A stretch of DNA of 64,000 nucleotides from NCBI RefSeq assembly GCF_014323725.1, contig NZ_JABVED010000003.1:124001-188000 (forward strand), in the 5' to 3' direction. Position numbers and translations under genes: made by a program. The notes under the pieces were generated by a model that saw nothing but the letters and a program-made list of their open reading frames with translations, was not told the origin of the DNA and ran no database searches. How positions within the stretch are numbered: the stretch's first letter is position 1; the number at the start of each line of letters is the position of its first letter. The stretch comes from Actinokineospora xionganensis. Its GTDB lineage: Bacteria; Actinomycetota; Actinomycetes; Mycobacteriales; Pseudonocardiaceae. Below, piece by piece: positions 1 to 64,000 of this stretch.

Positions 1-1
1 C

Positions 2-718
2 GGACGGCTCACCGAACTCGTCCGTGAACGGCGGCAGGGGCGGAGCAGCGCGGCCGATGTCGCCGCGTCGGCGCTGCGCGACCTCATCATGGAAGGCGCG
101 CTGCCGCCGGGCAGCAGGGTCACCGAAGAGGCCTTCATGGCGCCGCTGGAGGTCTCCCGCAACACCCTGCGCGAGGCGTTCCGGCTGCTCACCCACGAGA
201 AGCTGTTGGTGCACAAGCTCAACCGCGGCGTGTTCGTGCGCAGCCTGGTCCGCGCCGACGTCCGCGACCTCTACCGGGTCCGCAAGGTCGTCGAGTGCGC
301 GGCGCTGGGGCAGGCGACCGAAGCCGGGATCGAGCGGATGACCGCGGCCGTGGAACGCGGTGAGCGGGCCGCCGCCGAAGGCCGCTGGGTCGACGTCGGC
401 ACCGCCAACATCCGTTTCCACCAAGCGATCGTGAGCCTGGTCGGCAGCCCCCGGCTCGACGAGATGATGCGCCAGGTCGGCGCCGAACTACGGCTCGGCT
501 TCCACGAGATGGGCGACGCGCGCTCGTTCCACGAGGGCTATCTGCGGCGCAACCGCGAGATCCTCGACCGACTCAGGGGCGGCGAGCCGGAGCGCGCGGA
601 GGAACTGCTGCGCCAGTACCTCGACGACGCCGAGCGTGAGATGTTCGACGCATTCCTCGCGCGCGATGGGAAACTGGCTGGTCAGCCTCCCCGGAATTCC
701 GAGTCTGGGTCACCTTGA
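2..718 (+). CDS. GntR-family transcriptional regulator (FadR/FCD type), 5' end cut off
   Basis: Open reading frame running in from the left edge. The visible N-terminus carries a winged-helix GntR DNA-binding domain (about the first 75 residues, including EVSRNTLREAFRLL as recognition helix region and the wing NRGVFVR). An all-helical FCD ligand-binding domain follows, with the metal/ligand-type Asp and His of DVGTANIRFHQAIV. FCD regulators usually bind small organic acids and repress neighbouring catabolic or transport genes; the target here is not visible. No start codon with a ribosome site is seen before the internal ATG at 89, and homology begins upstream of it (ADVAASALRDLI), so the true start is probably outside the window. 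Family assignment is firm, ligand unknown. Confidence 0.85.
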   Translation, partial: GRLTELVRERRQGRSSAADVAASALRDLIMEGALPPGSRVTEEAFMAPLEVSRNTLREAFRLLTHEKLLVHKLNRGVFVRSLVRADVRDLYRVRKVVECAALGQATEAGIERMTAAVERGERAAAEGRWVDVGTANIRFHQAIVSLVGSPRLDEMMRQVGAELRLGFHEMGDARSFHEGYLRRNREILDRLRGGEPERAEELLRQYLDDAEREMFDAFLARDGKLAGQPPRNSESGSP

Positions 719-837
719 GATGACGGGCGCGGCTCCGCGCGAGCCGTGGTCGTGTTCGTCACGGTCCCCTCAGGCGGCGGTCGGTCGCGGCTTGTTTGTC
801 AGACGTGGCCTAGTGTTCCCAGCGTGGGATGTAAACG

Positions 838-1593
838 ATGACTGTCTGGGAAGCCATCGCCGTCGTGCTGGCCGGAGTCTTCGCGGGCGGGATCAACACC
901 GTCGTCGGCTCCGGCACGCTGATCACTTTCCCGGTGCTGCTCGCGGTCGGGTTCCCCCCGGTCGTGGCCAACGTGTCCAACACGCTGGGCCTGGTGCCGG
1001 GGTCGATCACCGGCGCCATCGGCTACCGGCGTGAACTCGCCGGACAACTCCCGCGGCTGCTGCGGCTTGGTGCGGCGTCCTTTGTCGGCGGTGTCGTGGG
1101 CGCGGTCCTGCTGCTGGTCCTGCCGCCCGGCGCCTTCGAGACGATCGTCCCGATCCTCATCGGGCTCGCGCTGGTGCTGGTCATCCTGCAGCCGTGGCTG
1201 GCCCGCAAGCTGACCGAGCGGCAAGGGGAGCGGCATGTCCACGGCGGGCTCGCGCTCATCGCCGGAGTCTTCGCCAGCGGCATCTACGGCGGCTACTTCG
1301 GTGCCGCGCAAGGGGTTCTGCTGCTCGCGCTGATGGGCATCCTCATGGACGAGAGCCTGCAGCGGATCAACGCGGTCAAGAACGTGCTCGCGGCCATCGT
1401 CAACCTGGTGGCGGGCATCGTGTTCATCTTCGTCGCCGACGTGGCCTGGGACGCGGTCGCGCTGGTCGCCGTCGGCGCCATCGTCGGCGGGCTCATCGGC
1501 GCGAAGATCGGCCGCAAGCTGTCGCCCACGGTCCTGCGCGCGGTGATCGTCCTGGTCGGCCTGGCCGCGATCTTCCAGCTGCTGACCCGGTGA
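838..1593 (+). CDS. TSUP-family (TauE/SafE) membrane permease
   Basis: A 251-residue polytopic membrane protein with about eight hydrophobic segments in two repeats. It carries the TSUP signature GGINTVVGSGTLITFP near residue 18 and its second-half counterpart GIYGGYFGAAQGV around residue 145. TSUP proteins export or import sulfur compounds and small organic anions such as sulfite, sulfoacetate or taurine derivatives. The substrate cannot be told from sequence. It stands alone about 120 bp after the GntR gene and is followed by a strong bidirectional hairpin, so it is probably its own transcription unit; control by the upstream GntR protein is possible but only inferred from position. The ATG start lacks a clear Shine-Dalgarno. 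Confidence 0.88.
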   Translation: MTVWEAIAVVLAGVFAGGINTVVGSGTLITFPVLLAVGFPPVVANVSNTLGLVPGSITGAIGYRRELAGQLPRLLRLGAASFVGGVVGAVLLLVLPPGAFETIVPILIGLALVLVILQPWLARKLTERQGERHVHGGLALIAGVFASGIYGGYFGAAQGVLLLALMGILMDESLQRINAVKNVLAAIVNLVAGIVFIFVADVAWDAVALVAVGAIVGGLIGAKIGRKLSPTVLRAVIVLVGLAAIFQLLTR

Positions 1594-1620
1594 CGGCGTG
1601 TCCACTAAGGACACGCCGTC
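1592..1620. terminator. bidirectional hairpin terminator
   Basis: Perfect 12-bp stem (GACGGCGTGTCC, 1592-1603, with its complement 1609-1620) around a 5-nt ACTAA loop. It starts within the stop codon of the permease gene and sits 10 bp from the end of the convergent aminotransferase gene, so it can serve both. There is no U-tract, as is usual in high-GC actinobacteria. Confidence 0.8.
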
Positions 1621-1630
1621 GCCGGCCTGA

Positions 1631-2698
1631 TCAGCGTGGGAAGGACGTGGCGGCGGCCAGGAAGGCGTCGTTCTCCTCGGGCGTGCTGATGGTGACGCGC
1701 GCGCCTTCGCCGACGAACGCGCGGACGACCACCTTGTGCGACAGGCAGTGCTCGTTGAACGCCGCGGTCCGCTCACCGAGCGGCAGCCACACGAAGTTGG
1801 CCTCGGTCACCGGAACCTCATAGCCCGCCTCGATCAGCGCCGCCCGCACCCTGCCGCGCTCGCCGACGATGTCGCGGCAGCGGGCCAGCAGTTCGTCCTC
1901 GGCGTCGAGCGAGGCGATCGCGGCGACCTGGGCGACCATGTTGACCGCGAACGGCACGAACACCTTGCGGACCGCGGCCGTCACCGCCTCAGGCGCGATG
2001 AGGTAGCCCACGCGAAGCCCGGCGAGGCCGTACGCCTTGGAGAAGGTGCGCAGCACGGCGACGTTGTCGCGGCCCGCGGCCCACTGCTCCTTGGCCAGTT
2101 CCACCCCGTCGGCGATGTCCGGGTTCTCGACGAACTCGCCGTACGCCTCGTCGATGATGATCAGCACATCATCGGGCACCGCGGCGATGAACCGCTCGAT
2201 CGCGGCCTTCGGGTGCGCGGTCCCGGTCGGGTTGTTCGGGTTGCACAAGTAGATCAGCCGTGTCTTTGGCGTCACCGCGGCGGCCATCGCGTCGAGGTCC
2301 AGCTCGTGGCCCTCGGTCAGCGGGACCCGCACCTGGGCGGCGCCGACGACCTGGGTGATGATCGGGTAGGCCTCGAACGAGCGCCACGCGAACATGACCT
2401 CGTCGTCGGGCGTGCAGGTCGCCTGGACGAGTTGCTGGCACAGTGTCACCGAGCCGCAGCCTACGGCGACCTGGTCCTCGCTGACGTCGAGCTTGCGGGC
2501 CAGCCGTGCGACCAGTTCGCCCGCGCCGCTGTCCGGATAGCGGTTGATGTGGCCCGCCGCCTGGGCGATCGCCTCGACCACGCTCGGCAGCGGGCCGAGC
2601 GACACCTCGTTGCTGGCGAGCTTGATCGCGCCCGGGATGGACCGACCCGGCACGTAACCGGGCAGGGCGTCCAGATCGGCGCGAGTACGCACACTCAT
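1631..2698 (-). CDS. pat: histidinol-phosphate/aromatic aminotransferase, class I/II PLP enzyme
   Basis: A 355-residue fold-type I aminotransferase. PLP-site features are visible: CNPNNPTGT (about 152-160), DEAYGEF (about 183) with the cofactor-binding Asp/Tyr, and the Schiff-base lysine in TFSKAYGLAGLRVGY (about 218-232). The short N-terminus (LPGYVPGRS followed by KLASNE) is typical of the HisC-like Pat branch, which in actinobacteria makes phenylalanine or tyrosine from the keto acids rather than acting in a his operon. No his genes are nearby, which favours the aromatic role; a histidinol-phosphate role cannot be excluded. A prephenate dehydrogenase gene lies at 19.1-20.1 kb. Family very sure, substrate less so. 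Confidence 0.88.
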   Translation of the reverse strand: MSVRTRADLDALPGYVPGRSIPGAIKLASNEVSLGPLPSVVEAIAQAAGHINRYPDSGAGELVARLARKLDVSEDQVAVGCGSVTLCQQLVQATCTPDDEVMFAWRSFEAYPIITQVVGAAQVRVPLTEGHELDLDAMAAAVTPKTRLIYLCNPNNPTGTAHPKAAIERFIAAVPDDVLIIIDEAYGEFVENPDIADGVELAKEQWAAGRDNVAVLRTFSKAYGLAGLRVGYLIAPEAVTAAVRKVFVPFAVNMVAQVAAIASLDAEDELLARCRDIVGERGRVRAALIEAGYEVPVTEANFVWLPLGERTAAFNEHCLSHKVVVRAFVGEGARVTISTPEENDAFLAAATSFPR

Positions 2699-2817
2699 CG
2701 AAGCTCCTCGTCGTCACAGGGGCGGCGACGCTGCCGCTGCCCCGAATCTAGTCCGACACGGCGGGTGAGCGTGTGATCACGTTGACGAGGACACACCTAC
2801 CCATGGTTGGCTTGGTC

Positions 2818-3483
2818 ATGGCCCAGACCCGCACCGAGGACTTCCGGCTGGCCGATGGCCGCGCGCTGCGCCTCACCTACGCCGAACCCGACCGAGTGAC
2901 CCGCGGCGGACTCGTCGTGCTGCACGAAGCCCGCGGCATCACCGAAGCCGTGCTCGCCATGGTCGCCGGGCTGGCCGCAGAGGGGTGGCTGATCGTGGTC
3001 CCGCACCTCTACGAAGGCGGGTCGGCGGAGGTCGACCACGCGGAGGCCCGCGACAAGGTCAGCGAACTGTCCGGGCAATCCGTGCTCGCCGCGACCGACA
3101 TCGCGTTCGCCTGGCTCGCCGAGCGCAAGGTGAACCTCGACCGGATCGGCGTCATCGGCTTCGAACTCGGCGGCGCGGTGGCCCTTGTCGTCGCCGCCAG
3201 CCGCACGATCGGCGCGGCGGTGACCGTCGCGGGCGGCGGGATCATCGAGCCGCTGTCGGCCGGTCTGCCCCCGTTGATCGAGGTGGCCGCGGACCTGCGG
3301 GTCCCGTGGCTGGGGCTCTACCGCACCGAGGGCGACGACATCACCGAGCAGCAGGTCGAGAAGCTGCGCGACGCGGCGGCGACCGCCTCGGTCGCCACCG
3401 ATGTGGTCCGCTTCGCCTTCGAGACCGGCGGTTTCGAGGCCTGGCAGCGCGCCCTCAACTGGTTCGACGCGCACCTGCGCTGA
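2818..3483 (+). CDS. dienelactone hydrolase-like protein lacking catalytic residues
   Basis: Alpha/beta-hydrolase fold protein of the dienelactone hydrolase family (about 221 residues from ATG 2818; ATG 2803 and GTG 2773 are in frame, but homology starts at MAQTRTEDF). The family nucleophile lies in G-x-C-x-G-G, but here the motif reads GFELGG, so the Cys/Ser is replaced by Glu. The usual C-terminal G-x-G-H-G-F reads ETGGFEAW, so the catalytic His also appears missing, while LHEARGI keeps the conserved Glu. The protein is therefore probably not a classical DLH; it may be a non-catalytic binder or use another mechanism. It is followed by a 10-bp hairpin and faces the CoA-transferase operon. 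Confidence 0.8.
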   Translation: MAQTRTEDFRLADGRALRLTYAEPDRVTRGGLVVLHEARGITEAVLAMVAGLAAEGWLIVVPHLYEGGSAEVDHAEARDKVSELSGQSVLAATDIAFAWLAERKVNLDRIGVIGFELGGAVALVVAASRTIGAAVTVAGGGIIEPLSAGLPPLIEVAADLRVPWLGLYRTEGDDITEQQVEKLRDAAATASVATDVVRFAFETGGFEAWQRALNWFDAHLR

Positions 3484-3510
3484 CCTGGCGGGGGTTCCCA
3501 CCCCGCCAGG
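3484..3510. terminator. hairpin terminator after DLH-like gene
   Basis: Perfect 10-bp stem CCTGGCGGGG (3484-3493) with CCCCGCCAGG (3501-3510) and a 7-nt loop. It begins directly after the stop codon and is followed by a degenerate tandem repeat, then the convergent CoA-transferase gene. Confidence 0.75.
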
Positions 3511-3515
3511 CCCGC

Positions 3516-3575
3516 GAGTCCCACGTTCACAACATCGAGTTCACCGTTCAGAACGATGAGTTCGCAGTTCAGACC
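3516..3575. repeat. three degenerate 18-bp units, 21-bp period
   Basis: Three head-to-tail units (3516-3533, 3537-3554, 3558-3575) with 3-nt spacers ATC and GAT. They read GAGTCCCACGTTCACAAC, GAGTTCACCGTTCAGAAC and GAGTTCGCAGTTCAGACC. Each is a diverged form of GAGTCCAACGTTCAGAAC, the unit of the large repeat at 35040-35309, with the same 21-bp period. The last unit contains the stop codon of the convergent CoA-transferase subunit B gene (3569-3571). Confidence 0.75.
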
Positions 3576-4231
3576 GCGACGGCCATCTCGACGACGTCCG
3601 AGCCGACGGTGAGCTCGGGCTCGGTCTTCTCGCGCACCTCGTCGACACTCACGCCCGGCGCGGTCTCGCGCAGGACGAGGCCGTCGGCGGTGATGTCGAT
3701 GACCGCGAGGTCGGTGATGATCCGCTGCGCCACCCGAAGACCGGTGTAGGGCAGCGAGCACTCGTTGACGATCTTGTACGAGCCGTCCTTGGCGACGTGC
3801 TCCATCAGCACGACGACGTGCTTGGCGCCGTGCACCAGGTCCATCGCGCCGCCCATGCCCTTGACCATCTTGCCGGGGATCATCCAGTTGGCGATGTCAC
3901 CGACCTTGGACACCTGCATGGCGCCCAGGATCGCCGCGTCGACCTTGCCGCCGCGGATCATGCCGAACGACGCGGCGGAGTCGAAGAACGAGGCGCCCTT
4001 GCGCAGGGTGACCGTCTCCTTGCCCGCGTTGATCAGGTCGGGGCTCTCCTCGCCGTCGTACGGGTACGCGCCGACGCCGAGGATGCCGTTCTCCGACTGC
4101 AGCACGATCTCGACGTCGTCGGGCACGTAGTTCGGGACCAGGGTGGGAAGGCCGATGCCGAGGTTGACGTACGAGCCGTCCGACAGCTCGGCGGCCGCGC
4201 GGGCGGCCATCTGCTCACGGGTCAGTGCCAT
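3569..4231 (-). CDS. 3-oxoacid CoA-transferase, subunit B
   Basis: A 220-residue CoA-transferase family I beta subunit. It carries the hallmark active-site region SENGILGVG around residue 72, whose Glu forms the acyl-glutamyl/CoA thioester intermediate, and the N-terminal [11 protein letters not shown] loop. With subunit A it transfers CoA from succinyl-CoA (or acetyl-CoA) to a 3-oxoacid such as acetoacetate or 3-oxoadipate. The two subunits are adjacent with a 3-nt gap, subunit A first, as in scoAB, pcaIJ and atoDA operons. No aromatic ring-cleavage genes are nearby, so ketone body (acetoacetate) use is more likely than 3-oxoadipate, but this is inference. Confidence 0.9.
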
Positions 4232-4234
4232 GGC

Positions 4235-5002
4235 TCAGGCCTCCAGCTTCGGACGGACGGTGCGGCGCTCGATGCGCTTGTCGGCGGCCTGCTCCGCGGT
4301 CAGCGGGACGACCCGCTGGATGAAAATGCCGGGCAGGTGGACCTCGTTGGGGGCCAGCTCACCCGGCTCGACGAGCTCCTCGACCTCGGCGATGCTGATC
4401 CGGCCCGCCTGGGCGCAGAGCGGGTTGAAGTTCTGCGCGGAATCGCGGAACACGAGGTTGCCGTGCCGATCACCCTTCCACGCCCGAACGAGGCCGAAGT
4501 CGCACACGATGGCGTGCTCCAGCACGTAGTCCAGCCCGTCGAACTCGCGAACCTCCTTGGGCGGCGAGGCCACGGAAACGTTGCCCTCGCTGTCGTAACG
4601 CCAAGGGACCCCGCCGTCGGCCACCTGCGTGCCGACCCCGGTCCGCGTGTAGAACGCGGGGATCCCGGCGCCACCGGCCCGCAGCCGCTCGGCCAGTGTG
4701 CCCTGCGGGGTCAGCTCGACCTCCAGCTCGCCGGACAGGTACTGGCGGGCGAACTCCTTGTTCTCGCCGACGTAGGAGCTCGTCATCCGCGCGATCCGAC
4801 GCTCCCGGAGAAGCAGCCCCAGACCCCAGTCGTCGACCCCACAGTTGTTGGACGCCACGTCCAGTCCCGTCACGCCTTTGGCGAGCAAGGCCTGAATCAG
4901 CACGCTCGGGATGCCGCACAACCCGAACCCGCCCACGGCCAGGCTCGCGTTGTCCGGGATATCGGCGACCGCATCGGCGGCGCTGCGGACGACTTTGTCC
5001 AT
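4235..5002 (-). CDS. 3-oxoacid CoA-transferase, subunit A
   Basis: Alpha subunit of the CoA transferase (255 residues from the ATG at 5002). The conserved N-terminus [20 protein letters not shown] leads to the glycine-rich CoA-binding loop [16 protein letters not shown] 5002 is chosen over the in-frame upstream codon at 5029 because AAGGAGGGG lies just before it and homologues begin with this Met. It is the first gene of a two-gene operon with subunit B; the promoter should lie in 5003-5210, in the gap before the divergent tRNA genes. Confidence 0.9.
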
Positions 5003-5211
5003 GTGTGCCCCTCCTTCTGGGTGTGGCAATCGCGACTCTAGCGGGGGCGGCGCGGGTGTCGATGTGGCTGAGGACCACCATCCTGGGCTACGGGTGTGGG
5101 CAGGTGCGGTTTGGTGGGCTTGACCAGCGGGTTTGCTGTTCAGAGGGGGGCGTTTTGCCTCTCACCTGGGGGCCTGTGTAGTCTTATCGCCGAGCGGCTT
5201 GGGGCTCCCCG

Positions 5212-5301
5212 GGAGGCTTCGCCTAGTCTGGTCTATGGCGCCGCACTGCTAATGCGGTTTGGGGTAACCCCCCATCCCGGGTTCAAATCCCGGAGCCTCC
5301 G
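5212..5301 (+). tRNA. tRNA-Ser(GCU)
   Basis: Full cloverleaf with long variable arm. Acceptor GGAGGCT (5212-5218) pairs with AGCCTCC (5294-5300), discriminator G5301. The anticodon stem CCGCA/TGCGG encloses loop CTGCTAA with anticodon GCT at 5248-5250, and the T loop reads GTTCAAATC. CCA is not encoded. It reads AGC and AGU serine codons. Confidence 0.95.
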
Positions 5302-5336
5302 CTGTACCACTCGGCTCGCCGAGCACAACTGAACAC

Positions 5337-5409
5337 GCGCCCGTAGCTCAACGGATAGAGCATCTGACTACGGATCAGAAGGTTAGGGGTTCGAATCCCT
5401 TCGGGCGCA
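5337..5409 (+). tRNA. tRNA-Arg(ACG)
   Basis: Acceptor GCGCCCG (5337-5343) pairs with CGGGCGC (5402-5408), discriminator A5409, with encoded CCA at 5410-5412. The anticodon stem TCTGA/TCAGA encloses loop CTACGGA with anticodon ACG at 5370-5372, and the T loop reads TTCGAAT. A34 is the substrate for deamination to inosine by TadA, whose gene is at 21896-22351. It lies 35 nt after tRNA-Ser(GCU), probably cotranscribed. Confidence 0.95.
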
Positions 5410-5414
5410 CCAAG

Positions 5415-5441
5415 GACCCAGGTCGATGACCTGGGTCTTTT
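5415..5441 (+). terminator. intrinsic terminator of the tRNA operon
   Basis: Perfect 10-bp stem GACCCAGGTC (5415-5424) with GACCTGGGTC (5428-5437), loop GAT, followed by TTTT. It lies directly after the tRNA-Arg CCA end. Confidence 0.88.
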
Positions 5442-5853
5442 GCTTGGGTGCCGTCGTTGCCATTTTTGGCCGGATTTCACTCGGACCCGGAGCCGCCGCA
5501 TCGAGAGCCTCGAAGTTCGTCCGCGACATCCGATCTCGGCGCATGCGGTCGTTCCCGGGGCACCGATGGATGCGACTGATCGAGAACATCCGTGATCTGC
5601 CGATCGGTCTTGCTTCGGCAGTCCGCGGGGTGAGGGGTTTGGTGGTTCAGGTGGGCGCGGATGGTGGTCGACGCCCGTCGGGCACTTGGCCCGGTTGGTG
5701 TACTTACAATGGTTGGTGCTGATCGGTGAGATGCGGTGTGGAAGAAAAGCTGTTGTGAGGTAACAGATTCCTCCATCTTGACCAGCATCGAGGAATCCTG
5801 GGTCCGTCCTGTAGATCACTCGGGCAGAACTGCCGTTAATGTCCACGATGGAC
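5442..5853. other. gene-less stretch after tRNA-Arg
   Basis: About 410 bp with no recognisable gene on either strand. Open frames here are short, have no ribosome site and have compositions typical of shadow frames. A somewhat A+T-richer patch (about 5700-5800) contains TACAAT and GAAGAAAAGCTGTTGTGAGG. No integrase, IS end or repeated tRNA 3' segment was found, although tRNA 3' ends are common integration sites. Confidence 0.5.
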
Positions 5854-6321
5854 TTAGGCGGCTCCGGCGATGGCGTCGCGGCCGAGGAGTTCGGCGGTTT
5901 CGGGGGTCAGCAGTCTGCCCGCTACGTCGGGGTCGCAGCCGATTCGGCCCAGGCGGGCGCGGATGGCGGCGGGGGAGCGGCCGCGGGCCTTGGCCAACTC
6001 GCGGATCGCGGTGGTGGCTGGGGTCGAGGATGGTTGGCTGAGCCAGTCTTCGCGTAGGGAGGCGTCGTCGTCGGGGGTCCAGCGGGCGTGGGAGTTGGCG
6101 ACCCGGGGGCGGGCCTTGCCCTCGAAGATGGCGATCGTCGCCAGGGCCTGGCGGACCAGGCCCGCCGCTTCCGTGGCGGCGCCCGGGGGCAGGCGGATCG
6201 ATCCCTCGGCGACGATATCGCCGTTCTCGGCGGCGCCGATGAGTTCCAGGGACGTGGGGGACGCGGTCAGGGCGTAGGTGACGCCGTGGACGGTGCTCGT
6301 GTATTCCATGGTGAATGCCAT
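5854..6321 (-). CDS. hypothetical protein with C-terminal SANT/Myb-like helical domain
   Basis: A 155-residue unknown. The first 60 residues are beta-rich (MEYTSTVHGVTYALTASPTS, then EGSIRLPPGAA). The C-terminal part RWTPDDDASLREDWLSQP followed by AIRELAKARGRSPAAIRARL matches the small Myb/SANT-like helix-turn-helix appended to some bacterial helicases and unknown proteins, where GRSxxAIRxRLxxLG is the recognition helix. A DNA- or protein-binding role is inferred. The start could be ATG 6321 or ATG 6309; neither has a clear ribosome site. Codon pattern and domain make it a real gene. Confidence 0.65.
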   Translation of the reverse strand: MAFTMEYTSTVHGVTYALTASPTSLELIGAAENGDIVAEGSIRLPPGAATEAAGLVRQALATIAIFEGKARPRVANSHARWTPDDDASLREDWLSQPSSTPATTAIRELAKARGRSPAAIRARLGRIGCDPDVAGRLLTPETAELLGRDAIAGAA

Positions 6322-6372
6322 GTGGTCACGTTACGTCGCCGGGCCGATACGGCGCGGAAGTTGTCCACAGGG

Positions 6373-6549
6373 TCAGGTTCGGCCGTCTTTGCCCAGGTGG
6401 TGCGGGGTGCGGTCGTCGACGTCGAAGTCCACGGGGCGCTCGCGTTCCTCACGGAGGATGGTCGTGAGTGTCTGGTTGGCTCGGCGCAGGCGCCAGATGA
6501 GGAAGGCCGCGATCAGTGCCGCGGTCACGATCCACAATGTCGCCGTCAT
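6373..6549 (-). CDS. small single-pass membrane protein
   Basis: A 58-residue protein starting at the ATG at 6549 (MTATLWIVTAALIAAFLIW), with one N-terminal membrane helix followed by a charged cytoplasmic tail (RLRRANQTLTTILREERER). The frame stays open upstream to 6678, but that part is low in hydrophobicity and has no start signal. No function is recognisable. It sits between the Myb-like gene and the MFS gene, all on the minus strand. Confidence 0.5.
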   Translation of the reverse strand: MTATLWIVTAALIAAFLIWRLRRANQTLTTILREERERPVDFDVDDRTPHHLGKDGRT

Positions 6550-6684
6550 GCCGATCAACTCGCCTCGCCCTAGGCCCTGATCTGAAGGTTCCCACTGGAC
6601 CGGGTGTCGAAACAGCACATTTGGGTCATTGCCGGTTGGGATCAACGGATTCCGCTCCAACGGAGCAACGTAGTACACCGTGTG

Positions 6685-7935
6685 TCACGGAAGTTCGGCC
6701 CCAATGGCCTCTTCGGGGGTCGGGTGGACCGTCTTCTTCTCGGACTTGGCAGGCAGCGTCTCCCGGGCGGGCAGCCACACCAGGGCCGCGGCCAGCGACA
6801 GCGCGCCGGTGGCGATGAAGGCGGCGGTGTAGGACAGCTGGTCCGCGAGTATGCCCGCGATGATCGGGCCGAGGATGGCCCCGATGTCGGCGACCATCTG
6901 GAACGATGCCAGGACCTGGCCGCCGCGCGCCTTGCCGATGACGTCGGCGACGGCGGCGCTCTGCGGCGGGCTCAGGATGCCGGTCCCGATCCCCGCGATG
7001 GCCGTGACCAGCAGGAACGCCGGCACTGACGTGGTGTAGCCGATCGAGATCGTGGCCAGGCCCGCGACCGTCAGCCCGATGAGCACCGGCGGTTTGCGCC
7101 CCCACCGGTCCGACAGCCTGCCGGAGAACATCAGCATCGCGACGTTGCCCGCGGCGAACACGGCGAGCGCCGTCCCCGCGAAGGAGTCCTCTTTGTTCAA
7201 CACCTCGGTGATGAACAGCGGCACCAGCGAGACCCGGACGCCGAACGCGGCCCAGCCGTTGGCGAAGTTCGAGGCCAGGGCTGCCCGGTAGCCGCTGTCG
7301 CGCAGCGCGGTCCGCAGCGGCATGCCGGGCTGCGGGTCGTCGTTCGCCGACGCGATGAGGGTTGAGTTCCGCAGCGCCAGCCACACGATGAGGATCGCGA
7401 CGACAAGCGCGGCCGCGTAGGCGAGGAACGGCGCGCGCAGCGAGATGGTGATCAGGCCGCCGCCGACGAGGGGGCCGACGACGGTGCCCAGCAGGAAGCT
7501 GGTGCCCCACAGCCCGGTGGCCTTGCCGCGGACCCCGGCCGGGGTCAGGTGGATGAGCAGCGCGATGCCGGACACGGTGAACATCGTGGAGCCAATGCCG
7601 CCGAGCGCCCGCACGGTCACCAGTTGCCAGTAGTCGTTGGCGAACGCGCAGGCCCCGGTGCTGGCCGCCACGATCCACAGGCCGATCAGATACACCCGAC
7701 GCTCGCCGATCCGGCTGAGCAGAGCGCCCGCGGCGGGGGCGAAGACTAATCGGGCCACCGCGAAGGCGCTGACCACAATGGACGCGGCGGTCACGCTGAC
7801 GTTGAAGCTGCGGGCGAAGGTCGGCAGCGCGGGCGCCACCAGACCGAAGCCGATGGCGATCACGAAGTTGGCCGAGACCAGCACCCACACTTCACGGGGG
7901 AGGGTCTCGGGCCGTTCCAACGTTGCAACCGACAC
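6685..7935 (-). CDS. MFS transporter (DHA1-like drug/metabolite exporter)
   Basis: A 416-residue major facilitator with 12 predicted membrane helices. The loop 2-3 motif A appears as GALLSRIGERRVYLIG (about 69-84) and repeats in the second half as GRLSDRWGRKPPVLIG (about 271-286). Motif C-like GPLVGGGL in helix 5 points to a proton-driven exporter of the DHA1/TetA-like group. Starts at GTG 7935 after a G-rich stretch. The substrate is unknown and no regulator is adjacent. Confidence 0.88.
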   Translation of the reverse strand: MSVATLERPETLPREVWVLVSANFVIAIGFGLVAPALPTFARSFNVSVTAASIVVSAFAVARLVFAPAAGALLSRIGERRVYLIGLWIVAASTGACAFANDYWQLVTVRALGGIGSTMFTVSGIALLIHLTPAGVRGKATGLWGTSFLLGTVVGPLVGGGLITISLRAPFLAYAAALVVAILIVWLALRNSTLIASANDDPQPGMPLRTALRDSGYRAALASNFANGWAAFGVRVSLVPLFITEVLNKEDSFAGTALAVFAAGNVAMLMFSGRLSDRWGRKPPVLIGLTVAGLATISIGYTTSVPAFLLVTAIAGIGTGILSPPQSAAVADVIGKARGGQVLASFQMVADIGAILGPIIAGILADQLSYTAAFIATGALSLAAALVWLPARETLPAKSEKKTVHPTPEEAIGAELP

Positions 7936-8027
7936 CCGAGACCGCCCCCAGAGAAGTTGTTCAGCGCGCGCACTGTAGGTCGGGATGACCTGATCGGGTC
8001 AACCCGTTTACCCGCGCGCGCATTCCG

Positions 8028-9611
8028 TCAGCCGATGTCCCGTCGACGAAATCCCGCGATTCCCAGCCCGAAGAGCACGATCGCGACAGCGGAGAGCCAC
8101 AGGAACGGCGTCGCGGTGAACTCCGCACCTGGGAGCTTGGGCACGTGGGTGAACGGGGAGACGTCAAGCACTGGCTGGCTCAGTCGCAGCGCGGGCCCGA
8201 ACAACGTGATCAACGCGAACACCCCGACCAAGGCCCACGCGGCGGTCGTCGCCTTGGGCAGGAGCCCGAACAGCAATGCGGCGACCGCTCCCGCGACCCA
8301 GACCGCCGGTAGCTGCGCGAGGGTCCCGACGAGGATGCCGCCGACCTGCCCGAGGTCGCCGACCCGCAGACCGTGCGCCAGGCCCATCGAGAGCCCGGAG
8401 AACGCGAGGAGAACCGCGGAGCCGACCACGGCGAACGCGAGATGGCTCGTCACCCACGAGATGCGGCTCACGCCGGTCGCGAGGACCGGTTCGGCGCGCT
8501 CACCGGTCTCCTCGGATCGCGCGCGCAGGGCCGCCTGGGTCGCGTACATCGCCGTGACGATCCCCAACATGCCCGCGATGGCGGCGATGAACGAGTCGAC
8601 GAGAGTCTGCGCCGCACCCATCCGCTGCATGATCTCGCGTATCTGCTCGTTGCTTCCCACGAGGTCGACGATGCCGTTGGCGATTGATCCGAACACCGCC
8701 GCCATGACCACCGCGCCGATGGTCCAGCCGAGCAGGGCGCCGCGCTGCAGCCGCCAAGCGAGCCCGAACGTGTTCGACAGCGACGCGGGCGCGTTGACCG
8801 GACCCGGTTTGCCGGGCAGCAGCCCCGCGCCGAGGTCGCGCCGGGACACCAGCCGGTAGGCGCCCGCGGCGAGCATGGCGGTCGCGAGCACCGCGAGGCC
8901 GAGGGGCCACCACTGGTCGTCGATGAACGGCTTCGCGCGCTGCGGCCACGCCAGCGGGGACAGCCAGGACAGCCAGTCGAGCGAGACGGTCGAGTCGCCG
9001 ACACCGCGGACCAGGAACGAGCCGCCGAGGATCGCGCACGCGATCCCGTTCGCGGAACGCGAGTACTCGGTGAGTTGCGCGGTCACCGCGCTGATCGCGG
9101 TGAACACCAGGCCAGCGCTGGCCACACCCAGCCCGAGCACGAACGAACCCGAGGCGCTGAGTCCCGCTCCGGTCAGCCCCAGGCCGATGGACAGGCCGAT
9201 CACCAGGTTCGCCCCGGCCGCCGTCGCGATGGCCGCGGTCAGCGCGGCGTGCCTGCCGACGACGCCGGACCCGATCAGTTCGAGCCTGCCGCTGTCCTCC
9301 TCCGCGCGGGTGTGCCGGGTGACGGTGAAGATGCCCATCAGCGCGGCGAACAACGCGAGGAACAGCCCGTAGCGCCACGCGGTGAACCCGCCCGCGGTGC
9401 TCAGGTCGTACGCGGGCCCGTAGAGCACCGCGAGCGACGGGTTCGCCCCCGCGGAGGCGTTGAGCATCGCGCGCGACGCCGCATCGGGATAGAGCTGTTC
9501 ATAGGCGGCGACCGTGGACGCCGGGGTCAGGCCGAGCAGCACGATCCAGATCGGCAGGATGATCCGGTCGCGGCGCAGCGCGAGCCGGATGAGCGTCCAG
9601 GTGCCGGTCAT
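8028..9611 (-). CDS. ABC exporter permease (ABC-2-like, 12-TM)
   Basis: A 527-residue integral membrane protein with about twelve hydrophobic segments in two similar halves, matching the large actinobacterial permeases that pair with DrrA/CcmA-type ATPases (polyketide, tetronasin or multidrug type). The start overlaps the stop of the ATPase gene by 4 bp (9608-9611), indicating translational coupling. Likely exports a hydrophobic compound. The final 30 residues form the last helix and a short basic tail ([13 protein letters not shown]). Confidence 0.87.
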
Positions 9612-10501
9612 CGCGCCACGTCTTCCTGGTAGTGGCGCATGAACAGCTCTTCCAGTGTCGGTGGCTGGCTGGTCAATGACCGGACACCGGAGAGCGTGAG
9701 CGCGCGCAGGGCGGCGTCGAGTTCGTGGCTGTCCACATCGAACGAAACCTGGTGGTCATTGACCTTGAGGTCGTGGACACCCGCGAGAGACGCGAGCCCG
9801 TTCGGCGGTGTGGCCAGCTCGGCGGTGATCGTCGTGCGGGTCAGGTGGCGCAGCTCAGCCAGGGTGCCGGTTTCGACTGTGCGGCCCGCGCGGATGATGC
9901 TCACCCGGTCGCACAGGCTTTCCACCTCGGCGAGGATGTGGCTGGACAGCAGCACTGTGCGGCCACGGTCGCGCTCCTCGGCCACGCACTCCTGGAACAC
10001 CGACTCCATCAGCGGGTCAAGGCCTGAGGACGGCTCGTCGAGCAGCAGCAGCTCGACGTCGGAGGCCAGCGCGGCGACCAGGGCGACCTTCTGCCGGTTG
10101 CCCTTGGAGTAGGTGCGGCCCTTCTTGCGCGGATCGAGGTCGAACCGCTCGAGCAGGTCCGCGCGCCTGCGCTTGTCCAAGCCGCCGCGCAGCCTGCCCA
10201 GCAGGTCGATCACCTCGCCGCCGGAGAGGTTCGGCCACAGTGAGACGTCACCGGGCACGTAGGCCAGCCTGCGGTGCAGCTCGGTGGCGTCGGCCCACGG
10301 ATCGCCGCCGAGCAGGGACGCGCTGCCCGAGTCGGCTTTGAGCAGCCCGAGCAGCACCCGGATCGTGGTGGATTTGCCCGACCCGTTGGGGCCGAGGAAT
10401 CCGTGGACTTCCCCGGTCCGCACCGTCAGGTCGAGCCCGTCGAGCGCACGCGTCCGGCCGAAGGTCTTGACCAGGCCGGACACCGAGATTGCGGTTGTCA
10501 T
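9608..10501 (-). CDS. ABC exporter ATP-binding protein
   Basis: A 297-residue ATPase. Walker [10 protein letters not shown] is at 37-45, the signature is a YSKGNRQKV variant of LSGGQ (typical of the DrrA/CcmA exporter branch), Walker B is [13 protein letters not shown], and the switch His is in [11 protein letters not shown]. The C-terminal domain of about 70 residues is the usual DrrA-type extension. It is the first gene of the operon with the permease. The promoter lies in the 71-bp gap to the divergent MarR/GbsR-type regulator, which contains a perfect palindrome, so regulation by that protein is likely. Confidence 0.92.
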
Positions 10502-10521
10502 GGCACAGAAGCTACTCTCAT

Positions 10522-10537
10522 TTCACAACTTTGTGAA
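10522..10537. promoter_or_regulatory. palindromic operator between ABC exporter and MarR/GbsR genes
   Basis: TTCACAACTTTGTGAA is a perfect 7-bp inverted repeat with a 2-nt centre, in the 71-bp gap between the divergent exporter operon and its putative regulator. It is the only A+T-rich patch there. Size, symmetry and place fit the operator of a dimeric winged-helix repressor such as the neighbouring gene product. Confidence 0.65.
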
Positions 10538-10572
10538 TATTCTGAAGACGAGCGACCTGAGAAGGTGAACCC

Positions 10573-11043
10573 GTGACCGATTCCAGGGATGACGATGTGG
10601 CGCGCTTCGTGGAGCGCTTCGCACTGCTGCTCTCCGAAGCCGGGATGGCACGGATGCCCGCTCGGGTGTTCACCCGGCTGCTGGCGACCGACTCCGGCCG
10701 GATGACAGCCGCCGAACTGGCCGAAGCGCTCGACGTCAGTCCCGCCGCCATCTCGGGCGCGGTGCGGTACCTCGACCAGGTCCACCTGATCCACAAAGGA
10801 CGCGAGCCGGGCGAGCGGCGCGACCACTACGCCGTCGACGACAACACCTGGCTCGAAGCGATCACCAACCGCGACAAGCTCTACGACGCCTGGAACTCCG
10901 CGCTCACCGACGGCGCCGAAGCACTCGGCACGGACTCGCGCGCGGGCAAGCGGATCGATGACACGCGGCGGTTCTTCCTGTTCCTCAAGGCCGAGACCGC
11001 CGCCATGCAGGAGAAGTGGCGCGCGCAGGAAGCGGCCCGCTGA
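10573..11043 (+). CDS. MarR/GbsR-family transcriptional regulator
   Basis: A 156-residue winged-helix regulator: helix-turn-helix MTAAELAEALDVSPAAISGAVRYL (about 38-61), wing KGREPGERRDHYAV, then a C-terminal dimerisation helix. Its length and the 'FxxLxxxxGxPRxxxRV-like' N-terminus place it with the GbsR-like branch common beside actinobacterial ABC exporters. GTG 10573 follows GAAGGTG. It is divergent from the exporter operon and shares the palindrome at 10522-10537, so it probably represses the exporter and itself. The TGATG overlap couples it to the downstream SGNH hydrolase gene. Confidence 0.87.
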   Translation: MTDSRDDDVARFVERFALLLSEAGMARMPARVFTRLLATDSGRMTAAELAEALDVSPAAISGAVRYLDQVHLIHKGREPGERRDHYAVDDNTWLEAITNRDKLYDAWNSALTDGAEALGTDSRAGKRIDDTRRFFLFLKAETAAMQEKWRAQEAAR

Positions 11044-11744
11044 TGCGCGCGACCCTTGCCGCCGCCGCACTCCTTCCGGTGCTGGCGGTCCAAGGCCTCA
11101 CACTGCGCCGCACCATTCCGCGACTGCCCGGTGCCGAAGGCCCGACGACCGGGACCGCGGGCGCGGGAGAGCCCCTGCGGCTCGCCGTTCTCGGTGAGTC
11201 GACAGCGGCGGGGGTGGGCGCGCGCACCCACGACGTGGGCCTGGCGGGCCGACTCGCGGCGGCCCTCGCCGGTCGTGGACATGCGGTGAGCTGGCAGGTC
11301 TCGGCGCGGATCGGCGCCGACGCCCACGTCACTCGAACCGAGCTCGCGCCCGCCCTGGACCCGGCCGACGTCGTGGTCGTCGTGCTCGGCGTCAACGACG
11401 TGATCGAGTTCCACACCGCCGCCCGCTGGACCCGCGACCTGCTGCGGCTGCTGATCGACCTGCGCGCCAGACACGGCCGGACCGTGCTCGCCGGTGTCCC
11501 GCCGATGGCCCGCTTCCCGGCACTGCCCCGCCCGCTGCGCTCCGTCCTGGGCCTGCGCGCCGCCGAACTCGACGCGGCCGCCGCGCGGATCGCCCGGCGG
11601 GTGCCCGGCGTCGCGCACGTTCCGCTGCCGCACGAGCTGATCGACGGCGACCTCTTCTGCGTCGACCGGTTCCACCCGTCCGAGAGCGGCTACGCCCTGT
11701 GGGCGGACGGGCTGGCCGACGCGGTCAGCGCTGCGCCGCGCTGA
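11043..11744 (+). CDS. SGNH/GDSL-family hydrolase
   Basis: A 233-residue esterase/lipase-like protein. Block I is LGESTAAGVGA (nucleophile Ser, about residue 52), block III is LGVNDV with the oxyanion Asn, and block V is DRFHPSESGY with catalytic Asp and His. An N-terminal hydrophobic segment (ATLAAAALLPVLAVQGL) suggests membrane anchoring or export. ATG 11043 overlaps the stop of the regulator gene in TGATG, so the two are coupled. The natural ester substrate is unknown. The last 20 bp overlap the convergent SRPBCC gene. Confidence 0.85.
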   Translation: MRATLAAAALLPVLAVQGLTLRRTIPRLPGAEGPTTGTAGAGEPLRLAVLGESTAAGVGARTHDVGLAGRLAAALAGRGHAVSWQVSARIGADAHVTRTELAPALDPADVVVVVLGVNDVIEFHTAARWTRDLLRLLIDLRARHGRTVLAGVPPMARFPALPRPLRSVLGLRAAELDAAAARIARRVPGVAHVPLPHELIDGDLFCVDRFHPSESGYALWADGLADAVSAAPR

Positions 11745-12177
11745 GCAGCTTGCGGCTCAACAGCTTGATGCCCTTGTTCAGACCGAATCGAAGTACCGGA
11801 CCGGTGCCCGGTACCAGCTCCGTGAAACTGGCCCGCCACACGACATCCGTGCCACCGTCTTCGCGCGGGGTCAGCGTGATCTCGCCGCGGTAATCCTTCA
11901 TCGGCGACGGCGAGCGCAGCGCGTAGACGTGGCGGCGGTCCTGCTCGTACTCCAGGGTCTCCTCGCGCACGAGCACCGGCTTGCGACCCAGCAGCCGGAC
12001 CCCGCCGACCCCGCCGGGCGCCGGGTCGCCGAGCCGCTCCATCGAGGAGTGCGCGATCACCGGCCCCGCCCACTCCGACCAGCGCGCGCCGTCGGCGACC
12101 ATGGCGAAGATCGTCGCCGCGTCGGCGCGGCTGCTCGCGGTGACCTCGACGGCGTACGTCTGTCGGTTGATGACCAT
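11725..12177 (-). CDS. SRPBCC-family protein (polyketide cyclase/dehydrase-like)
   Basis: A 150-residue START/Bet v 1-type lipid-binding fold. It has the typical opening TAYAVEVTASSRADAATIF-like strand and helix, the WSEWAG motif, and a terminal long helix (GPVLRFGLNKGIKLLSRKLL). Such proteins bind hydrophobic ligands or shield reaction intermediates; no partner enzyme is adjacent. ATG 12177 is chosen because AGGAGG lies at the right distance (GCACAGGAGGCAATTC before it). Its 3' end overlaps the convergent SGNH gene by 20 bp. Confidence 0.83.
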   Translation of the reverse strand: MVINRQTYAVEVTASSRADAATIFAMVADGARWSEWAGPVIAHSSMERLGDPAPGGVGGVRLLGRKPVLVREETLEYEQDRRHVYALRSPSPMKDYRGEITLTPREDGGTDVVWRASFTELVPGTGPVLRFGLNKGIKLLSRKLLSAAQR

Positions 12178-12221
12178 GAATTGCCTCCTGTGCGCGGGAA
12201 CCACATCGTTACATGCGCCCT

Positions 12222-12236
12222 TGTAATCTCGGGCGC
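12222..12236 (+). promoter_or_regulatory. probable -10 element for a leaderless transcript
   Basis: TGTAAT (12222-12227) lies 9 bp before the ATG of the DUF885 gene and no Shine-Dalgarno is present. The transcription start would fall at or next to the ATG, which fits the leaderless mRNAs that are frequent in actinobacteria. Confidence 0.45.
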
Positions 12237-13865
12237 ATGACCTCTGGGGAGACCGCGCTCGCGGACGAACTGCTGGACGCGCTGATGGACGCCGACCCGC
12301 TCGGCGCGAGCCTGACCGGCCTGCCGGGCTATGACGACCGGCTCTCCGACCCGTCGGAGGAAGCCGAGCAGGACCTGCGGTCCAAGGTCGCCGACATCGC
12401 GGCCCGCGCCCAGGACTCGACCGGGGTGACCGGGCAGGTCGTCGCGCAGCAGGCCCGCGCGGCGATCGACCGGATCGACTCGCGGATGATCGAGTACACG
12501 ATCTCGGACTTCTTCGTCGGCCCCGCCTCCGCGCTGCTCACCCTGTTGCCGATGATCGCGTTGCCCGACGCCGAGCGCGCCAAGTCCTACCTGACCAGGC
12601 TGCGTGCGGTGCCCGAGCACCTCGACGGGGTGACCGAACGCCACCGCGCCGGCGTCGCCGCGGGCCGTGTACCCGTGCGCAGGCTCGTCGACGCGGCCGT
12701 CGCGCACCTGGACCGCTACCTCGGCGCGCCCGACTCCGACCCGCTGCTGTCGCAGCCGTTCGATGGCGAGGAGTTCGCCGCGGAACGCGCGCGGATCGTC
12801 GCCGACCTGGTCCGGCCCGCGTTCGCCCGCTACCGCGAAGCACTCGCTGAGGAGATCGCCCCGCACGGCAGGCCCGACGACCGCCCCGGCCTGTGCGCGC
12901 TGCCCGACGGTGAGGCCGCGTACGCCGGTCTGTCGCGGGCCCACACCACCACGGACCGCACACCCGAGGACCTGCACCAGACCGGGCTGGACCTCATCGC
13001 GGCCCTGCGCGAGGAGTACGCGGAGATCGGTGAGCGCGTGTTCGGCGTGCGCGACCAAGCCGAGATCTTCCAGCGGATGATCACCGACCCAGACCTGCGC
13101 TGGCGCGATGGTGACGAGTTGCTCGCGCACGCGCGCGCGACCATCGAGCGGGCAGAGGCCGAGGCGCCGAAGTGGTTCGGCACCCTGCCCGGGCAGCGCT
13201 GCCAGGTGCAGCCCATCCCCGCGGCCGAGGCGCCCGGCGGGCCTGCCGCCTACTACATGCCGCCGTCGCTGGACGGTCTGCGGCCCGGGGTGTACTACGC
13301 CAACACCGATCGCGCCCACGAGCGCGACCGGTTCGTCGCCGAGGTCACCGCGTTCCACGAAGCCGTGCCGGGACACCACTTCCAGCTGACCATCGCGCAG
13401 GAGCTGACCGGCCTGCCGATGCTGCGCAAGCTCGCCGACGTCAACGCCTACACCGAGGGCTGGGGCCTCTACACCGAGCGGCTGGCCGAGGAGATGGGCC
13501 TCTACAGCGGCGACGTCGACCGCCTCGGCATGCTGTCGATGGACTCGCTGCGCGCGGCGCGATTGGTGGTGGACACCGGACTGCACGCCAAGGGCTGGAG
13601 CCGGGAGCAGGCGCTGTCCTACATGCGCGAGAACACCCCGCTGTCCGCGCTCGAGATCGGCAACGAGGTCAACCGGTACATCGCGTACCCGGGTCAGGCG
13701 TTGTCCTACATGGTCGGCAGGCTCGAGATCCTGCGTATCCGCGCGGCGGCCAAAGACCGGCTGGGCGAGGCGTTCGACATCCGTCGGTTCCACGACCTGG
13801 TCCTAGGCGGCGGACCACTGCCGCTGTCGGTGCTCGCGGAGGTCGTCGACCGCTGGGAGGGCTAG
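12237..13865 (+). CDS. DUF885 family protein, putative zinc carboxypeptidase-like
   Basis: A 542-residue DUF885 protein. The gluzincin-like motif [10 protein letters not shown] (about 378-387) and the downstream [12 protein letters not shown] with a candidate Glu ligand make a zinc metallopeptidase likely; characterised relatives are few. No signal peptide, so it is cytoplasmic. The start ATG 12237 is supported by a -10-like TGTAAT nine bases upstream. It converges on the next minus-strand gene, and the two stop codons share the same CTAG at 13862-13865. Confidence 0.85.
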
Positions 13866-14599
13866 TTCCGGCGGACGCTGTCGACAATCTTTCGGATGGT
13901 CGCGCCGGGCAGGGTCTCCGTGCTGCCCGGCCCGCGCGTCAGGTCGTTGGTGATCACCAGCAGGGCGGCGCCACGGTCGCCCAGTCTCGTCGCGAGGACC
14001 GTCACCTCGGCTTCCTTCGGCAGGCACGCCGGGTCGGCCTTCGGGCTGATCTTCGCCGTCACCACCACGGCGGGCTTGTCGTCGACCAGCGTCGACTGGC
14101 CGGCGGGCGAGTCGACCCGGGCGCCCGGGTAGTAGGTCTCGGCGAACGCCTTGGCGAAGGTAGCGGCCGTCGACTCCGGGTCCAGGGGCTTGCTCGACTT
14201 GCTCTGCGCCGCCGCCCCCATCACGCGCGCCCGGGTCCGTCGGGCGCCGGCGCAGTCGTAGGCCCCGTACTCGGCGGCGCCGGTGAAGCTGACGCCGAGG
14301 ACGTCGACGGTTTCGTTCGAGGCCATCCAGTCCGTCGGAACCGCATAGGTGAGTCGGGCCGGGGTGTTCACGATGGAACTGGTCGCGGGAGGGACGCTCG
14401 TGGTGGCCGGGGCAGGGGTCGGCACCGCCTCGGGGGTACCGCCATTGCGGTTGATTACGCCGATGGTGATAACGGTTCCGACAATGGCGATGATCGCGAT
14501 GATGCTCAGCGTCGCGGGCAATAGCGACCTGGTCGGAGCGGGCAATTCGGTGAAAGTGGACAGTGGCGGCGAGCCGCTTCCCGTTGTGTGTTCACGCAT
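13862..14599 (-). CDS. membrane-anchored extracytoplasmic unknown (DUF8017-like)
   Basis: A 245-residue protein with a short cytoplasmic N-terminus, one membrane helix (SLLPATLSIIAIIAIVGTVI), a Pro/Thr/Ala linker (TPEAVPTPAPATTSVPPATS) and a soluble outer domain of about 150 residues beginning YAVPTDWM. The outer domain resembles an actinobacterial family of secreted/anchored unknowns with two cysteines (here YDCAG and DPACL) likely forming a disulfide. Function unknown. ATG 14599 is taken as start rather than the in-frame codon at 14626 because the protein then begins just before the basic region. Confidence 0.65.
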   Translation of the reverse strand: MREHTTGSGSPPLSTFTELPAPTRSLLPATLSIIAIIAIVGTVITIGVINRNGGTPEAVPTPAPATTSVPPATSSIVNTPARLTYAVPTDWMASNETVDVLGVSFTGAAEYGAYDCAGARRTRARVMGAAAQSKSSKPLDPESTAATFAKAFAETYYPGARVDSPAGQSTLVDDKPAVVVTAKISPKADPACLPKEAEVTVLATRLGDRGAALLVITNDLTRGPGSTETLPGATIRKIVDSVRRN

Positions 14600-14900
14600 C
14601 GGATCTTCGCTTGGCCACCCGGTCACGTGCCGACTTTAGTGCGGGCGCGACAACCCCGTATTCGTTTCGCGGCGAGGGGCTATCCACCTCGGTTTCACCC
14701 AGCGGTGGCGGGTCACCCAGTTAGGGGTCACCCCAGTGCTGGGGTGATTACAACTCTGAGTAGAGTTCGCCCCGCCAAGGGGATGATCTTACTCATTCGA
14801 GTGATGATCTATTCGCCGGACACAGCCGCGGCGGGCATTGCGCATCCACGCCGCATCCATCGTTTGCAGGATCGTCGTCGGATCTGATCAAGGAGACTCC

Positions 14901-16058
14901 ATGGGAACTCGCTTCCCGATGCGCCGCGCCGGCGCCGTGCTGGCCGTGGCCTCGGCCGCCCTGATGCTCGCCGCGGTGCCCGCCTCGGCCGCCGACCCCG
15001 TCAAGGGCAGGTGGCTGGAGAACGAGGGCACGCGAGGCGTCGGCGTGCGCGTCAGCCCCACCTGGGTGACCGAGCCCGTGCTGTCGAAGTTCCAACTGTC
15101 CGATGGCACGAAGCTCGATGTGTACTGCGTGGAGATCCATGTCCGGGCCAAGGGTGACCGCGACATGGTCGAGGTGCCCTGGGACAAGCACCCCAAGGAC
15201 ACGTTCCACAAGAACAGCGGGAAGATCAACTGGGTCCTGCACAACAGCGTCCCGCGCAAGGACCTGAAGGATCTGCAGGCGCTTCCCGGTCTCACGGACC
15301 TCGACGAGGCGGAAGCGATCGGGGCTACCCAGGCCGCGATCTGGCACTTCAGCGACGGCATCAACGTCGTCGAGTCCGACCCGACCCCGCACAAGCCGGA
15401 GGCGGCGAAAGACGTCCTCGCGCTGTACAAGCACCTGGTCGGCTCCGCCACCGACATCGCGCCCAAGCCCGCGCCGGAGCTGAAGATCAGCCCCGAGAGC
15501 GCGAAGGGCGCGGCGGGCGAACTGATCGGACCGTTCAAGGTCACGACCAACGGCCCGGTCGCCGAGATCGTGGAGTCGCTGCCCGAGGGTGTCGCGATCA
15601 CCGACAAGGACGGCAAGGAGATCGCCGCCAAGGACATCAAGGACGGCGCCGAGCTGTTCCTGAAGGTTCCGGCGGACGCGAAGGCCGGTGACGGCTCGTT
15701 CGTCCTCAAGGGCATGTCGCAGGTCGAGATCGGCAGGCTCTTCATGGTGGAGGGCTACGCGAAGGACCCAGCGCAGTCGCTGATCGTCGCCGACTCGTCG
15801 GAGCTGAAGGTCGAGGCCGCCGCCAAGGGTGACTGGAAGGCCGCGCCGGTCACCACGACCACGCCGACCACCAGCCCCGAGACGACCACCCCGGCCCCGA
15901 CGACCCCGGCGCCGACCACGACCCCCGCCCCGACCCCGCAGGGCTCCGACCTGCCGGACACCGGTGCGTCGATCCTGGTCCCCGCCCTCGTGGGCCTCGG
16001 CCTCGTCGGCGCGGGCGCGGGCGCGCTGATCTACCAGCGCCGCCGCCGCTCCGCCTGA
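14901..16058 (+). CDS. Cys-Gln thioester-forming LPXTG surface protein
   Basis: A 385-residue exported protein. A Sec signal peptide (MRRAGAVLAVASAALMLAAV, cleavage after ASA at 30) precedes a TQXA-type thioester domain with Cys76 (VYCVEI) and Gln144 (ATQAAIWHF), which can form an internal thioester that reacts covalently with host or environmental amines. A second domain (about 200-310), a Thr/Pro spacer, and the sortase signal LPDTGAS with a membrane helix and RRRRS tail follow. AAGGAG precedes ATG 14901. A strong terminator follows, so it is monocistronic. No sortase gene lies in the window. Domain assignment is from the Cys and Gln motifs; the ligand is unknown. Confidence 0.87.
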   Translation: MGTRFPMRRAGAVLAVASAALMLAAVPASAADPVKGRWLENEGTRGVGVRVSPTWVTEPVLSKFQLSDGTKLDVYCVEIHVRAKGDRDMVEVPWDKHPKDTFHKNSGKINWVLHNSVPRKDLKDLQALPGLTDLDEAEAIGATQAAIWHFSDGINVVESDPTPHKPEAAKDVLALYKHLVGSATDIAPKPAPELKISPESAKGAAGELIGPFKVTTNGPVAEIVESLPEGVAITDKDGKEIAAKDIKDGAELFLKVPADAKAGDGSFVLKGMSQVEIGRLFMVEGYAKDPAQSLIVADSSELKVEAAAKGDWKAAPVTTTTPTTSPETTTPAPTTPAPTTTPAPTPQGSDLPDTGASILVPALVGLGLVGAGAGALIYQRRRRSA

Positions 16059-16069
16059 AGTTGAGCTGA

Positions 16070-16105
16070 GTGAGGCCCCGCCGGACCAGTCCGGCGGGGC
16101 CTCAC
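16070..16105 (+). terminator. strong hairpin terminator
   Basis: Perfect 16-bp stem, GTGAGGCCCCGCCGGA (16070-16085) with its complement at 16090-16105, loop CCAG. It lies 12 nt after the stop of the thioester protein gene. Confidence 0.88.
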
Positions 16106-16246
16106 CCATGTGCGCGCCGGGTCGCGAACTGCGCCGAAATGAGTAAGTTGAGCCACGCGGAGCAGCTTCCGCAGTGGGATGGCAAGACTTGGTTGGGTAC
16201 CCTGCACGGGTGCGCGCCCGAGTCGGGGAGTGCGTGAGGAGCACTG

Positions 16247-16465
16247 ATGGGTATCGACTTCAACGAGCTCAAGAACAAGGCCGCTGGTCTTGTCGAGGAG
16301 CACGGGGACAAGATCGAGCAGGGTGTCGAGAAGGCGGGCGAGTTCGCCAAGAGCAAGTTCACCGGCCACGACGAGAAGATCGACGGTGTCGTGAACAAGG
16401 TTCAGGACATGATCCCGGACAAGCCCGGCGCCACCCCTGAAGCCCCCGAGGGCAACCAGGCGTGA
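16247..16465 (+). CDS. MT0933-like antitoxin family protein
   Basis: A 72-residue, highly charged, helical protein: MGIDFNELKNKAAGLVEEHG, then a repeat-like amphipathic helix (KIEQGVEKAGEFAKSKFTGH), matching the MT0933/Rv0909 antitoxin family. GTGAGGAGC precedes the ATG. In mycobacteria the antitoxin is cotranscribed with a toxin of the SRPBCC/polyketide cyclase type; here the next gene is a DUF1089-like protein behind a terminator, so the protein looks orphaned. Many such family members in actinobacteria stand alone, and a general stress role is equally possible. Confidence 0.75.
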   Translation: MGIDFNELKNKAAGLVEEHGDKIEQGVEKAGEFAKSKFTGHDEKIDGVVNKVQDMIPDKPGATPEAPEGNQA

Positions 16466-16485
16466 GCTTAGACAAGCAGCGTGAC

Positions 16486-16517
16486 GAGCGGGCCCTTCCT
16501 CAGGGAGGGGCCCGCTC
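16486..16517 (+). terminator. hairpin terminator
   Basis: Stem GAGCGGGCCC (16486-16495) with GGGCCCGCTC (16508-16517) and a 12-nt loop, 20 nt after the antitoxin-like gene. It separates that gene from the downstream one and argues against the in-frame upstream start at 16462 for the latter. Confidence 0.75.
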
Positions 16518-16539
16518 CGCTGCTGCGCGAAAACCCTCG

Positions 16540-17100
16540 ATGGTCACCTGGCAGTGCGACAGCCCGCCCCGGCTGGAGTCGGTTCGGCTGCTGGTCAGCG
16601 ATAGCAGGCTGCGCGCTTCCGGCCGGATCATCGCGGCGGCCGACGAGAGGTCGGAGGCGTTCAGCGCGTCGTTCGAGGCCTCCGTCGAAGGCGACACCGC
16701 GGGCAGGCTGCTGCTGCGGACCACGACGTCGGAGGACGAGCGCCAGATCTCGCTCAGCCGCACCGAGGACGGTGTCTGGCTGGTCGACCGCGACGGGGTG
16801 TCCCGGCGCGACGAGTTCGACGGGTCCGTGACGGTCGCCGTCGCGGGCGCGATCACGTTTCACACGCTGCCGATCCGCAGGCTGGGGCTGCACCGGGTCG
16901 CGGGCGAGGCCGAGCTCCCGGTCGTGTTCGTCGCCCTGCCGGACCTCGCGGTGAGCCTGGTCCGCGCGACCTACCGGACCGTGTCCATCACCGAGGGCGG
17001 CGCGACGATCGAGTTCACCGGCGCCGGGACCACCAGCACGCTGGTCGTCGACGCGGACGGCGTCGTCATCGATCACGCAGGCGTGGGCCGCCGGGTCTAG
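16540..17100 (+). CDS. putative glycolipid-binding protein (DUF1089-like)
   Basis: A 186-residue beta-rich protein from ATG 16540 (MVTWQCDSPPRLES). It carries the pattern of the putative glycolipid-binding family (YbcL/DUF1089-like): an N-terminal W-x-C-D strand, GRLLLRTTTSEDER, DGVWLVDRDG, then FHTLPIRRLGL and a central run ending in YRTVSITEGG. No signal peptide. Family members are poorly characterised. The frame opens upstream to 16462, but a terminator hairpin lies in that stretch. Its TAG stop is shared, as CTAG, with the stop of the convergent FN3 gene. Confidence 0.72.
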   Translation: MVTWQCDSPPRLESVRLLVSDSRLRASGRIIAAADERSEAFSASFEASVEGDTAGRLLLRTTTSEDERQISLSRTEDGVWLVDRDGVSRRDEFDGSVTVAVAGAITFHTLPIRRLGLHRVAGEAELPVVFVALPDLAVSLVRATYRTVSITEGGATIEFTGAGTTSTLVVDADGVVIDHAGVGRRV

Positions 17101-19052
17101 ACCCGGAACGGCGCGTAGGCCACGGCGAACGCCGCGCGCGGGTCCACCCCGATCGCCTTGATCTCGATCATGTGCTCGCCCGCGGACATCCCCGTCGTGT
17201 CCACCGCCAGCCGCCACACCCCGGCGGCGCCCGGCCCGTCCGCGACGGTGGGGATGCCCGCGATCCGCTGGTCGTCCAGCCGGATCTCGATCCCGGCAAG
17301 GCCTGCCAGTTCGCCGCCGAGCCGCTGCCCACCGGGGCCGTCGGCCGTCACCTCCAGGACCATCCGCCCGCGCGGGACCACCGTGTCCCGGCCGATCACC
17401 CGCCCGGCCGCGTCGAGGAACCGCGCGCTGGGCTGAGCGAGCCCGAGCCGGGTCAGAGCGAGCGGGACGTCGGTCCCGGACCCGCTGCGCGCCGACACCG
17501 CACCCGGCGGGGCGGTCAGCTCCATCGACGCGCTGACCACCCTGGCCGCGCCCTCACCACGCCGGACCGGGCCACGCACCCGGACTGGGAGCGTCTTGCC
17601 GTCACCGCGCAGGACGAGCGCGTCGGGCGGCAGATCGGCGACGATTGGATACCGGACCCCGCGCGCGGGGGTCTGACCGGTGACCGCGGGCCGCGCCGGG
17701 AACTCTCGGCCGCCGACCTCGACGGTGAACTGGTCGTCCGCCGGGGCGCGGTTCGTGGGCACGAGTGTGACCCGGAGCTGTCCGCCGATAGCGCCTTGGA
17801 CGCGCGCTCCGCCCGACGGGGTCACGAGGCCGGACCCCGCTTCGATGACCGACCTCCCGGTGTCCAGCACCGGTGGCACCACCAAGACCGGGACCGCGGT
17901 CGGCGCCCCGACGAACCCGACCAGGTCGACGGCGGCGTGCAGCCCCGTCGGGCCGCCGGCGAACCCGACCAGGACCGTGGCTTCCCGCCACGCCGGGACG
18001 GCGTCGCTTGCCGCGACGACCTTGCCGTCACGCACGAGCCGGACACCGTCGGTGCGGACCACGATTTCCCAGCGGACGCTGACGCCGATCTCGGCGGGAG
18101 CCATCGGGTTCAGGTCGGCGGTGACGCCACTGCGAGTCATACCGGGGGCCGCCCGGATCTCGGCCATGGCGGTGGCTTCGCCGGTGACTCGAACGCGGAT
18201 CGTGTCCGGGGGCAGTGCCGGGTCCTCATGGGAGAGGGCGGTCGGACCACCGACGAGGTCGGCCGGGCCGGGGACCAGGTCGATCGTCAGCTCGCCTGCC
18301 TGCCCGGGGTGGTCGGTCTCCACGACGACGCGCCCCAGCTCGCCGTCGACCGCGTTCTCGTGGAGTTTGAATGGGGCGCGTGGGCGCAGGACCAGCGGCT
18401 CGGTGCCGCACTGGCCGCTGATCACCATGCGCTTGCCGTCGTCGCCCTCGCCCCGCGTGGCGCGGCCGCAGTCCGAGGTCCCGCTCAGCCGCCAGCGCTG
18501 CGGCTCGGGGACGACCCGGGAGCTGAAGCGGTCGTAGAAGGACCAGGCGGGTTCGTTCTCCGGGGCCCGCGGCGTCCCGCTGATGATGGCCGGGAGCGAG
18601 CGCCCGCCGAACGAATCGATGGTGCGGACCTCGATTTGGTAGGGCGTGCCGTTTTCGAGCGCGTCGAGCTGGGCGACGGGCTGCGAGAGGAGGCGGACGT
18701 TGTCGATGGTGTCGCCGCGCCCCCAGCGGATCTCATATCCCGCCGCCCCGTCGGGCTCCGGCTTCCCGGTGCGGTCGGGTCCCCACGCGACAAGCAGCCG
18801 CTGCGGACCCGATATGACGCTGAGTCCCGCGGGCTGCGTGGGCGGATTGCCGGGCGCGGGAAGGACAATGCCGTCCGCGGCGAACTCCTTGACCGTCGTC
18901 TGCGGGGGTGGCACGGGACGTGGACCCGAATCGACCGGCTCCGGTGTGCGCAGGAGCGCGATGGCCGCGCCGATCACCGCCAGGCCGCCCGCGACTATCG
19001 CGACCCGGTGCGGTGTGCGGCGGCTGGGTAAGGCGGGTTCGTCGAGATCCAC
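17097..19052 (-). CDS. membrane-anchored FN3-domain protein
   Basis: A 651-residue protein. A short cytoplasmic head and membrane helix (VAIVAGGLAVIGAAIALL, about 18-35) lead to a Pro-rich linker, a fibronectin type III domain (about 75-165: GLSVISGPQRLLVAWGPD then YEIRWG and YQIEVRTID), a lamin/concanavalin-like beta region starting at FYDRFSS with a CGRATRGEGDDGKRMVISGQC pair of cysteines, and more beta-rich domains to the end. It is probably exposed outside the membrane, binding carbohydrate or cell-wall material; this is inferred from domains. It has no operon partner, and its stop shares CTAG with the convergent gene. Confidence 0.72.
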   Translation of the reverse strand: MDLDEPALPSRRTPHRVAIVAGGLAVIGAAIALLRTPEPVDSGPRPVPPPQTTVKEFAADGIVLPAPGNPPTQPAGLSVISGPQRLLVAWGPDRTGKPEPDGAAGYEIRWGRGDTIDNVRLLSQPVAQLDALENGTPYQIEVRTIDSFGGRSLPAIISGTPRAPENEPAWSFYDRFSSRVVPEPQRWRLSGTSDCGRATRGEGDDGKRMVISGQCGTEPLVLRPRAPFKLHENAVDGELGRVVVETDHPGQAGELTIDLVPGPADLVGGPTALSHEDPALPPDTIRVRVTGEATAMAEIRAAPGMTRSGVTADLNPMAPAEIGVSVRWEIVVRTDGVRLVRDGKVVAASDAVPAWREATVLVGFAGGPTGLHAAVDLVGFVGAPTAVPVLVVPPVLDTGRSVIEAGSGLVTPSGGARVQGAIGGQLRVTLVPTNRAPADDQFTVEVGGREFPARPAVTGQTPARGVRYPIVADLPPDALVLRGDGKTLPVRVRGPVRRGEGAARVVSASMELTAPPGAVSARSGSGTDVPLALTRLGLAQPSARFLDAAGRVIGRDTVVPRGRMVLEVTADGPGGQRLGGELAGLAGIEIRLDDQRIAGIPTVADGPGAAGVWRLAVDTTGMSAGEHMIEIKAIGVDPRAAFAVAYAPFRV

Positions 19053-19109
19053 CCGGTCAACGTATGGCTGTTCAGCCCGCGGCTCGGCTTTCGTTGCCGA
19101 GCCGATATC

Positions 19110-20081
19110 TCAGTCCGCGGGTATTTCCGCGATCGCCAGGTCGCCCTCGAACGCCACCACCCGGCCGCCCTGGGCGCCGACCGACTGCAGTTCGTCGATC
19201 ACGTCCCGGTCGGTGAGATCGACGATGACCCGGGTGGTGCCCGCGGCCCGTAGTTCGGCCAGCCTCGCGCGGCCGCTGTGACCGGCGCGGATGGTGGCGC
19301 CCAGCGACCCGGTGGAGGCCAGCGCTCCCCGCGCGGCGCCAAGCTTGCCGAGGGCGTCGTCGACCGCGCCCAACAGTGCGGGCCGGTTTCCCTCGCACAT
19401 GGCGAGGACCAGCTCCGGGCGCGACCCCATCACCCGGGTGCCGTCGCCGAAGGACCCGGCGGCGAGCGCGAGCGCCAGCGGGCCGCCGTCGGCGCCGCAC
19501 GAGGCGAGGACCGCGGCCAGCACGTGCGGCAGGTGCGAGATCCGGGCGACGGCCGCGTCGTGCTCGTCGGCGGTGACCGGGACGACGTGCGCGCCGCAGT
19601 CGATGGCGAGGTCGGCCGCCGCCCGCCAGGCCGCCACCTCGGTGTCGTCATCGGCGACGACGACCCACGCGGCGCCGCGGAACAGGTCGGTCGAACTCGC
19701 CGACCATCCCGACGCGGACGTCCCGGCCATCGGGTGCCCGCCCGCGAACCGGGCTTCCGGCGCGTGCCGGGCGACCGCGTCGGCAACCGGTCCCTTGACG
19801 CTGACGACGTCGGTGAGCAGGCAGTGCGGCGCCACGTCGGCGACCTGGCGCAGGACCTGGTCCACGGCGGGCAGCGGGACCGCGAGCACGACCAGCGCGT
19901 CCTCGTCGGCCGCCCGCTTGAGGGCGTCGGCGACGGCGGCAACCGTGTAGCCGTCGGCGGCCGCGGCGTCGGAGTCGGCGGCCGAGCCGGTCGCGCCCCA
20001 CACCGTTCTGCCCGCGGCTGCGGCCGCGCGCAGGACCGAACCGCCGATGAGACCCAACCCGATCACGCACACCGATCGCAT
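19110..20081 (-). CDS. tyrA: prephenate dehydrogenase
   Basis: A 323-residue enzyme that oxidises and decarboxylates prephenate to 4-hydroxyphenylpyruvate in tyrosine synthesis. The NAD-binding Rossmann motif GLGLIGGSVLRAA is at 8-20, DVVSVKG near 95 and the substrate-site HPMAGTSASGW near 118-128, with a C-terminal ACT-like tail (TTRVIVDLTDRDVIDEL). ATG 20081 follows GGCAGGATG and places the dinucleotide motif at the usual distance; a longer in-frame start at 20111 adds ten unrelated residues. In mycobacteria tyrA is likewise linked to tadA and its partner gene, as here (21.4-22.4 kb). Confidence 0.93.
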   Translation of the reverse strand: MRSVCVIGLGLIGGSVLRAAAAAGRTVWGATGSAADSDAAAADGYTVAAVADALKRAADEDALVVLAVPLPAVDQVLRQVADVAPHCLLTDVVSVKGPVADAVARHAPEARFAGGHPMAGTSASGWSASSTDLFRGAAWVVVADDDTEVAAWRAAADLAIDCGAHVVPVTADEHDAAVARISHLPHVLAAVLASCGADGGPLALALAAGSFGDGTRVMGSRPELVLAMCEGNRPALLGAVDDALGKLGAARGALASTGSLGATIRAGHSGRARLAELRAAGTTRVIVDLTDRDVIDELQSVGAQGGRVVAFEGDLAIAEIPAD

Positions 20082-20121
20082 CGGGTCATCCTGCCCTAGC
20101 CCATGATCCACAGGACACGCC

Positions 20122-21336
20122 CTACCCCGACAACGCGTCCAGCGCGAAGGCGGCGTACATGGTCACGCCGTGGGTGAGCGCGGCTTCGTCGAAGTGGACC
20201 CGGTTGGAGTGGTTGGGCGCGGCGGCGGCCGGTTCGGTGTCGGGCGGGCACCCGCCGAGGAAGGCCATCGCGCCCGGGACCTGCCGCAGGACATAGGAGA
20301 AGTCCTCGGCGCCCATCAGCGGGTTGGGCAGGACAGCGGAGTAGCGCGGGCCCAGCGCCTCGGCGGCCAGTTCGACGACGCGGTCGGCCACGTCGGCGTC
20401 GTTGACCGTCACCGGGTAGCCCGGCGTCACCGACGCCTCGACTGCGCAGCCGTGCGCGGCGCCGACGTGCTCGCAGACGCGGACGATCTCCTCGATCATC
20501 GTCTTGCGGGTCTGGTCGGACAGCGTGCGCAGCGTGCCCTCCAGGAACGCCGTCTCCGGGATGATGTTGGTCGTGGTCCCGGCGGTGATCCGCGCGACCG
20601 TGACCACGGCGGGCTCGAACACGCTGACCCGCCTGGTGACCGCCGTCTGCAGCGCTCCGACCATCGCCGCGGCGGCGGGAATCGGGTCGAGCGCGTCCGC
20701 GGGCATCGAGGCGTGGCCGCCGCGGCCGGTCACGGTGACATGGAACGAGTCGGCGCCCGCCATGATCGGGCCGGGCCTGCACCGGATCACGCCGGAGAGC
20801 TCCTTCGACGTGATGTGCAGGGCGAGCGCCTGCTCGACCGGGGCGCCCGCCACGTCGAGCAGGCCTTCGTCGAGCATGAACCGGGCGCCGTGGTGGCCCT
20901 CCTCGCCCGGCTGGAACATGAACACGACCTGGCCCGCGAGGTCGTCGCGGCGGGCATGGAGCAGCCGCGCGGCGGACGCGAGCATCGCGGTGTGCGTGTC
21001 GTGGCCGCAGGCGTGCATGGTTCCGGGCTCGGTCGAGGCGTACTCCAGGCCGGTTTCCTCGGTCAGCGGGAGCGCGTCCATATCGCCACGAAGGAGCACG
21101 GTGGGACCCGGACGGGCGCCGCGGAGCACCGCGACGACCGAACCGACGGCGTTTCCTTTCACGATCTTGAGGTCAAGACCCTCCAATGCGTGCAACACTG
21201 CCGCTTGCGTTTTCGGCAGCAGGAGTCCCTGTTCGGGGTGCTTGTGGAGCTGCCTGCGCAGGGAGACTGTTTTGGGTTGCAGCGCGTGGGCGGCTGGCAA
21301 AAGGCCGCTGAACCTCGAGTCGTGCGGCATATTCAT
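20122..21336 (-). CDS. M20 family amidohydrolase/peptidase
   Basis: A 404-residue M20D-type metal-dependent amidohydrolase, the group of hippurate, N-acyl-amino-acid and indole-acetyl-amino-acid hydrolases. Metal-site motifs are HACGHDTHTAM (about 108-118), GEEGHHGARFML (about 143-154), an ALHI His near 171, and the C-terminal LMGAEDFSYVL. The dimerisation (bacterial exopeptidase) domain lies between. Cytoplasmic. It precedes tyrA by about 40 nt on the same strand and may be cotranscribed with it, although the reactions are unrelated. Substrate unknown. Confidence 0.9.
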   Translation of the reverse strand: MNMPHDSRFSGLLPAAHALQPKTVSLRRQLHKHPEQGLLLPKTQAAVLHALEGLDLKIVKGNAVGSVVAVLRGARPGPTVLLRGDMDALPLTEETGLEYASTEPGTMHACGHDTHTAMLASAARLLHARRDDLAGQVVFMFQPGEEGHHGARFMLDEGLLDVAGAPVEQALALHITSKELSGVIRCRPGPIMAGADSFHVTVTGRGGHASMPADALDPIPAAAAMVGALQTAVTRRVSVFEPAVVTVARITAGTTTNIIPETAFLEGTLRTLSDQTRKTMIEEIVRVCEHVGAAHGCAVEASVTPGYPVTVNDADVADRVVELAAEALGPRYSAVLPNPLMGAEDFSYVLRQVPGAMAFLGGCPPDTEPAAAAPNHSNRVHFDEAALTHGVTMYAAFALDALSG

Positions 21337-21413
21337 CTCTCGATAGTGTCATCGACCCCCAGTTAGGGGGACTGCTTCTTCCGGGTGACCTCTAAGCGGA
21401 ATACGGTGTGGGC

Positions 21414-21899
21414 ATGTCGGAGCAGGAGCCGGTAACGGGCTTCGGAGTGACGGTCGTCCGAGAGGACGGCAAATGGCGTTGCGATCCGATGGACGCCTCG
21501 TCGCTGCGCGAGCTGGACGCGGCTATCACTGAGCTGCGCAAGGCGCGGTCGACCGGCGCCGTGTTCGGCCTCCTGGCCGTCGACGACGAGTTCTTCCTGC
21601 TGCTGCGCCCCAGCCCCGGCGGCGTGTCGCTGCTGCTCTCGGACGCCGCGGCCGCGCTGGACTACGACATCGCCGCCGACGCCCTGGACCTGCTGCGGGT
21701 CGACCCGCCGGAGGACGAGGACGAGGTCTGGCCCGAGGGTTCGCTCGACATCCTCGCCGACCTGGGCCTGCCCGCCGCCGAGATGCAGGTGATCATCGAC
21801 GAGATCGACCTGTACCCGGACGAGCAGCTGCAGATGATCGCCCAGCGCCTGGGCTTCGCCGACGAGTACGCGAAGCACCTCGACACCATCCTGCAGTGA
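21414..21899 (+). CDS. tRNA adenosine deaminase-associated protein
   Basis: A 161-residue acidic protein of the actinobacterial family always found directly upstream of tadA. Visible parts: FGVTVVREDGKWRCD at the N-terminus, a middle segment with SLLLSDAAAALDYDIAADALD, and an acidic C-terminal helical part (PEDEDEVWPEGSLDILADLG). Its stop overlaps the tadA start in GTGA (21896-21899), so the two are translationally coupled. The exact biochemical role is unknown; association with tRNA A34 editing is inferred from invariant linkage. GTG 21408 is an alternative start. Confidence 0.85.
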   Translation: MSEQEPVTGFGVTVVREDGKWRCDPMDASSLRELDAAITELRKARSTGAVFGLLAVDDEFFLLLRPSPGGVSLLLSDAAAALDYDIAADALDLLRVDPPEDEDEVWPEGSLDILADLGLPAAEMQVIIDEIDLYPDEQLQMIAQRLGFADEYAKHLDTILQ

Positions 21900-22351
21900 C
21901 TCGCGAAGAAGACCAGGTGCGGGCCGCGATCACCGCGGCCCGCCAGGCAGACGTGTCGGGAGACATCCCTATCGGCGCCGTGGTCTTCGACCCGGACGGC
22001 AAGGTCTTGGCCTCGGCGTGCAACGCCCGTGAAGCCCTCGGCGACCCGACAGCGCACGCCGAGATCCTCGCGCTCCGGGCGGCCGCGGCGGCGTTCGGCG
22101 ACGGTTGGCGGCTCGCGGGATGCACCCTCGCGGTGACGGTGGAGCCGTGCACCATGTGCGCCGGGGCGCTGGTTCTGGCACGTATCGAACGGGTGATTTT
22201 CGGGGCCTGGGAACCCAAGACCGGAGCCGTCGGCTCCCTCTGGGACGTCGTGCGCGACCGCAGGCTCACGCACCGTCCGGAGGTCGTGGGCGGTGTACTG
22301 GAGGCCGAGTGCGCCGAGTTGCTGGAGGCCTTTTTCGCCTCGCGACGGTGA
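21896..22351 (+). CDS. tadA: tRNA(adenine34) deaminase
   Basis: A 151-residue zinc deaminase that converts A34 to inosine in tRNA-Arg(ACG); that tRNA is encoded at 5337-5409. Zinc-site motifs: HAE (His54, catalytic Glu56) and PCTMC (Cys85, Cys88), with the CDA/dCMP deaminase fold and C-terminal helix. The GTG start overlaps the upstream partner gene by 4 bp. Essential in most bacteria that use this tRNA. Confidence 0.93.
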   Translation: MTREEDQVRAAITAARQADVSGDIPIGAVVFDPDGKVLASACNAREALGDPTAHAEILALRAAAAAFGDGWRLAGCTLAVTVEPCTMCAGALVLARIERVIFGAWEPKTGAVGSLWDVVRDRRLTHRPEVVGGVLEAECAELLEAFFASRR

Positions 22352-22444
22352 TGTGACTCCCATCACATTCATGTGGGATTAGGCCGAATGCGGGACACCC
22401 CTTGACTGAGGGCGGAACAGCCCTCGGACAGGGAGGAATGTCCG

Positions 22445-22657
22445 ATGAGTGTGTTCGACAAGGCCAAGGACAAGGCCGAGCAGGCGCTGGGCCAGGCCAA
22501 GGAGAAGCTGGGCCACCACACTGACAACCAGGACCTCGAAGCCTCGGGCAAGGCCGACCAGGCGGAGGGTGGCCTGAAGGAAAAGGCCCACGACCTGCGC
22601 GACAAGGCCGGCTCGGCGTTCGAGGACGCCAAGGACAAGCTGCGGGGCAACAACTGA
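22445..22657 (+). CDS. CsbD-family stress protein
   Basis: A 70-residue, very hydrophilic helical protein with the CsbD pattern: FDKAKDKAEQALGQAKEKLG, then ASGKADQAEGGLKEKAHDLR. GGGAGGAATGTCCG precedes the ATG. In Bacillus CsbD is a sigma-B general stress protein; in actinobacteria relatives are abundant and uncharacterised. Single gene with a strong terminator behind it. Confidence 0.87.
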   Translation: MSVFDKAKDKAEQALGQAKEKLGHHTDNQDLEASGKADQAEGGLKEKAHDLRDKAGSAFEDAKDKLRGNN

Positions 22658-22671
22658 CCTCCGCAAGGCTC

Positions 22672-22706
22672 CGAGTCCGCCGTCGACCCGATCGACGGCG
22701 GACTCG
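22672..22706 (+). terminator. hairpin terminator after csbD-like gene
   Basis: Perfect 14-bp stem CGAGTCCGCCGTCG (22672-22685) with its complement at 22693-22706. Confidence 0.85.
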
Positions 22707-22763
22707 TCGCGTTTGAGCCCACCCGCTGACGACGCGCCCACGGCGTTCGGTAATCTCTTTCGC

Positions 22764-22851
22764 GGTGGCGTGTCCGAGCGGCCGAAGGAGCGCGCCTCGA
22801 AAGCGCGTGACGGGTAACCCCCGTCCGTGGGTTCAAATCCCACCGCCACCG
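22764..22851 (+). tRNA. tRNA-Ser(CGA)
   Basis: Acceptor GGTGGCG (22764-22770) pairs with CGCCACC (22844-22850), discriminator G22851, with encoded CCA at 22852-22854. The anticodon stem CGCGC/GCGCG encloses loop CTCGAAA with anticodon CGA at 22798-22800; long variable arm ACGGGTAACCCCCGT, T loop GTTCAAATC. It reads UCG. Confidence 0.95.
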
Positions 22852-22857
22852 CCAGTC

Positions 22858-22896
22858 AGAACGCCGGTTTTCCCGTCACGGGAGGACCGGCGTTCT
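22858..22896. terminator. bidirectional hairpin terminator
   Basis: Stem AGAACGCCGGT (22858-22868) with ACCGGCGTTCT (22886-22896), with a further inner CCCGT/ACGGG pairing. It terminates tRNA-Ser(CGA) and, from the other side, the YrhB-type gene ending at 22905. Confidence 0.8.
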
Positions 22897-22904
22897 GCTG
22901 TCCG

Positions 22905-23168
22905 TTAGAGGTGCCCGATCTGCTCCTCAACCGGACGGCCGGAGGCGGCGAGAAACGCTTCTCGGCCTGACTTCGGCACGACCACGGGCCCGCCGCCCAC
23001 GATGCTGGCCGATATGTCCCCGTGCACCAAGAACCGCCGCGTGTTGTATCCGAACGACCAGGCGTTCGGGAATTCCGTGCACGAGCAGACGACGAGATCC
23101 GGCCAGTCGGGTCGCAGTCGGGCGTCCAACAGCGCTTGTGCGGTCTCGTAGGCGTCCTGCAAGAGCAT
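22905..23168 (-). CDS. YrhB-domain (immunity-type) small protein
   Basis: An 87-residue protein matching the YrhB pattern: helix AYETAQALLDARL, the WSFGYNTRRFL strand, then GGGPVVVPKSGREAF and a closing PVEEQI. YrhB-like proteins occur as immunity proteins in polymorphic toxin loci and as stand-alone genes; no toxin is visible nearby. ATG 23168 is preferred over the adjacent GTG 23171 because GAGGAG then sits 6 nt upstream. Divergent from the nuclease gene. Confidence 0.7.
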   Translation of the reverse strand: MLLQDAYETAQALLDARLRPDWPDLVVCSCTEFPNAWSFGYNTRRFLVHGDISASIVGGGPVVVPKSGREAFLAASGRPVEEQIGHL

Positions 23169-23303
23169 CACGGTCTCCTCGCGGTCCGAATTTTCAAGGG
23201 CCCTTATTCCTCACCCGGTGTGGGGATGATCCGCCCTTGCGGGCCTTTCACTGTTAACCAAACAGGTGAAGGATGCCGGGACCGCAGTGAGGAAGGAACA
23301 CCC

Positions 23304-25712
23304 GTGAGAACACCCCGGTTAGTGCTGCTCGGCACCGCCCTGTCGCTCGGTGTCGTCGTCGTGGCCGCTCCGGCAGCCACCGCCGCGCCCAGTGCCGGCG
23401 CGATGATCGCCGAGGTCTACGGCGGCGGCGGCAACTCCGGCGCCACGCTGACCAACGACTTCATCGAGCTCGGCAACGCCAGTGCGAACCCCGTCGACCT
23501 GACGGGCTGGAGCGTGCAGTACCTGTCCGCCTCCGCGAGCGCGACCACCGCGTGGCAGGTCACCCCGCTGACCGGGGTGCTCGGCGCGAACGGTCGCCAT
23601 CTCGTCGCCGAAGCGGCGGGAGCCGGTGGAACCGTCGCGCTGCCGCCGCCGAACGCGACCGGGTCCATCCCGATGTCGGCGACCGGCGGCACGGTCGCCC
23701 TGGTCAACTCGACGGCCGCGCTGACCTGCAAGACGGCTGCCGACTGCGCTGCCGACGCGCGCATCCGCGACCTGGTCGGCTACGGGGCGGCGGTTGTCCG
23801 CGAGACCACCCCCACCCCCGCGACGAGCAACACCACCTCCGCGGCCCGCCCCGCGCTGACCGACACGGACAACAACTCCGCGGACTTCGTGATCGGCGCG
23901 CCGACGCCGACCAACGCCGCGGGACAGACGCCCGGCGGCGGCGGTCCCGCGCCGACCCCCGCGAAGATCCACGAGATCCAGGGCGCGGGCCACCTGTCCG
24001 CGATGGACGGCGTCAAGGTCAGCACCACCGGCGTCGTGACCGCGGTCCGGCCCTTCGGCTCCTCGCGCGGCTTCTGGCTGCAGGACCCGCAGGCCGACGC
24101 GAACCCGGCCACCAGCGAGGGCCTGTTCGTCTTCACCGGCTCGGTCACCCCGAATCTGGCCGTGGGCGACGCCGTCACGGTCGTCGGCACGGTCGACGAG
24201 TTCTACCCGGACGCGCCCCCCGCGTCCTCGGTCATGCTCGCCACGACCGAGCTGACCAGCGCCACCTGGACGGTCAACTCCAGCGGCAACCCGCTTCCCG
24301 CGGCCGAGATCCTCACCCCGGACACCGTGCCGAACGCCTACGCGCCGAGTCCCGGCGGGAACATCGAGGCCCTGCCGCTGGACCCGGCCGCGTTCGCGCT
24401 CGACTTCTACGAGTCCCGCGAGGGCATGCGGGTCCAGGTCGACAACGCCCGTGTGGTCGGCGCGACCACGAGGTTCAACGAGGTGTTCGTGACCACCAAG
24501 CCGGACCAGAACCGCTCCGCCCGCGGCGCGACGGTGTACACCGGCTACGACGACCCGAACAGCGGCAGGCTCCAGGTTCTGTCCCTGATCCCGTTCGCGC
24601 AGCGGCCCTTCCCGCAGGCGAACGTCGGCGACACGCTGGCAGGCGCGACCGCCGGTCCGGTCGACTTCAGCCGCTTCGGCGGCTACGTCATTCAGGCCAC
24701 GCGGCTCGGCGACCTGGTCTCCGGCAACCTTCAGCCCGAGGTCACCCGGGCGGAGCGCGGCGGCGAGCTGTCCGTGGCGACCTACAACGTGGAGAACCTC
24801 TCCCCGGCCAACCCGCAGGCGAAGTTCGACCGCCTCGCGCGGGCGATCATCACCAACCTGTCGACGCCGGACATCCTGTCCCTGGAGGAGATCCAGGACA
24901 ACTCGGGCCCGGTGAACAACGGCGTCGTCGCGGCGGACGAGACGCTGCGCAAGTTCAGCGACACCATCGTCGCCCTCGGCGGCCCACGCTACGACTGGCG
25001 GCAGATCGACCCGGTCGACGGTCAGGACGGCGGTCAGCCCGGCGGCAACATCCGGGTGGCGTTCCTGTTCAACCCGGACCGTGTGTCCTTTGTGGACAAG
25101 CCGGGTGGTGACGCGGTCACCCCGATCGAGGTCACCCAGGGCGAGTTCCGTTTCCAGGCAAAGCTTTCCCTCTCGCCGGGGCGCATCGAGCCGAACAACG
25201 AGGCCTGGGCGGACAGCCGCAAGCCGCTCGTCGGCGAGTTCACCTTCCGCGGCAAGCCGGTGGTCGTGGTGACCAACCACTTCAGCTCCAAGGGCGGCGA
25301 CCAGCCGCTGTTCGGCCGCAACCAGCCGCCCAACCGGACCTCCGAGGTTCAGCGGCTCAAGCAGGCCGAGCTGGTCAACGCCTTCGCGCGGAAGATCACC
25401 GACATCGATCCGTTCGCGAACGTGGTGGTGCTGGGCGACATCAACGACTTCCAGTTCTCCCCGGTGATGGCGAAGCTGACCGAGGGTGGCGTGCTGCGGG
25501 CGCTGATCGACGAACTGCCTGAGACGGAGCGCTACAGCTACGTCTTCCAGGGCAACGCCCAGGCGCTCGACCACGTCACGGTGAGCCCGTTCATCTTCCG
25601 GACGGACTACGACATCGTGCACATCAACGCCGAGTTCGCCGACCAGGCGAGCGACCACGACCCGCAGGTCGTGCGGTTCCACCCGACCAGCATCCCCTGG
25701 CCGACCAGCTAG
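23304..25712 (+). CDS. secreted ExeM/NucH-type endonuclease with lamin-tail domain
   Basis: An 802-residue exported nuclease starting at GTG 23304 after GAGGAAGGAAC. The signal peptide (LVLLGTALSLGVVVVAAPAATA) is followed by an LTD lamin-tail domain (about 30-200: IAEVYGGGGNSGATLTNDFIELGN), an OB-like middle region, and a C-terminal endonuclease/exonuclease/phosphatase domain from about residue 490: ATYNVENL, LSLEEIQDN with metal Glu, TNHFSSKG, VVVLGDINDFQFS and the terminal SDHDPQV. Such enzymes degrade extracellular DNA for phosphate and nitrogen supply or biofilm turnover. Single gene with a strong terminator behind it. Confidence 0.9.
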   Translation: MRTPRLVLLGTALSLGVVVVAAPAATAAPSAGAMIAEVYGGGGNSGATLTNDFIELGNASANPVDLTGWSVQYLSASASATTAWQVTPLTGVLGANGRHLVAEAAGAGGTVALPPPNATGSIPMSATGGTVALVNSTAALTCKTAADCAADARIRDLVGYGAAVVRETTPTPATSNTTSAARPALTDTDNNSADFVIGAPTPTNAAGQTPGGGGPAPTPAKIHEIQGAGHLSAMDGVKVSTTGVVTAVRPFGSSRGFWLQDPQADANPATSEGLFVFTGSVTPNLAVGDAVTVVGTVDEFYPDAPPASSVMLATTELTSATWTVNSSGNPLPAAEILTPDTVPNAYAPSPGGNIEALPLDPAAFALDFYESREGMRVQVDNARVVGATTRFNEVFVTTKPDQNRSARGATVYTGYDDPNSGRLQVLSLIPFAQRPFPQANVGDTLAGATAGPVDFSRFGGYVIQATRLGDLVSGNLQPEVTRAERGGELSVATYNVENLSPANPQAKFDRLARAIITNLSTPDILSLEEIQDNSGPVNNGVVAADETLRKFSDTIVALGGPRYDWRQIDPVDGQDGGQPGGNIRVAFLFNPDRVSFVDKPGGDAVTPIEVTQGEFRFQAKLSLSPGRIEPNNEAWADSRKPLVGEFTFRGKPVVVVTNHFSSKGGDQPLFGRNQPPNRTSEVQRLKQAELVNAFARKITDIDPFANVVVLGDINDFQFSPVMAKLTEGGVLRALIDELPETERYSYVFQGNAQALDHVTVSPFIFRTDYDIVHINAEFADQASDHDPQVVRFHPTSIPWPTS

Positions 25713-25721
25713 CAGCACGAC

Positions 25722-25760
25722 CACAGCGGGCCCGCGTCACGGTGACGCGGGCCCGCTGTG
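25722..25760 (+). terminator. strong hairpin terminator
   Basis: Perfect 19-bp stem from 25722-25740 with 25742-25760, starting CACAGCGGGCCCGCG. It is the longest simple terminator stem in the window and follows the nuclease gene by 10 nt. Confidence 0.88.
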
Positions 25761-25800
25761 CTTTGGTGGTCTTAAAGCGACAAGCAGAGAAGGTGAGCAG

Positions 25801-27228
25801 ATGAGCGACCGCCCGGCTCGGCGTGATCCGTCGAAGTTGGTGGAAGCCGCAGGTTTCCGTGACTACGTCCGCGACGACTGGGGTCCGGCCGACCGTCGGG
25901 TCCGCGTGGTCCCCGGCGCGGCCGAGGCCGCCGCCGCGCACCGCGCACGGCTTTCCGCCGCGTTCCCCGGCAAGCGCATCGCCGTGGGCGCGGGTCGCGC
26001 GCCCGTGCGATCCAACGACACGGACTACGAGTTCCGCGCCGACAGCGACTTCGCCTGGCTCACCGGTTGCTACGCCGAGGGCGCCGTGCTCGTCATGCAC
26101 CCGGTCGGCGACGGCCACGACGCCGTCCTGCACCTGCGCGAACCAGCCGGACCGGCCGAGGCGGACTTCTTCGCCAACGCCCGCGACGGCGAGCTGTGGA
26201 TCGGCGCCGCACCCGGGCTCGCCGAGTGGGCCGAGGCCCTCGGGGTCGCGTGCCGTCCGCTGGAGGAGCTGCCCAAGGTCCTGCGCGGGCAACTGCCCGA
26301 GGTGTTGGCCGCCAAGGGCGTGGAGCCACTGCTCGACGCGCTGGTCGGCGCGCACAGCTCCGAGCTGCGCACCACCCTCGCCGAGCTGCGCCGGATCAAG
26401 GACGACTGGGAGATCGGGCAGCTCCAGGCCGCCGTCGACGCCACCGTGCTCGGCTTCGCCGACGTCGCCCGCGAACTCCCCGAAGCCGTGCGCGGCGGCG
26501 GTGAGCGCTGGCTGCAGGGCACCTTCGACCGGCGCGCCCGCACCCTGGGCAACGGTCCCGGCTACGCCTCGATCGTGGCCGCGGGCGAGCACGCGCCGGT
26601 CCTGCACTGGACCCGCTGCGACGGCCCGGTCGCCGAGGACGGCGTGCTGCTGCTCGACGCGGGCGTCGAGATGGGCACGCTCTACACCGCCGACGTGACC
26701 CGGACGTTCCCCGTGTCCGGCGAATTCAGCGACGCCCAGGCGCGGGTTTACGACTTGGTCTACGAAGCGCACCTCGCGGCGATGGCCGAGGTCCGCCCGG
26801 GTCGCGAGTACAAGGCCTTCCACGACGCCGCGATGCGGGTGCTCGCCGAGGGCCTGCACGACTGGGGCCTGCTTCCCGGGTCGGTTGACAAGTCGCTCGA
26901 CCCGCGGGGGCAGCACCACCGCCGCTACATCGTGTGCGGCGTCGGGCACATGCTCGGCCTCGACGTGCACGATTGCGCGCGCGCGAGCGCCGAGTCGTAC
27001 CACGAAGGGGTGCTCGAACCGGGCATGGCGCTGACCGTCGAGCCCGGCCTGTATTTCCACCCGAACGACCTCACCGTGCCGCCTGAGCTGCGCGGAATCG
27101 GTGTGCGGATCGAGGACGACCTGATCGTCACCGCCACCGGTAACCAGGTCATCTCCGACGCGCTGCCCATCACCCGTGTCGGGATAGCCGAGTGGGTGCG
27201 GGCTCGCGCAGGTAGCCTCGGCTCCTAA
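25801..27228 (+). CDS. pepP: Xaa-Pro aminopeptidase (aminopeptidase P), M24 family
   Basis: A 475-residue metallopeptidase that removes N-terminal residues preceding proline. An N-terminal creatinase-like domain (about 1-200) is followed by the pita-bread catalytic domain with metal ligands in LLDAGVEMG and TADVTRTFP (two Asp), GVGHMLGLDVHD (His), VEPGLYF (Glu) and GVRIEDD (Glu). Cytoplasmic, no signal peptide. GAGAAGGTGAGCAG precedes the ATG. The next small gene starts 36 nt downstream and may be cotranscribed. Confidence 0.93.
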   Translation: MSDRPARRDPSKLVEAAGFRDYVRDDWGPADRRVRVVPGAAEAAAAHRARLSAAFPGKRIAVGAGRAPVRSNDTDYEFRADSDFAWLTGCYAEGAVLVMHPVGDGHDAVLHLREPAGPAEADFFANARDGELWIGAAPGLAEWAEALGVACRPLEELPKVLRGQLPEVLAAKGVEPLLDALVGAHSSELRTTLAELRRIKDDWEIGQLQAAVDATVLGFADVARELPEAVRGGGERWLQGTFDRRARTLGNGPGYASIVAAGEHAPVLHWTRCDGPVAEDGVLLLDAGVEMGTLYTADVTRTFPVSGEFSDAQARVYDLVYEAHLAAMAEVRPGREYKAFHDAAMRVLAEGLHDWGLLPGSVDKSLDPRGQHHRRYIVCGVGHMLGLDVHDCARASAESYHEGVLEPGMALTVEPGLYFHPNDLTVPPELRGIGVRIEDDLIVTATGNQVISDALPITRVGIAEWVRARAGSLGS

Positions 27229-27264
27229 GTGGAGTGCACAGTCAGGGGAGCGAAGGAGGGCGTC

Positions 27265-27420
27265 GTGTCGAACACGGACCACGACACTCGTACGGAGAAC
27301 GAGGTCAAGGCAGGCAAGCACGCCGCCCCGGAGGGAGCCGAGCGGCACCCGCTGATCGACCTGTCCAGGGACCCGAACCCGGGCCGCGCGGATCACGCCG
27401 CACCGGACGACGAAGCCTGA
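27265..27420 (+). CDS. small hydrophilic hypothetical protein
   Basis: A 51-residue charged protein from GTG 27265, preceded by GAAGGAGGG. Contains NEVKAGKHAAPEGAERHPLI and ends DHAAPDDEA. Probably disordered and not recognised. The ribosome site, the position behind pepP and the terminator hairpin directly after its stop support a real gene. Confidence 0.55.
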   Translation: MSNTDHDTRTENEVKAGKHAAPEGAERHPLIDLSRDPNPGRADHAAPDDEA

Positions 27421-27431
27421 TCTACCAGGCG

Positions 27432-27465
27432 AAACGCAGGTCATCCCGCGGGATGGCCTGCGTTT
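27432..27465 (+). terminator. hairpin terminator
   Basis: AAACGCAGG (27432-27440) pairs with CCTGCGTTT (27457-27465), continued inside by CATCCC/GGGATG; 11 nt after the small ORF's stop. Confidence 0.82.
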
Positions 27466-27492
27466 GTCGTACCGGGGGTGCACCATGGCCCC

Positions 27493-28665
27493 ATGCGAAC
27501 ACATGATCGAGAGACCCGGGGGTCGGTCGCGGTGCTCGCGGCCCGGCTGACCGAGGCCGCCGCGGTGCGGTCGCGGGGTGCGCCCCGGGCCGTCTCGGCT
27601 TATGTCCGCGACGTGGCGGCGCACGGGCCGGAGCAGGCAGGCGCCGCCGCTGCGTCCGCCCTGGGGCACACGGTCGAGCTGCTCTGGCAGCGCGGCTGGC
27701 TGCCCGCCGACGTCGTCGCGGCCACACCGCGCTCGCTGTCCACCCTCGTGGTCGATGTGGTCGCGGCGCAGACCGCCCAGTACCGGCAGTTGCATCCGCG
27801 CTGGCGGCAGCAACTCGCGGAGATCGGCGCGGAGGTCTGGTGGACCGGCGCGCACCTGCCCAGCTGGGCTGAAAGCAAACGCTTGACCCTGGTTGACGCC
27901 CTGTCCAGGGCGGTCGACCTCATCGCCGAGCTGATGGTGCTGCCGCAACTGCCCCACCTGGTCCCCGGGCCGGGGGAGTCCTTCACGCACGAGACCAATC
28001 CGACCGGGGTGGACGCCCGGGTGCTGATCCGGGTGCGGGGCCTGCTCGCCAAGGCGGAGTCGACGCCCTATCCCGAGGAGGCGGAGGCGCTCTCGGCCAA
28101 GGCCCAGGAGCTGATGGCCCGCTACGCGTTCGAGCAGGCCGTGGTGGAGGGCATCGACGACCGCCCGCAGGACGCCGCCGCCCACCGCTTATGGCTGCAG
28201 GCGCCCTACCAGGGGCCGAAGGCGCAACTCGTCGACGTCGTCGCGGGCGCGAACCGGTGCCGGGCGGTGTTCTACCCGAAGCTGGGGTGCGTGGTGCTGG
28301 TCGGCCACGAGACCGATGTGGAGATCGTCACCATGCTGTCCCGGTCCCTGCAGGTGCAGGCCGAACACGCCCTGAACGCGTCACCGTCGCGCAGCCGCGC
28401 GTACCGGCACTCGTTCCTGGTCGCCTACGCGCACCGAATCCGGGAGCGCCTCGCCCGCGCGGGAGCACAGGCCGCTTCGGGCGACACCCGGCTCGTGCCG
28501 GTCCTGGCCAGCCGGGACGCGGCGGTGACGGCCAGATTCGAGGCGATGTTCCCCGGCGTCCGCGTCCGCCGCTCGTCGGTGAGCAGCGCCGACGGCTGGG
28601 GCGCGGGCCTGCTGGCCGCCGACCGGGCGGACTTGCACCCGAGCCGCCGCCGGATAGCGGGCTGA
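27493..28665 (+). CDS. DUF2786 domain-containing protein
   Basis: A 390-residue protein. The central DUF2786 motif is ARVLIRVRGLLAKAESTPYPEEAEALSAKAQELMARY (about 175-211), typical of a small helical domain found in phage and actinobacterial proteins. The N-terminal 160 residues are helical. A SprT-like or DNA-associated function has been suggested for some relatives, but no zinc motif is visible here. Starts at ATG 27493; stands alone. Confidence 0.78.
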   Translation: MRTHDRETRGSVAVLAARLTEAAAVRSRGAPRAVSAYVRDVAAHGPEQAGAAAASALGHTVELLWQRGWLPADVVAATPRSLSTLVVDVVAAQTAQYRQLHPRWRQQLAEIGAEVWWTGAHLPSWAESKRLTLVDALSRAVDLIAELMVLPQLPHLVPGPGESFTHETNPTGVDARVLIRVRGLLAKAESTPYPEEAEALSAKAQELMARYAFEQAVVEGIDDRPQDAAAHRLWLQAPYQGPKAQLVDVVAGANRCRAVFYPKLGCVVLVGHETDVEIVTMLSRSLQVQAEHALNASPSRSRAYRHSFLVAYAHRIRERLARAGAQAASGDTRLVPVLASRDAAVTARFEAMFPGVRVRRSSVSSADGWGAGLLAADRADLHPSRRRIAG

Positions 28666-28936
28666 CCCAGGGGGCATTCCGGTCAGCTTGCTTTACGGCC
28701 CAGTCGACGCAATCGCCGCCGCTGTCCCGTGCGGCGTGACCTGCGCGAACGGCAGGAGCACAGGCGGGCCGCCGCTCCTGGACTCGAGGCTGTGCCGCGG
28801 GACCGGTGGCGCCCCGATGCCCCGTAGGGCGGTGAGGGCTGCGGCAGGGCTGTCGGAGATGGCGAAACGGGCCCACCGGTCACCCGGTAGGCCCGTCCAC
28901 AGTGGTCGATCGGCGGGGTGGCCGATCAGTCGCCGC
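28666..28936. other. convergent intergenic region
   Basis: Between the DUF2786 gene (+) and the lectin-LysM gene (-). Two hairpins lie toward the lectin side (28867-28896 and GATCGGC/GCCGATC at 28908-28927). Open frames on both strands have no start signals or domain content, and no gene is called. Confidence 0.5.
28867..28896 (-). terminator. terminator of the lectin-LysM gene
   Basis: Stem ACGGGCC-(C)-ACCGG (28867-28879) with CCGGT-(A)-GGCCCGT (28884-28896), loop TCAC, about 40 nt beyond the minus-strand stop codon. Confidence 0.65.
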
Positions 28937-29479
28937 TTACGCGGGGATGGTGAGCACCTGGCCCGGGTGGATCATGTCCGGGTTGTCGACACCGCTGGCC
29001 TGCGCGATCTTCATGTACTGGTTCGCGTCGCCGTAGAACTGCTTGGCGATCTTCGACAGCGTGTCGCCCGCCTCGACCGTGTAGGTCTGGGTCGCGGGGG
29101 CGGCGGGCGCGGCCTGGGCCTGCGGGGCCGCCTGCGCGGGCTCGGGCTGCGGGGTGTTGCTGGCCCACACGTTGCTGCCGCCCTGGCGGACGCACAGGTT
29201 GCCGTCGTTCTCCAGCACCAGGCGGGCGCCGTCCTTGCCGCTGGTCTCGCTGGACCACACGGCCTCGCCGTTTTCCTTGTACAGCACGAAGTTTCCGTCG
29301 GCCTGCATGTCGGCCCGGACCGCGCCGGAACCCTTGGCGTTGGCCGACCAGGTGGGCATGCCCTCGGTCGCCAGGACCAGGTTGCCGTCGTCCTGCATCT
29401 CCAGGTAGTGCCTGCCGTTGGCGGAGTGAATCTTCTGGCCCACGGCCAGGCTCGAACCAGATTCCAGTGCGTCAGCCAC
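28937..29479 (-). CDS. bulb-type lectin domain fused to LysM, no signal peptide
   Basis: A 180-residue protein from GTG 29479, preceded by AAAGGAAATCAC. Residues about 10-115 form a B-lectin prism with three repeats of the mannose-binding pattern QxDxNxVx[19 protein letters not shown] (exact) and ENDGNLCVR (degenerate), each followed by a WSA/WSS/WAS turn. After a Pro/Ala/Gln linker comes a LysM domain ([18 protein letters not shown] to [10 protein letters not shown]) close to the YgaU/Kbp type. No signal peptide or membrane segment is visible, so export, if any, is by a non-Sec route. Function unknown; sugar binding inferred. Confidence 0.85.
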
Positions 29480-29775
29480 GTGATTTCCTTTGCTCTTCGC
29501 TGATAACCGCGACCTGGGGCCGCGGGCCGAGGCTAAGCCCGCGACACCAGGCCCGCGCGTCGGTGGACACGGTGCGCCACGCCCCGGGTTGCGCGCGCTT
29601 TCGCTGCGCCGCAACAACTCCTGGTCGCCGTTCACCGGGTCGCCATGGGGCATATTCACCCGACCGGGGGGTTTCCGGTGAACGTCGGGTCCCGACGGCG
29701 GCGCGTCGGTCCGGACCTGCGTCCGACCTCCCGTTTTGGGTGGCCAAACCCGCCTGCGGTACCCTCTTGCGCGTT
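29480..29775. other. intergenic region upstream of tRNA-Ser(GGA)
   Basis: About 300 bp between the divergent lectin-LysM gene and tRNA-Ser(GGA). It should hold both promoters. No gene or repeat recognised. Confidence 0.45.
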
Positions 29776-29862
29776 GGAGGATTCGCATAGTGGCCTAGTG
29801 CGCACGATTGGAAATCGTGTTGGGTGTAAAAGCCCTCAGGGGTTCAAATCCCCTATCCTCCG
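29776..29862 (+). tRNA. tRNA-Ser(GGA)
   Basis: Acceptor GGAGGAT (29776-29782) pairs with ATCCTCC (29855-29861), discriminator G29862, CCA not encoded. The anticodon stem CACGA/TCGTG encloses loop TTGGAAA with anticodon GGA at 29810-29812; long variable arm, T loop GTTCAAATC. It reads UCC and UCU. It lies about 105 bp before the SRP RNA gene, a linkage common in actinobacteria. Confidence 0.95.
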
Positions 29863-29967
29863 CACCGCGAGAGCCGGTCACCAGTGGTGGCCGGCTCTTC
29901 GCTTTCCCCTCCCCGGGTGACCAAGGGTGTTCGGCGGGCCGCCGCGGCGGCCCGGTACACTCGTCCA

Positions 29968-30054
29968 TGGACCCCGTGCGGTGTTCATCTCGCGAACCTC
30001 CCCAGGGCCGGAAGGCAGCAAGGATAAGCGGGCTCTGGCAGGTGCACGGGGTCC
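29968..30054 (+). ncRNA. ffs: signal recognition particle RNA, small (4.5S-like) type
   Basis: The ends GGACCCCGTGC (29968-29978) and GCACGGGGTCC (30044-30054) pair. Between them are the conserved domain IV elements: GTTCATCTCGCGAACC, then CAGGGCCGGAAGGCAGCA with the GGAA tetraloop, AGGATAAGCGGGCTCTG and the Ffh-binding internal loop. TTTT at 30057-30060 ends the transcript. It binds Ffh for co-translational membrane targeting. Confidence 0.93.
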
Positions 30055-30070
30055 CCTTTTGCCCGGGGTC

Positions 30071-31075
<1,005 letters not shown>

Positions 31076-31140
31076 CGCCGGGGAGCGGCCGGTGCTTCCC
31101 GGACGCGGACATGTCGGTCGGGCCGGGTAGGGTCGGGCCC

Positions 31141-33324
31141 GTGGCGCTTGCCCTTTACCGAAAGTACCGACCGGCGACCTTTGCCGAGGTCGTCGGCCAG
31201 GAACACGTCACCGACCCCCTGCGTGTCGCGCTCTCCGCGGGCCGGGTCAACCACGCCTACCTCTTCTCCGGCCCGCGCGGCTGCGGGAAGACGTCCAGCG
31301 CGCGCATCCTCGCCCGGTCGCTGAACTGCGAACAGGGCCCGACGGATGAGCCCTGCGGCACCTGCGACTCGTGCGTCGGCCTCGCGCCGAACGGGCCGGG
31401 CACGGTCGACGTCGTCGAGCTCGACGCGGCCAGCCACGGCGGTGTCGACGACGCCCGCGAACTGCGCGACCGGGCGTTCTACGCGCCCGCCCAGTCGCGC
31501 TACCGCGTCTTCATCGTCGATGAGGCGCACATGGTCACCACCCAGGGCTTCAACGCGCTCCTCAAGATCGTCGAGGAGCCCCCGGAGCACCTGGTCTTCA
31601 TCTTCGCCACGACCGAGCCGGACAAGGTCCTCGCGACCATCCGCTCCCGCACCCACCACTACCCGTTCCGGCTGATCCCGCCCGGGGCGATGCGCGAGCT
31701 GCTCGAACGCAACTGCGCCGCCGAGGGCGCCACCGTCGAACCGGCCGTGTTCCCGCTGGTCATCCGCGCGGGCGGCGGCTCGGCGCGTGACACCCAGTCG
31801 GTGCTCGACCAGTTGCTCGCGGGCGCGGGACCCGAAGGCGTCACCTACGAGCGAGCGGTCGCTCTGCTCGGTGTCACCGATGTGGCCCTGATCGACGACA
31901 TGGTCGACGGCCTCAGCGCGGGCGACGCCGCCGCCGTCTATGGCACGGTCGACCGGCTGGTCGAAGCGGGCCACGACCCCCGGCGTTTCGCCTCCGACCT
32001 GCTCGACCGCCTGCGCGACCTGGTCCTGCTGCGCGCGGTGCCGGACGCGGGCGCCCGCGGCCTGGTCAGCGCGCCCGCCGACGAGATCGACCGGATGGTC
32101 GGCCAGGCCGAGCGCATCGGCCCCGGCACCCTGACCCGCTACGCCGAGATCGTCCACACAGGACTCGTCGACATGCGCGGCGCCACCGCCCCGCGCCTGC
32201 TGCTGGAACTGCTGTGCGCGCGGATGCTGCTGCCCGGCGCGGTGTCGACCGACGCCGCCGCGGACTCCGCGGTGCTGCAGCGGTTGGAGCAGATGGAAAG
32301 GCGCGTCGTCGCCGGCGGCAGCGCGCCCGCCGCGGACGCCCCGGCCCGACCGGTGATCACCCGCCCCTCGCAGCGGCAGGCCGACCAGCCCGCCCCGTCC
32401 GCCCGACCCGCCGCCGCGGCGGGCGCGACCGGTGCGAGCCCGGCCGCCGCGACCACAGCCGGCGGCACGGCCGCCCCGACCACACCCGGCCGCACGGCGG
32501 CTCCGGCAGGCGCGACCACACCCGGCCGTGTCACCGCTCCGGCCGCAGTGGACGAAGCGCGCCCACCCGCACGAACCGCCGCGGGATCGCCGGTCGAGGC
32601 AGACCGGCCCGCCCCCGCCGCCAGCAGCGCGAGCGCTCCGGCGCCCGCCCGACCCGACACCGCGCCTTCGCCGAATGCCGGCGCAGCGGCGGACTGGCCG
32701 ACACCGAGCACCCCAGCGAACGGCGCCGCCCCCCACAGCGGGAGCGCGCCCACCGCCCCGGCGGCCACCCCGTCGGCGCCGGGAGCGTTGGACGCCACCG
32801 CCATCCGCCGGGTGTGGTCCGAACTGCTCGGCGCGGTGCGCAAGGCCAGCCGCAGCACCGAAGCCATGCTCACCAACGCGACCGTGCTGTCCGTCGAGGG
32901 CAACACGGTGGTCATCGCGCACACCGCCGCCCCCTTGGCGCGCAGGCTGGGTGAGCCGCGCAACGTCGAGGCGATCGCCCAGGCGCTCAACGCCGTTCTC
33001 GGTGGCACGTGGCAGGTCCGCTGTGTCCATGCCGAGCCGGGCAGCACCCCGACGAGCGCGGCGCCCGCCCGCCCGTCGGCGCAGCCGCCGCAGCGCACGT
33101 ACGAGCCGCCCAGCCGAGTGATCAACAACCGGCCACCCGCCGAGGACGTGCCGCCTCCGCCGCCGGAGCCCGAACTGCCGCCGGAGCCGGAAGACGAGGA
33201 AGAGCTGATGGCGCAGGCCGCCCACGCCCCGGAACCCGGCGCGGAAGGCTCCCGGCAGGACCCGGAAGAGGCCATGCTCAAGCTGCTCGCCGAGAAGCTG
33301 GGCGCCAAACCGCTGAAGTCGTGA
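31141..33324 (+). CDS. dnaX: DNA polymerase III subunits gamma/tau
   Basis: A 727-residue clamp-loader ATPase from GTG 31141. Walker [10 protein letters not shown] is at 44-52, the zinc module is Cys63, Cys72, Cys75, Cys78, Walker B is FIVDEAHM, sensor 1 is [10 protein letters not shown], and the SRC-like arginine motif region is [16 protein letters not shown]. From about residue 380 to 540 there is a long Ala/Pro/Thr-rich low-complexity linker ([15 protein letters not shown] and the like), then a folded tau C-terminal domain ([20 protein letters not shown]) and an acidic Pro/Glu tail. No A-run slippage site for a gamma form was seen. Frame shadows on the other strand are explained by codon bias. 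Confidence 0.96.
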
Positions 33325-33364
33325 ACGCGCGCCCTCGCATCGGGCAACAACTGATGTGAGGACG

Positions 33365-33949
33365 ATGACCGACCGCGACGACACGGAGTCCGACCGCCCA
33401 TACCTGGGCGGTCCGGACGTGGCACCGGTGTTCGGCCGCCTGTTCGACCAGTACGCGGCCCCACTGCACCGCTACCTCGCCCGCCGCGTCGGGCCCGAGA
33501 TAGCGAACGACTTGGTCAGTGAGACCTTCCTGGTGGCGCTGCGGCAGCGCGATTCCTACGACGCCAGGCAGGCCGTGGTCCGCTCCTGGCTCTACGGCAT
33601 CGCGACCAACCTGATGCGCCGGTTCGTGCGCCAGGAGGAACGCGCGCTCAGAGCGGGAGTCCGGTCGTTGGGCCGCGAGGAAGGCCACGACGAGGGGGCG
33701 CGGGTGGTCGACCGGGTCGACGCCGAGGTCGCCGTGCGAGGACTGGCGGCCGCGGTGGCCGACCTTTCGCCCGGCGACCGGGATGTCCTGCTGCTCACGT
33801 CGTGGGCCGGCCTGGACTCCAACGAGGTCGCCGAGGCGCTCGGCATTCCCGTGGGCACAGTGCGTTCCAGGCTCCATCGGGTCCGCAAGTCGTTGCGTGC
33901 CAACGGTCATCGTCAGCACACCGCACGGGAGGAGGAAAGCCATGGGTGA
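33365..33949 (+). CDS. sigma-70 family (ECF) RNA polymerase sigma factor
   Basis: A 194-residue sigma factor with only regions 2 and 4. Region 2 runs FGRLFDQYAAPLHRYLARRVG to SWLYGIATNLMRRFVR, and region 4 runs LSPGDRDVLLLTSWAGLDSNEVAEALGIPVGTVRSRLHRVR with its helix-turn-helix. GTGAGGACG precedes ATG 33365. The stop overlaps the start of the downstream membrane-protein gene by 8 bp, so the pair is coupled. The partner probably modulates the sigma factor; the regulon is unknown. Confidence 0.92.
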   Translation: MTDRDDTESDRPYLGGPDVAPVFGRLFDQYAAPLHRYLARRVGPEIANDLVSETFLVALRQRDSYDARQAVVRSWLYGIATNLMRRFVRQEERALRAGVRSLGREEGHDEGARVVDRVDAEVAVRGLAAAVADLSPGDRDVLLLTSWAGLDSNEVAEALGIPVGTVRSRLHRVRKSLRANGHRQHTAREEESHG

Positions 33950-35042
33950 CCACGACAACCTGCGTGAGCTCTGGTCGGAGGACGAGTTGGACACCGCGCT
34001 GTCGCGGCTGAACTCCGCCGTGCGAACCGACGCGCACGCCCTCGCGAGGGCACGCGCCGAGCTGATGGCCGCCGCGGGCGGTCCCGAACAGGGGAGCACG
34101 ATGAGCACGCAGACATCCCGCCCGAAGCGGCGCTGGGTGCGATGGGCGGCCCCGGCGGCCGCCGTCGCCGCGGTGGTCGCCGGCTTGCTGGTGGCGCAAA
34201 CGGTGTCCTTCAACGGAAATCCGCCGGGAGCCGTCGCCGCCGCGGCCGAACTCAACGCCGCCGCGGACCGCGTCGGCGCGTCCGATCCGCCGGTCGGCCC
34301 CGGTCAGTACCGCTATGTCGGCACGCACGCGTGGTGGATGGGCATGGGTGCGCCGGAGGGGAAGATGTTGGCGGTCCTGGAAGAGAACCTGATCGAGCAG
34401 TGGGCGCCCGCCGAGTTCGACCAGGAATGGATGCAGCGGCGCCAGGTCACCGGCAACCACAAGGTCCTCGTCGGCACCGAGGAGGAAGTCAAGGCCTCGG
34501 GCATGTTGGGCGGGCGCAGGCCCGGTCAGGGCGAGAAACGCGCTCGCTGCGGTGACTTCTACGCCGCCGACGAGGGCCGGGAACCGTGCACCCGCGAAGG
34601 GGCGTGGCAGGTTCCGACGCCCGCGTTCCTCGCGAGCCTGCCCAAGGACCCGCGTCAGCTCTACGACCGGCTGCGTGCCGACACCGAGGGTCGGGGTCCG
34701 GGACCGGACGAGGAGATGCTCGTGTACGTGGCGGACGTGCTGCGGTCGGGCACCGTCCCGGCGGAGATCAGGGCCAACCTGTACCGGGTCCTCGCGATGG
34801 TGCCGAGCATCGAGATCACCGACCGCGCGGCGAACCTCGCGGGCAAGGTCGGCGTCGCGTTCGGCATCGGCGACGAAGAGGATCGCATGGAGATCATCAT
34901 CGACGTCGCGACCGGCCAGTTCATCGGCGAACGCAAGACCGCGGGCGACGACATCGACGGCATCGAGCCGGGCACCGTCATCAGCTTCACCTCAGTCGAA
35001 ACCGCCGTAGTCGACAAGATCGGCACACCCCCCACCTCTTAA
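33942..35042 (+). CDS. CU044_5270-type membrane protein, partner of the sigma factor
   Basis: A 366-residue protein starting at ATG 33942 after GGGAGGAGGAAAGCC. The cytoplasmic N-terminal segment has LRELWSEDELDTALSRL, one membrane helix lies at about 65-87 (WAAPAAAVAAVVAGLLVAQTV), and the extracytoplasmic domain is about 270 residues (VGPGQYRYVGTHAWWMG; FLASLPKDPRQLYDRLRADT). This architecture is repeatedly paired with ECF sigma genes in actinobacteria and is thought to act as anti-sigma factor or sensor. Its TAA stop (35040-35042) is the first base-paired triplet of the repeat element that follows. Confidence 0.82.
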   Translation: MGDHDNLRELWSEDELDTALSRLNSAVRTDAHALARARAELMAAAGGPEQGSTMSTQTSRPKRRWVRWAAPAAAVAAVVAGLLVAQTVSFNGNPPGAVAAAAELNAAADRVGASDPPVGPGQYRYVGTHAWWMGMGAPEGKMLAVLEENLIEQWAPAEFDQEWMQRRQVTGNHKVLVGTEEEVKASGMLGGRRPGQGEKRARCGDFYAADEGREPCTREGAWQVPTPAFLASLPKDPRQLYDRLRADTEGRGPGPDEEMLVYVADVLRSGTVPAEIRANLYRVLAMVPSIEITDRAANLAGKVGVAFGIGDEEDRMEIIIDVATGQFIGERKTAGDDIDGIEPGTVISFTSVETAVVDKIGTPPTS

Positions 35043-35309
35043 CCCATTCGCGAGTCCAACGTTCAGAACAATGAGTCCAACGTTCAGAACATCACACCTG
35101 ACGTTCGCTATCGCGCGAATGTAGGTCTCGATGTTCTGAACGTTGGACTCATTGTTCTGAACGTTGGACTCAGTGTTCTGAACGTTGGACTCAGTGTTCT
35201 GAACGTTGGACTCAGTGTTCTGAACGTTGGACTCAGTGTTCTGAACGTTGGACTCAGTGTTCTGAACGTTGGACTCATTGTTCTGAACGTTGGACTCGCG
35301 AATGGGTTA
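35040..35309. repeat. compound hairpin: eight tandem plus two inverted 18-bp units
   Basis: The right side holds eight copies of GTTCTGAACGTTGGACTC (35133, 35154, 35175, 35196, 35217, 35238, 35259, 35280) with 3-bp spacers ATT, AGT x5, ATT, giving a 21-bp period. The left side has two inverted copies (35052-35069, 35073-35090). The ends 35040-35090 and 35259-35309 are a perfect 51-bp inverted repeat. The 42 bp between the arms (35091-35132) folds further: 91-93 with 130-132, 96-99 with 123-126, and 101-108 with 115-122 (one G-T). The TAA stops of both convergent genes lie in the terminal bases. It probably acts as a bidirectional terminator; wider role unknown. Confidence 0.92.
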
Positions 35310-36203
35310 GGTGATGGGGCGGATGCGGGCGGAGTCGGCGGCTACGAGGGCGGCGTCGCCGGATTCCGTTGTCACGGCGACCGCGCGGGACGAGGGGGAC
35401 CAGACGATGCCGTCGGGGCTGACCGGGGCGGGGAGGTCGGCGGAGCGGAGGAAGCGGCCGTTCTCGGTCTGGTGGAACGAGACCTTGGTGCCGTCGACGA
35501 CCGCGATGCGCCTGCCGTCCGGCGCGAGCCGGGCCTGGGAACCGGTGGGCAGCGACGGGACCAGCGGCTCCCACTCCTCACCGCCGACCTTGTAGCGCAC
35601 GATCCGCGCCTCGTCGGCGGTGTACTCGGTGGCGACCAGGCGCATCGAGTCGGGAAGCCAGCGCAGGTCGCGCCTGCCCGCGTCGGCGGGTTCGGGCGAG
35701 ATCAGCCGGACGTGGTCGTCCTCGGTGACCGGCATCGTGTCGACCAGCACGAGCTTGCGCGGCAGCCGGATCGCGATGTAGCGGCTGTTCGGGCTGACCG
35801 CCGCCTCCAGGACCGCGCCGCCTCGGTCGTAGACGGCCTGTTCCTCGCCGACCAGCACGTTGCGGATGACCACGGTGAACAGCAGTCGGTGCCGCCGGTT
35901 GGCGCGGTAGACGATGCGGCCGGGCAGCACGCCGAGCAACTCGGTGTCGTAGTCGGCCGAGCCGAGCAGCGGGGCCATGCCCGCGCCGACCCTCAGCAGC
36001 GACAGCCGGGCCGGTTTCCCATGCTCGACAACGATTTTCCGGTCGCCGGGCAAGTACTTCGCGGCGCGCAGATCGGTCACCGTCTCCAGGTTCCGGCGCA
36101 CGCCTTTGGCATCGATCTCGACCAGGCGTGCCTGGTCGCCATCGGTCACCGAGATCAGTAACCGTTCGCGCTCGTCGACATCGAGCACCCGCATCCCCGA
36201 CAT
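35307..36203 (-). CDS. beta-propeller (WD40/TolB-like) protein
   Basis: A 298-residue cytoplasmic protein made of repeated four-stranded blades, e.g. [61 protein letters not shown] and [16 protein letters not shown]. These resemble TolB/WD40-type propellers. No enzymatic motif or signal peptide, so protein binding is the likely role. ATG 36203 follows GGGTGGAGATC; ATG 36194 is in frame. The stop codon is supplied by the end of the repeat element. Confidence 0.75.
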
Positions 36204-36228
36204 GATCTCCACCCTGTCACAACACAGG

Positions 36229-37125
36229 TCATCCGAGGAATCCGAGGATCCCGTTCGCAATCCCTTCGGCGTAACGCTGCCTGCCCGCCGGGCTGGACAG
36301 CGTCGCCGCCTCATTCGCGTCCCGCATGTTGCCGCACTCGACGAGGACCGTCGGCCGCTCGGTCAGGTTGAGCCCGGCGAGGTCGTCGCGCGCGGACAGA
36401 CCGTCCTTCCCCGCGTAGTTGGACGTCGGGAAGCCTGCGGCGACCAGTTTGTCGCGTACCGCCCGGGCCAGGTGCAGCGACGGCTCGCCCTGCGCGGTGT
36501 TCAGCGGCGGCGACGAGTGCGCCAGGTGGAACCCGTGCGCCCCGGCCGCGGTCGAGCCGTCGGCGTGCAGCGACACCACGGCCGCCGCGCCCGACTCGTT
36601 GCCGATGGCCGCGCGCCGGTCGACGCAGGGTCCGACACCGGCGTTGTCGGCCCTGGTCATGATGACCTTGACCCCGCGCGCGGTGAGGATCTCGCGCAAT
36701 CGGACCGCCAGGTCCCAGGCGAACGCGTGCTCCGGGTAACCGGTCTGGGTGGCCGTCCCGGTGGTGTTGCACGGTTTGGTGCGCCCGCGCCCGGCGGGCA
36801 CCTGCCGGTTGATCTCGGCGGTGTGCGTGGCGTTGCCGCCGTTGTGGCCGGGGTCGATCACCACGACACGCCCGGTCGCGGGCACGGCTTTAGCGGTCGT
36901 CGTGGTCGGCGCCGCGGGCAGGCTCGACGAAGTCGAGGGAGCGGTGGTCGTGGGCACGTCCGAGGTGGTGGGAGCCGTGGACGTGGTCGATGGCGAGGTC
37001 GAGGTCGTGGACGCGAGCGTCTGGCCGACCGGCTTGGCCTGCGGCCCGGCGCAGGCGGACATCGCCGCGGCGAGGGCGCAGGCGGCGGCGAGTCCGGTCG
37101 CGTGTCTTCTCAGCACCGCGCCCAC
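36229..37125 (-). CDS. N-acetylmuramoyl-L-alanine amidase, lipoprotein (Rv3717-like)
   Basis: A 298-residue Amidase_3 enzyme that cleaves the bond between MurNAc and the stem peptide. The signal peptide ends in lipobox AAMSAC (Cys25), then a Ser/Thr-rich spacer to about residue 80. Catalytic domain motifs: [11 protein letters not shown] (His), [10 protein letters not shown] (Glu), VVSLHADGS (His) and TVLVECGN (catalytic Glu). [11 protein letters not shown] with flanking Cys suggests a disulfide-bound regulatory hairpin as in Rv3717. It is adjacent to ybaB-recR, the same linkage as in mycobacteria, but divergent. Confidence 0.92.
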
Positions 37126-37206
37126 GATGCCACAGGTGGGTGCCCTCTAAGCTGGTGGCGACGCCGACGTAGACCGTCGGGTCGTTCCCGGACGAGAGGG
37201 GCCGCG

Positions 37207-37545
37207 GTGTTTCCCGGTGGCGGTGCGCCCGACATGCAGGCGATCATGCAGCAGGCACAGAAGATGCAGGAACAGCTGCTCAACGCGCAGCAGGAGCTGG
37301 CCGACGCCGAGGTCCAGGGCTCCGCGGGCGGCGGCCTGGTCACCGCGACGGTGTCCGGCGCGGGCGAGCTGAAGGCCCTCGAGATCGACCCGAAGGTGGT
37401 CGACCCGGAGGACACCGAGACGCTGGCCGACCTGATCGTCGCCGCCGTGCGCGACGCGGGCGCCCAGGCGCAGAAGCTGGCCGAGACCAAGATGGGCCCG
37501 CTCGCGGGCGGACTGGGCGGCGGGCTCGGCCTGCCGGGTATGTGA
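37207..37545 (+). CDS. YbaB/EbfC nucleoid-associated protein
   Basis: A 112-residue DNA-binding protein from GTG 37207 after GACGAGAGGGGCC. The coiled-coil [20 protein letters not shown] is followed by the central beta sheet ([20 protein letters not shown]) and a C-terminal helix with a Gly-rich tail. It forms tweezer-like dimers on DNA. It precedes recR by 7 nt, the classic dnaX-ybaB-recR cluster, though here dnaX is separated by about 4 kb of inserted genes. Confidence 0.92.
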
Positions 37546-37552
37546 GCGACAA

Positions 37553-38149
37553 ATGTACGAGGGCCCGGTCCAGGACCTGATCGACGAGCTCGGCAGACTG
37601 CCGGGGGTCGGGCCCAAGAGCGCGCAGCGCATCGCCTTCCACCTGCTCGGCGCCGAACCCGCCGACGTCACCCGGCTGCAGGAGGTCCTGCAGAAGGTGA
37701 AGGAGGGCGTCGTGTTCTGCGACGTCTGCGGCAACGTCTCCGCGGAGACCACGTGCCGCATCTGTTCCGACGCCCGCCGCGACCTGTCGGCGGTGTGTGT
37801 GGTCGAGGAGCCCAAGGACGTCCTCGCGATCGAGCGGACCCGTGAGTTCAAGGGCCGCTACCACGTGCTCGGCGGTGCGCTCGACCCGTTGTCCGGTGTC
37901 GGCCCTGAGCAGTTGCGCATCCGCCAGCTGCTCACGCGCATCGGGTCGGAGGAGATCACCGAGGTGATCCTGGCGATGGACCCGAACACCGAGGGCGAAG
38001 CGACCGCCACCTATCTGATCCGGATGCTGCGCGACTTCCCCGGTCTTACTGTCACCCGGCTGGCGTCGGGGTTGCCGATGGGCGGCGACCTGGAGTTCGC
38101 CGACGAGCTGACCCTGGGTCGCGCGATGTCCGGCCGCCGCACGGTGTGA
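37553..38149 (+). CDS. recR: recombination protein RecR
   Basis: A 198-residue recombination-mediator protein. The helix-hairpin-helix [17 protein letters not shown] is at 16-32, the zinc finger is Cys56-x2-Cys59 with Cys68-x2-Cys71, the Toprim domain has CVVEEPKD and [11 protein letters not shown], and a C-terminal Walker B-like strand follows. It loads RecA at gaps with RecF/RecO. The stop overlaps the downstream P-loop gene start as GTGA. Confidence 0.96.
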
Positions 38150-38691
38150 GCCTCACGGGCGACATCCTGGCCGCGCCCGCGCGTTTGGGCGCTGTCCGGC
38201 TGGTCGCCGTGGACGGTCCGACAGGCGCGGGCAAGTCCACGCTCGCGGCCCGGCTGGCCGACGACCTGCGAACACGCAGCGTGGCCACGGCCGTGGTGCC
38301 CACTGATCATTTCGCCACCTGGGACGACCCGGTCGCCTGGTGGCCCCGGCTCGTCGAAGGCGTGCTGAATCCCCTCCAAAACGGTGTTCCTGGCCGCTAC
38401 CAGCGCACTGAATGGCCTGGTGGGGTGCCCTCCCCGGGGTCCTGGATCACCGTCGAGGTGCCGGAGGTGCTCATCATCGAGGGCGTTTCCTCCGGCAGGC
38501 GCTCCGTGCACGCGCGGCTGTCGTGTCTGGTCTGGGTGGATTTCGGCGATTTCGCGACTCGCCTGGACCGCTCGGTGGCCCGCGACGGCGCGGCGAGTCG
38601 GGCCGAACTTGTGCGCTGGCAGGCATTCGAGGCCGGCTGGTTCGCCGTCGACGGCACACGTGCGCGCGCTTGCGTGCGTGTCCGCTCCTGA
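38146..38691 (+). CDS. uridine kinase-like P-loop NTPase
   Basis: A 181-residue kinase-fold protein from GTG 38146 (4-bp overlap with recR). Walker A is [15 protein letters not shown] (24-38). [17 protein letters not shown] segment resembles the substrate-binding region of uridine kinase/PRK-type enzymes; [15 protein letters not shown] carries the Walker B-like strand, and [15 protein letters not shown] the lid arginines. A nucleoside or sugar kinase role is likely, but the substrate is not established. Related genes often follow recR in Pseudonocardiales. Confidence 0.82.
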
Positions 38692-38903
38692 GCATTCGAC
38701 GCAGCCGAGTGTCCGCTGAACGGACGTACGATCAAGAAATCTCACCCCCCGTGGCCGAACCGTCGCGCAATGGTGATTCTGCGTATACCAGTTGGCCGGA
38801 TCGTGACCTGCCGTAGCTGAGCGAAGTAGTAGTGAGCGGCTATGGTCGGCGACCACACGGTGTGATCCCGTGCACGGTTTTGAGCGGATATGAGGAGTGC
38901 GTG
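38692..38903. promoter_or_regulatory. upstream region of the oligopeptide importer operon
   Basis: About 210 bp. GTCCG/CGGAC (38711-38725) is a weak hairpin after the kinase gene. Candidate promoter words (TATGGT near 38839) are present but none is convincing. The region ends at GAGGAGTGCGTG, the ribosome site of the leader ORF. Confidence 0.35.
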
Positions 38904-38996
38904 ATGGCTTACCAGCGATCCGCGCGACTTGGCCGGCAGGCGTACACGCCTCGGCTCGTCGCGCAGTCGCCTCGGCACGGGCGGTTCGTCGGATGA
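38904..38996 (+). CDS. short leader ORF coupled to the ABC permease gene
   Basis: A 30-codon ORF beginning MAYQRSARLGRQAY and ending RFVG, six of its residues Arg. ATGAGGAGTGCGTG before it is the best ribosome site in the area, while the downstream permease ATG (38993) has none. The leader stop overlaps that ATG as ATGA, so ribosomes finishing the leader could restart on the permease. The peptide may be a translated uORF that controls operon expression, or a small protein in its own right. It resembles no family I know. Confidence 0.55.
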   Translation: MAYQRSARLGRQAYTPRLVAQSPRHGRFVG

Positions 38997-39997
38997 CGCC
39001 GCCGCTCGAAGTGACCGAGTCGGCCGCTGAAGCGCAGCCGGAGGTCACGCTCGCCGGGATGAGCAAGAAGGCGATCCAGGGCCGGTCGCTGAGTCAGATC
39101 GCCTGGATGCGCCTCAAGCGCGACAAGGTCGCCCTGGTCGGCGCGGGTGTGATCATCCTGTTGATCCTCGCGGCCGTCGCCGCGCTGGTGTTGGACCGCT
39201 TCTTCAACGTCATCGGTCCGAACGACTTCCACCAGGACCTGATCGACACCGAGGGCGGCACGCTCGCTCCCAAGGGCCCTTTCGGCGGGATGAGCCTTGA
39301 GCACCCGCTCGGTGTCGAGCCCGTCAACGGCCGCGACCTGCTGGCGCGAATCTTCGCCGGATCCTGGATCTCGTTGCTGATCGCGTTCCTCGCCACCGTG
39401 CTGTCGGTCTTGATCGGCACCGTGATGGGCGTGATGGCAGGCTTCTTCGGCGGCTGGATCGACACCCTCATCAGCCGCGCGATGGACGTCTTCCTCGCGT
39501 TCCCGCTGCTGGTTTTCGCGATGGCGCTGGTCGGCGTCATGCCGGACACGATCTTCGGCCTCGGCTCGGAGACGGTCCGCATCGGCATGCTGACCTTCAT
39601 CATCGGCTTCTTCAACTGGCCCTACATCGGTCGCATCGTCCGCGGCCAGACGCTCTCGCTGCGTGAGCGCGAGTTCGTCGACGCGGCCCGAAGCCTGGGC
39701 GCGCGTGGCCCGTACATCCTGTTCCGGGAACTGCTGCCCAACCTGGTCGCCCCGATCCTCGTGTACGCCACGCTGCTGATCCCGACCAACATCCTCTTCG
39801 AATCCGCGCTGTCCTTCCTCGGGGTCGGCATCAACGCGCCGACCGCGACCTGGGGCGGCATGCTTTCGGAGGCATCGCGCTACTACACGATGCCGCACTT
39901 CATGCTCTGGCCCGGTCTGGCGATCTTCGTGACCGTGCTGGCCTTCAACCTGTTCGGAGACGGGCTGCGTGACGCCCTCGATCCGCGGGCTCGATAG
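38993..39997 (+). CDS. oligopeptide/dipeptide ABC importer permease (DppC type)
   Basis: A 334-residue permease with an N-terminal cytoplasmic segment, the OppC_N helix (VALVGAGVIILLILAAVAALVL), a long periplasmic-side loop (to about 115) and five further helices. The EAA loop contacting the ATPase is EREFVDAARSLGARGPYILFRELLP. It is the first full gene of a five-gene operon in the order permease C, binding protein, permease B, ATPase D, ATPase F. The start overlaps the leader ORF stop. Confidence 0.9.
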   Translation: MTPPLEVTESAAEAQPEVTLAGMSKKAIQGRSLSQIAWMRLKRDKVALVGAGVIILLILAAVAALVLDRFFNVIGPNDFHQDLIDTEGGTLAPKGPFGGMSLEHPLGVEPVNGRDLLARIFAGSWISLLIAFLATVLSVLIGTVMGVMAGFFGGWIDTLISRAMDVFLAFPLLVFAMALVGVMPDTIFGLGSETVRIGMLTFIIGFFNWPYIGRIVRGQTLSLREREFVDAARSLGARGPYILFRELLPNLVAPILVYATLLIPTNILFESALSFLGVGINAPTATWGGMLSEASRYYTMPHFMLWPGLAIFVTVLAFNLFGDGLRDALDPRAR

Positions 39998-40051
39998 GTG
40001 ATTGGTTCCGGTAATCCCATTGCTCCGGGAAAGAAAGGGTGCAACCGCAAG

Positions 40052-41812
40052 ATGAATAACAAGCGCTTGGTTACCGCGGTGGCCGCGGGCGCGGTTGTCG
40101 TCATGGGCCTCTCGGCCTGTGGTGGCAACGGCACCGATGGCAAGAACGGTGGCGGTGGCACCAAGACCCCCGCCTTCAACGCGGCGTTGACGGAAACGTT
40201 CAACCCTTCTGACAAGAAGGGGGGCATCGTCAAGATCGCCAACGCGGGCACATGGGACTCCCTGGACCCGGGCGAGACCTACTACGGCTACTCGTGGAAC
40301 TTCCTGCGGCTCTACGGCCGCTCGCTGCTGATGTTCAAGCCCGCCCCCGGCGGCGCGAGCAACGAGCTGGTCCCGGACCTCGCCGAGAGCCTGGGCACGC
40401 CCAGCGAAGGCGGCAAGACCTGGACGTACAAGCTGCGTGAGGGCATCAAGTACGAGGACGGCACCGCCGTGACCTCGAAGGATGTCAAGCACGCGGTGCT
40501 GCGGTCGACCGACAAGGAGACCTTCCCCAACGGTCCCGCGTACTTCGAGGGCTACCTCAACCTGCCCGAGGGCTACAAGGGTCCGTACAAGACCAAGGAC
40601 ATGGACACCAATTCGGCGATCGAGACGCCGGATGACCGCACCATCGTCTTCCACCTGAAGCAGCCCTTCGGTGGCTTCGACTACTTCGCGCACCTGCCGC
40701 AGACCGTTCCGGTCCCCGAGGCCAAGGACACCGGCGCGAAGTACCGCGAGCACGTGATCTCGACGGGCCCGTACAAGTTCGACAAGAACGAGATCGACAA
40801 GCAGTTCAACCTCGTTCGCAACCCGGAGTGGAAGCCGGAGACCGACCCGAACCGTAAGGCGCTGCCGGACGGCTACGAGGTCACGATGAACGTCAACGCC
40901 GACGACATCGACAACCGACTCATCTCGGGCGACCTCCACATCGACATCACCGGCACGGGCGTGCAGCCCGCGTCCCTGAGCCGCGTCCTCAGCGACCCGG
41001 CGCTCAAGGCGAGCGCGGACAACCCGACGCTGGCTCGCCTCTGGTACACCTCGGTCAACCCGACGGTCGCTCCGCTGGACAACAAGGAATGCCGCAAGGC
41101 GATCCTGTACGCCGTGGACCGCACCGGTTACCAGACCGCGTACGGCGGCACGTTCTCCGGTGGCGACATCGCGACGAGCCTGCTGCCCCCGCAGATTCCC
41201 GGCGCCGAGAAATTCGACCTCTACCCGGCGGGCCCGGACAACAAGGGCGATGTGGCCAAGGCCAAGGAGGCCCTGACGGCCTGCGGTCAGCCGAACGGCT
41301 TCGAGACCAACATCGCCTACCGATCCGAGCGGCCGAAGGAGAAGGCCGCCGCGGAGTCGATGCAGCAGGCGCTGGCTCGTGTCGGCATCAAGCTGACGCT
41401 GCGCCCGTTCCCGCAGGGTGACTACTTCTCGCAGTTCGCGGGCAACCCGCCGTACGTCGTGGCCAACAAGCTCGGCCTCGCGCTCAACGGTTGGGGCGCC
41501 GACTGGAACGACGGCTTCGGCTTCCTGTCGCAGATCGTCGACAGCCGCGTGATCCGTGAGACCGGTGGTTCCTCCAACACCTCCGTGCGCATCCCCGAGG
41601 TCGACAAGATGCTCGACGAGGCCATCGGTGAGACCGATGCGCCGAAGCGCGAGAAGATGTGGGCCGCTATCGACAAGAAGGTCATGGAGGAGGCAGTCAT
41701 CCTCCCGGGCGTCTTCAGCAAGAGCCTGATCCTTCGTGGCAAGGGCCTGACGAACGTGTTCGTCTCCGACGCCTACGGCATGTACGACTACCTCGCCATG
41801 GGTGTCGAATAA
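40052..41812 (+). CDS. peptide-binding lipoprotein of ABC importer (SBP family 5)
   Basis: A 586-residue extracytoplasmic solute-binding protein. The signal peptide ends in lipobox GLSAC (Cys24); a Gly/Asn-rich linker precedes the mature domain. The family 5 signature region is YGYSWNFLRLYGRSLL and LVPDLAESL, with KTWTYKLREGIKYEDGT around 130. Anchored to the membrane, it delivers oligopeptides or similar compounds to the permeases. AAAGAAAGG precedes ATG 40052. The strong hairpin directly after the gene (41860-41894) probably stabilises its 3' end and lowers expression of the downstream genes. Confidence 0.92.
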   Translation: MNNKRLVTAVAAGAVVVMGLSACGGNGTDGKNGGGGTKTPAFNAALTETFNPSDKKGGIVKIANAGTWDSLDPGETYYGYSWNFLRLYGRSLLMFKPAPGGASNELVPDLAESLGTPSEGGKTWTYKLREGIKYEDGTAVTSKDVKHAVLRSTDKETFPNGPAYFEGYLNLPEGYKGPYKTKDMDTNSAIETPDDRTIVFHLKQPFGGFDYFAHLPQTVPVPEAKDTGAKYREHVISTGPYKFDKNEIDKQFNLVRNPEWKPETDPNRKALPDGYEVTMNVNADDIDNRLISGDLHIDITGTGVQPASLSRVLSDPALKASADNPTLARLWYTSVNPTVAPLDNKECRKAILYAVDRTGYQTAYGGTFSGGDIATSLLPPQIPGAEKFDLYPAGPDNKGDVAKAKEALTACGQPNGFETNIAYRSERPKEKAAAESMQQALARVGIKLTLRPFPQGDYFSQFAGNPPYVVANKLGLALNGWGADWNDGFGFLSQIVDSRVIRETGGSSNTSVRIPEVDKMLDEAIGETDAPKREKMWAAIDKKVMEEAVILPGVFSKSLILRGKGLTNVFVSDAYGMYDYLAMGVE

Positions 41813-41859
41813 CCACCACGTCCCCTCGGTAACTCCACGTTAGGCAGGTGAAGGCAGCA

Positions 41860-41894
41860 GGTGGCAGGCCCGGGTGACCCCCGGGCCTGCCACC
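41860..41894 (+). terminator. intra-operon hairpin (partial terminator or mRNA stabiliser)
   Basis: Perfect 15-bp stem GGTGGCAGGCCCGGG (41860-41874) with its complement at 41880-41894, loop TGACC. It lies between binding protein and permease B genes, ending one nt before the first possible GTG of the permease. There is no U-tract. Such hairpins commonly allow more binding protein than membrane components to be made. Confidence 0.75.
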
Positions 41895-41895
41895 G

Positions 41896-42921
41896 GTGCC
41901 GGCCACGGTGATCACATACATCTTCCGGCGGCTCTTCGCAGCGGTCGTTCTGCTCTTCATCGTGAGCGCGGTGACGTTCTCGATCTTCTTCGTCATGCCC
42001 AGGCTTGTCGGCGGCACACCGGAAACCCTGGCCACCCGCTACGTGGGCCGGGCAGCGACCGCCGAAACCGTCAAGATCACCGCGGAGAAGCTCGGCTTCT
42101 ACGACCCGGTGGTCGTCCAGTACGGCAACTGGGTCAAGGGCGTCGTCGTCGGCGCCGACTTCGACTACGGCGCCGGTGTCGAGCACTGCCCCGCGCCGTG
42201 CCTTGGCTATTCCTTCCGCACCAAGCAGCCAGTCTGGCCGGAGCTGCTCGACCGCGCGCCGGTGACGATGTCGCTGGCCGTGGGCGCGGCGACGCTGTGG
42301 CTGGTCGGCGGGGTCGCGGTGGGCACGCTCTCCGCGCTGCGCCGTGGCTCCTTCTTCGATCGCGCGGCCATGGGCGTGGCCCTTGCCGGCGTGTCGCTCC
42401 CCATCTTCTTCACCGGGCTGATCTCGCTGTCGTTCTTCAGCTATTCATTGGGCTGGGCGGCGCCAGGAGGCGCGTACACACCGTTCCTGGAGAATCCGGG
42501 GGAGTGGGCGTACAACCTGCTCCTACCGTGGATCACGCTCGCGTTCCTGTTCTCAGCCCAGTACGCGCGGCAGACCCGCGCGGGCATGCTCGACACGATG
42601 AACGAGGACTTCATCCGCACCGCGCGGGCGAAGGGCCTGCCCGAGCGCACCGTTGTCGTCAAGCACGGTCTGCGCGGCGCGCTCACCCCGATCCTCACGA
42701 TCTTCGGCTTGGACGTCGGCCTGCTGCTCGGCGGCGCCGTCCTGACCGAGAGCGCGTTCTCGCTGCAGGGCCTGGGCAAGTACGCCATCGAGGGCATCAC
42801 CAACTACGACCTGCCCAAGGTCATGGGTGTCACGATGTTGGCGGCGTTCTTCATCGTCGTCGCCAGCCTGGTCGTGGACCTCCTTTACGCCGTCGTCGAC
42901 CCGAGGGTGCGCACCAAGTGA
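41896..42921 (+). CDS. oligopeptide/dipeptide ABC importer permease (DppB type)
   Basis: A 341-residue permease. The N-terminal helix ITYIFRRLFAAVVLLFIVSA is typical of DppB/OppB, followed by a periplasmic loop (to about 110) with two cysteines (HCPAPCLG), then five helices. EAA loop: NEDFIRTARAKGLPERTVVVKHGLR. GTG 41896 directly abuts the hairpin and GTG 41908 gives the more usual N-terminus (ITYIF); neither has a Shine-Dalgarno, so the start is uncertain. The stop overlaps the next start as GTGA. Confidence 0.9.
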   Translation: MPATVITYIFRRLFAAVVLLFIVSAVTFSIFFVMPRLVGGTPETLATRYVGRAATAETVKITAEKLGFYDPVVVQYGNWVKGVVVGADFDYGAGVEHCPAPCLGYSFRTKQPVWPELLDRAPVTMSLAVGAATLWLVGGVAVGTLSALRRGSFFDRAAMGVALAGVSLPIFFTGLISLSFFSYSLGWAAPGGAYTPFLENPGEWAYNLLLPWITLAFLFSAQYARQTRAGMLDTMNEDFIRTARAKGLPERTVVVKHGLRGALTPILTIFGLDVGLLLGGAVLTESAFSLQGLGKYAIEGITNYDLPKVMGVTMLAAFFIVVASLVVDLLYAVVDPRVRTK

Positions 42922-43999
42922 GCGAGTTTTCCGAAGACAGCCTCGACGGCGGCGCCGTGATCCGGCCCGAGCCGTCGAAGAACCCGGACGCGTTCCTCCA
43001 GGTGCGCGGGCTGCGGGTGCATTTCCCCACCGACGACGGTGTCGTCAAGTCGGTCGACGACCTGTCGTTCAGCGTCGCGCGCGGCAAGACGCTGGGGATC
43101 GTGGGCGAGTCCGGCTCCGGTAAGAGCGTGACCAGCCTGTCGGTCATGGGTCTGCACAAGGCGGGCACGGCCAAGATCACCGGTGAGATCCTGCTCGACG
43201 GCCAGAACCTGGTCGGCATGGACGCGGAGAAGGTGCGCGCGCTGCGGGGCAAGCGGATGGCGATGATCTTCCAGGACCCGCTGTCGGCGATGCACCCGTT
43301 CTACACGGTGGGCAACCAGATCATCGAGGCCTACCGCGTGCACAACAAGGTCACCAAGGCGGTGGCCCGCAAGCACGCGATCGACATGCTCGACAAGGTC
43401 GGCATCCCCAACCCCAAGGGGCGGGTCGACGACTACCCGCACCAGTTCTCAGGCGGCATGCGGCAGCGCGCGATGATCGCGATGGCGCTGTCCTGCGACC
43501 CGGAGCTGCTGATCGCCGACGAGCCGACCACCGCGCTCGACGTGACAGTGCAGGCGCAGATCCTCGACCTGATCCGGGATCTGCAGCAGGAGTTCAACTC
43601 CGCGGTCATCATCATCACCCACGATCTCGGCGTGGTCGCCGAGCTGGCCGACGACATCATGGTGATGTACGCGGGCCGGGCCGTGGAATACAGCACCGCC
43701 GAGGACATCTTCAACTCGCCACAGCACCCGTACACGTGGGGTCTGCTCGGCTCGATGCCCAGGCTCGACCGCGACCGCACCGAGCGGCTGCTGCCGATTC
43801 CGGGCACGCCGCCGAGCTTGATCAACGTGCCGGACGGCTGCCCGTTCAACCCGCGCTGCGCCTACGCCAACCTCAACGGCGACCTGAGCATGACCGTGCG
43901 GCCGGAGTTCCGTGACATCGGCGGCGACCACCACATCGCCTGCCACCTTTCCGCCGAGGACCGGGTCCGCATCTGGGACACCGAGATCAGGCCGAAGCT

Positions 44000-44003
<4 letters not shown>
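42918..44003 (+). CDS. oligopeptide ABC importer ATP-binding protein (DppD/OppD type)
   Basis: A 361-residue ATPase from GTG 42918. Walker [10 protein letters not shown], signature [12 protein letters not shown], Walker [13 protein letters not shown] and switch ITHDLGVV are all present. The C-terminal oligopeptide-type extension has the cysteine pattern [15 protein letters not shown] with a later HHIAC, which in some OppD proteins binds a 4Fe-4S cluster. It overlaps both neighbours by 4 bp. Confidence 0.94.
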
Positions 44004-45085
<1,082 letters not shown>

Positions 45086-45096
45086 GTAGACAGACC

Positions 45097-45127
45097 GAGA
45101 GCGGCCAGGGATTCCCTGGCCGCTCTC
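45097..45127. terminator. bidirectional hairpin terminator
   Basis: Perfect 14-bp stem GAGAGCGGCCAGGG (45097-45110) with its complement at 45114-45127, loop ATT. It serves the importer operon and the convergent DinB-type gene ending at 45130. Confidence 0.87.
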
Positions 45128-45129
45128 GC

Positions 45130-45636
45130 TCATTCCCCGGTGGCTCCGTCGAGGCGCTCGCGAAGAAAGTCGGCATGCCCGTTGTGGCGCGCGTATTCCT
45201 CGATCATGTGCGTGAGCACGTAGCGCAGCGAGTACTCCTCATCGCCGTACCGCCCGAGAACGTCGAGCGACTCAGCGCCGTCGACGACGGCCCTCGACTG
45301 GGCGCATGCTTCACGCCAGACTTCGAACGCCTTTTCCACGTCAGCGTCTTCCACCTCGAAATCGGCGTGGTACCCATCTGCCCCGCGGCCCCAATAGCTC
45401 GGGACCTGTTCACCGTTGACGACAACGCGGAACCAACTCCGCTCGACTTCGGCGAGGTGCCGGACCAACCCGAGTAGGGAGATGGCGGAAGGCGGAACGG
45501 CCTTCTCTCTGAGCTGTTCGGCGGTTAGGCCCGCGACCTTCATTTCGAGGGTCTGCCGTTGCCAGTCCAGGAACTGGGTCAGTGAGGTGCGCTCGTCCGC
45601 TATCCGCGAGGGTTCGGTTCTCTGCTGCGTGTCCAC
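45130..45636 (-). CDS. DinB/DUF664 family protein
   Basis: A 168-residue four-helix DinB-like protein, DUF664 (mini-circle) branch: ERTSLTQFLDWQRQTLEMK, GLVRHLAEVERSWFR with the metal His, and the C-terminal HMIEEYARHNGHADFLRE with two more His. Members are thiol- or metal-dependent transferases or unknown; here no mycothiol gene is near. GTG start at 45636. Divergent from the frameshifted gene. Confidence 0.87.
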   Translation of the reverse strand: MDTQQRTEPSRIADERTSLTQFLDWQRQTLEMKVAGLTAEQLREKAVPPSAISLLGLVRHLAEVERSWFRVVVNGEQVPSYWGRGADGYHADFEVEDADVEKAFEVWREACAQSRAVVDGAESLDVLGRYGDEEYSLRYVLTHMIEEYARHNGHADFLRERLDGATGE

Positions 45637-45716
45637 CCGGACATCATGTCCTTGGCCGCCGACGTTTTCGCGGCAATGGGTTCGCGTCGCAGGTCACGGG
45701 CGTGAGACCGTCGGGC

Positions 45717-46330
45717 ATGCACGCCGAAATCACGGGGGACTTCGAGATCCATCTGACGGTGTCCGCCGGTGACCTCCAGAGGCTTGCCGCGTTCGCTGAG
45801 GAGAACGGGCTCAAGCTCACCCACATCCTGCTCGACCGCGGGGTGTCGCCGTCCCAGCCGATGCTGACCCTGGGCGGTTCGGGCACGCTTGAACGCCAGT
45901 GCGGCAAGGCGGAGCGCTGGGTCGAGCGGCTCAAGGAATTGGGCATCCGGGTCGTTCGGGTCAAGATCGAGGCGGCGCCCTGGAACGAAGGGGTGCCGGC
46001 GACGGACGACGAGGCCAAGGTGCAGCCTGCTCCGAGGTACTTCGAGCACCACGTCAAAATCCTGCTGCCCGAGGGCGACCTGGCGCGGCTGCGTGAGCTG
46101 ACCGAACTCGCCGAGGCGCACCGCGCCCGGCCTTCCCGCAGCGTGCGCCGCAAGCGGGCCGACGGGTGGGAGGAGCGGTCACCCAGCGCGTCGGGATGGC
46201 GGGGCGGACGACCGCCCGCGAGTTTCTCGACGAGCTGGTCGAAGCCCTGCGTGGGGCAGGCTACGAGATCGTCGCCGTCGAGCAGGAGTATGTCGTGGTG
46301 GACGACAACCTCCGCCTCGACGACGGCTAG
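45717..46330 (+). pseudogene. frameshifted gene of a conserved actinobacterial family beside AbiEii-type gene
   Basis: Reads MHAEITGDFEIHLTVSAGDL, then VKIEAAPWNEGVP and YFEHHVKILLPEGDLARL to RKRADGWEER, a known but uncharacterised actinobacterial family. At about 46175 the frame is lost. The conserved continuation VTQRVGMAGRTTAREFLDEL ending VAVEQEYVVVDDNLRLDDG and TAG (46328-46330) is in another frame. Relatives have ERFVTQR at this point; here CGGTCACC stands where CGGTTCGTCACC is expected, which fits a 4-nt deletion. The family usually sits just upstream of the nucleotidyltransferase gene, as here. ATG 45717 or GTG 45702 could start it. A sequencing error is possible. Confidence 0.7.
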
Positions 46331-46378
46331 TTCGACGCCCGACCGGTGGTCCGCCAGGACGTGACCAGGGGAGACCGG

Positions 46379-47287
46379 ATGCGGACGGTCGCGGCCGGCC
46401 TGCCCGGCTATCCCTCGACCTACCAGCCGGTCCAAGGCGGCGACGGCGTGGCTCAGCGAGCCGCGTTCGACCCGGCTCTGCGGCAGTTCCCCAAGGCCTA
46501 CCGGCACGGCGAGCCGACCTTCGCCGACGCCGCCACCGGCGCCCGCTGGCGCGCGGCCCGCCGCGACGCGATGCACCACCTCGTGCGGGTCGTCGCCGAT
46601 TCCCCGTGGGCGGATTCGCTGGTGCTGCGCGGAAGCATCACCATGCGCGCCTGGGTGGGCGACGCCGCGCGGGAGCCGGGCGACATCGACTTCGTCGTCC
46701 TCCCCGCGTCCCGCTCGATCAAGGACGCCGCGATGCTCGACGGCATCGTCGCCGCAGTCCGCTCGACCCCCGGCGCGGGACTGCGCGCCGATGAGGTGAC
46801 GGCCGAGGACATCTGGACCTACGAGCGCGCCGACGGCCGCCGCCTGGTGTTCCCCTTCGCCGTCGACGGCCTGCCGCGCGGAGCCGTGCAACTTGACTTC
46901 GTCTTCGGCGAGCAACTGCCGGTTCCCCCTGTCCCCCTTGTGATCCCGGGCGTCGACCGGACCCTGCTCGCCGCCACGCCGGAGCTTTCGCTGGCCTGGA
47001 AGCTGCTGTGGCTGGCGACCGACATCTACCCTCAGGGCAAAGACCTGTACGACGCCGTCCTGCTTGCCGAGCAGACCGCGGTGCCCGACCGCGACCTCGT
47101 CGTCGATCTCCTCCGGCCCGAACTGCAACGCGAAGCCGACGGGTTCGTGGCCGAGTCCGTCCTGTCGTGGGACGTCGACTGGGTCAACTTCCAGGACGAA
47201 TACCCGGACATCGACGGCGACCCCAAGCAGTGGGCCTGGCGTCTGGGCGTGGCCCTCAGCGCGGCCTGGGACGCCGAACGAGCCTGA
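46379..47287 (+). CDS. nucleotidyltransferase, AbiEii/AbiGii toxin-like
   Basis: A 302-residue protein with the nucleotidyltransferase core LVLRGSITMRAW then EPGDIDFVVLP (the GS...DxD metal-binding motif, about 81-107), a LDFVFGEQLP strand carrying the third acidic residue, and the substrate-side helix LAWKLLWLATDIYPQGKDLYD (about 206-226) characteristic of AbiEii-type proteins. AbiEii toxins nucleotidylate tRNA or other targets, but many actinobacterial homologues lack an AbiEi antitoxin, as here. The upstream family member is the usual neighbour. ATG 46379 follows AGGGGAGACC; GTG 46346 is an alternative start. Confidence 0.8.
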   Translation: MRTVAAGLPGYPSTYQPVQGGDGVAQRAAFDPALRQFPKAYRHGEPTFADAATGARWRAARRDAMHHLVRVVADSPWADSLVLRGSITMRAWVGDAAREPGDIDFVVLPASRSIKDAAMLDGIVAAVRSTPGAGLRADEVTAEDIWTYERADGRRLVFPFAVDGLPRGAVQLDFVFGEQLPVPPVPLVIPGVDRTLLAATPELSLAWKLLWLATDIYPQGKDLYDAVLLAEQTAVPDRDLVVDLLRPELQREADGFVAESVLSWDVDWVNFQDEYPDIDGDPKQWAWRLGVALSAAWDAERA

Positions 47288-47334
47288 AACAGGCAAGTCA
47301 TCGGCCGACAACACGGCCGTGGCTCACTGGTCGG

Positions 47335-48252
47335 ATGGACACCGATGGCCTGATCACCTTGCGGTTCAAGGACATCCACGGCTACCGGCGTGCCTACCGG
47401 ATGGGTGGCAGCGGTCCGGTCCTGCTGTTCATCCACGGCATCAGCGACTCCTCCGAGACCTGGCGGGACGTGCTGCCCGACCTGGCCGAGCGCTACACCG
47501 TCATCGCGCCCGACCTGCTCGGTCACGGTGACTCCGACAAACCCCGGGCCGACTACGCCGCCGCGGCCTACGCCTGCGGGATGCGCGACCTCCTCGCGGT
47601 CCTCGACGTCGACACCGTGACCGTCGTCGGGCATTCGCTGGGTGCCGGGGTCGCGATGCAGTTCGCCTACCAGTTTCCCGAGCGGTGTGAGCGGTTGGTG
47701 CTGGTCAGCGGCGGTGGGGCGGGTCGGGCGGTGCATCCGCTGCTGCGGTTGGCCGCCGGGCCGTGGGCGGAGGCGGTGATCCCGCTGGCGGTGTCGCGCC
47801 CGGTCAACGCGCTCGCCGACGGGATCCTGGCCGTCCTGCCCCGGCTGCCCGTGTCCAGCCACACCACCGACCTGACCTACGTCCTCCAGCGCTACCGGTT
47901 GCTCAGGGAACGCCGAGCCCGAGCCGCGTTCCTCCGCACCTTGCGGGCGGTCGTCGACCAGCGCGGCCAAGTGGTGACGATGCTCGACCGCAGCTACCTC
48001 GCCGTCGGTATGCCGACGCTGTTGGTCTGGGGTGCGCGGGATCGGATCGTGCCCGCCGCCCAAGCCGAGGTCGCCCAGGCCGCGCTGCCCGGAAGCAGGT
48101 TGGAGATGTTCCCCGACTCCGGCCACTTCCCGCACCACGACGACCCCGCGCGGTTCGTCAAACTCCTCGACGACTTCCTGGAGACCACCGACCCCGCCGA
48201 GTACGACCCGGCCCGCTGGCGGGAGATCCTGCGCGGCGGCCGCCCGTGCTGA
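47335..48252 (+). CDS. alpha/beta-fold hydrolase
   Basis: A 305-residue hydrolase. Oxyanion/HG motif FIHGISDSSETW, nucleophile elbow GHSLGAG (Ser about 103), catalytic Asp in WGARDRIVP and His in SGHFPHHD are all visible. Cytoplasmic, no signal peptide. It resembles haloalkane dehalogenase/epoxide hydrolase-like and meta-cleavage hydrolases; substrate unknown. Starts at ATG 47335; a hairpin follows. Confidence 0.88.
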   Translation: MDTDGLITLRFKDIHGYRRAYRMGGSGPVLLFIHGISDSSETWRDVLPDLAERYTVIAPDLLGHGDSDKPRADYAAAAYACGMRDLLAVLDVDTVTVVGHSLGAGVAMQFAYQFPERCERLVLVSGGGAGRAVHPLLRLAAGPWAEAVIPLAVSRPVNALADGILAVLPRLPVSSHTTDLTYVLQRYRLLRERRARAAFLRTLRAVVDQRGQVVTMLDRSYLAVGMPTLLVWGARDRIVPAAQAEVAQAALPGSRLEMFPDSGHFPHHDDPARFVKLLDDFLETTDPAEYDPARWREILRGGRPC

Positions 48253-48269
48253 CCGGCGTGCGCGAACCT

Positions 48270-48297
48270 ACCCATCGCCCGCCGCGGGCAGATGGGT
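48270..48297 (+). terminator. hairpin terminator
   Basis: ACCCATCGCCCG (48270-48281) pairs with CGGGC-(A)-GATGGGT (48285-48297), one bulged A; 18 nt after the hydrolase stop. Confidence 0.72.
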
Positions 48298-48363
48298 GTT
48301 CTGTCCGACGCGGCCGCCACACCGGGTCCATAGCGTCGAAGCCACCACTTCAGGAGGCGCGAC

Positions 48364-49239
48364 ATGACCACCCAACACATCGAGACCCTGATCATCGGAG
48401 CGGGCCAGGCGGGCCTTTCCACCGGCTACCACCTGCGTGAACTCGGCCGTCCGTTCCTCATCGTCGACGGCAACGACCGGGTCGGCGACAACTGGCGCAG
48501 GCAGTGGGACACGCTGCGGCTCTACACGCCCGCGAAGTACAGCGGCCTGCCTGGCCAGCCCTTCCCGCTGGACGGCTGGGCGTTCCCGCACAAGGACGAG
48601 GTCGCCGACTACCTCGAGACCTATGCGCTGCATTGGGACCTTTCGGTGCGGATGAGCACCCGCATCGATCTGCTGGAGGCCCGGCCCGAGGGCGGGTACA
48701 CCGCGACCATCGGGGCCGACACGATCACGTGCGACAACGCGGTCGTCGCGACCGGCACTTTCAGGCGTACGCCCTACATCCCCGCTTTCGCGGGCGAACT
48801 CGGCCCGAGCATCCGGCAGCCGCACTCCAGCGAGTACCGCAGGCCCGGTCAGCTGCGACCGGGCAAGGTCCTGGTCGTCGGCGCCTCGCACTCGGGCACC
48901 GACATCGCCTACGAGGTGGCGCCCACCCACGAAACCGTCCTTTGTGGACGCGACTGCGGCGAGATCCCGGTTCGGATGGAGACCCGCAGGTTCCGCGCGG
49001 CATACCCCTTGCTGGCGTTCGCGGCCCGACACGTGCTCACCCGCGGACGAGACCGACCGTGCCGACGAACTCGGTGTCGAACTGGCCGACATCGCCGCTG
49101 CGTTCGGCTGCCCGGCCTTGCGCGCCATGGCCGGCTACGCGCGGGGCGCGGTCCTGCTCGCCCGATCCGACCCCGCCGCGGCGCTGCCCGAACTGCGTGC
49201 GGCCCGGCAGGAGTGGCAGCGGCTCAGCTCACCGTATGA
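48364..49239 (+). pseudogene. flavin-containing monooxygenase, C-terminus lost by deletion
   Basis: Intact start (ATG after CAGGAGGCGCGAC) and N-terminal two-thirds of a class B flavin monooxygenase: FAD motif IIGAGQAGLSTGYHL (10-24), [28 protein letters not shown] and NADPH motif [12 protein letters not shown] (about 179-190). Homology stops at about 49045 (ARHVLTRG). The frame then runs into an Arg-rich shadow of a LuxR-family gene to a chance stop at 49239. About 130 residues of a normal enzyme are absent, so activity is unlikely. Confidence 0.75.
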
Positions 49240-49591
49240 GCTGGCCCGGTGCCGCGTCCTCATCGGCCGCGCCCTGCGCGAGCTGGCCGACGAGCAGTCC
49301 GCGACCACGGAGTTCGCCGCCGCCCGCCAGGTCTTCCACGACCTCGGCGCGGTCCCCGCCGAACAGGAGGCGGCCCACCTCCTTACCCCCGCCGCACCGG
49401 GTGGCCTCACCGCGCGGGAGGTCGAGGTGTTGCGGTTGGTGGCGGCCGGTCGCAGCAACCCGGAGATCGCGTCCAGGCTGGTTTTGAGCGAGAAGACCGT
49501 CGCCCGTCACCTGTCGAACATCTTCACAAAGCTGGATGTCTCCTCAAGGACCGCTGCCGCCGCGTTCGCCTACGAGAACCGGCTCGTCTGA
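49045..49591 (+). pseudogene. C-terminal remnant of a LuxR-family regulator
   Basis: From about 49045 in a different frame from the monooxygenase: [23 protein letters not shown]-like helices ([32 protein letters not shown]), then a complete LuxR helix-turn-helix [20 protein letters not shown] to [15 protein letters not shown]. The N-terminal sensory/ATPase part and the start are missing. The DNA-binding domain is intact, and a short product from an internal start is conceivable. A single deletion joining the two genes explains both remnants. Confidence 0.75.
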
Positions 49592-49707
49592 ACTGAGCTC
49601 GGTTTGATAAAACGCCCACGCGCTTTTGCTCACTCCCGGTAGCGTCCCGCCGGCCCGCCATGCGATCCCGCGTGTAATTGAGGGCATTCCAGGAATTGAA
49701 GGTATTC

Positions 49708-50271
49708 ATGAGCACCGACACGCCCGCGCCCGCTCCGTACGTTCCCGCGGAGGAGCCCGCGCCGAAGAAGAAAAGCATCGGCGTCAAGATCCTGTCCTAC
49801 ATCGTCGGCGCGATCGTCGTGGCCGGACTCGTCTACGGGTTCAACTACTTCTCCAGTGACGCGGCGCAGGCCAAGGCCGGGGAGTGCGCGAGTGTCACCG
49901 GCACCACCGCCAAGCCCGACTTCAAAGTCGTCGACTGCGGCGCCGCCGAGGCGAACTACACCATCGGCAAGGTCCTCGGCTCGACCTCCGAGAAGTGCGG
50001 CGGCGCCTACGACGAGTACACCGAGACCGCGCGCAAGGGCCCGGACTCGAAGCTCTGCCTGGTCCCGAACCTCGTCGAGGGCGCCTGCTACGAGGACCCC
50101 ACGACCTCCAAGGCCATGGGCATGGCGAAGACCGAGTGCAAGGCGGGCGCCATCAAGGTCGTCAAGAAGGCCGACGGCGTCGTCGACGAGAAGCTGTGCA
50201 CGGACTCGGCGCCGCTGTCCTACACCGAGCCGAAGCTGACCCTCTGCCTCACGCAGGTCGAAGCCTCCTGA
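49708..50271 (+). CDS. membrane-anchored Cys-rich protein (LppU/SCO3897 family)
   Basis: A 187-residue protein: Pro/Ala-rich cytoplasmic N-terminus (MSTDTPAPAPYVPAEEPA), Lys-rich KKKS, a membrane helix (VKILSYIVGAIVVAGLVYGF), then an outer domain with six cysteines (GEC, VDCG, EKCGG, LCLVP, GACYEDP and later CKAG, LCTD, LCL) arranged as in the LppU/SCO3897 family, implying disulfides. Function unknown. ATG 49708 follows TTGAAGG. Duplicated terminator behind it. Confidence 0.8.
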   Translation: MSTDTPAPAPYVPAEEPAPKKKSIGVKILSYIVGAIVVAGLVYGFNYFSSDAAQAKAGECASVTGTTAKPDFKVVDCGAAEANYTIGKVLGSTSEKCGGAYDEYTETARKGPDSKLCLVPNLVEGACYEDPTTSKAMGMAKTECKAGAIKVVKKADGVVDEKLCTDSAPLSYTEPKLTLCLTQVEAS

Positions 50272-50283
50272 CGCTCTGACACA

Positions 50284-50322
50284 GAAAGGTGCGCGTGCCG
50301 CTCGTCGGCACGCGCACCTTTC
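50284..50322 (+). terminator. strong hairpin terminator, copy 1
   Basis: Perfect 17-bp stem GAAAGGTGCGCGTGCCG (50284-50300) with its complement at 50306-50322, loop CTCGT. The central 15 bp of the stem are identical to the terminator at 50932-50966. Confidence 0.88.
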
Positions 50323-50359
50323 GTTTGTCCTCCCAGCCAAGATCGGACACGATCGGCGC

Positions 50360-50926
50360 ATGTCAGGACTGGATCGGCCGGTGGTCGTCGCGGTGTGCGG
50401 GAGCCCTGGGGCAGGGAAGACCACTGTCGCCCGCGCGACGGCGAGCCGCCTCGGGGTGCCGTTCCTGACCCGCGATGAGATCAAGACCGGTCTGGGGCTG
50501 TCCTCCGCCTCGGCGGCCGAGGACGGCGGCGTCCGGTTCACCCCGGACTTCCATGTCGCGGGCGGTCCGGTGAGCCAGCGGGCCGAGGCGGCGATGGTCG
50601 ACGCGGCCCGGCTGTTCGCGGCGGCACGGGTGAGCTTCGTCGTGGAGTCATCCGTGTTGTCCGACAAGCTGTTGGCAGCCCTGGCCGACGCCAGAGTGCT
50701 CGCCGTTCATGTCACCGCTCGCGAATCGGTCATCGACGGACGCCTCCGCGCCCGGGTGACCGAGATCGACCGGCAACTCGCGTCCCAGTTCCAGCGGGGC
50801 GAGCTGCAGCCGTCGATCTTCAAGCCGTCCAGCGGAGTCGACGCCGTCGTCGAGGTCGACACCTCAGCTCAGGAGACCCCGGACGTCGGCCCGATCGAGG
50901 CGGCAGTCGGCGCACTGCTTCGATGA
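50360..50926 (+). CDS. AAA/zeta-like P-loop kinase
   Basis: A 188-residue P-loop protein: Walker A CGSPGAGKTTVARATASRL (14-32), TRDEIKTGLGL as the substrate-side segment, VESSV near 100, and a lid ARESVIDGRLRARVTE. It resembles small nucleotide/antibiotic kinases and zeta-type kinases; no antitoxin partner is present. Substrate unknown. Flanked on both sides by near-identical terminator hairpins. Confidence 0.8.
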   Translation: MSGLDRPVVVAVCGSPGAGKTTVARATASRLGVPFLTRDEIKTGLGLSSASAAEDGGVRFTPDFHVAGGPVSQRAEAAMVDAARLFAAARVSFVVESSVLSDKLLAALADARVLAVHVTARESVIDGRLRARVTEIDRQLASQFQRGELQPSIFKPSSGVDAVVEVDTSAQETPDVGPIEAAVGALLR

Positions 50927-50931
50927 CCGAG

Positions 50932-50966
50932 AAGGTGCGCGTGCCGCCGAGCGGCACGCGCACCTT
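50932..50966. terminator. hairpin terminator, copy 2, shared with leuA
   Basis: Stem AAGGTGCGCGTGCCG (50932-50946) with its complement at 50952-50966, loop CCGAG. It lies between the convergent kinase and leuA genes, 9 nt from the leuA stop, so it can end both transcripts. Confidence 0.85.
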
Positions 50967-50975
50967 TGCGTGGTC

Positions 50976-52781
<1,806 letters not shown>

Positions 52782-52817
52782 TTAACGGTGTCGGGGACCG
52801 GCGGCGACGCCCGAACT

Positions 52818-52856
52818 CCGCGACGGGGAGCCGGCCTGAATCAGGCCCCGTCGCGG
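52818..52856 (-). promoter_or_regulatory. leuA attenuator hairpin
   Basis: CCGCGACGGGG (52818-52828) pairs perfectly with CCCCGTCGCGG (52846-52856); an inner CCTGA/TCAGG pairing (52835-52845) closes it. It overlaps the last codons of the leader peptide and lies 50 nt before the leuA ATG, the position expected of a terminator or sequestering hairpin whose formation depends on where the ribosome stops. Confidence 0.7.
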
Positions 52857-52885
52857 CAGCGAAGCAGGAGGAGAGCGTGAGCCAC
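52841..52885 (-). CDS. leuA leader peptide
   Basis: Fourteen codons reading GTG-start A-H-A-L-L-L-L-R-C-R-D-G-A, with four consecutive leucine codons (CTC CTC CTG CTT). TACTCT seven nt upstream resembles a -10 box, so the transcript may be leaderless and begin at or near the GTG. Stalling on the Leu codons when leucyl-tRNA is scarce would keep the ribosome off the downstream hairpin's proximal arm, allowing leuA expression. Leucine attenuators of this kind are known upstream of leuA in actinobacteria. Confidence 0.75.
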   Translation of the reverse strand: MAHALLLLRCRDGA

Positions 52886-53004
52886 GCACTCAGAGTAGCC
52901 AGGGACCGGCCCGATATGGAAACCCGCGTCCACATGCTGGGCGACGACCTTGTTAGACCATCTGGCCGAGTTTGCGAATCAGCAGGTCGGGGCACCCTTC
53001 GAGC

Positions 53005-53301
53005 ATGACTACGCGCAGATGGTATGCAACACGAGGCACCGGCACCGCTGCCCGGATCGTGTCCGGCATCGGTGCGCTGTTCGCTCTGATCATCGTCGTC
53101 TACGTCCTGTTGGTCATCTTCGGCGCGAACATGGCGAACGCCTTCTCCAGGTTCATCCAGTCCATGGCGGAACCGCTCGCGCTGTTCTTCCCCGGCCTGT
53201 TCCCGATCGCCAACGCGACGCTGAACATGATCGTGAACTACGGCCTCGCGGCGCTGTTCTGGATCGTCGTCACGGGCATCATCGCCCGGGTCGTCAGCTG
53301 A
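53005..53301 (+). CDS. small two-helix membrane protein, paralogue 1
   Basis: A 98-residue protein from ATG 53005 with two membrane helices (IVSGIGALFALIIVVYVLLVIF and NYGLAALFWIVVTGIIARVV) and a short loop between them. Its last third matches that of the next gene (NYGLAAIFWLVVTMIVAKLI), so the two are tandem paralogues. Function unknown; family is widespread in actinobacteria. Confidence 0.68.
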   Translation: MTTRRWYATRGTGTAARIVSGIGALFALIIVVYVLLVIFGANMANAFSRFIQSMAEPLALFFPGLFPIANATLNMIVNYGLAALFWIVVTGIIARVVS

Positions 53302-53347
53302 CCGCGCATGCGTAGCCGCAGGCTGTCAGCCGTGCCAGACTGCCAGC

Positions 53348-53686
53348 ATGGCTGACAGCACCGAGGAAACCGGCCGCCAGAGCCGCACCAGCGCGCAGTG
53401 GCGCGCCGACATCGTCGGACTTGTCGCGAACCTGGTGCGGTGGGCGGGTCTGCTGATCGCACTGGTCCTGGTCGTGCACGTCATCCTCGTGATGGGCAAC
53501 GCGAACCCGGGCAACGGCATCACGACTTTCGTCCGCCAGGCCGCGGACGTCGTCGTCCTGGCGTTCAAGAACCTGTTCGCGCCCGAGGACTCCAAACTGG
53601 GCGTGCTGGTCAACTACGGGCTGGCCGCCATCTTCTGGCTGGTCGTCACCATGATCGTGGCCAAGCTGATCCGCAGGCTCGGCTAG
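53348..53686 (+). CDS. small two-helix membrane protein, paralogue 2
   Basis: A 112-residue protein with the same plan: Arg/Glu-rich N-terminus, helix 1 (WAGLLIALVLVVHVILVMG), a loop with FVRQAADVVVLAFKNLF and helix 2 (NYGLAAIFWLVVTMIVAKLI), basic end RRLG. It is 46 nt behind its paralogue. The stop codon shares CTAG (53683-53686) with the convergent nitroreductase gene. Confidence 0.72.
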   Translation: MADSTEETGRQSRTSAQWRADIVGLVANLVRWAGLLIALVLVVHVILVMGNANPGNGITTFVRQAADVVVLAFKNLFAPEDSKLGVLVNYGLAAIFWLVVTMIVAKLIRRLG

Positions 53687-54261
53687 AAGGATGTGCCCCA
53701 CTCGGTGAAGGCCAGCTCGGAGAGCGGCAGCCGCGACCGGGGCCTCGTCTCACGCTCGCGCTTCTCCGGTGGGAGCAGTTCCGGCGGCCCGAGCACACCG
53801 ACCGCCACGGCCACCAGCGGCCTGATCTGCGCGGGCAGGTCGAACCCCGCGGCGATCCCGGCCTTGTCGAATCCCGCCATCTGGTGCGCGACCAGACCCT
53901 CGGCCACCGCCTGCAGCACCAGGTTCTCCGTCGCCAGCCCCACGCCGTACTCCGCGTACGGCACCTCGCCCTTGGCGTTGACCGTCGCCGCGCAGGCGAC
54001 CAGCAGCGCGCCGGCGTTGCCCGCCCACGCCTGGTTGCCGCGGTTGAGCTGCCCGAAGATCCGGTCGAACGTCGGCGTCCCGCGCAGCCCCACGAGGTAG
54101 CGCGCGGGCTGGGTGTTGCCGTACGACGGCGCCCACCGGGCCGCCTCCAGCATCCGCCGCATCGCCTCCTCCGACACCGTGCCGGAGGGGTCGAGCGCAC
54201 GCGGGCTCCACCGGGCCGCGATCAGCGGGTGCGGGCCAGATGGCCCAGGGTCAGATGGCAT
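53683..54261 (-). CDS. nitroreductase family protein
   Basis: A 192-residue FMN-dependent nitroreductase-fold protein: the N-terminal ARWSPRALDPSGTVSEEAMRR and RWAPSYGNTQPARYLVG carry the FMN-phosphate Arg and Ser/Asn, the middle has YGVGLATENLVLQAVAEGL, and the C-terminal part has the second FMN Arg region. It reduces nitro or quinone-like compounds using NAD(P)H in related enzymes; substrate unknown. It begins 11 nt inside the end of the upstream glycosyltransferase gene, so the two are coupled. Confidence 0.87.
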   Translation of the reverse strand: MPSDPGPSGPHPLIAARWSPRALDPSGTVSEEAMRRMLEAARWAPSYGNTQPARYLVGLRGTPTFDRIFGQLNRGNQAWAGNAGALLVACAATVNAKGEVPYAEYGVGLATENLVLQAVAEGLVAHQMAGFDKAGIAAGFDLPAQIRPLVAVAVGVLGPPELLPPEKRERETRPRSRLPLSELAFTEWGTSF

Positions 54262-55462
54262 AGCCCCAGGCCGTGATCGAGTACGCGCCGAACCACGCCG
54301 ACGCCACCGCGGCCCCGGCGAGCGTGAGCGCCACGGTCGACGGTCGGCGCTTCGCCAGGCCGAGTGCGATCGGGAGCAGCAGCGTGAACGCCGGAAGCAT
54401 CAGCCGGGCCTTGGAGTTCATCAGCCCGTTCGAGCACAGGTCCATCGCCAGCACCCCGGCCGCGTACACCAGCAGCGGCCACTCCAGCCGCCGTCGCCAG
54501 CCGATGACCAGCAGGGCCAGCGCGCCGACGATCAGCCCGACCGTCGCCACTTCCAGCACCGACCGCGCGTTGCCGAGGACGTCCATGGTGAACCGCAAGG
54601 TCGCGACACCGCCGTCGAACTCGGAGTCCCAGCCCCGCCGCTGCAGTGCGAACCAGCCGTCCCACTCGCCGGTCCGCACGCCCACCCAGGCGAGGTAGCC
54701 GATCAGCCCGACCGGCGCGATGATCCCGCCCAGCCACGGCCGCCACGAGTCCTTCCGCTGGAACACCGCCACCAGCATGGCCAGCCCCACGGCCAGGATC
54801 AGCGCCGACGCGGTCGGCCGCACGAGTCCCGCCGCCGCGCAGCACATCCCGGCGCCGACCCACCGCCGTTCCAGCACGAACACCAGCGCCCACACGGCCA
54901 GCGCGCAGAACATCGCCTCGGAGTAGGCCATCGACAGCACGATCGCCATCGGCGACGCGGCGAACAGCGCCACCAGGATCAGCCCGACCGTGCGCGAGCC
55001 GCCTGCGACGATCGTGCCCAGCCTGGTCAGCCCGTACGCGCACACCACACCGAAGGCGACGGTCACCGCGAGCGCCGAGGGCAGCAGCCGGAAACCGAGG
55101 TCGTTGAGCCAGCCGACGACGGTCGGGTAGCCGGGGAAGAAGGCCAGCGGTGTCTCGAAGCTGCGCTTGCCGAACGCGTCGACCAGGCCGGGCGGGACAC
55201 CTGCGTAGCCGTTCCCGGCGATCGCCAGGAACCACTGCCCGTCCCACGACTTGAGCGCGTCGGTCGTCGAGATGTCGTTGCGCCCGGCCATCCAGCTCAG
55301 GATCAGCAGCCCGAACTCGCGGATGCCGAGGAAGATCACGGCGGGTGCGATGACATGGGTGATCCGTCGGGCGGTCCACCGCCGCGCACGCCTAGGGGCC
55401 ACCTCAGGCGTCGCCGTCGTGGTTTCCTCGGCGCTCGCGGGCGCCACGTCCGTCGCAGACAC
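54251..55462 (-). CDS. PIG-V-like polytopic mannosyltransferase
   Basis: A 403-residue (from GTG 55462) integral membrane protein with about ten helices, after a Glu/Ala/Thr-rich cytoplasmic start and [11 protein letters not shown]. The loop motif [17 protein letters not shown] contains the acidic residue and aromatic pattern of PIG-V/GT-C dolichol- or polyprenyl-phosphate-mannose-dependent transferases. It probably adds a sugar to a lipid or protein outside the membrane. GTG 55462 is chosen because GTGGAGAGGATCGGG precedes it; the frame opens upstream to 55543. Confidence 0.78.
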
Positions 55463-55641
55463 CCCGATCCTCTCCACATCTGCTGGCCGTCCGGCCCAGC
55501 GTAGCCGCCCGTGCGCAGGCGGTCGGGGAGTGGCGGGAGACACAGAGCACCTCGGGACGAAGCCGGTGCGCAGGTAGGCTCTCCTGCGATAAGCGAGGCG
55601 GCCTCGGCCGCCCGCCCGCGGGCCTGAGGAGGTTGCACGCA

Positions 55642-56907
55642 GTGGCGCTCGTCGTCCAGAAGTACGGCGGATCCTCGCTGGAGAACGCCGACCGGATCAA
55701 ACGGGTCGCCGAGCGGATCGTCGCGACGCGCAAAGCGGGGAACGACGTCGTGGTGGTCTGCTCCGCGATGGGTGACACCACCGACGAACTCCTTGACCTG
55801 GCCAAACAGGTGAATCCGGTCCCGCCGGAGCGCGAGATGGACATGCTGCTCACCGCGGGTGAGCGGATCTCCAACTCGCTCGTTGCGATGGCGATCAGCG
55901 CGCTCGGCGCCGAGGCCAGGTCGTTCTCCGGTTCCCAGGCGGGTGTGATCACCACGTCGGTCCACGGCAAGGCCCGGATCATCGACGTCACCCCCGGCCG
56001 CGTGCAGGCCGCGCTCGACGAGGGCTACATCGTCCTCGTCGCCGGCTTCCAGGGCGTCAGCCAGGACACCAAGGACATCACCACTCTGGGCCGCGGTGGT
56101 TCGGACACCACAGCGGTCGCTCTCGCGGCGGCGCTCAACGCCGACGTCTGCGAGATCTACACGGACGTCGACGGGGTCTACACCGCCGACCCGCGCATCG
56201 TGCCCGACGCGAAGCGCCTCGACCGCGTCACCTATGAGGAGATGCTCGAGATGGCGGCGGGTGGAGCCAAGGTGCTCATGCTGCGCTGCGTCGAGTACGC
56301 GCGCCGCTATGGCGTCCCGATCCATGTCCGCTCGTCGTACAGCACAAAGTCCGGCACGATCGTCGCCGGATCAATGGAGGACTTGACCGTGGAACAGGCG
56401 ATGATCACCGGCGTCGCGCACGACCGGTCCGAGGCGAAGGTCACCGTGACCGGCGTGCCGGACCACGCCGGTGTGGCCGCCCGGATCTTCCGGACCGTGG
56501 CCGACAGCGAGATCGACATCGACATGGTGCTGCAGAACGTGTCCAGCACCGCGTCCGGCAAGACCGACATCACCTTCACCCTGTCCAAGAGCAACGGCCC
56601 CACGGCCGTGGCGGCGCTGGAGAAGATCCGCGAGGAGCTGGGCTTCTCCGCGGTGCTCTACGACGACCACATCGGCAAGGTCTCGCTGGTCGGCGCCGGG
56701 ATGCGGTCGCACCCGGGCGTCACGGCGACCTTCTGTGAGGCGCTGTCCAAGGCGGGCGTGAACATCGAGATCATCAACACCTCGGAGATCCGGATCTCGG
56801 TCCTGATCCGCGACACGCAGCTCGACGAGGCTGTGCGCGCGATCCACGAGGCGTTCGACCTCGGCGGCGACGAGCAGGCCGTCGTGTATGGGGGGACTGG
56901 ACGATGA
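55642..56907 (+). CDS. lysC: aspartate kinase
   Basis: A 421-residue kinase that phosphorylates aspartate, opening the pathway to lysine, threonine, methionine and diaminopimelate. N-terminal [10 protein letters not shown], catalytic-domain LTAGERISN, the [16 protein letters not shown] nucleotide motif and [15 protein letters not shown], then two ACT domains (from about residue 265) for feedback control. GAGGAGG precedes GTG 55642. An in-frame ATG at 56374 ([10 protein letters not shown]) matches the internal start that yields the beta subunit in related actinobacteria. It overlaps asd by 4 bp. Confidence 0.95.
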
Positions 56908-57965
56908 CCAAGCCGACGCTGGCCCTCGTGGGCGCCACGGGCGCCGTGGGCACCGTGATGATCGACATCATGAACGGCCGCAAGGAATGGCCGTGGGGTG
57001 AGGTCCGGCTGATCGCGTCGCCGCGGTCGGCGGGCAAGAAGCTCACCGTGCGCGGCGAGGAGCTGACGGTGATCGCCTTGGCGCCGGAGGTCTTCGACGG
57101 CGTCGACGTCGCCATGTTCGACGTTCCCGACGAGGTCTCGGCCCAGTGGGCCCCGATCGCCGCTTCCCGTGGCGCGGTCGCCGTCGACAACTCCGGGGCG
57201 TTCCGGATGGACGCCGATGTGCCGCTGGTGGTGCCGGAGGTCAACAGCGACAAGATCGCCGACCGCCCCCGGGGCATCATCGCCAACCCGAACTGCACCA
57301 CCCTGTCGATGATGGCCGCCATCGGCGCGCTGCACCGCGAGTTCGAGCTGCGGGAACTCGTGGTCGCCTCCTACCAGGCGGCTTCGGGCGCCGGGCAGGA
57401 CGGAATCGACCGCCTCCAGGCCGAGTACGCCGCCGTGGCGGGCAAGGACCTGGGCGGCCGGGCGGGCGACGTCCGCGAGGCCCTTGCCGCCGCGGGCCTG
57501 TCGCAGGAGGGCTCGCCCTTCCCGGCGCCGCTCGCGCTGAACGTCATCCCGTGGGCGGGCTCGCTCAAGGAGGACGGCTGGGCCAGCGAGGAGCTGAAGG
57601 TCCGCAACGAGTCCCGCAAGATCCTCGGCATCGAGGACCTGAAGGTCTCGGCCACCTGCGTCCGCGTGCCCGTGGTCACCACGCACTCGCTCGCCGTCCA
57701 CGCGCGGTTCGCCCGCCCGGTGACGGTCGAGCAGGCCCGGGGGATCTTCTCGGCGCAGCCGTCGGTGGTGCTGGTGGACGACCCGGAGAAGGGCCAGTTC
57801 CCGACCCCGGCCGACGTGGTGGGCGGCGACCCGACCTACGTCGGACGCATCCGCCAGGCGTTGGACTTCCCGAACACCCTGGACTTCTTCGTCTGCGGTG
57901 ACAACCTGCGCAAGGGCGCCGCGCTCAACACCTACGAGATCGCGGAGCAGCTGGCCAAGCGCTAA
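56904..57965 (+). CDS. asd: aspartate-semialdehyde dehydrogenase
   Basis: A 353-residue enzyme that reduces aspartyl phosphate to the semialdehyde with NADPH. Rossmann motif [12 protein letters not shown] is at 8-19, catalytic Cys131 in NPNCTT, and the substrate-binding region [12 protein letters not shown]. Its ATG overlaps the lysC stop as ATGA; the ask-asd operon is conserved across actinobacteria. A 15-bp terminator follows. Confidence 0.95.
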
Positions 57966-57982
57966 GCCTTCGACACAGACCA

Positions 57983-58016
57983 GCGGGCCGCGACGGAGAA
58001 TTCCGTCGCGGCCCGC
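57983..58016. terminator. bidirectional hairpin terminator
   Basis: Perfect 15-bp stem GCGGGCCGCGACGGA (57983-57997) with its complement at 58002-58016, loop GAAT; between asd and the convergent LPXTG gene. Confidence 0.87.
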
Positions 58017-58034
58017 CTGTCTGTCTCAGGTGGT

Positions 58035-59765
58035 TCAGTTTGCCTTGGCGCGCCTGCGGTTGGCGGCGATCAGGAACACGGCCCCGGCGAGCAGGGTGGT
58101 CAGGCCGCCGACAGACAGCCAGACCACGTTCGCGCCGGTGTCCGGCAGGTTTCCGGACCGCGCCTGCGGAGCAGGAGCCGCCGGGGGCGCGGTGGGCACG
58201 GTCGTCACTGGGTTCGGCGTGGGATCAGCGTCGACACCCGGCTTCAACTCGACCTCGAAGTCGCAGGAATACCAGCAGCCATTGCCCTTCACCAGGACTC
58301 GGTATCCCTCGGGGTTGAACACGGTCCACGGTCCGTTGACGTCCGCGAGGTAGATCCCGGCGGGCGTGTCCTTGAACTCGGCGACGCCCTTGCCATTGGT
58401 GCGCGCGCTCGCCACGACCTTGGCGGTGTCCGGGTCGACCAGCTGCACGTCGACGCCCTCGATGGTCTCGCCTTCGTCCGACCAGCCGTTGCCGTTGCCG
58501 TCCTGGAATGCGACGGTGCGCACGGTGCCGGTGGCGTCGGTGATGAGGCGGGCGCTGTCGCCGGCCTCAGCGTTGTTTCGGCCGTCCCAGCCGAAGTCGC
58601 ACTCGGCGACCACGACGCCGTAGTCCCCATAGGCAACCGGGATGATCTCGCTGACCTCGAACGTCTCGGTCTTGCCCGGTGCGATGCTGACGCCCTTGCG
58701 GTCCCAAGGGAAATCACCCCAGCCGGGGCCCGTCCCCTGCAGCCCAGGGCCTTCGCCGCTGCGGTTGCAGGCCACGTTGATGCCGACCATCGGAACCGTG
58801 CCAGTGTTCGTCAGAGTGACGACGAGTTCGGCGGTGCCGCCTGGTTTGTAGCTGTCCTGCTTGAACTTGACCGACGCGGTCAGACCCTCGTTGAACGGGC
58901 GGACGCCGCGCAGCTTGAGATCCATGTTGCCGTCGGACAGGTCGACCTGCACGGCCGTGTACCGGAACGTCCAGTCGCCGACCTCCGGAAACACCGAGTG
59001 CGGGACGGGAGCGAGTCGATCGAAGGTGAATCGACCCTCGGCGTCGGTCTTGACTGTCAGCCGCCCATTTTGGACGAGGCTGTTGTCTGCTGTCACGGTG
59101 GCGTCTGCCGCGACCTCACCGGCGTCGATCTTCTCGTTGCCGTTCTTGTCGAGGTAGACGACACCCGCGATCTTCCCGTGGACCTGTTTCAGCGCGGCGG
59201 TCATTGTGAACGAGGTCGATCGGTGGCTGAAGTCGCCGGACTGGACCCACCCCGTGAGGACGGCGGTAGTGGCGTTCGGGTCGCCCACGACGCCTTCGAG
59301 CTCATGGGTGTGGCTCTGGCCCGCGTCGAGCTGGACACCGGCTTCGATCTTGCTCCGGCTCTGGTAGTGCAGGGTGATGGTGCTCTCGGGAGCGATCGGG
59401 TAGGCCGATGCCTTGAGCGGGCCCGCCGTCGTGTTGGTGATCTTGAGGGTGCCCTTGATCGGCTCACCGGTCTGGTACGAGGTCTTGTCGAGAGTGACCT
59501 CCACCGCGAACGGCTGCACAGGGTTGGCATCGGCCTGGTCTGCGGGCTTCTGCTGCGGTGGCGCCACCGACTCGGCGGGCGCGCTCGGCGCGGCGGACGA
59601 CGGCTCCGGCGCGGGCTCCGACACCGGGGCCGAGGGCTCGGCCGACACCGACGACGGTGCGGGATCGGGCTCGACCGGTTGGGCGTGGGCTGGTGCGGTG
59701 ACCAGCATTCCCGCGGCCACGGCGCACGCGGCGGCCGTCACCCGGGCATGGCGGAACAAGGACAT
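58035..59765 (-). CDS. LPXTG-anchored surface protein with SdrD-B-like domains
   Basis: A 576-residue exported protein: signal peptide (VTAAACAVAAGMLVTAPAHA), a Pro/Ala/Ser/Glu-rich stalk (about 30-85), a beta-sandwich domain (VEVTLDKTSYQTGEPIKGTL), SdrD_B/Cna_B-like domains beginning KIAGVVYLDKNGNEKIDAGE (about 205) and TVAFQDGNGNGWSDEGE (about 430), each with DxNxDG-like calcium-binding loops, then a Pro-rich spacer, LPDTG, membrane helix and RRRAK tail. Anchored to the wall by a sortase not in this window. ATG 59765 follows TTGGAG. Adhesion or structural role inferred. Confidence 0.85.
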   Translation of the reverse strand: MSLFRHARVTAAACAVAAGMLVTAPAHAQPVEPDPAPSSVSAEPSAPVSEPAPEPSSAAPSAPAESVAPPQQKPADQADANPVQPFAVEVTLDKTSYQTGEPIKGTLKITNTTAGPLKASAYPIAPESTITLHYQSRSKIEAGVQLDAGQSHTHELEGVVGDPNATTAVLTGWVQSGDFSHRSTSFTMTAALKQVHGKIAGVVYLDKNGNEKIDAGEVAADATVTADNSLVQNGRLTVKTDAEGRFTFDRLAPVPHSVFPEVGDWTFRYTAVQVDLSDGNMDLKLRGVRPFNEGLTASVKFKQDSYKPGGTAELVVTLTNTGTVPMVGINVACNRSGEGPGLQGTGPGWGDFPWDRKGVSIAPGKTETFEVSEIIPVAYGDYGVVVAECDFGWDGRNNAEAGDSARLITDATGTVRTVAFQDGNGNGWSDEGETIEGVDVQLVDPDTAKVVASARTNGKGVAEFKDTPAGIYLADVNGPWTVFNPEGYRVLVKGNGCWYSCDFEVELKPGVDADPTPNPVTTVPTAPPAAPAPQARSGNLPDTGANVVWLSVGGLTTLLAGAVFLIAANRRRAKAN

Positions 59766-59858
59766 GAAAGCAAACTCCAATTGACCACGGCCGTCCCCGA
59801 GCCGGCCCCCAGTGCCGGCTGCGAACGCGTCCGGCGCGGGAAGACTAGACGAGTGGAG

Positions 59859-60062
59859 TCACGCGAGAGCGGTCGGGCGCACGGCGTTGGGCCATTCGGA
59901 GCAGGTCAGACGTGCGGGGGCCCAAGCGCTCGCGGGGAAGCTGAGCGTGCCGCCGGTGGGGTTCTTGGAGTCCCGGACACGCACGGTGGCTGAGTAGGCG
60001 ATCTCCACACAGTCGGCTTGACCGGCACCGCTGAAGGTCGATTTCCGCCACTCTGTGCGCAT
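59859..60062 (-). CDS. DUF397 domain protein
   Basis: A 67-residue actinobacterial DUF397 protein: WRKSTFSGAGQADCVEIAY, then VRVRDSKNPTGGTLSFPASAW. Together with the XRE/DUF5753 gene 6 nt upstream it forms the widespread pair that includes WhiJ- and BldB-associated regulators; the small protein is thought to bind or antagonise the DNA-binding partner, and some pairs act as toxin-antitoxin modules. Confidence 0.9.
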   Translation of the reverse strand: MRTEWRKSTFSGAGQADCVEIAYSATVRVRDSKNPTGGTLSFPASAWAPARLTCSEWPNAVRPTALA

Positions 60063-60068
60063 GCCGTT

Positions 60069-60911
60069 TCAGCTCCGTTCGTAATCGGCCGCCATCCTGG
60101 TCAGGAAGTTCACCGTATCGGCGGACCCCAACGCGACCTTCACGAGCTTAGCTGCCCTGCCCTGGAACTTCTTGATCTCTTCAGGGGCATCCAGGAACCC
60201 GGATACTGCTTCGGTCTCGACGTAGACGATCGGAGGGGTCGATCGGAACTCAAACAGGGAGAACATCCCGGGGTTGGGATATCCGCCGTGCCGGAACGGG
60301 ATCACGAGGATGTTCAGGTTAGGCATGCGCGCTCTCCCGATCAGCCAGTGGATCTGCTGGGCCATTACCTCCGATCCGCCATATGGCCTGCGCAAAACGG
60401 CTTCATCGAGGATGGCCACGTACTTTGGGCCATTTGGACTCATCAACACCTTCTGGCGTTCGAGGCGTGCCGCCACCATCGCCTCTTGATCAGTTCCGGT
60501 GATGTCCTCCGAGGCATGGAGTGCCCGGGCGTAGGCAGGTGTTTGCAGGAGACCAGGAACGATCGAGTGCGCGAAGTTCACGAGCACGTCCGCCTCAGCC
60601 TCGAAGCCCGCCAATGCGGGTAGCAAGTGGGGCAGCCGGTCGCCGGTCTCCAGCCATTCCCGGGCGTTCAGGTTCTCCGCCAATTCCAGCAGCCACGTCC
60701 TTTTCGGCCCGGTCACCCCATAGACCGCCAGCAGTGCCGCGACATCCGTGATGTGCGATATCCGCTTCGCTTTCTCCGTGCGATTCAGCGTCGCAGTGGA
60801 GGTTCCGATGCGCGCGGCCGCTTTCTGGGTGTTCAGGCCGGACTGCGCCCGAAGGACCTTCAACTCCATCGCCAAGGCCCGCATCCGGGCGGGCAGCCTG
60901 TTGCTGATCAT
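60069..60911 (-). CDS. XRE-family regulator with DUF5753 domain
   Basis: A 280-residue protein: N-terminal helix-turn-helix (LKVLRAQSGLNTQKAAARIGTSTATLNRTEKAKR, about 18-51) and C-terminal DUF5753 from about 100 (FAHSIVPGLLQTPAYARAL; AILDEAVLRRPYGG; NILVIPFRHGGYPN). Typical actinobacterial partner of DUF397 genes in development, antibiotic regulation or TA-like modules. Binding sites are not known. Confidence 0.91.
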   Translation of the reverse strand: MISNRLPARMRALAMELKVLRAQSGLNTQKAAARIGTSTATLNRTEKAKRISHITDVAALLAVYGVTGPKRTWLLELAENLNAREWLETGDRLPHLLPALAGFEAEADVLVNFAHSIVPGLLQTPAYARALHASEDITGTDQEAMVAARLERQKVLMSPNGPKYVAILDEAVLRRPYGGSEVMAQQIHWLIGRARMPNLNILVIPFRHGGYPNPGMFSLFEFRSTPPIVYVETEAVSGFLDAPEEIKKFQGRAAKLVKVALGSADTVNFLTRMAADYERS

Positions 60912-61053
60912 CGACCCATGACAACGGTCCTTCCCACCCGCCGCAACCTGCCCGAACGGTGTAACCGTCGCGGGTGGTGAGATCGCGACCCGGCAGGATC
61001 GCCCTCATCTCCCTTTCGTAGGCTGTCGCGCGGACAGCGCGGAGGGGGAACTC

Positions 61054-62808
61054 ATGGCCGAGCCGAGACTGGTCGCCGGGCGCTACGCACTACTTGGGGA
61101 ACTGGGCCGCGGCGGCATGGGTGTCGTCTGGCTCGCTGAGGATCGGGTCATCGGCAGGCGGGTCGCGCTCAAGGAGCTGCCGTTCCCGCCCGGCCACGAC
61201 CCCGCGGTCTTCCAGGAACGTGTCCTGCGCGAGGCGCGGACGGCGGGCGGGCTCAACGACCCCGCGATCGTCACCGTGTACGACGTGTCGTTCGACCAGG
61301 GCTTCGCCTACCTGGTCATGGAACTGGTCCAGGCCCCTACGCTCGCTGACCTCATCGCCGCGGGCCCGCTGGCCGAGGCCAGGGTCGTGACGATCGCCCG
61401 CCAGGTGCTCGGCGCGCTGAAGAGCGCGCACGACGCGGGGATCGTGCACCGCGACGTCAAGCCGAGCAACATCATGGTGCTGCCCGGCGACCGGGTGAAG
61501 CTCGCCGACTTCGGCATCGCCCGCGGCGTCGACGACCCGAGCCTCACCGCGACCGGCGGCATCATGGGCTCCCCGGGCTACATGGCGCCGGAGCTGTTCG
61601 CCGGGGCGCAGCCCGCGCCCGCGTCCGACCTGTGGTCGCTCGGCGCGACCCTCTTCCACGCGGTCGAGGGCAAAGCGCCGTTCACGCGGACCACCACGGC
61701 CGCCACCATGCACGCCATCCTCACCGAGCGTCCCCAGCCCAGCCGCTGCGGCGAGCCCCTCAGCTCCCTGCTCAACGGCCTGTTGAGCCAGGACCCGGCG
61801 CAGCGGCTCACCGGCACCAGGGCCGCCGCTCTGCTCGGCGCGCCCGCGGACACGGACGCGACCGTCACGTTCGCGCCGGTCGCCGCCCCGGACGGCTCCA
61901 CCGAACTTGTCGCCCCGGTCGCCGAGTCCACCGAACTCGTCGCAGGCCCCACCATGGCGGTCGTCGCCCCGCGGCGCTCGACCCGCGAGAACGTGATGGA
62001 CACTGTGGCGCCCGTGGCCCCCGCGGCCCCGGCGTGGGTGAGCGACGACCCGTGGGACGAGAAGAAGGGCGCCAGCCGCAAGGTGCCCGCGCTCCTGGCG
62101 GGGGCGGCGGCGGTCGTCGTCGCCGCGCTGGTGGCGGTCTTCGTGCTCGTCCCCGGGGATGAGGGCACCCCGACGGCGATGCCGGTCGTGGACAAGCAGA
62201 CCCAGTCGTCGACCCCGCCCGCCACGCTGACGGAGACCCCGACGTCCTCTTCCGGCGCGCCCAGTTCCTCCACCGCGCCGCCGAGCAGCAGCGAATCAGG
62301 CGCACCGTCTTCGGGGCCCGCGGCTTCCGGCTCGGTCAAGCCCACGACGGCTTCGCCGGGCCAGCCCGTCCCGCCCAAGCCGACCACGGGGGTCTCGGCG
62401 GGCCCCACGACCACGCCGCCGCCGACGTGGACGCGCATCACGGTCACCCGCTACAACCACCCGACCGGCTGGCACGTCCTCACCACCCCGGCCTACCCCG
62501 CGCCCGCCGGCTACAGTCGCGAATTCCCCCTCGGCGCGCTGTCCGCGAAGCCGACGGCAGGCACCAAGAAGCTGTACTCCTGCAAGCAGAACGCCTCGGA
62601 GGACCACTTCACGTCGGCCGACCAGAGCGGCGGCTGCGAGGGCCACAAGGTGATCGGCCTGCTCGGCTACATCTTCACCGCGCCCCCGGAGGGCGCGAAG
62701 TCGGCCTCGCTGTACCGCTGCACGTACAGCGGCGGCCACTTCGACTCGATCCACTCCGACTGCGAGGGCTACAAGCAGGAATTCCGACTCGGCTACCTGC
62801 TGATCTGA
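61054..62808 (+). CDS. membrane serine/threonine protein kinase with extracytoplasmic DUF5648-like repeats
   Basis: A 584-residue Hanks-type kinase. G-loop LGRGGMGVVWLAED, Lys40 in RVALKELPF, HRDVKPSN, ADFGIARG and GSPGYMAPE are all present, so the kinase is probably active. One membrane helix lies at about 345-367 (VPALLAGAAAVVVAALVAVFVL). A Ser/Thr/Pro-rich stalk follows, and the outer domain has three tandem motifs: YNHPTGWHVLTT, LYSCKQNASEDHFTSADQ and LYRCTYSGGHFDSIHSD, each ending in E-F-x-LG or LGY, like DUF5648. The outer repeats may bind a wall-related ligand. AGGGGGAACTC precedes the ATG. Confidence 0.92.
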   Translation: MAEPRLVAGRYALLGELGRGGMGVVWLAEDRVIGRRVALKELPFPPGHDPAVFQERVLREARTAGGLNDPAIVTVYDVSFDQGFAYLVMELVQAPTLADLIAAGPLAEARVVTIARQVLGALKSAHDAGIVHRDVKPSNIMVLPGDRVKLADFGIARGVDDPSLTATGGIMGSPGYMAPELFAGAQPAPASDLWSLGATLFHAVEGKAPFTRTTTAATMHAILTERPQPSRCGEPLSSLLNGLLSQDPAQRLTGTRAAALLGAPADTDATVTFAPVAAPDGSTELVAPVAESTELVAGPTMAVVAPRRSTRENVMDTVAPVAPAAPAWVSDDPWDEKKGASRKVPALLAGAAAVVVAALVAVFVLVPGDEGTPTAMPVVDKQTQSSTPPATLTETPTSSSGAPSSSTAPPSSSESGAPSSGPAASGSVKPTTASPGQPVPPKPTTGVSAGPTTTPPPTWTRITVTRYNHPTGWHVLTTPAYPAPAGYSREFPLGALSAKPTAGTKKLYSCKQNASEDHFTSADQSGGCEGHKVIGLLGYIFTAPPEGAKSASLYRCTYSGGHFDSIHSDCEGYKQEFRLGYLLI

Positions 62809-62813
62809 CAAGC

Positions 62814-62850
62814 AAGCGCAGGCCACCGCCATGGGCGATGGCCTGCGCTT
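62814..62850 (+). terminator. hairpin terminator
   Basis: AAGCGCAGGCCA (62814-62825) pairs with TGGCCTGCGCTT (62839-62850), 6 nt after the kinase stop. Confidence 0.83.
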
Positions 62851-62852
62851 CG

Positions 62853-62959
62853 TCAGTGCCAAGCAGCGCCGATCAGTGTCGTTTCCGGCTGATCTGTGCG
62901 ACTCCCAGCTCACCCGGATTGATCAGTGCTGAATCAGTGCCGATCGGTGCTGATCAGGG
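62853..62959. repeat. cluster of GATCAGTGC-like motifs
   Basis: Seven irregularly spaced near-copies of GATCAGTGC in about 107 bp: starts near 62853 (TCAGTGCC), 62871, 62891 (GATCTGTGC), 62921, 62932 (AATCAGTGC), 62942 (GATCGGTGC) and 62952 (GATCAGGGC). They occupy the whole gap between the kinase terminator and the 3' end of the proline-rich gene. Confidence 0.55.
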
Positions 62960-63775
62960 CCGCTGGGGGCCTGGTACGGGCTCCGGCAGCTCGACCGGCG
63001 GTGCGGGCTCTTCAACGGGCGGTGCGGGCTCTTCAACGGGCGGTGCGGGTTCCTCAACGGGCGGTGCGGGTTCCTCGACCGGCGGTGCGGGTTCCTCAAC
63101 GGGCGGTGCGGGTTCCTCGACCGGCGGTGCGGGTTCCTCAACGGGCGGTGCGGGTTCCTCGACCGGCGGTGCGGGTTCCTCAACGGGCGGTGCGGGCTCT
63201 TCAACCGGGGGTGCGGGTTCCTCGACCGGCGGTGCGGGCTCTTCAACCGGGGGTGCGGGTTCCTCGACCGGCGGTGCGGGCTCTTCAACCGGCGGTGCGG
63301 GCTCCTCGACCGGCGGCGCAGGCGGCTCCTCCGGCGGAGCCTCGTCCTTCACGCACTCGCCCTCGGTCAACTTGTCGAGCGCCTTGGCTGCGCCCTCGGC
63401 CTCGGCGCCCACGGCGGCGGCATTGGCCTCAGCCGAGGTCACCAACGCGATCGCACTGTACAAATGGGACAGTAGCTTCGCGGTGGCCTCGTGACAGGAG
63501 TCGAGCTCCACGCCCTCGCCCGGTGGCACCTCCGGCAGGCACTCGTCGGTCTGCAGCGTGGTCACGAGAGTCCGGAACGACGTGACGAGGTCTGTGGTCG
63601 TCGCGAGATCCGGCGTCTCGGCCTGCGCTTCTTCACTCAGCGCGGCCAGGTTGGCCTTCAAGCTGTCGATCGATTCACTGCACGTCTCGGTTGGTTCAGC
63701 GGCGGCCGACGGCACGCCGAGGCCCACCAGACCGGTGGCAGCGGCGGCCAAACCAATGGCCAATTTCCTGAACAT
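62954..63775 (-). CDS. secreted PAPPVEE-repeat protein
   Basis: A 273-residue protein. The signal peptide (LAIGLAAAATGLVGLGVPSAAA) is followed by an all-helical domain of about 115 residues with four cysteines (ETCSES, DECLPE, DSCHEA, GECVKD), then about 16 copies of the heptad PAPPVEE and a short PVPGPQRP end. No LPXTG or membrane tail, so it is released or wall-associated through its stalk. ATG 63775 is preferred over GTG 63784 because GGGGAAG lies about 10 nt upstream. Function unknown. Confidence 0.83.
   Translation of the reverse strand: MFRKLAIGLAAAATGLVGLGVPSAAAEPTETCSESIDSLKANLAALSEEAQAETPDLATTTDLVTSFRTLVTTLQTDECLPEVPPGEGVELDSCHEATAKLLSHLYSAIALVTSAEANAAAVGAEAEGAAKALDKLTEGECVKDEAPPEEPPAPPVEEPAPPVEEPAPPVEEPAPPVEEPAPPVEEPAPPVEEPAPPVEEPAPPVEEPAPPVEEPAPPVEEPAPPVEEPAPPVEEPAPPVEEPAPPVEEPAPPVEEPAPPVELPEPVPGPQRP
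62990..63330. repeat. 21-bp coding repeat (PAPPVEE), about 16 copies
   Basis: Direct repeats of 21 bp encode PAPPVEE on the minus strand. On the plus strand the units alternate between a ...TCAACGGGC and a ...TCGACCGGC version through copies 4-10, giving a 42-bp higher-order period, which implies duplication of two-unit blocks. Confidence 0.9.
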
Positions 63776-63831
63776 TCGGCTCACTTCCCCTGTTACGAGT
63801 TGAAGATCCGAAGTGCGTTCAGTCGTACGAC

Positions 63832-64000
63832 TCAGTCGTTGCCCGGGCTAGCCGATCGTAAGCACAGCTCCGACGGTTCCTCTTGCCAGGAACCGACATT
63901 CACCTTTTCGTGAAAACGCCAGGTAGCCGCCGCGACACCCGCCACGATCAGTCCACCGGCCCCCACGACGGCGAATCCCCAAGCGGGTGAACCATGATCG
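63832..64000 (-). CDS. C-terminal end of a membrane protein, cut by the window edge
   Basis: Reading in from the right edge on the minus strand: DHGSPAWGFAVVGAGGLIVA, continuing as a membrane helix GVAAATWRF, then a 25-residue hydrophilic cytoplasmic tail ending SPGND and TGA (63832-63834). It lies upstream of the proline-repeat gene on the same strand and could be cotranscribed. The family cannot be named from this part. Confidence 0.55.
   Translation of the reverse strand, partial: DHGSPAWGFAVVGAGGLIVAGVAAATWRFHEKVNVGSWQEEPSELCLRSASPGND

Follow-up and report, generated by a model that had tools for sequence, protein, structure and literature searches.

The closest described counterparts of the system reported here are the REP and REPIN sequences, dispersed palindromes that lie mostly 3' of genes, together with the RAYT genes, which stand between inverted repeats. 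In the excerpts of three reports (PMC2817692, PMC3116915, PMC3733652), each RAYT is single-copy and its phylogeny is largely congruent with that of the species. Few bacterial repeats are as well known as REP-type palindromes, and RAYTs and TIRYTs are the sole enzymes tied to them in the literature compared. Two other described proteins are relevant. I-Bth0305I is phage-derived and is reported to dimerize on a target of nearly 60 bp (excerpt of PMC3943268), and AbiEi binds 23-bp inverted repeats (excerpt of PMC7319586).

The window, by which we mean the whole 64,000-nucleotide stretch of Actinokineospora xionganensis DNA analyzed here, has as its strongest inverted repeat (scan with arms up to about 320 bases apart) the hairpin element described in Table 1. 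Direct reading of the sequence bore out every anatomical detail checked in the original prediction: two 18-bp units face eight tandem ones (35133-35297) with a period of 21 bp, all ten units being identical, and the outer 51 bp are exact reverse complements. The right-arm spacers run ATT, five times AGT, and ATT, as had been claimed. The terminal bases of the element are the stop codons of two convergent genes, again as predicted: the TAA at 35040-35042 closes the plus-strand gene, and the TTA at 35307-35309 is the TAA of the minus-strand gene. Spacers of 3 bp and inverted arms agree with the statement that this is not a CRISPR. Folded as RNA, the element reaches -162.1 kcal/mol versus -81.0 +/- 4.9 in 200 shuffles (z -16.6). 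An Rfam search of the window returned three tRNAs and an SRP RNA and nothing else.

Table 1. The hairpin element, its flanking genes, and a diverged half-element in the window.
Feature	Positions	Strand	Remarks
Diverged half-element, three units in one orientation, 21-bp period	3516..3575	+	Between convergent genes 2803-3483 (+) and 3569-4231 (-)
Flanking gene, 366 aa	33942..35042	+	Stop is left end of element; no Pfam match at E 0.001
Whole hairpin element, 2+8 units	35040..35309	.	270 bp; ends are two TAA stops
Left outer stem TAACCCATTCGC, locus-specific	35040..35051	+	Includes stop codon of gene 33942-35042
Left arm, two GAGTCCAACGTTCAGAAC units, spacer AAT	35052..35090	+	Units at 35052-35069 and 35073-35090
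42-bp apex, degenerate third unit pair closing the hairpin	35091..35132	.	By comparison with other elements
Right-arm units 1-2, spacer ATT	35133..35171	-	Complementary to left arm
Right-arm units 3-7	35175..35276	-	All spacers from unit 2 to unit 7 are AGT
Right-arm unit 8, preceded by spacer ATT	35280..35297	-	
Right outer stem GCGAATGGGTTA	35298..35309	-	Includes stop codon of gene 35307-36212
Flanking gene, 301 aa	35307..36212	-	Stop is right end of element; named propeller gene in the original prediction; no Pfam match at E 0.001

Growth of the right arm by slippage from a 2+2 hairpin, the history originally proposed, is plausible. Since the five inner spacers are AGT, the added units are not simple copies of the ATT-joined pair. 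AGT reads ACT in unit orientation, and ACT occurs in five of the 71 unit-to-unit spacers counted at other loci. Because ACT spacers are present in other elements, conversion from one of them is as possible as slippage; the added units would descend either from one unit that changed its spacer and was then amplified or from ACT-type units of another element. The element contains no N and is the most asymmetric N-free copy seen in the host genome. Its count of eight units is uncertain because it rests on a 70-contig draft assembly in which further members of the family contain Ns or lie at contig ends.

The unit is dispersed in the genome to which the window belongs (G000; 6.8 Mb, 70 contigs). 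With up to three mismatches, the 18-mer is matched 88 times forward and 92 times reverse, compared with 0 for a reversed-pattern control; with up to two mismatches, it is matched 147 times. Uniqueness of the unit to this locus, which the original prediction gave as a ground for its own rejection, is ruled out by these 180 matches. BLAST of the element against G000 gave 104 pieces at about 40 places, and 39 loci, the target included, were retrieved. On contig C23 (531 kb), inspected in full, 13 of 17 array groups were judged to be elements, eight of them among the BLAST places; extrapolation from this yield suggests that G000 may hold about 65 elements, and we place the number at some 40 to 65. 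The common form has 2+2 units around a degenerate third unit pair, and 3+3, 4+4, and one-sided forms also occur. In G001, the single-contig genome of a close congener, in-phase arrays reach seven units. We read the target as a non-autonomous member of this dispersed hairpin family, in which tandem 21-bp units form two opposed arms on either side of a degenerate third unit. The exact double-unit pattern had 0 matches in a genome-contig collection that may omit the host and near genomes, and the unit sequence, searched as a text string, had no match in the open-access literature.

Several other repeat features were seen in the host genome. At loci L043, L046, and L053 (contigs C4, C6, and C12), the right arm and flank are present twice, the second time after a single N, which may be a scaffolding leftover, and two contigs end inside an element (L049 and L056). 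Hairpin repeats may account for assembly breaks in such genomes. Within the window, the half-element at 3516-3575, which belongs to the same family as the target, has no second arm and is missing in G001, where 8 bp separate the aligned flanks. A 21-bp tandem repeat of 15.6 copies (CTCAACCGGCGGTGCGGGTTC) at 62990-63316, after gene 61054-62808, is unlike the hairpin unit in sequence and is possibly coding.

Elements lie at the 3' ends of genes, as called by a codon-usage caller made for this analysis rather than taken from an annotation. The 39 loci hold 41 unit clusters, 39 of which have a called gene on both sides; a single four-mismatch unit inside a gene (L057:5666), taken as a chance match, and the two clusters without a gene on one side were left out of the context count. 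The remaining 38 clusters comprised 22 in convergent, 16 in tandem, and 0 in divergent contexts, compared with 36, 131, and 27, respectively, for the 194 neighboring gene pairs of the same loci, element-bearing pairs included. In 15 of the 16 tandem clusters, no more than 17 bp separate the element from the stop of the gene before it; only L039, a one-sided copy distant from called genes, departs from this. Stop codons within 60 bp of a cluster edge numbered 55, at a median of 11 bp. TAA accounted for 26 of these 55 versus 18 of 159 other stops (p 9e-8), and CCC directly followed the stop in 39 of 55 versus 9 of 159. The genome-wide search thus agrees with the expectation of many copies, mostly between convergent 3' ends and variable in unit number. 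Their position suggests that the hairpins may end transcription. The gene-end position fits the "terminator-like" label given to the element earlier, but a consensus scan for intrinsic terminators (loop of 3-8, then a T run) detected no site at the target.

The two arms were compared in 28 two-sided elements out of the 39 loci. They agree at 95% of positions within one element versus 88% between different elements. Among doubly changed cells, 46 of 51 still pair, whereas arm shuffles gave a mean of 11 and a maximum of 23, and none of 2000 reached 46. The stems are maintained by compensatory change. CGC/GCG, the three bases adjoining the units, are fixed in 28/28 elements. Farther outward, complementarity at 3-6 nt was 0.71 for own arms versus 0.40 for cross arms; this outer complementarity is locus-specific, and the stem therefore extends into the local flank.

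The original prediction saw no transposase in the element. This held for Y1 transposases, with Y1_Tnp (PF01797) absent from assembled G000 (the control search was positive in five of 14 known genomes), but a cognate nuclease gene of 300 aa lies in the loop of another element, L072 (G000:C67, about 284573-285656). In Pfam, the encoded protein scored below the family cut-off for MTES_1575 (E 2.9e-6) and above that for DUF559 (E 2.7e-5), and PADLOC AbiEi profiles matched its N-terminal part (E 5.9e-5, and 1.3e-12 for a Saccharothrix relative). Since the sequence had no match among solved structures at E 0.1, folds were compared instead. An AlphaFold2 model of the Saccharothrix relative L124 (mean pLDDT 95, pTM 0.90) was built with 59 aligned sequences, obtained from 80 proteins by omitting partial matches and the internal-stop rows L144, L163, and L189 and thinning others. 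Foldseek ranked AbiEi-type structures first (1zel, E 1.5e-5; 6y8q, E 3.2e-5), with the I-Bth0305I catalytic domain (3r3p) at rank 7 (E 0.02, probability 1.0; TM 0.72 on target, rmsd 2.6). Judging from this model, the protein looks like an AbiEi-like DNA-binding domain followed by an EDxHD homing-endonuclease-like (DUF559/Vsr) catalytic domain. E199 is invariant among the 59 sequences, and D232, E243, H250, D257, and R260 are conserved in at least 90%; these are the putative catalytic residues. The nuclease is under purifying selection (dN/dS 0.08 to 0.25 in seven pairs). A phage or plasmid origin was rejected: tblastn with the nuclease found no match in 72,556 plasmid or 50,697 phage records.

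Distribution of the repeats was compared with that of the nuclease. Among 16 genomes of the genus, matches to the architecture pattern numbered 31 in G000 and 65 in G001 (overlapping ones counted) and 0 in the 14 others (control, 0), and the nuclease profile at E 1e-20 detected the gene in G000 and G001 only. Fourteen of 25 Saccharothrix genomes had at least seven units (up to two mismatches), and these 14 also encode a close nuclease, with E below 1e-130. The 25 genomes form group g7, assigned to Saccharothrix because seven of eight loci compared had stretches identical to named Saccharothrix records. Among the remaining 11 genomes, G079 lacks this unit but encodes a nuclease that matches at 5.6e-119; only distant homologs were detected in three (1e-63 to 1e-30), and no homolog in seven. 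Taking the 41 genomes together, a close nuclease is present in 16/16 element-bearing genomes and 1/25 others, with a Fisher p of 1.6e-10 that ignores relatedness and is inflated by it. G079, with a close nuclease and no unit of this type, counts against the pairing of repeat and nuclease. Across 390 genomes of the family, all 19 with at least five units have the nuclease; some nuclease match at E 1e-20 was found in 284 of the 390, many with other units.

Nuclease relatives lie between genome-specific arrays in G000, G001, and five Saccharothrix genomes. A wider set comprised the best 80 of 81 loci, from some 17 genera; all but a single Geodermatophilus locus belong to Pseudonocardiaceae or to actinomycete MAGs with loose names. 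In-phase G[AT]GT pairs around the nuclease gene, counted at 79 of the 80 loci (one was dropped for too little flank), numbered 178 and 222 at periods of 21 and 22, compared with 2.8 and 2.2 in the control sets; the next period, 20, had 30. Inverted 21/22-bp arrays flanked the nuclease on both sides at 62 of 79 loci versus 0 of 312 control pairs, and 17 of the 79 loci had no detected in-phase arrays on both sides. An inverted-repeat score that makes no use of the unit was applied to 77 of the 80 loci (L198 and loci with under 420 bp of flank were omitted); it exceeded all 308 controls at 72 loci and did not exceed the best control at five. One of the two nuclease copies of G042 is without clear arrays on one side.

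The unit sequence varies between genomes. The unit of Pseudonocardia eucalypti recurs in that genome 209 times when three mismatches are allowed (control, 1); none of seven other genomes contains it more than once. For the 66 loci with at least four units, distances between proteins and between units were correlated (rho 0.34, reached in 0 of 2000 permutations), a Mantel figure that relatedness inflates. The nuclease is usually present once per genome, at one ancestral place. The same gene, which we take to be a glutamylcyclotransferase, adjoins it in 62 of 82 loci, and a second neighbor, presumably an amidohydrolase, is found in 50 of 82; these two are the usual neighbors, and no adjacent AbiEii toxin gene was noticed at the loci examined. 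Four genomes, of Labedaea rhizosphaerae, Amycolatopsis suaedae, Haloechinothrix halophila, and Pseudonocardia thermophila, carry two nucleases, each between arrays of a different unit (locus pairs L120/L126, L142/L157, L155/L189, and L181/L193).

Beyond the family, 256 of 394 genomes of the class gave a match at E 1e-15, although at least two of these genomes do fall within the family. Matches were often several per genome, of which no more than six were scored. Arrays of 21/22-bp G[AT]GT units were found at 2 of 28 such loci; the inverted-repeat score, applied to 24 of the 28, exceeded all 96 control pairs at 21, with other motifs. Among distant homologs, L198 (Geodermatophilus obscurus) and L341 are flanked on either side by whole GATCATGG-type hairpins, not by half-arms. 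In order-mates forming group g47, the AbiEi-nuclease homologs L319, L321, L329, L333, and L336 lie between GCGAGCGTGCG-type repeats that may make up a large family in the g47 genus, and some g47 genomes have at least six scored AbiEi-nuclease matches.

Elements and nuclease have both turned over between G000 and G001. Six element sites are common to C23 and G001. The unit type agrees fully or nearly so at two of them and differs at the other four, including the target, the G001 type at differing sites being GAGTCGCCCC… Seven C23 elements are missing in G001. Their empty sites comprise three with 6-8 bp between aligned flanks, one of 40 bp with a plain hairpin, and three with 226-900 bp of other sequence. 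The four compact sites gave no target-site duplication beyond chance (shared direct words of 4 to 7 bp; random mean, 5.6), and the G000 element at C23:471592 is not surrounded by the plain hairpin that G001 has there. On G001:C1, a tandem array with a unit containing GGCGCCCAAAGCCCACCAAGGCC spans the interval from about 750 to 440 bp to the left of the element shared at 2312015.

The G000 and G001 nucleases share 59% identity and are sister lineages (support 100/96) in a tree of 75 rows, made up of 73 named-collection proteins plus these two. The genes next to them differ by dS 0.19 and 0.20, and the nucleases by dS 1.5 (dN 0.35). This disparity indicates in-place replacement of one allele or of both, and dS rules out vertical divergence as the explanation for the 59% identity. 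Of the 14 congeners without the nuclease, five keep both neighbors 0-57 bp apart (three of them with a plain hairpin), three have both neighbors 178-710 bp apart, and six have a left neighbor that is different or not called.

The reading that we prefer, with a probability of about 0.68, is a repeat-plus-nuclease system resembling REPIN/RAYT, in which a homing-type endonuclease takes the role of the HUH transposase and would bind and spread the repeats. It draws on the dispersal of the repeats at gene 3' ends, the co-variation of their arms, the joint occurrence of repeats and nuclease, the placement of nuclease genes between inverted arrays across the family, and the exchange in place of both nuclease alleles and unit types. 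The AbiEi-like domain would read the unit, which would accord with the binding of AbiEi to 23-bp inverted repeats, a length close to 21/22 bp. The EDxHD-like domain, of a fold with which homing enzymes cut DNA, may then cleave units, hairpins, or gene-end spacers, and repair would copy an element into the break or convert an existing hairpin; such copying would both spread the family and homogenize it. We propose that the hairpins are tolerated owing to their gene-end location and may serve there as substitutes for terminators. Counting against this reading are the lack of target-site duplications beyond chance at the four compact empty sites, genome G079, the 17 of 79 loci without detected two-sided arrays, the five of 77 loci that do not exceed the best control, the G042 copy without clear arrays on one side, the negative intrinsic-terminator scan at the target, and the match of the outer stem to locus-specific flanks.

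Other explanations were weighed against the same data. The hairpins might be bidirectional terminators and nothing more, homogenized by ordinary gene conversion, with the nuclease between two of them by chance. Copies just past stop codons (55 stops within 60 bp, median 11 bp), plain hairpins at some orthologous sites in relatives, and the compensatory change that keeps the stems all suit such an account, but it does not predict the co-occurrence of repeat and nuclease, the 62 of 79 nuclease loci between inverted arrays, or a unit that tracks the protein. Moreover, terminators need no common 18-bp sequence, and the intrinsic-terminator scan was negative at the target. We consider this account unlikely. 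It is somewhat less probable still that the protein is an AbiEi-type regulator or a defense nuclease for which the arrays are operators or self-recognition marks rather than cargo. Its N-terminal part does match PADLOC AbiEi profiles, and paired inverted repeats of 23 bp, situated in the antitoxin promoter itself, are what AbiEi antitoxins bind (excerpt of PMC7319586); however, the many copies are at gene 3' ends, with 0 of 38 clusters in a divergent (promoter) spacer, arrays flank both sides of the gene, and the unit type differs at distant sites between two species with differing nuclease alleles.

The anatomy of gene-end palindromes with a nuclease gene between two inverted repeats is also that of REP/REPIN sequences moved by a RAYT, an IS200/IS605-type Y1 transposase (excerpt of PMC2817692). 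With no Y1_Tnp match in assembled G000, in a search whose control was positive in five of 14 known genomes, and an enzyme fold that is AbiEi-like plus EDxHD-like, this identification is scarcely credible. A narrower doubt concerns the 2+8 array itself, which could be partly an assembly product, that is, an ordinary 2+2 element whose right arm was joined wrongly or miscounted. The 70-contig draft, the N with duplicated arm at three loci, and the two contig ends inside elements lend this some substance, whereas the target contains no N and in-phase arrays of up to seven units occur in single-contig G001; we think it improbable.

The repeat-plus-nuclease reading can be extended, at odds that we put a little short of even, to a class of selfish or domesticated two-part elements of actinobacteria. 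An AbiEi-EDxHD nuclease and its own 21/22-bp unit would co-evolve, the nuclease would write hairpins at gene ends, a new allele would overwrite the hairpins of its predecessor, and distant homologs in other families (g47) would do likewise with their own palindromes. The 80 loci from some 17 genera constitute a natural series of matched nuclease-repeat pairs that serve questions of protein-site co-evolution, colonization of gene ends, and the persistence of a mostly single-site nuclease. The open-access literature gave no account linking a DUF559/AbiEi-type nuclease, or its 300-aa architecture, to dispersed repeats.

Compared with known systems, the present one differs from classical IS elements and MITEs in showing no target-site duplication beyond chance at four compact empty sites. 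The N-terminal part of the nuclease resembles AbiEi antitoxins (S. agalactiae AbiEi and M. tuberculosis Rv2827c) in fold (1zel, 6y8q) and in its PADLOC profiles, but here a nuclease-like domain is attached. DUF559/MTES_1575/Vsr-like nucleases (PF04480, PF18741, NCBIfam) give weak profile matches to the C-terminal part only. With I-Bth0305I the modeled protein appears to share a C-terminal Vsr/EDxHD-like catalytic fold and conserved acidic and His residues, whereas the nuclease here is chromosomal, has an AbiEi-like part fused to it, and lies between repeat arrays. The likeness to REPIN/RAYT systems extends further: the nuclease gene is likewise flanked by two inverted repeat copies and is usually present once per genome at one ancestral place, and the repeat is likewise high-copy, extragenic, and downstream of genes in G000. 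Unlike in those systems, the enzyme is not Y1/HUH, the repeats have no GTAG/CGTC tag (the foot is CGC|GAGTC in G000, and unit cores are GAGT or GTGT elsewhere), the arms are tandem arrays of 21/22-bp units instead of one short palindrome, and the hosts are Pseudonocardiaceae and other Actinomycetes. As the defining Y1 enzyme is absent from assembled G000, the system is not a member of the REPIN/RAYT group. An unrelated homing-endonuclease-like protein appears to have reached a REP-like arrangement in another bacterial class, with the unit changing between species beside the protein, and its recurrence with different repeats in many relatives suggests an unrecognized kind of repeat-and-enzyme system.
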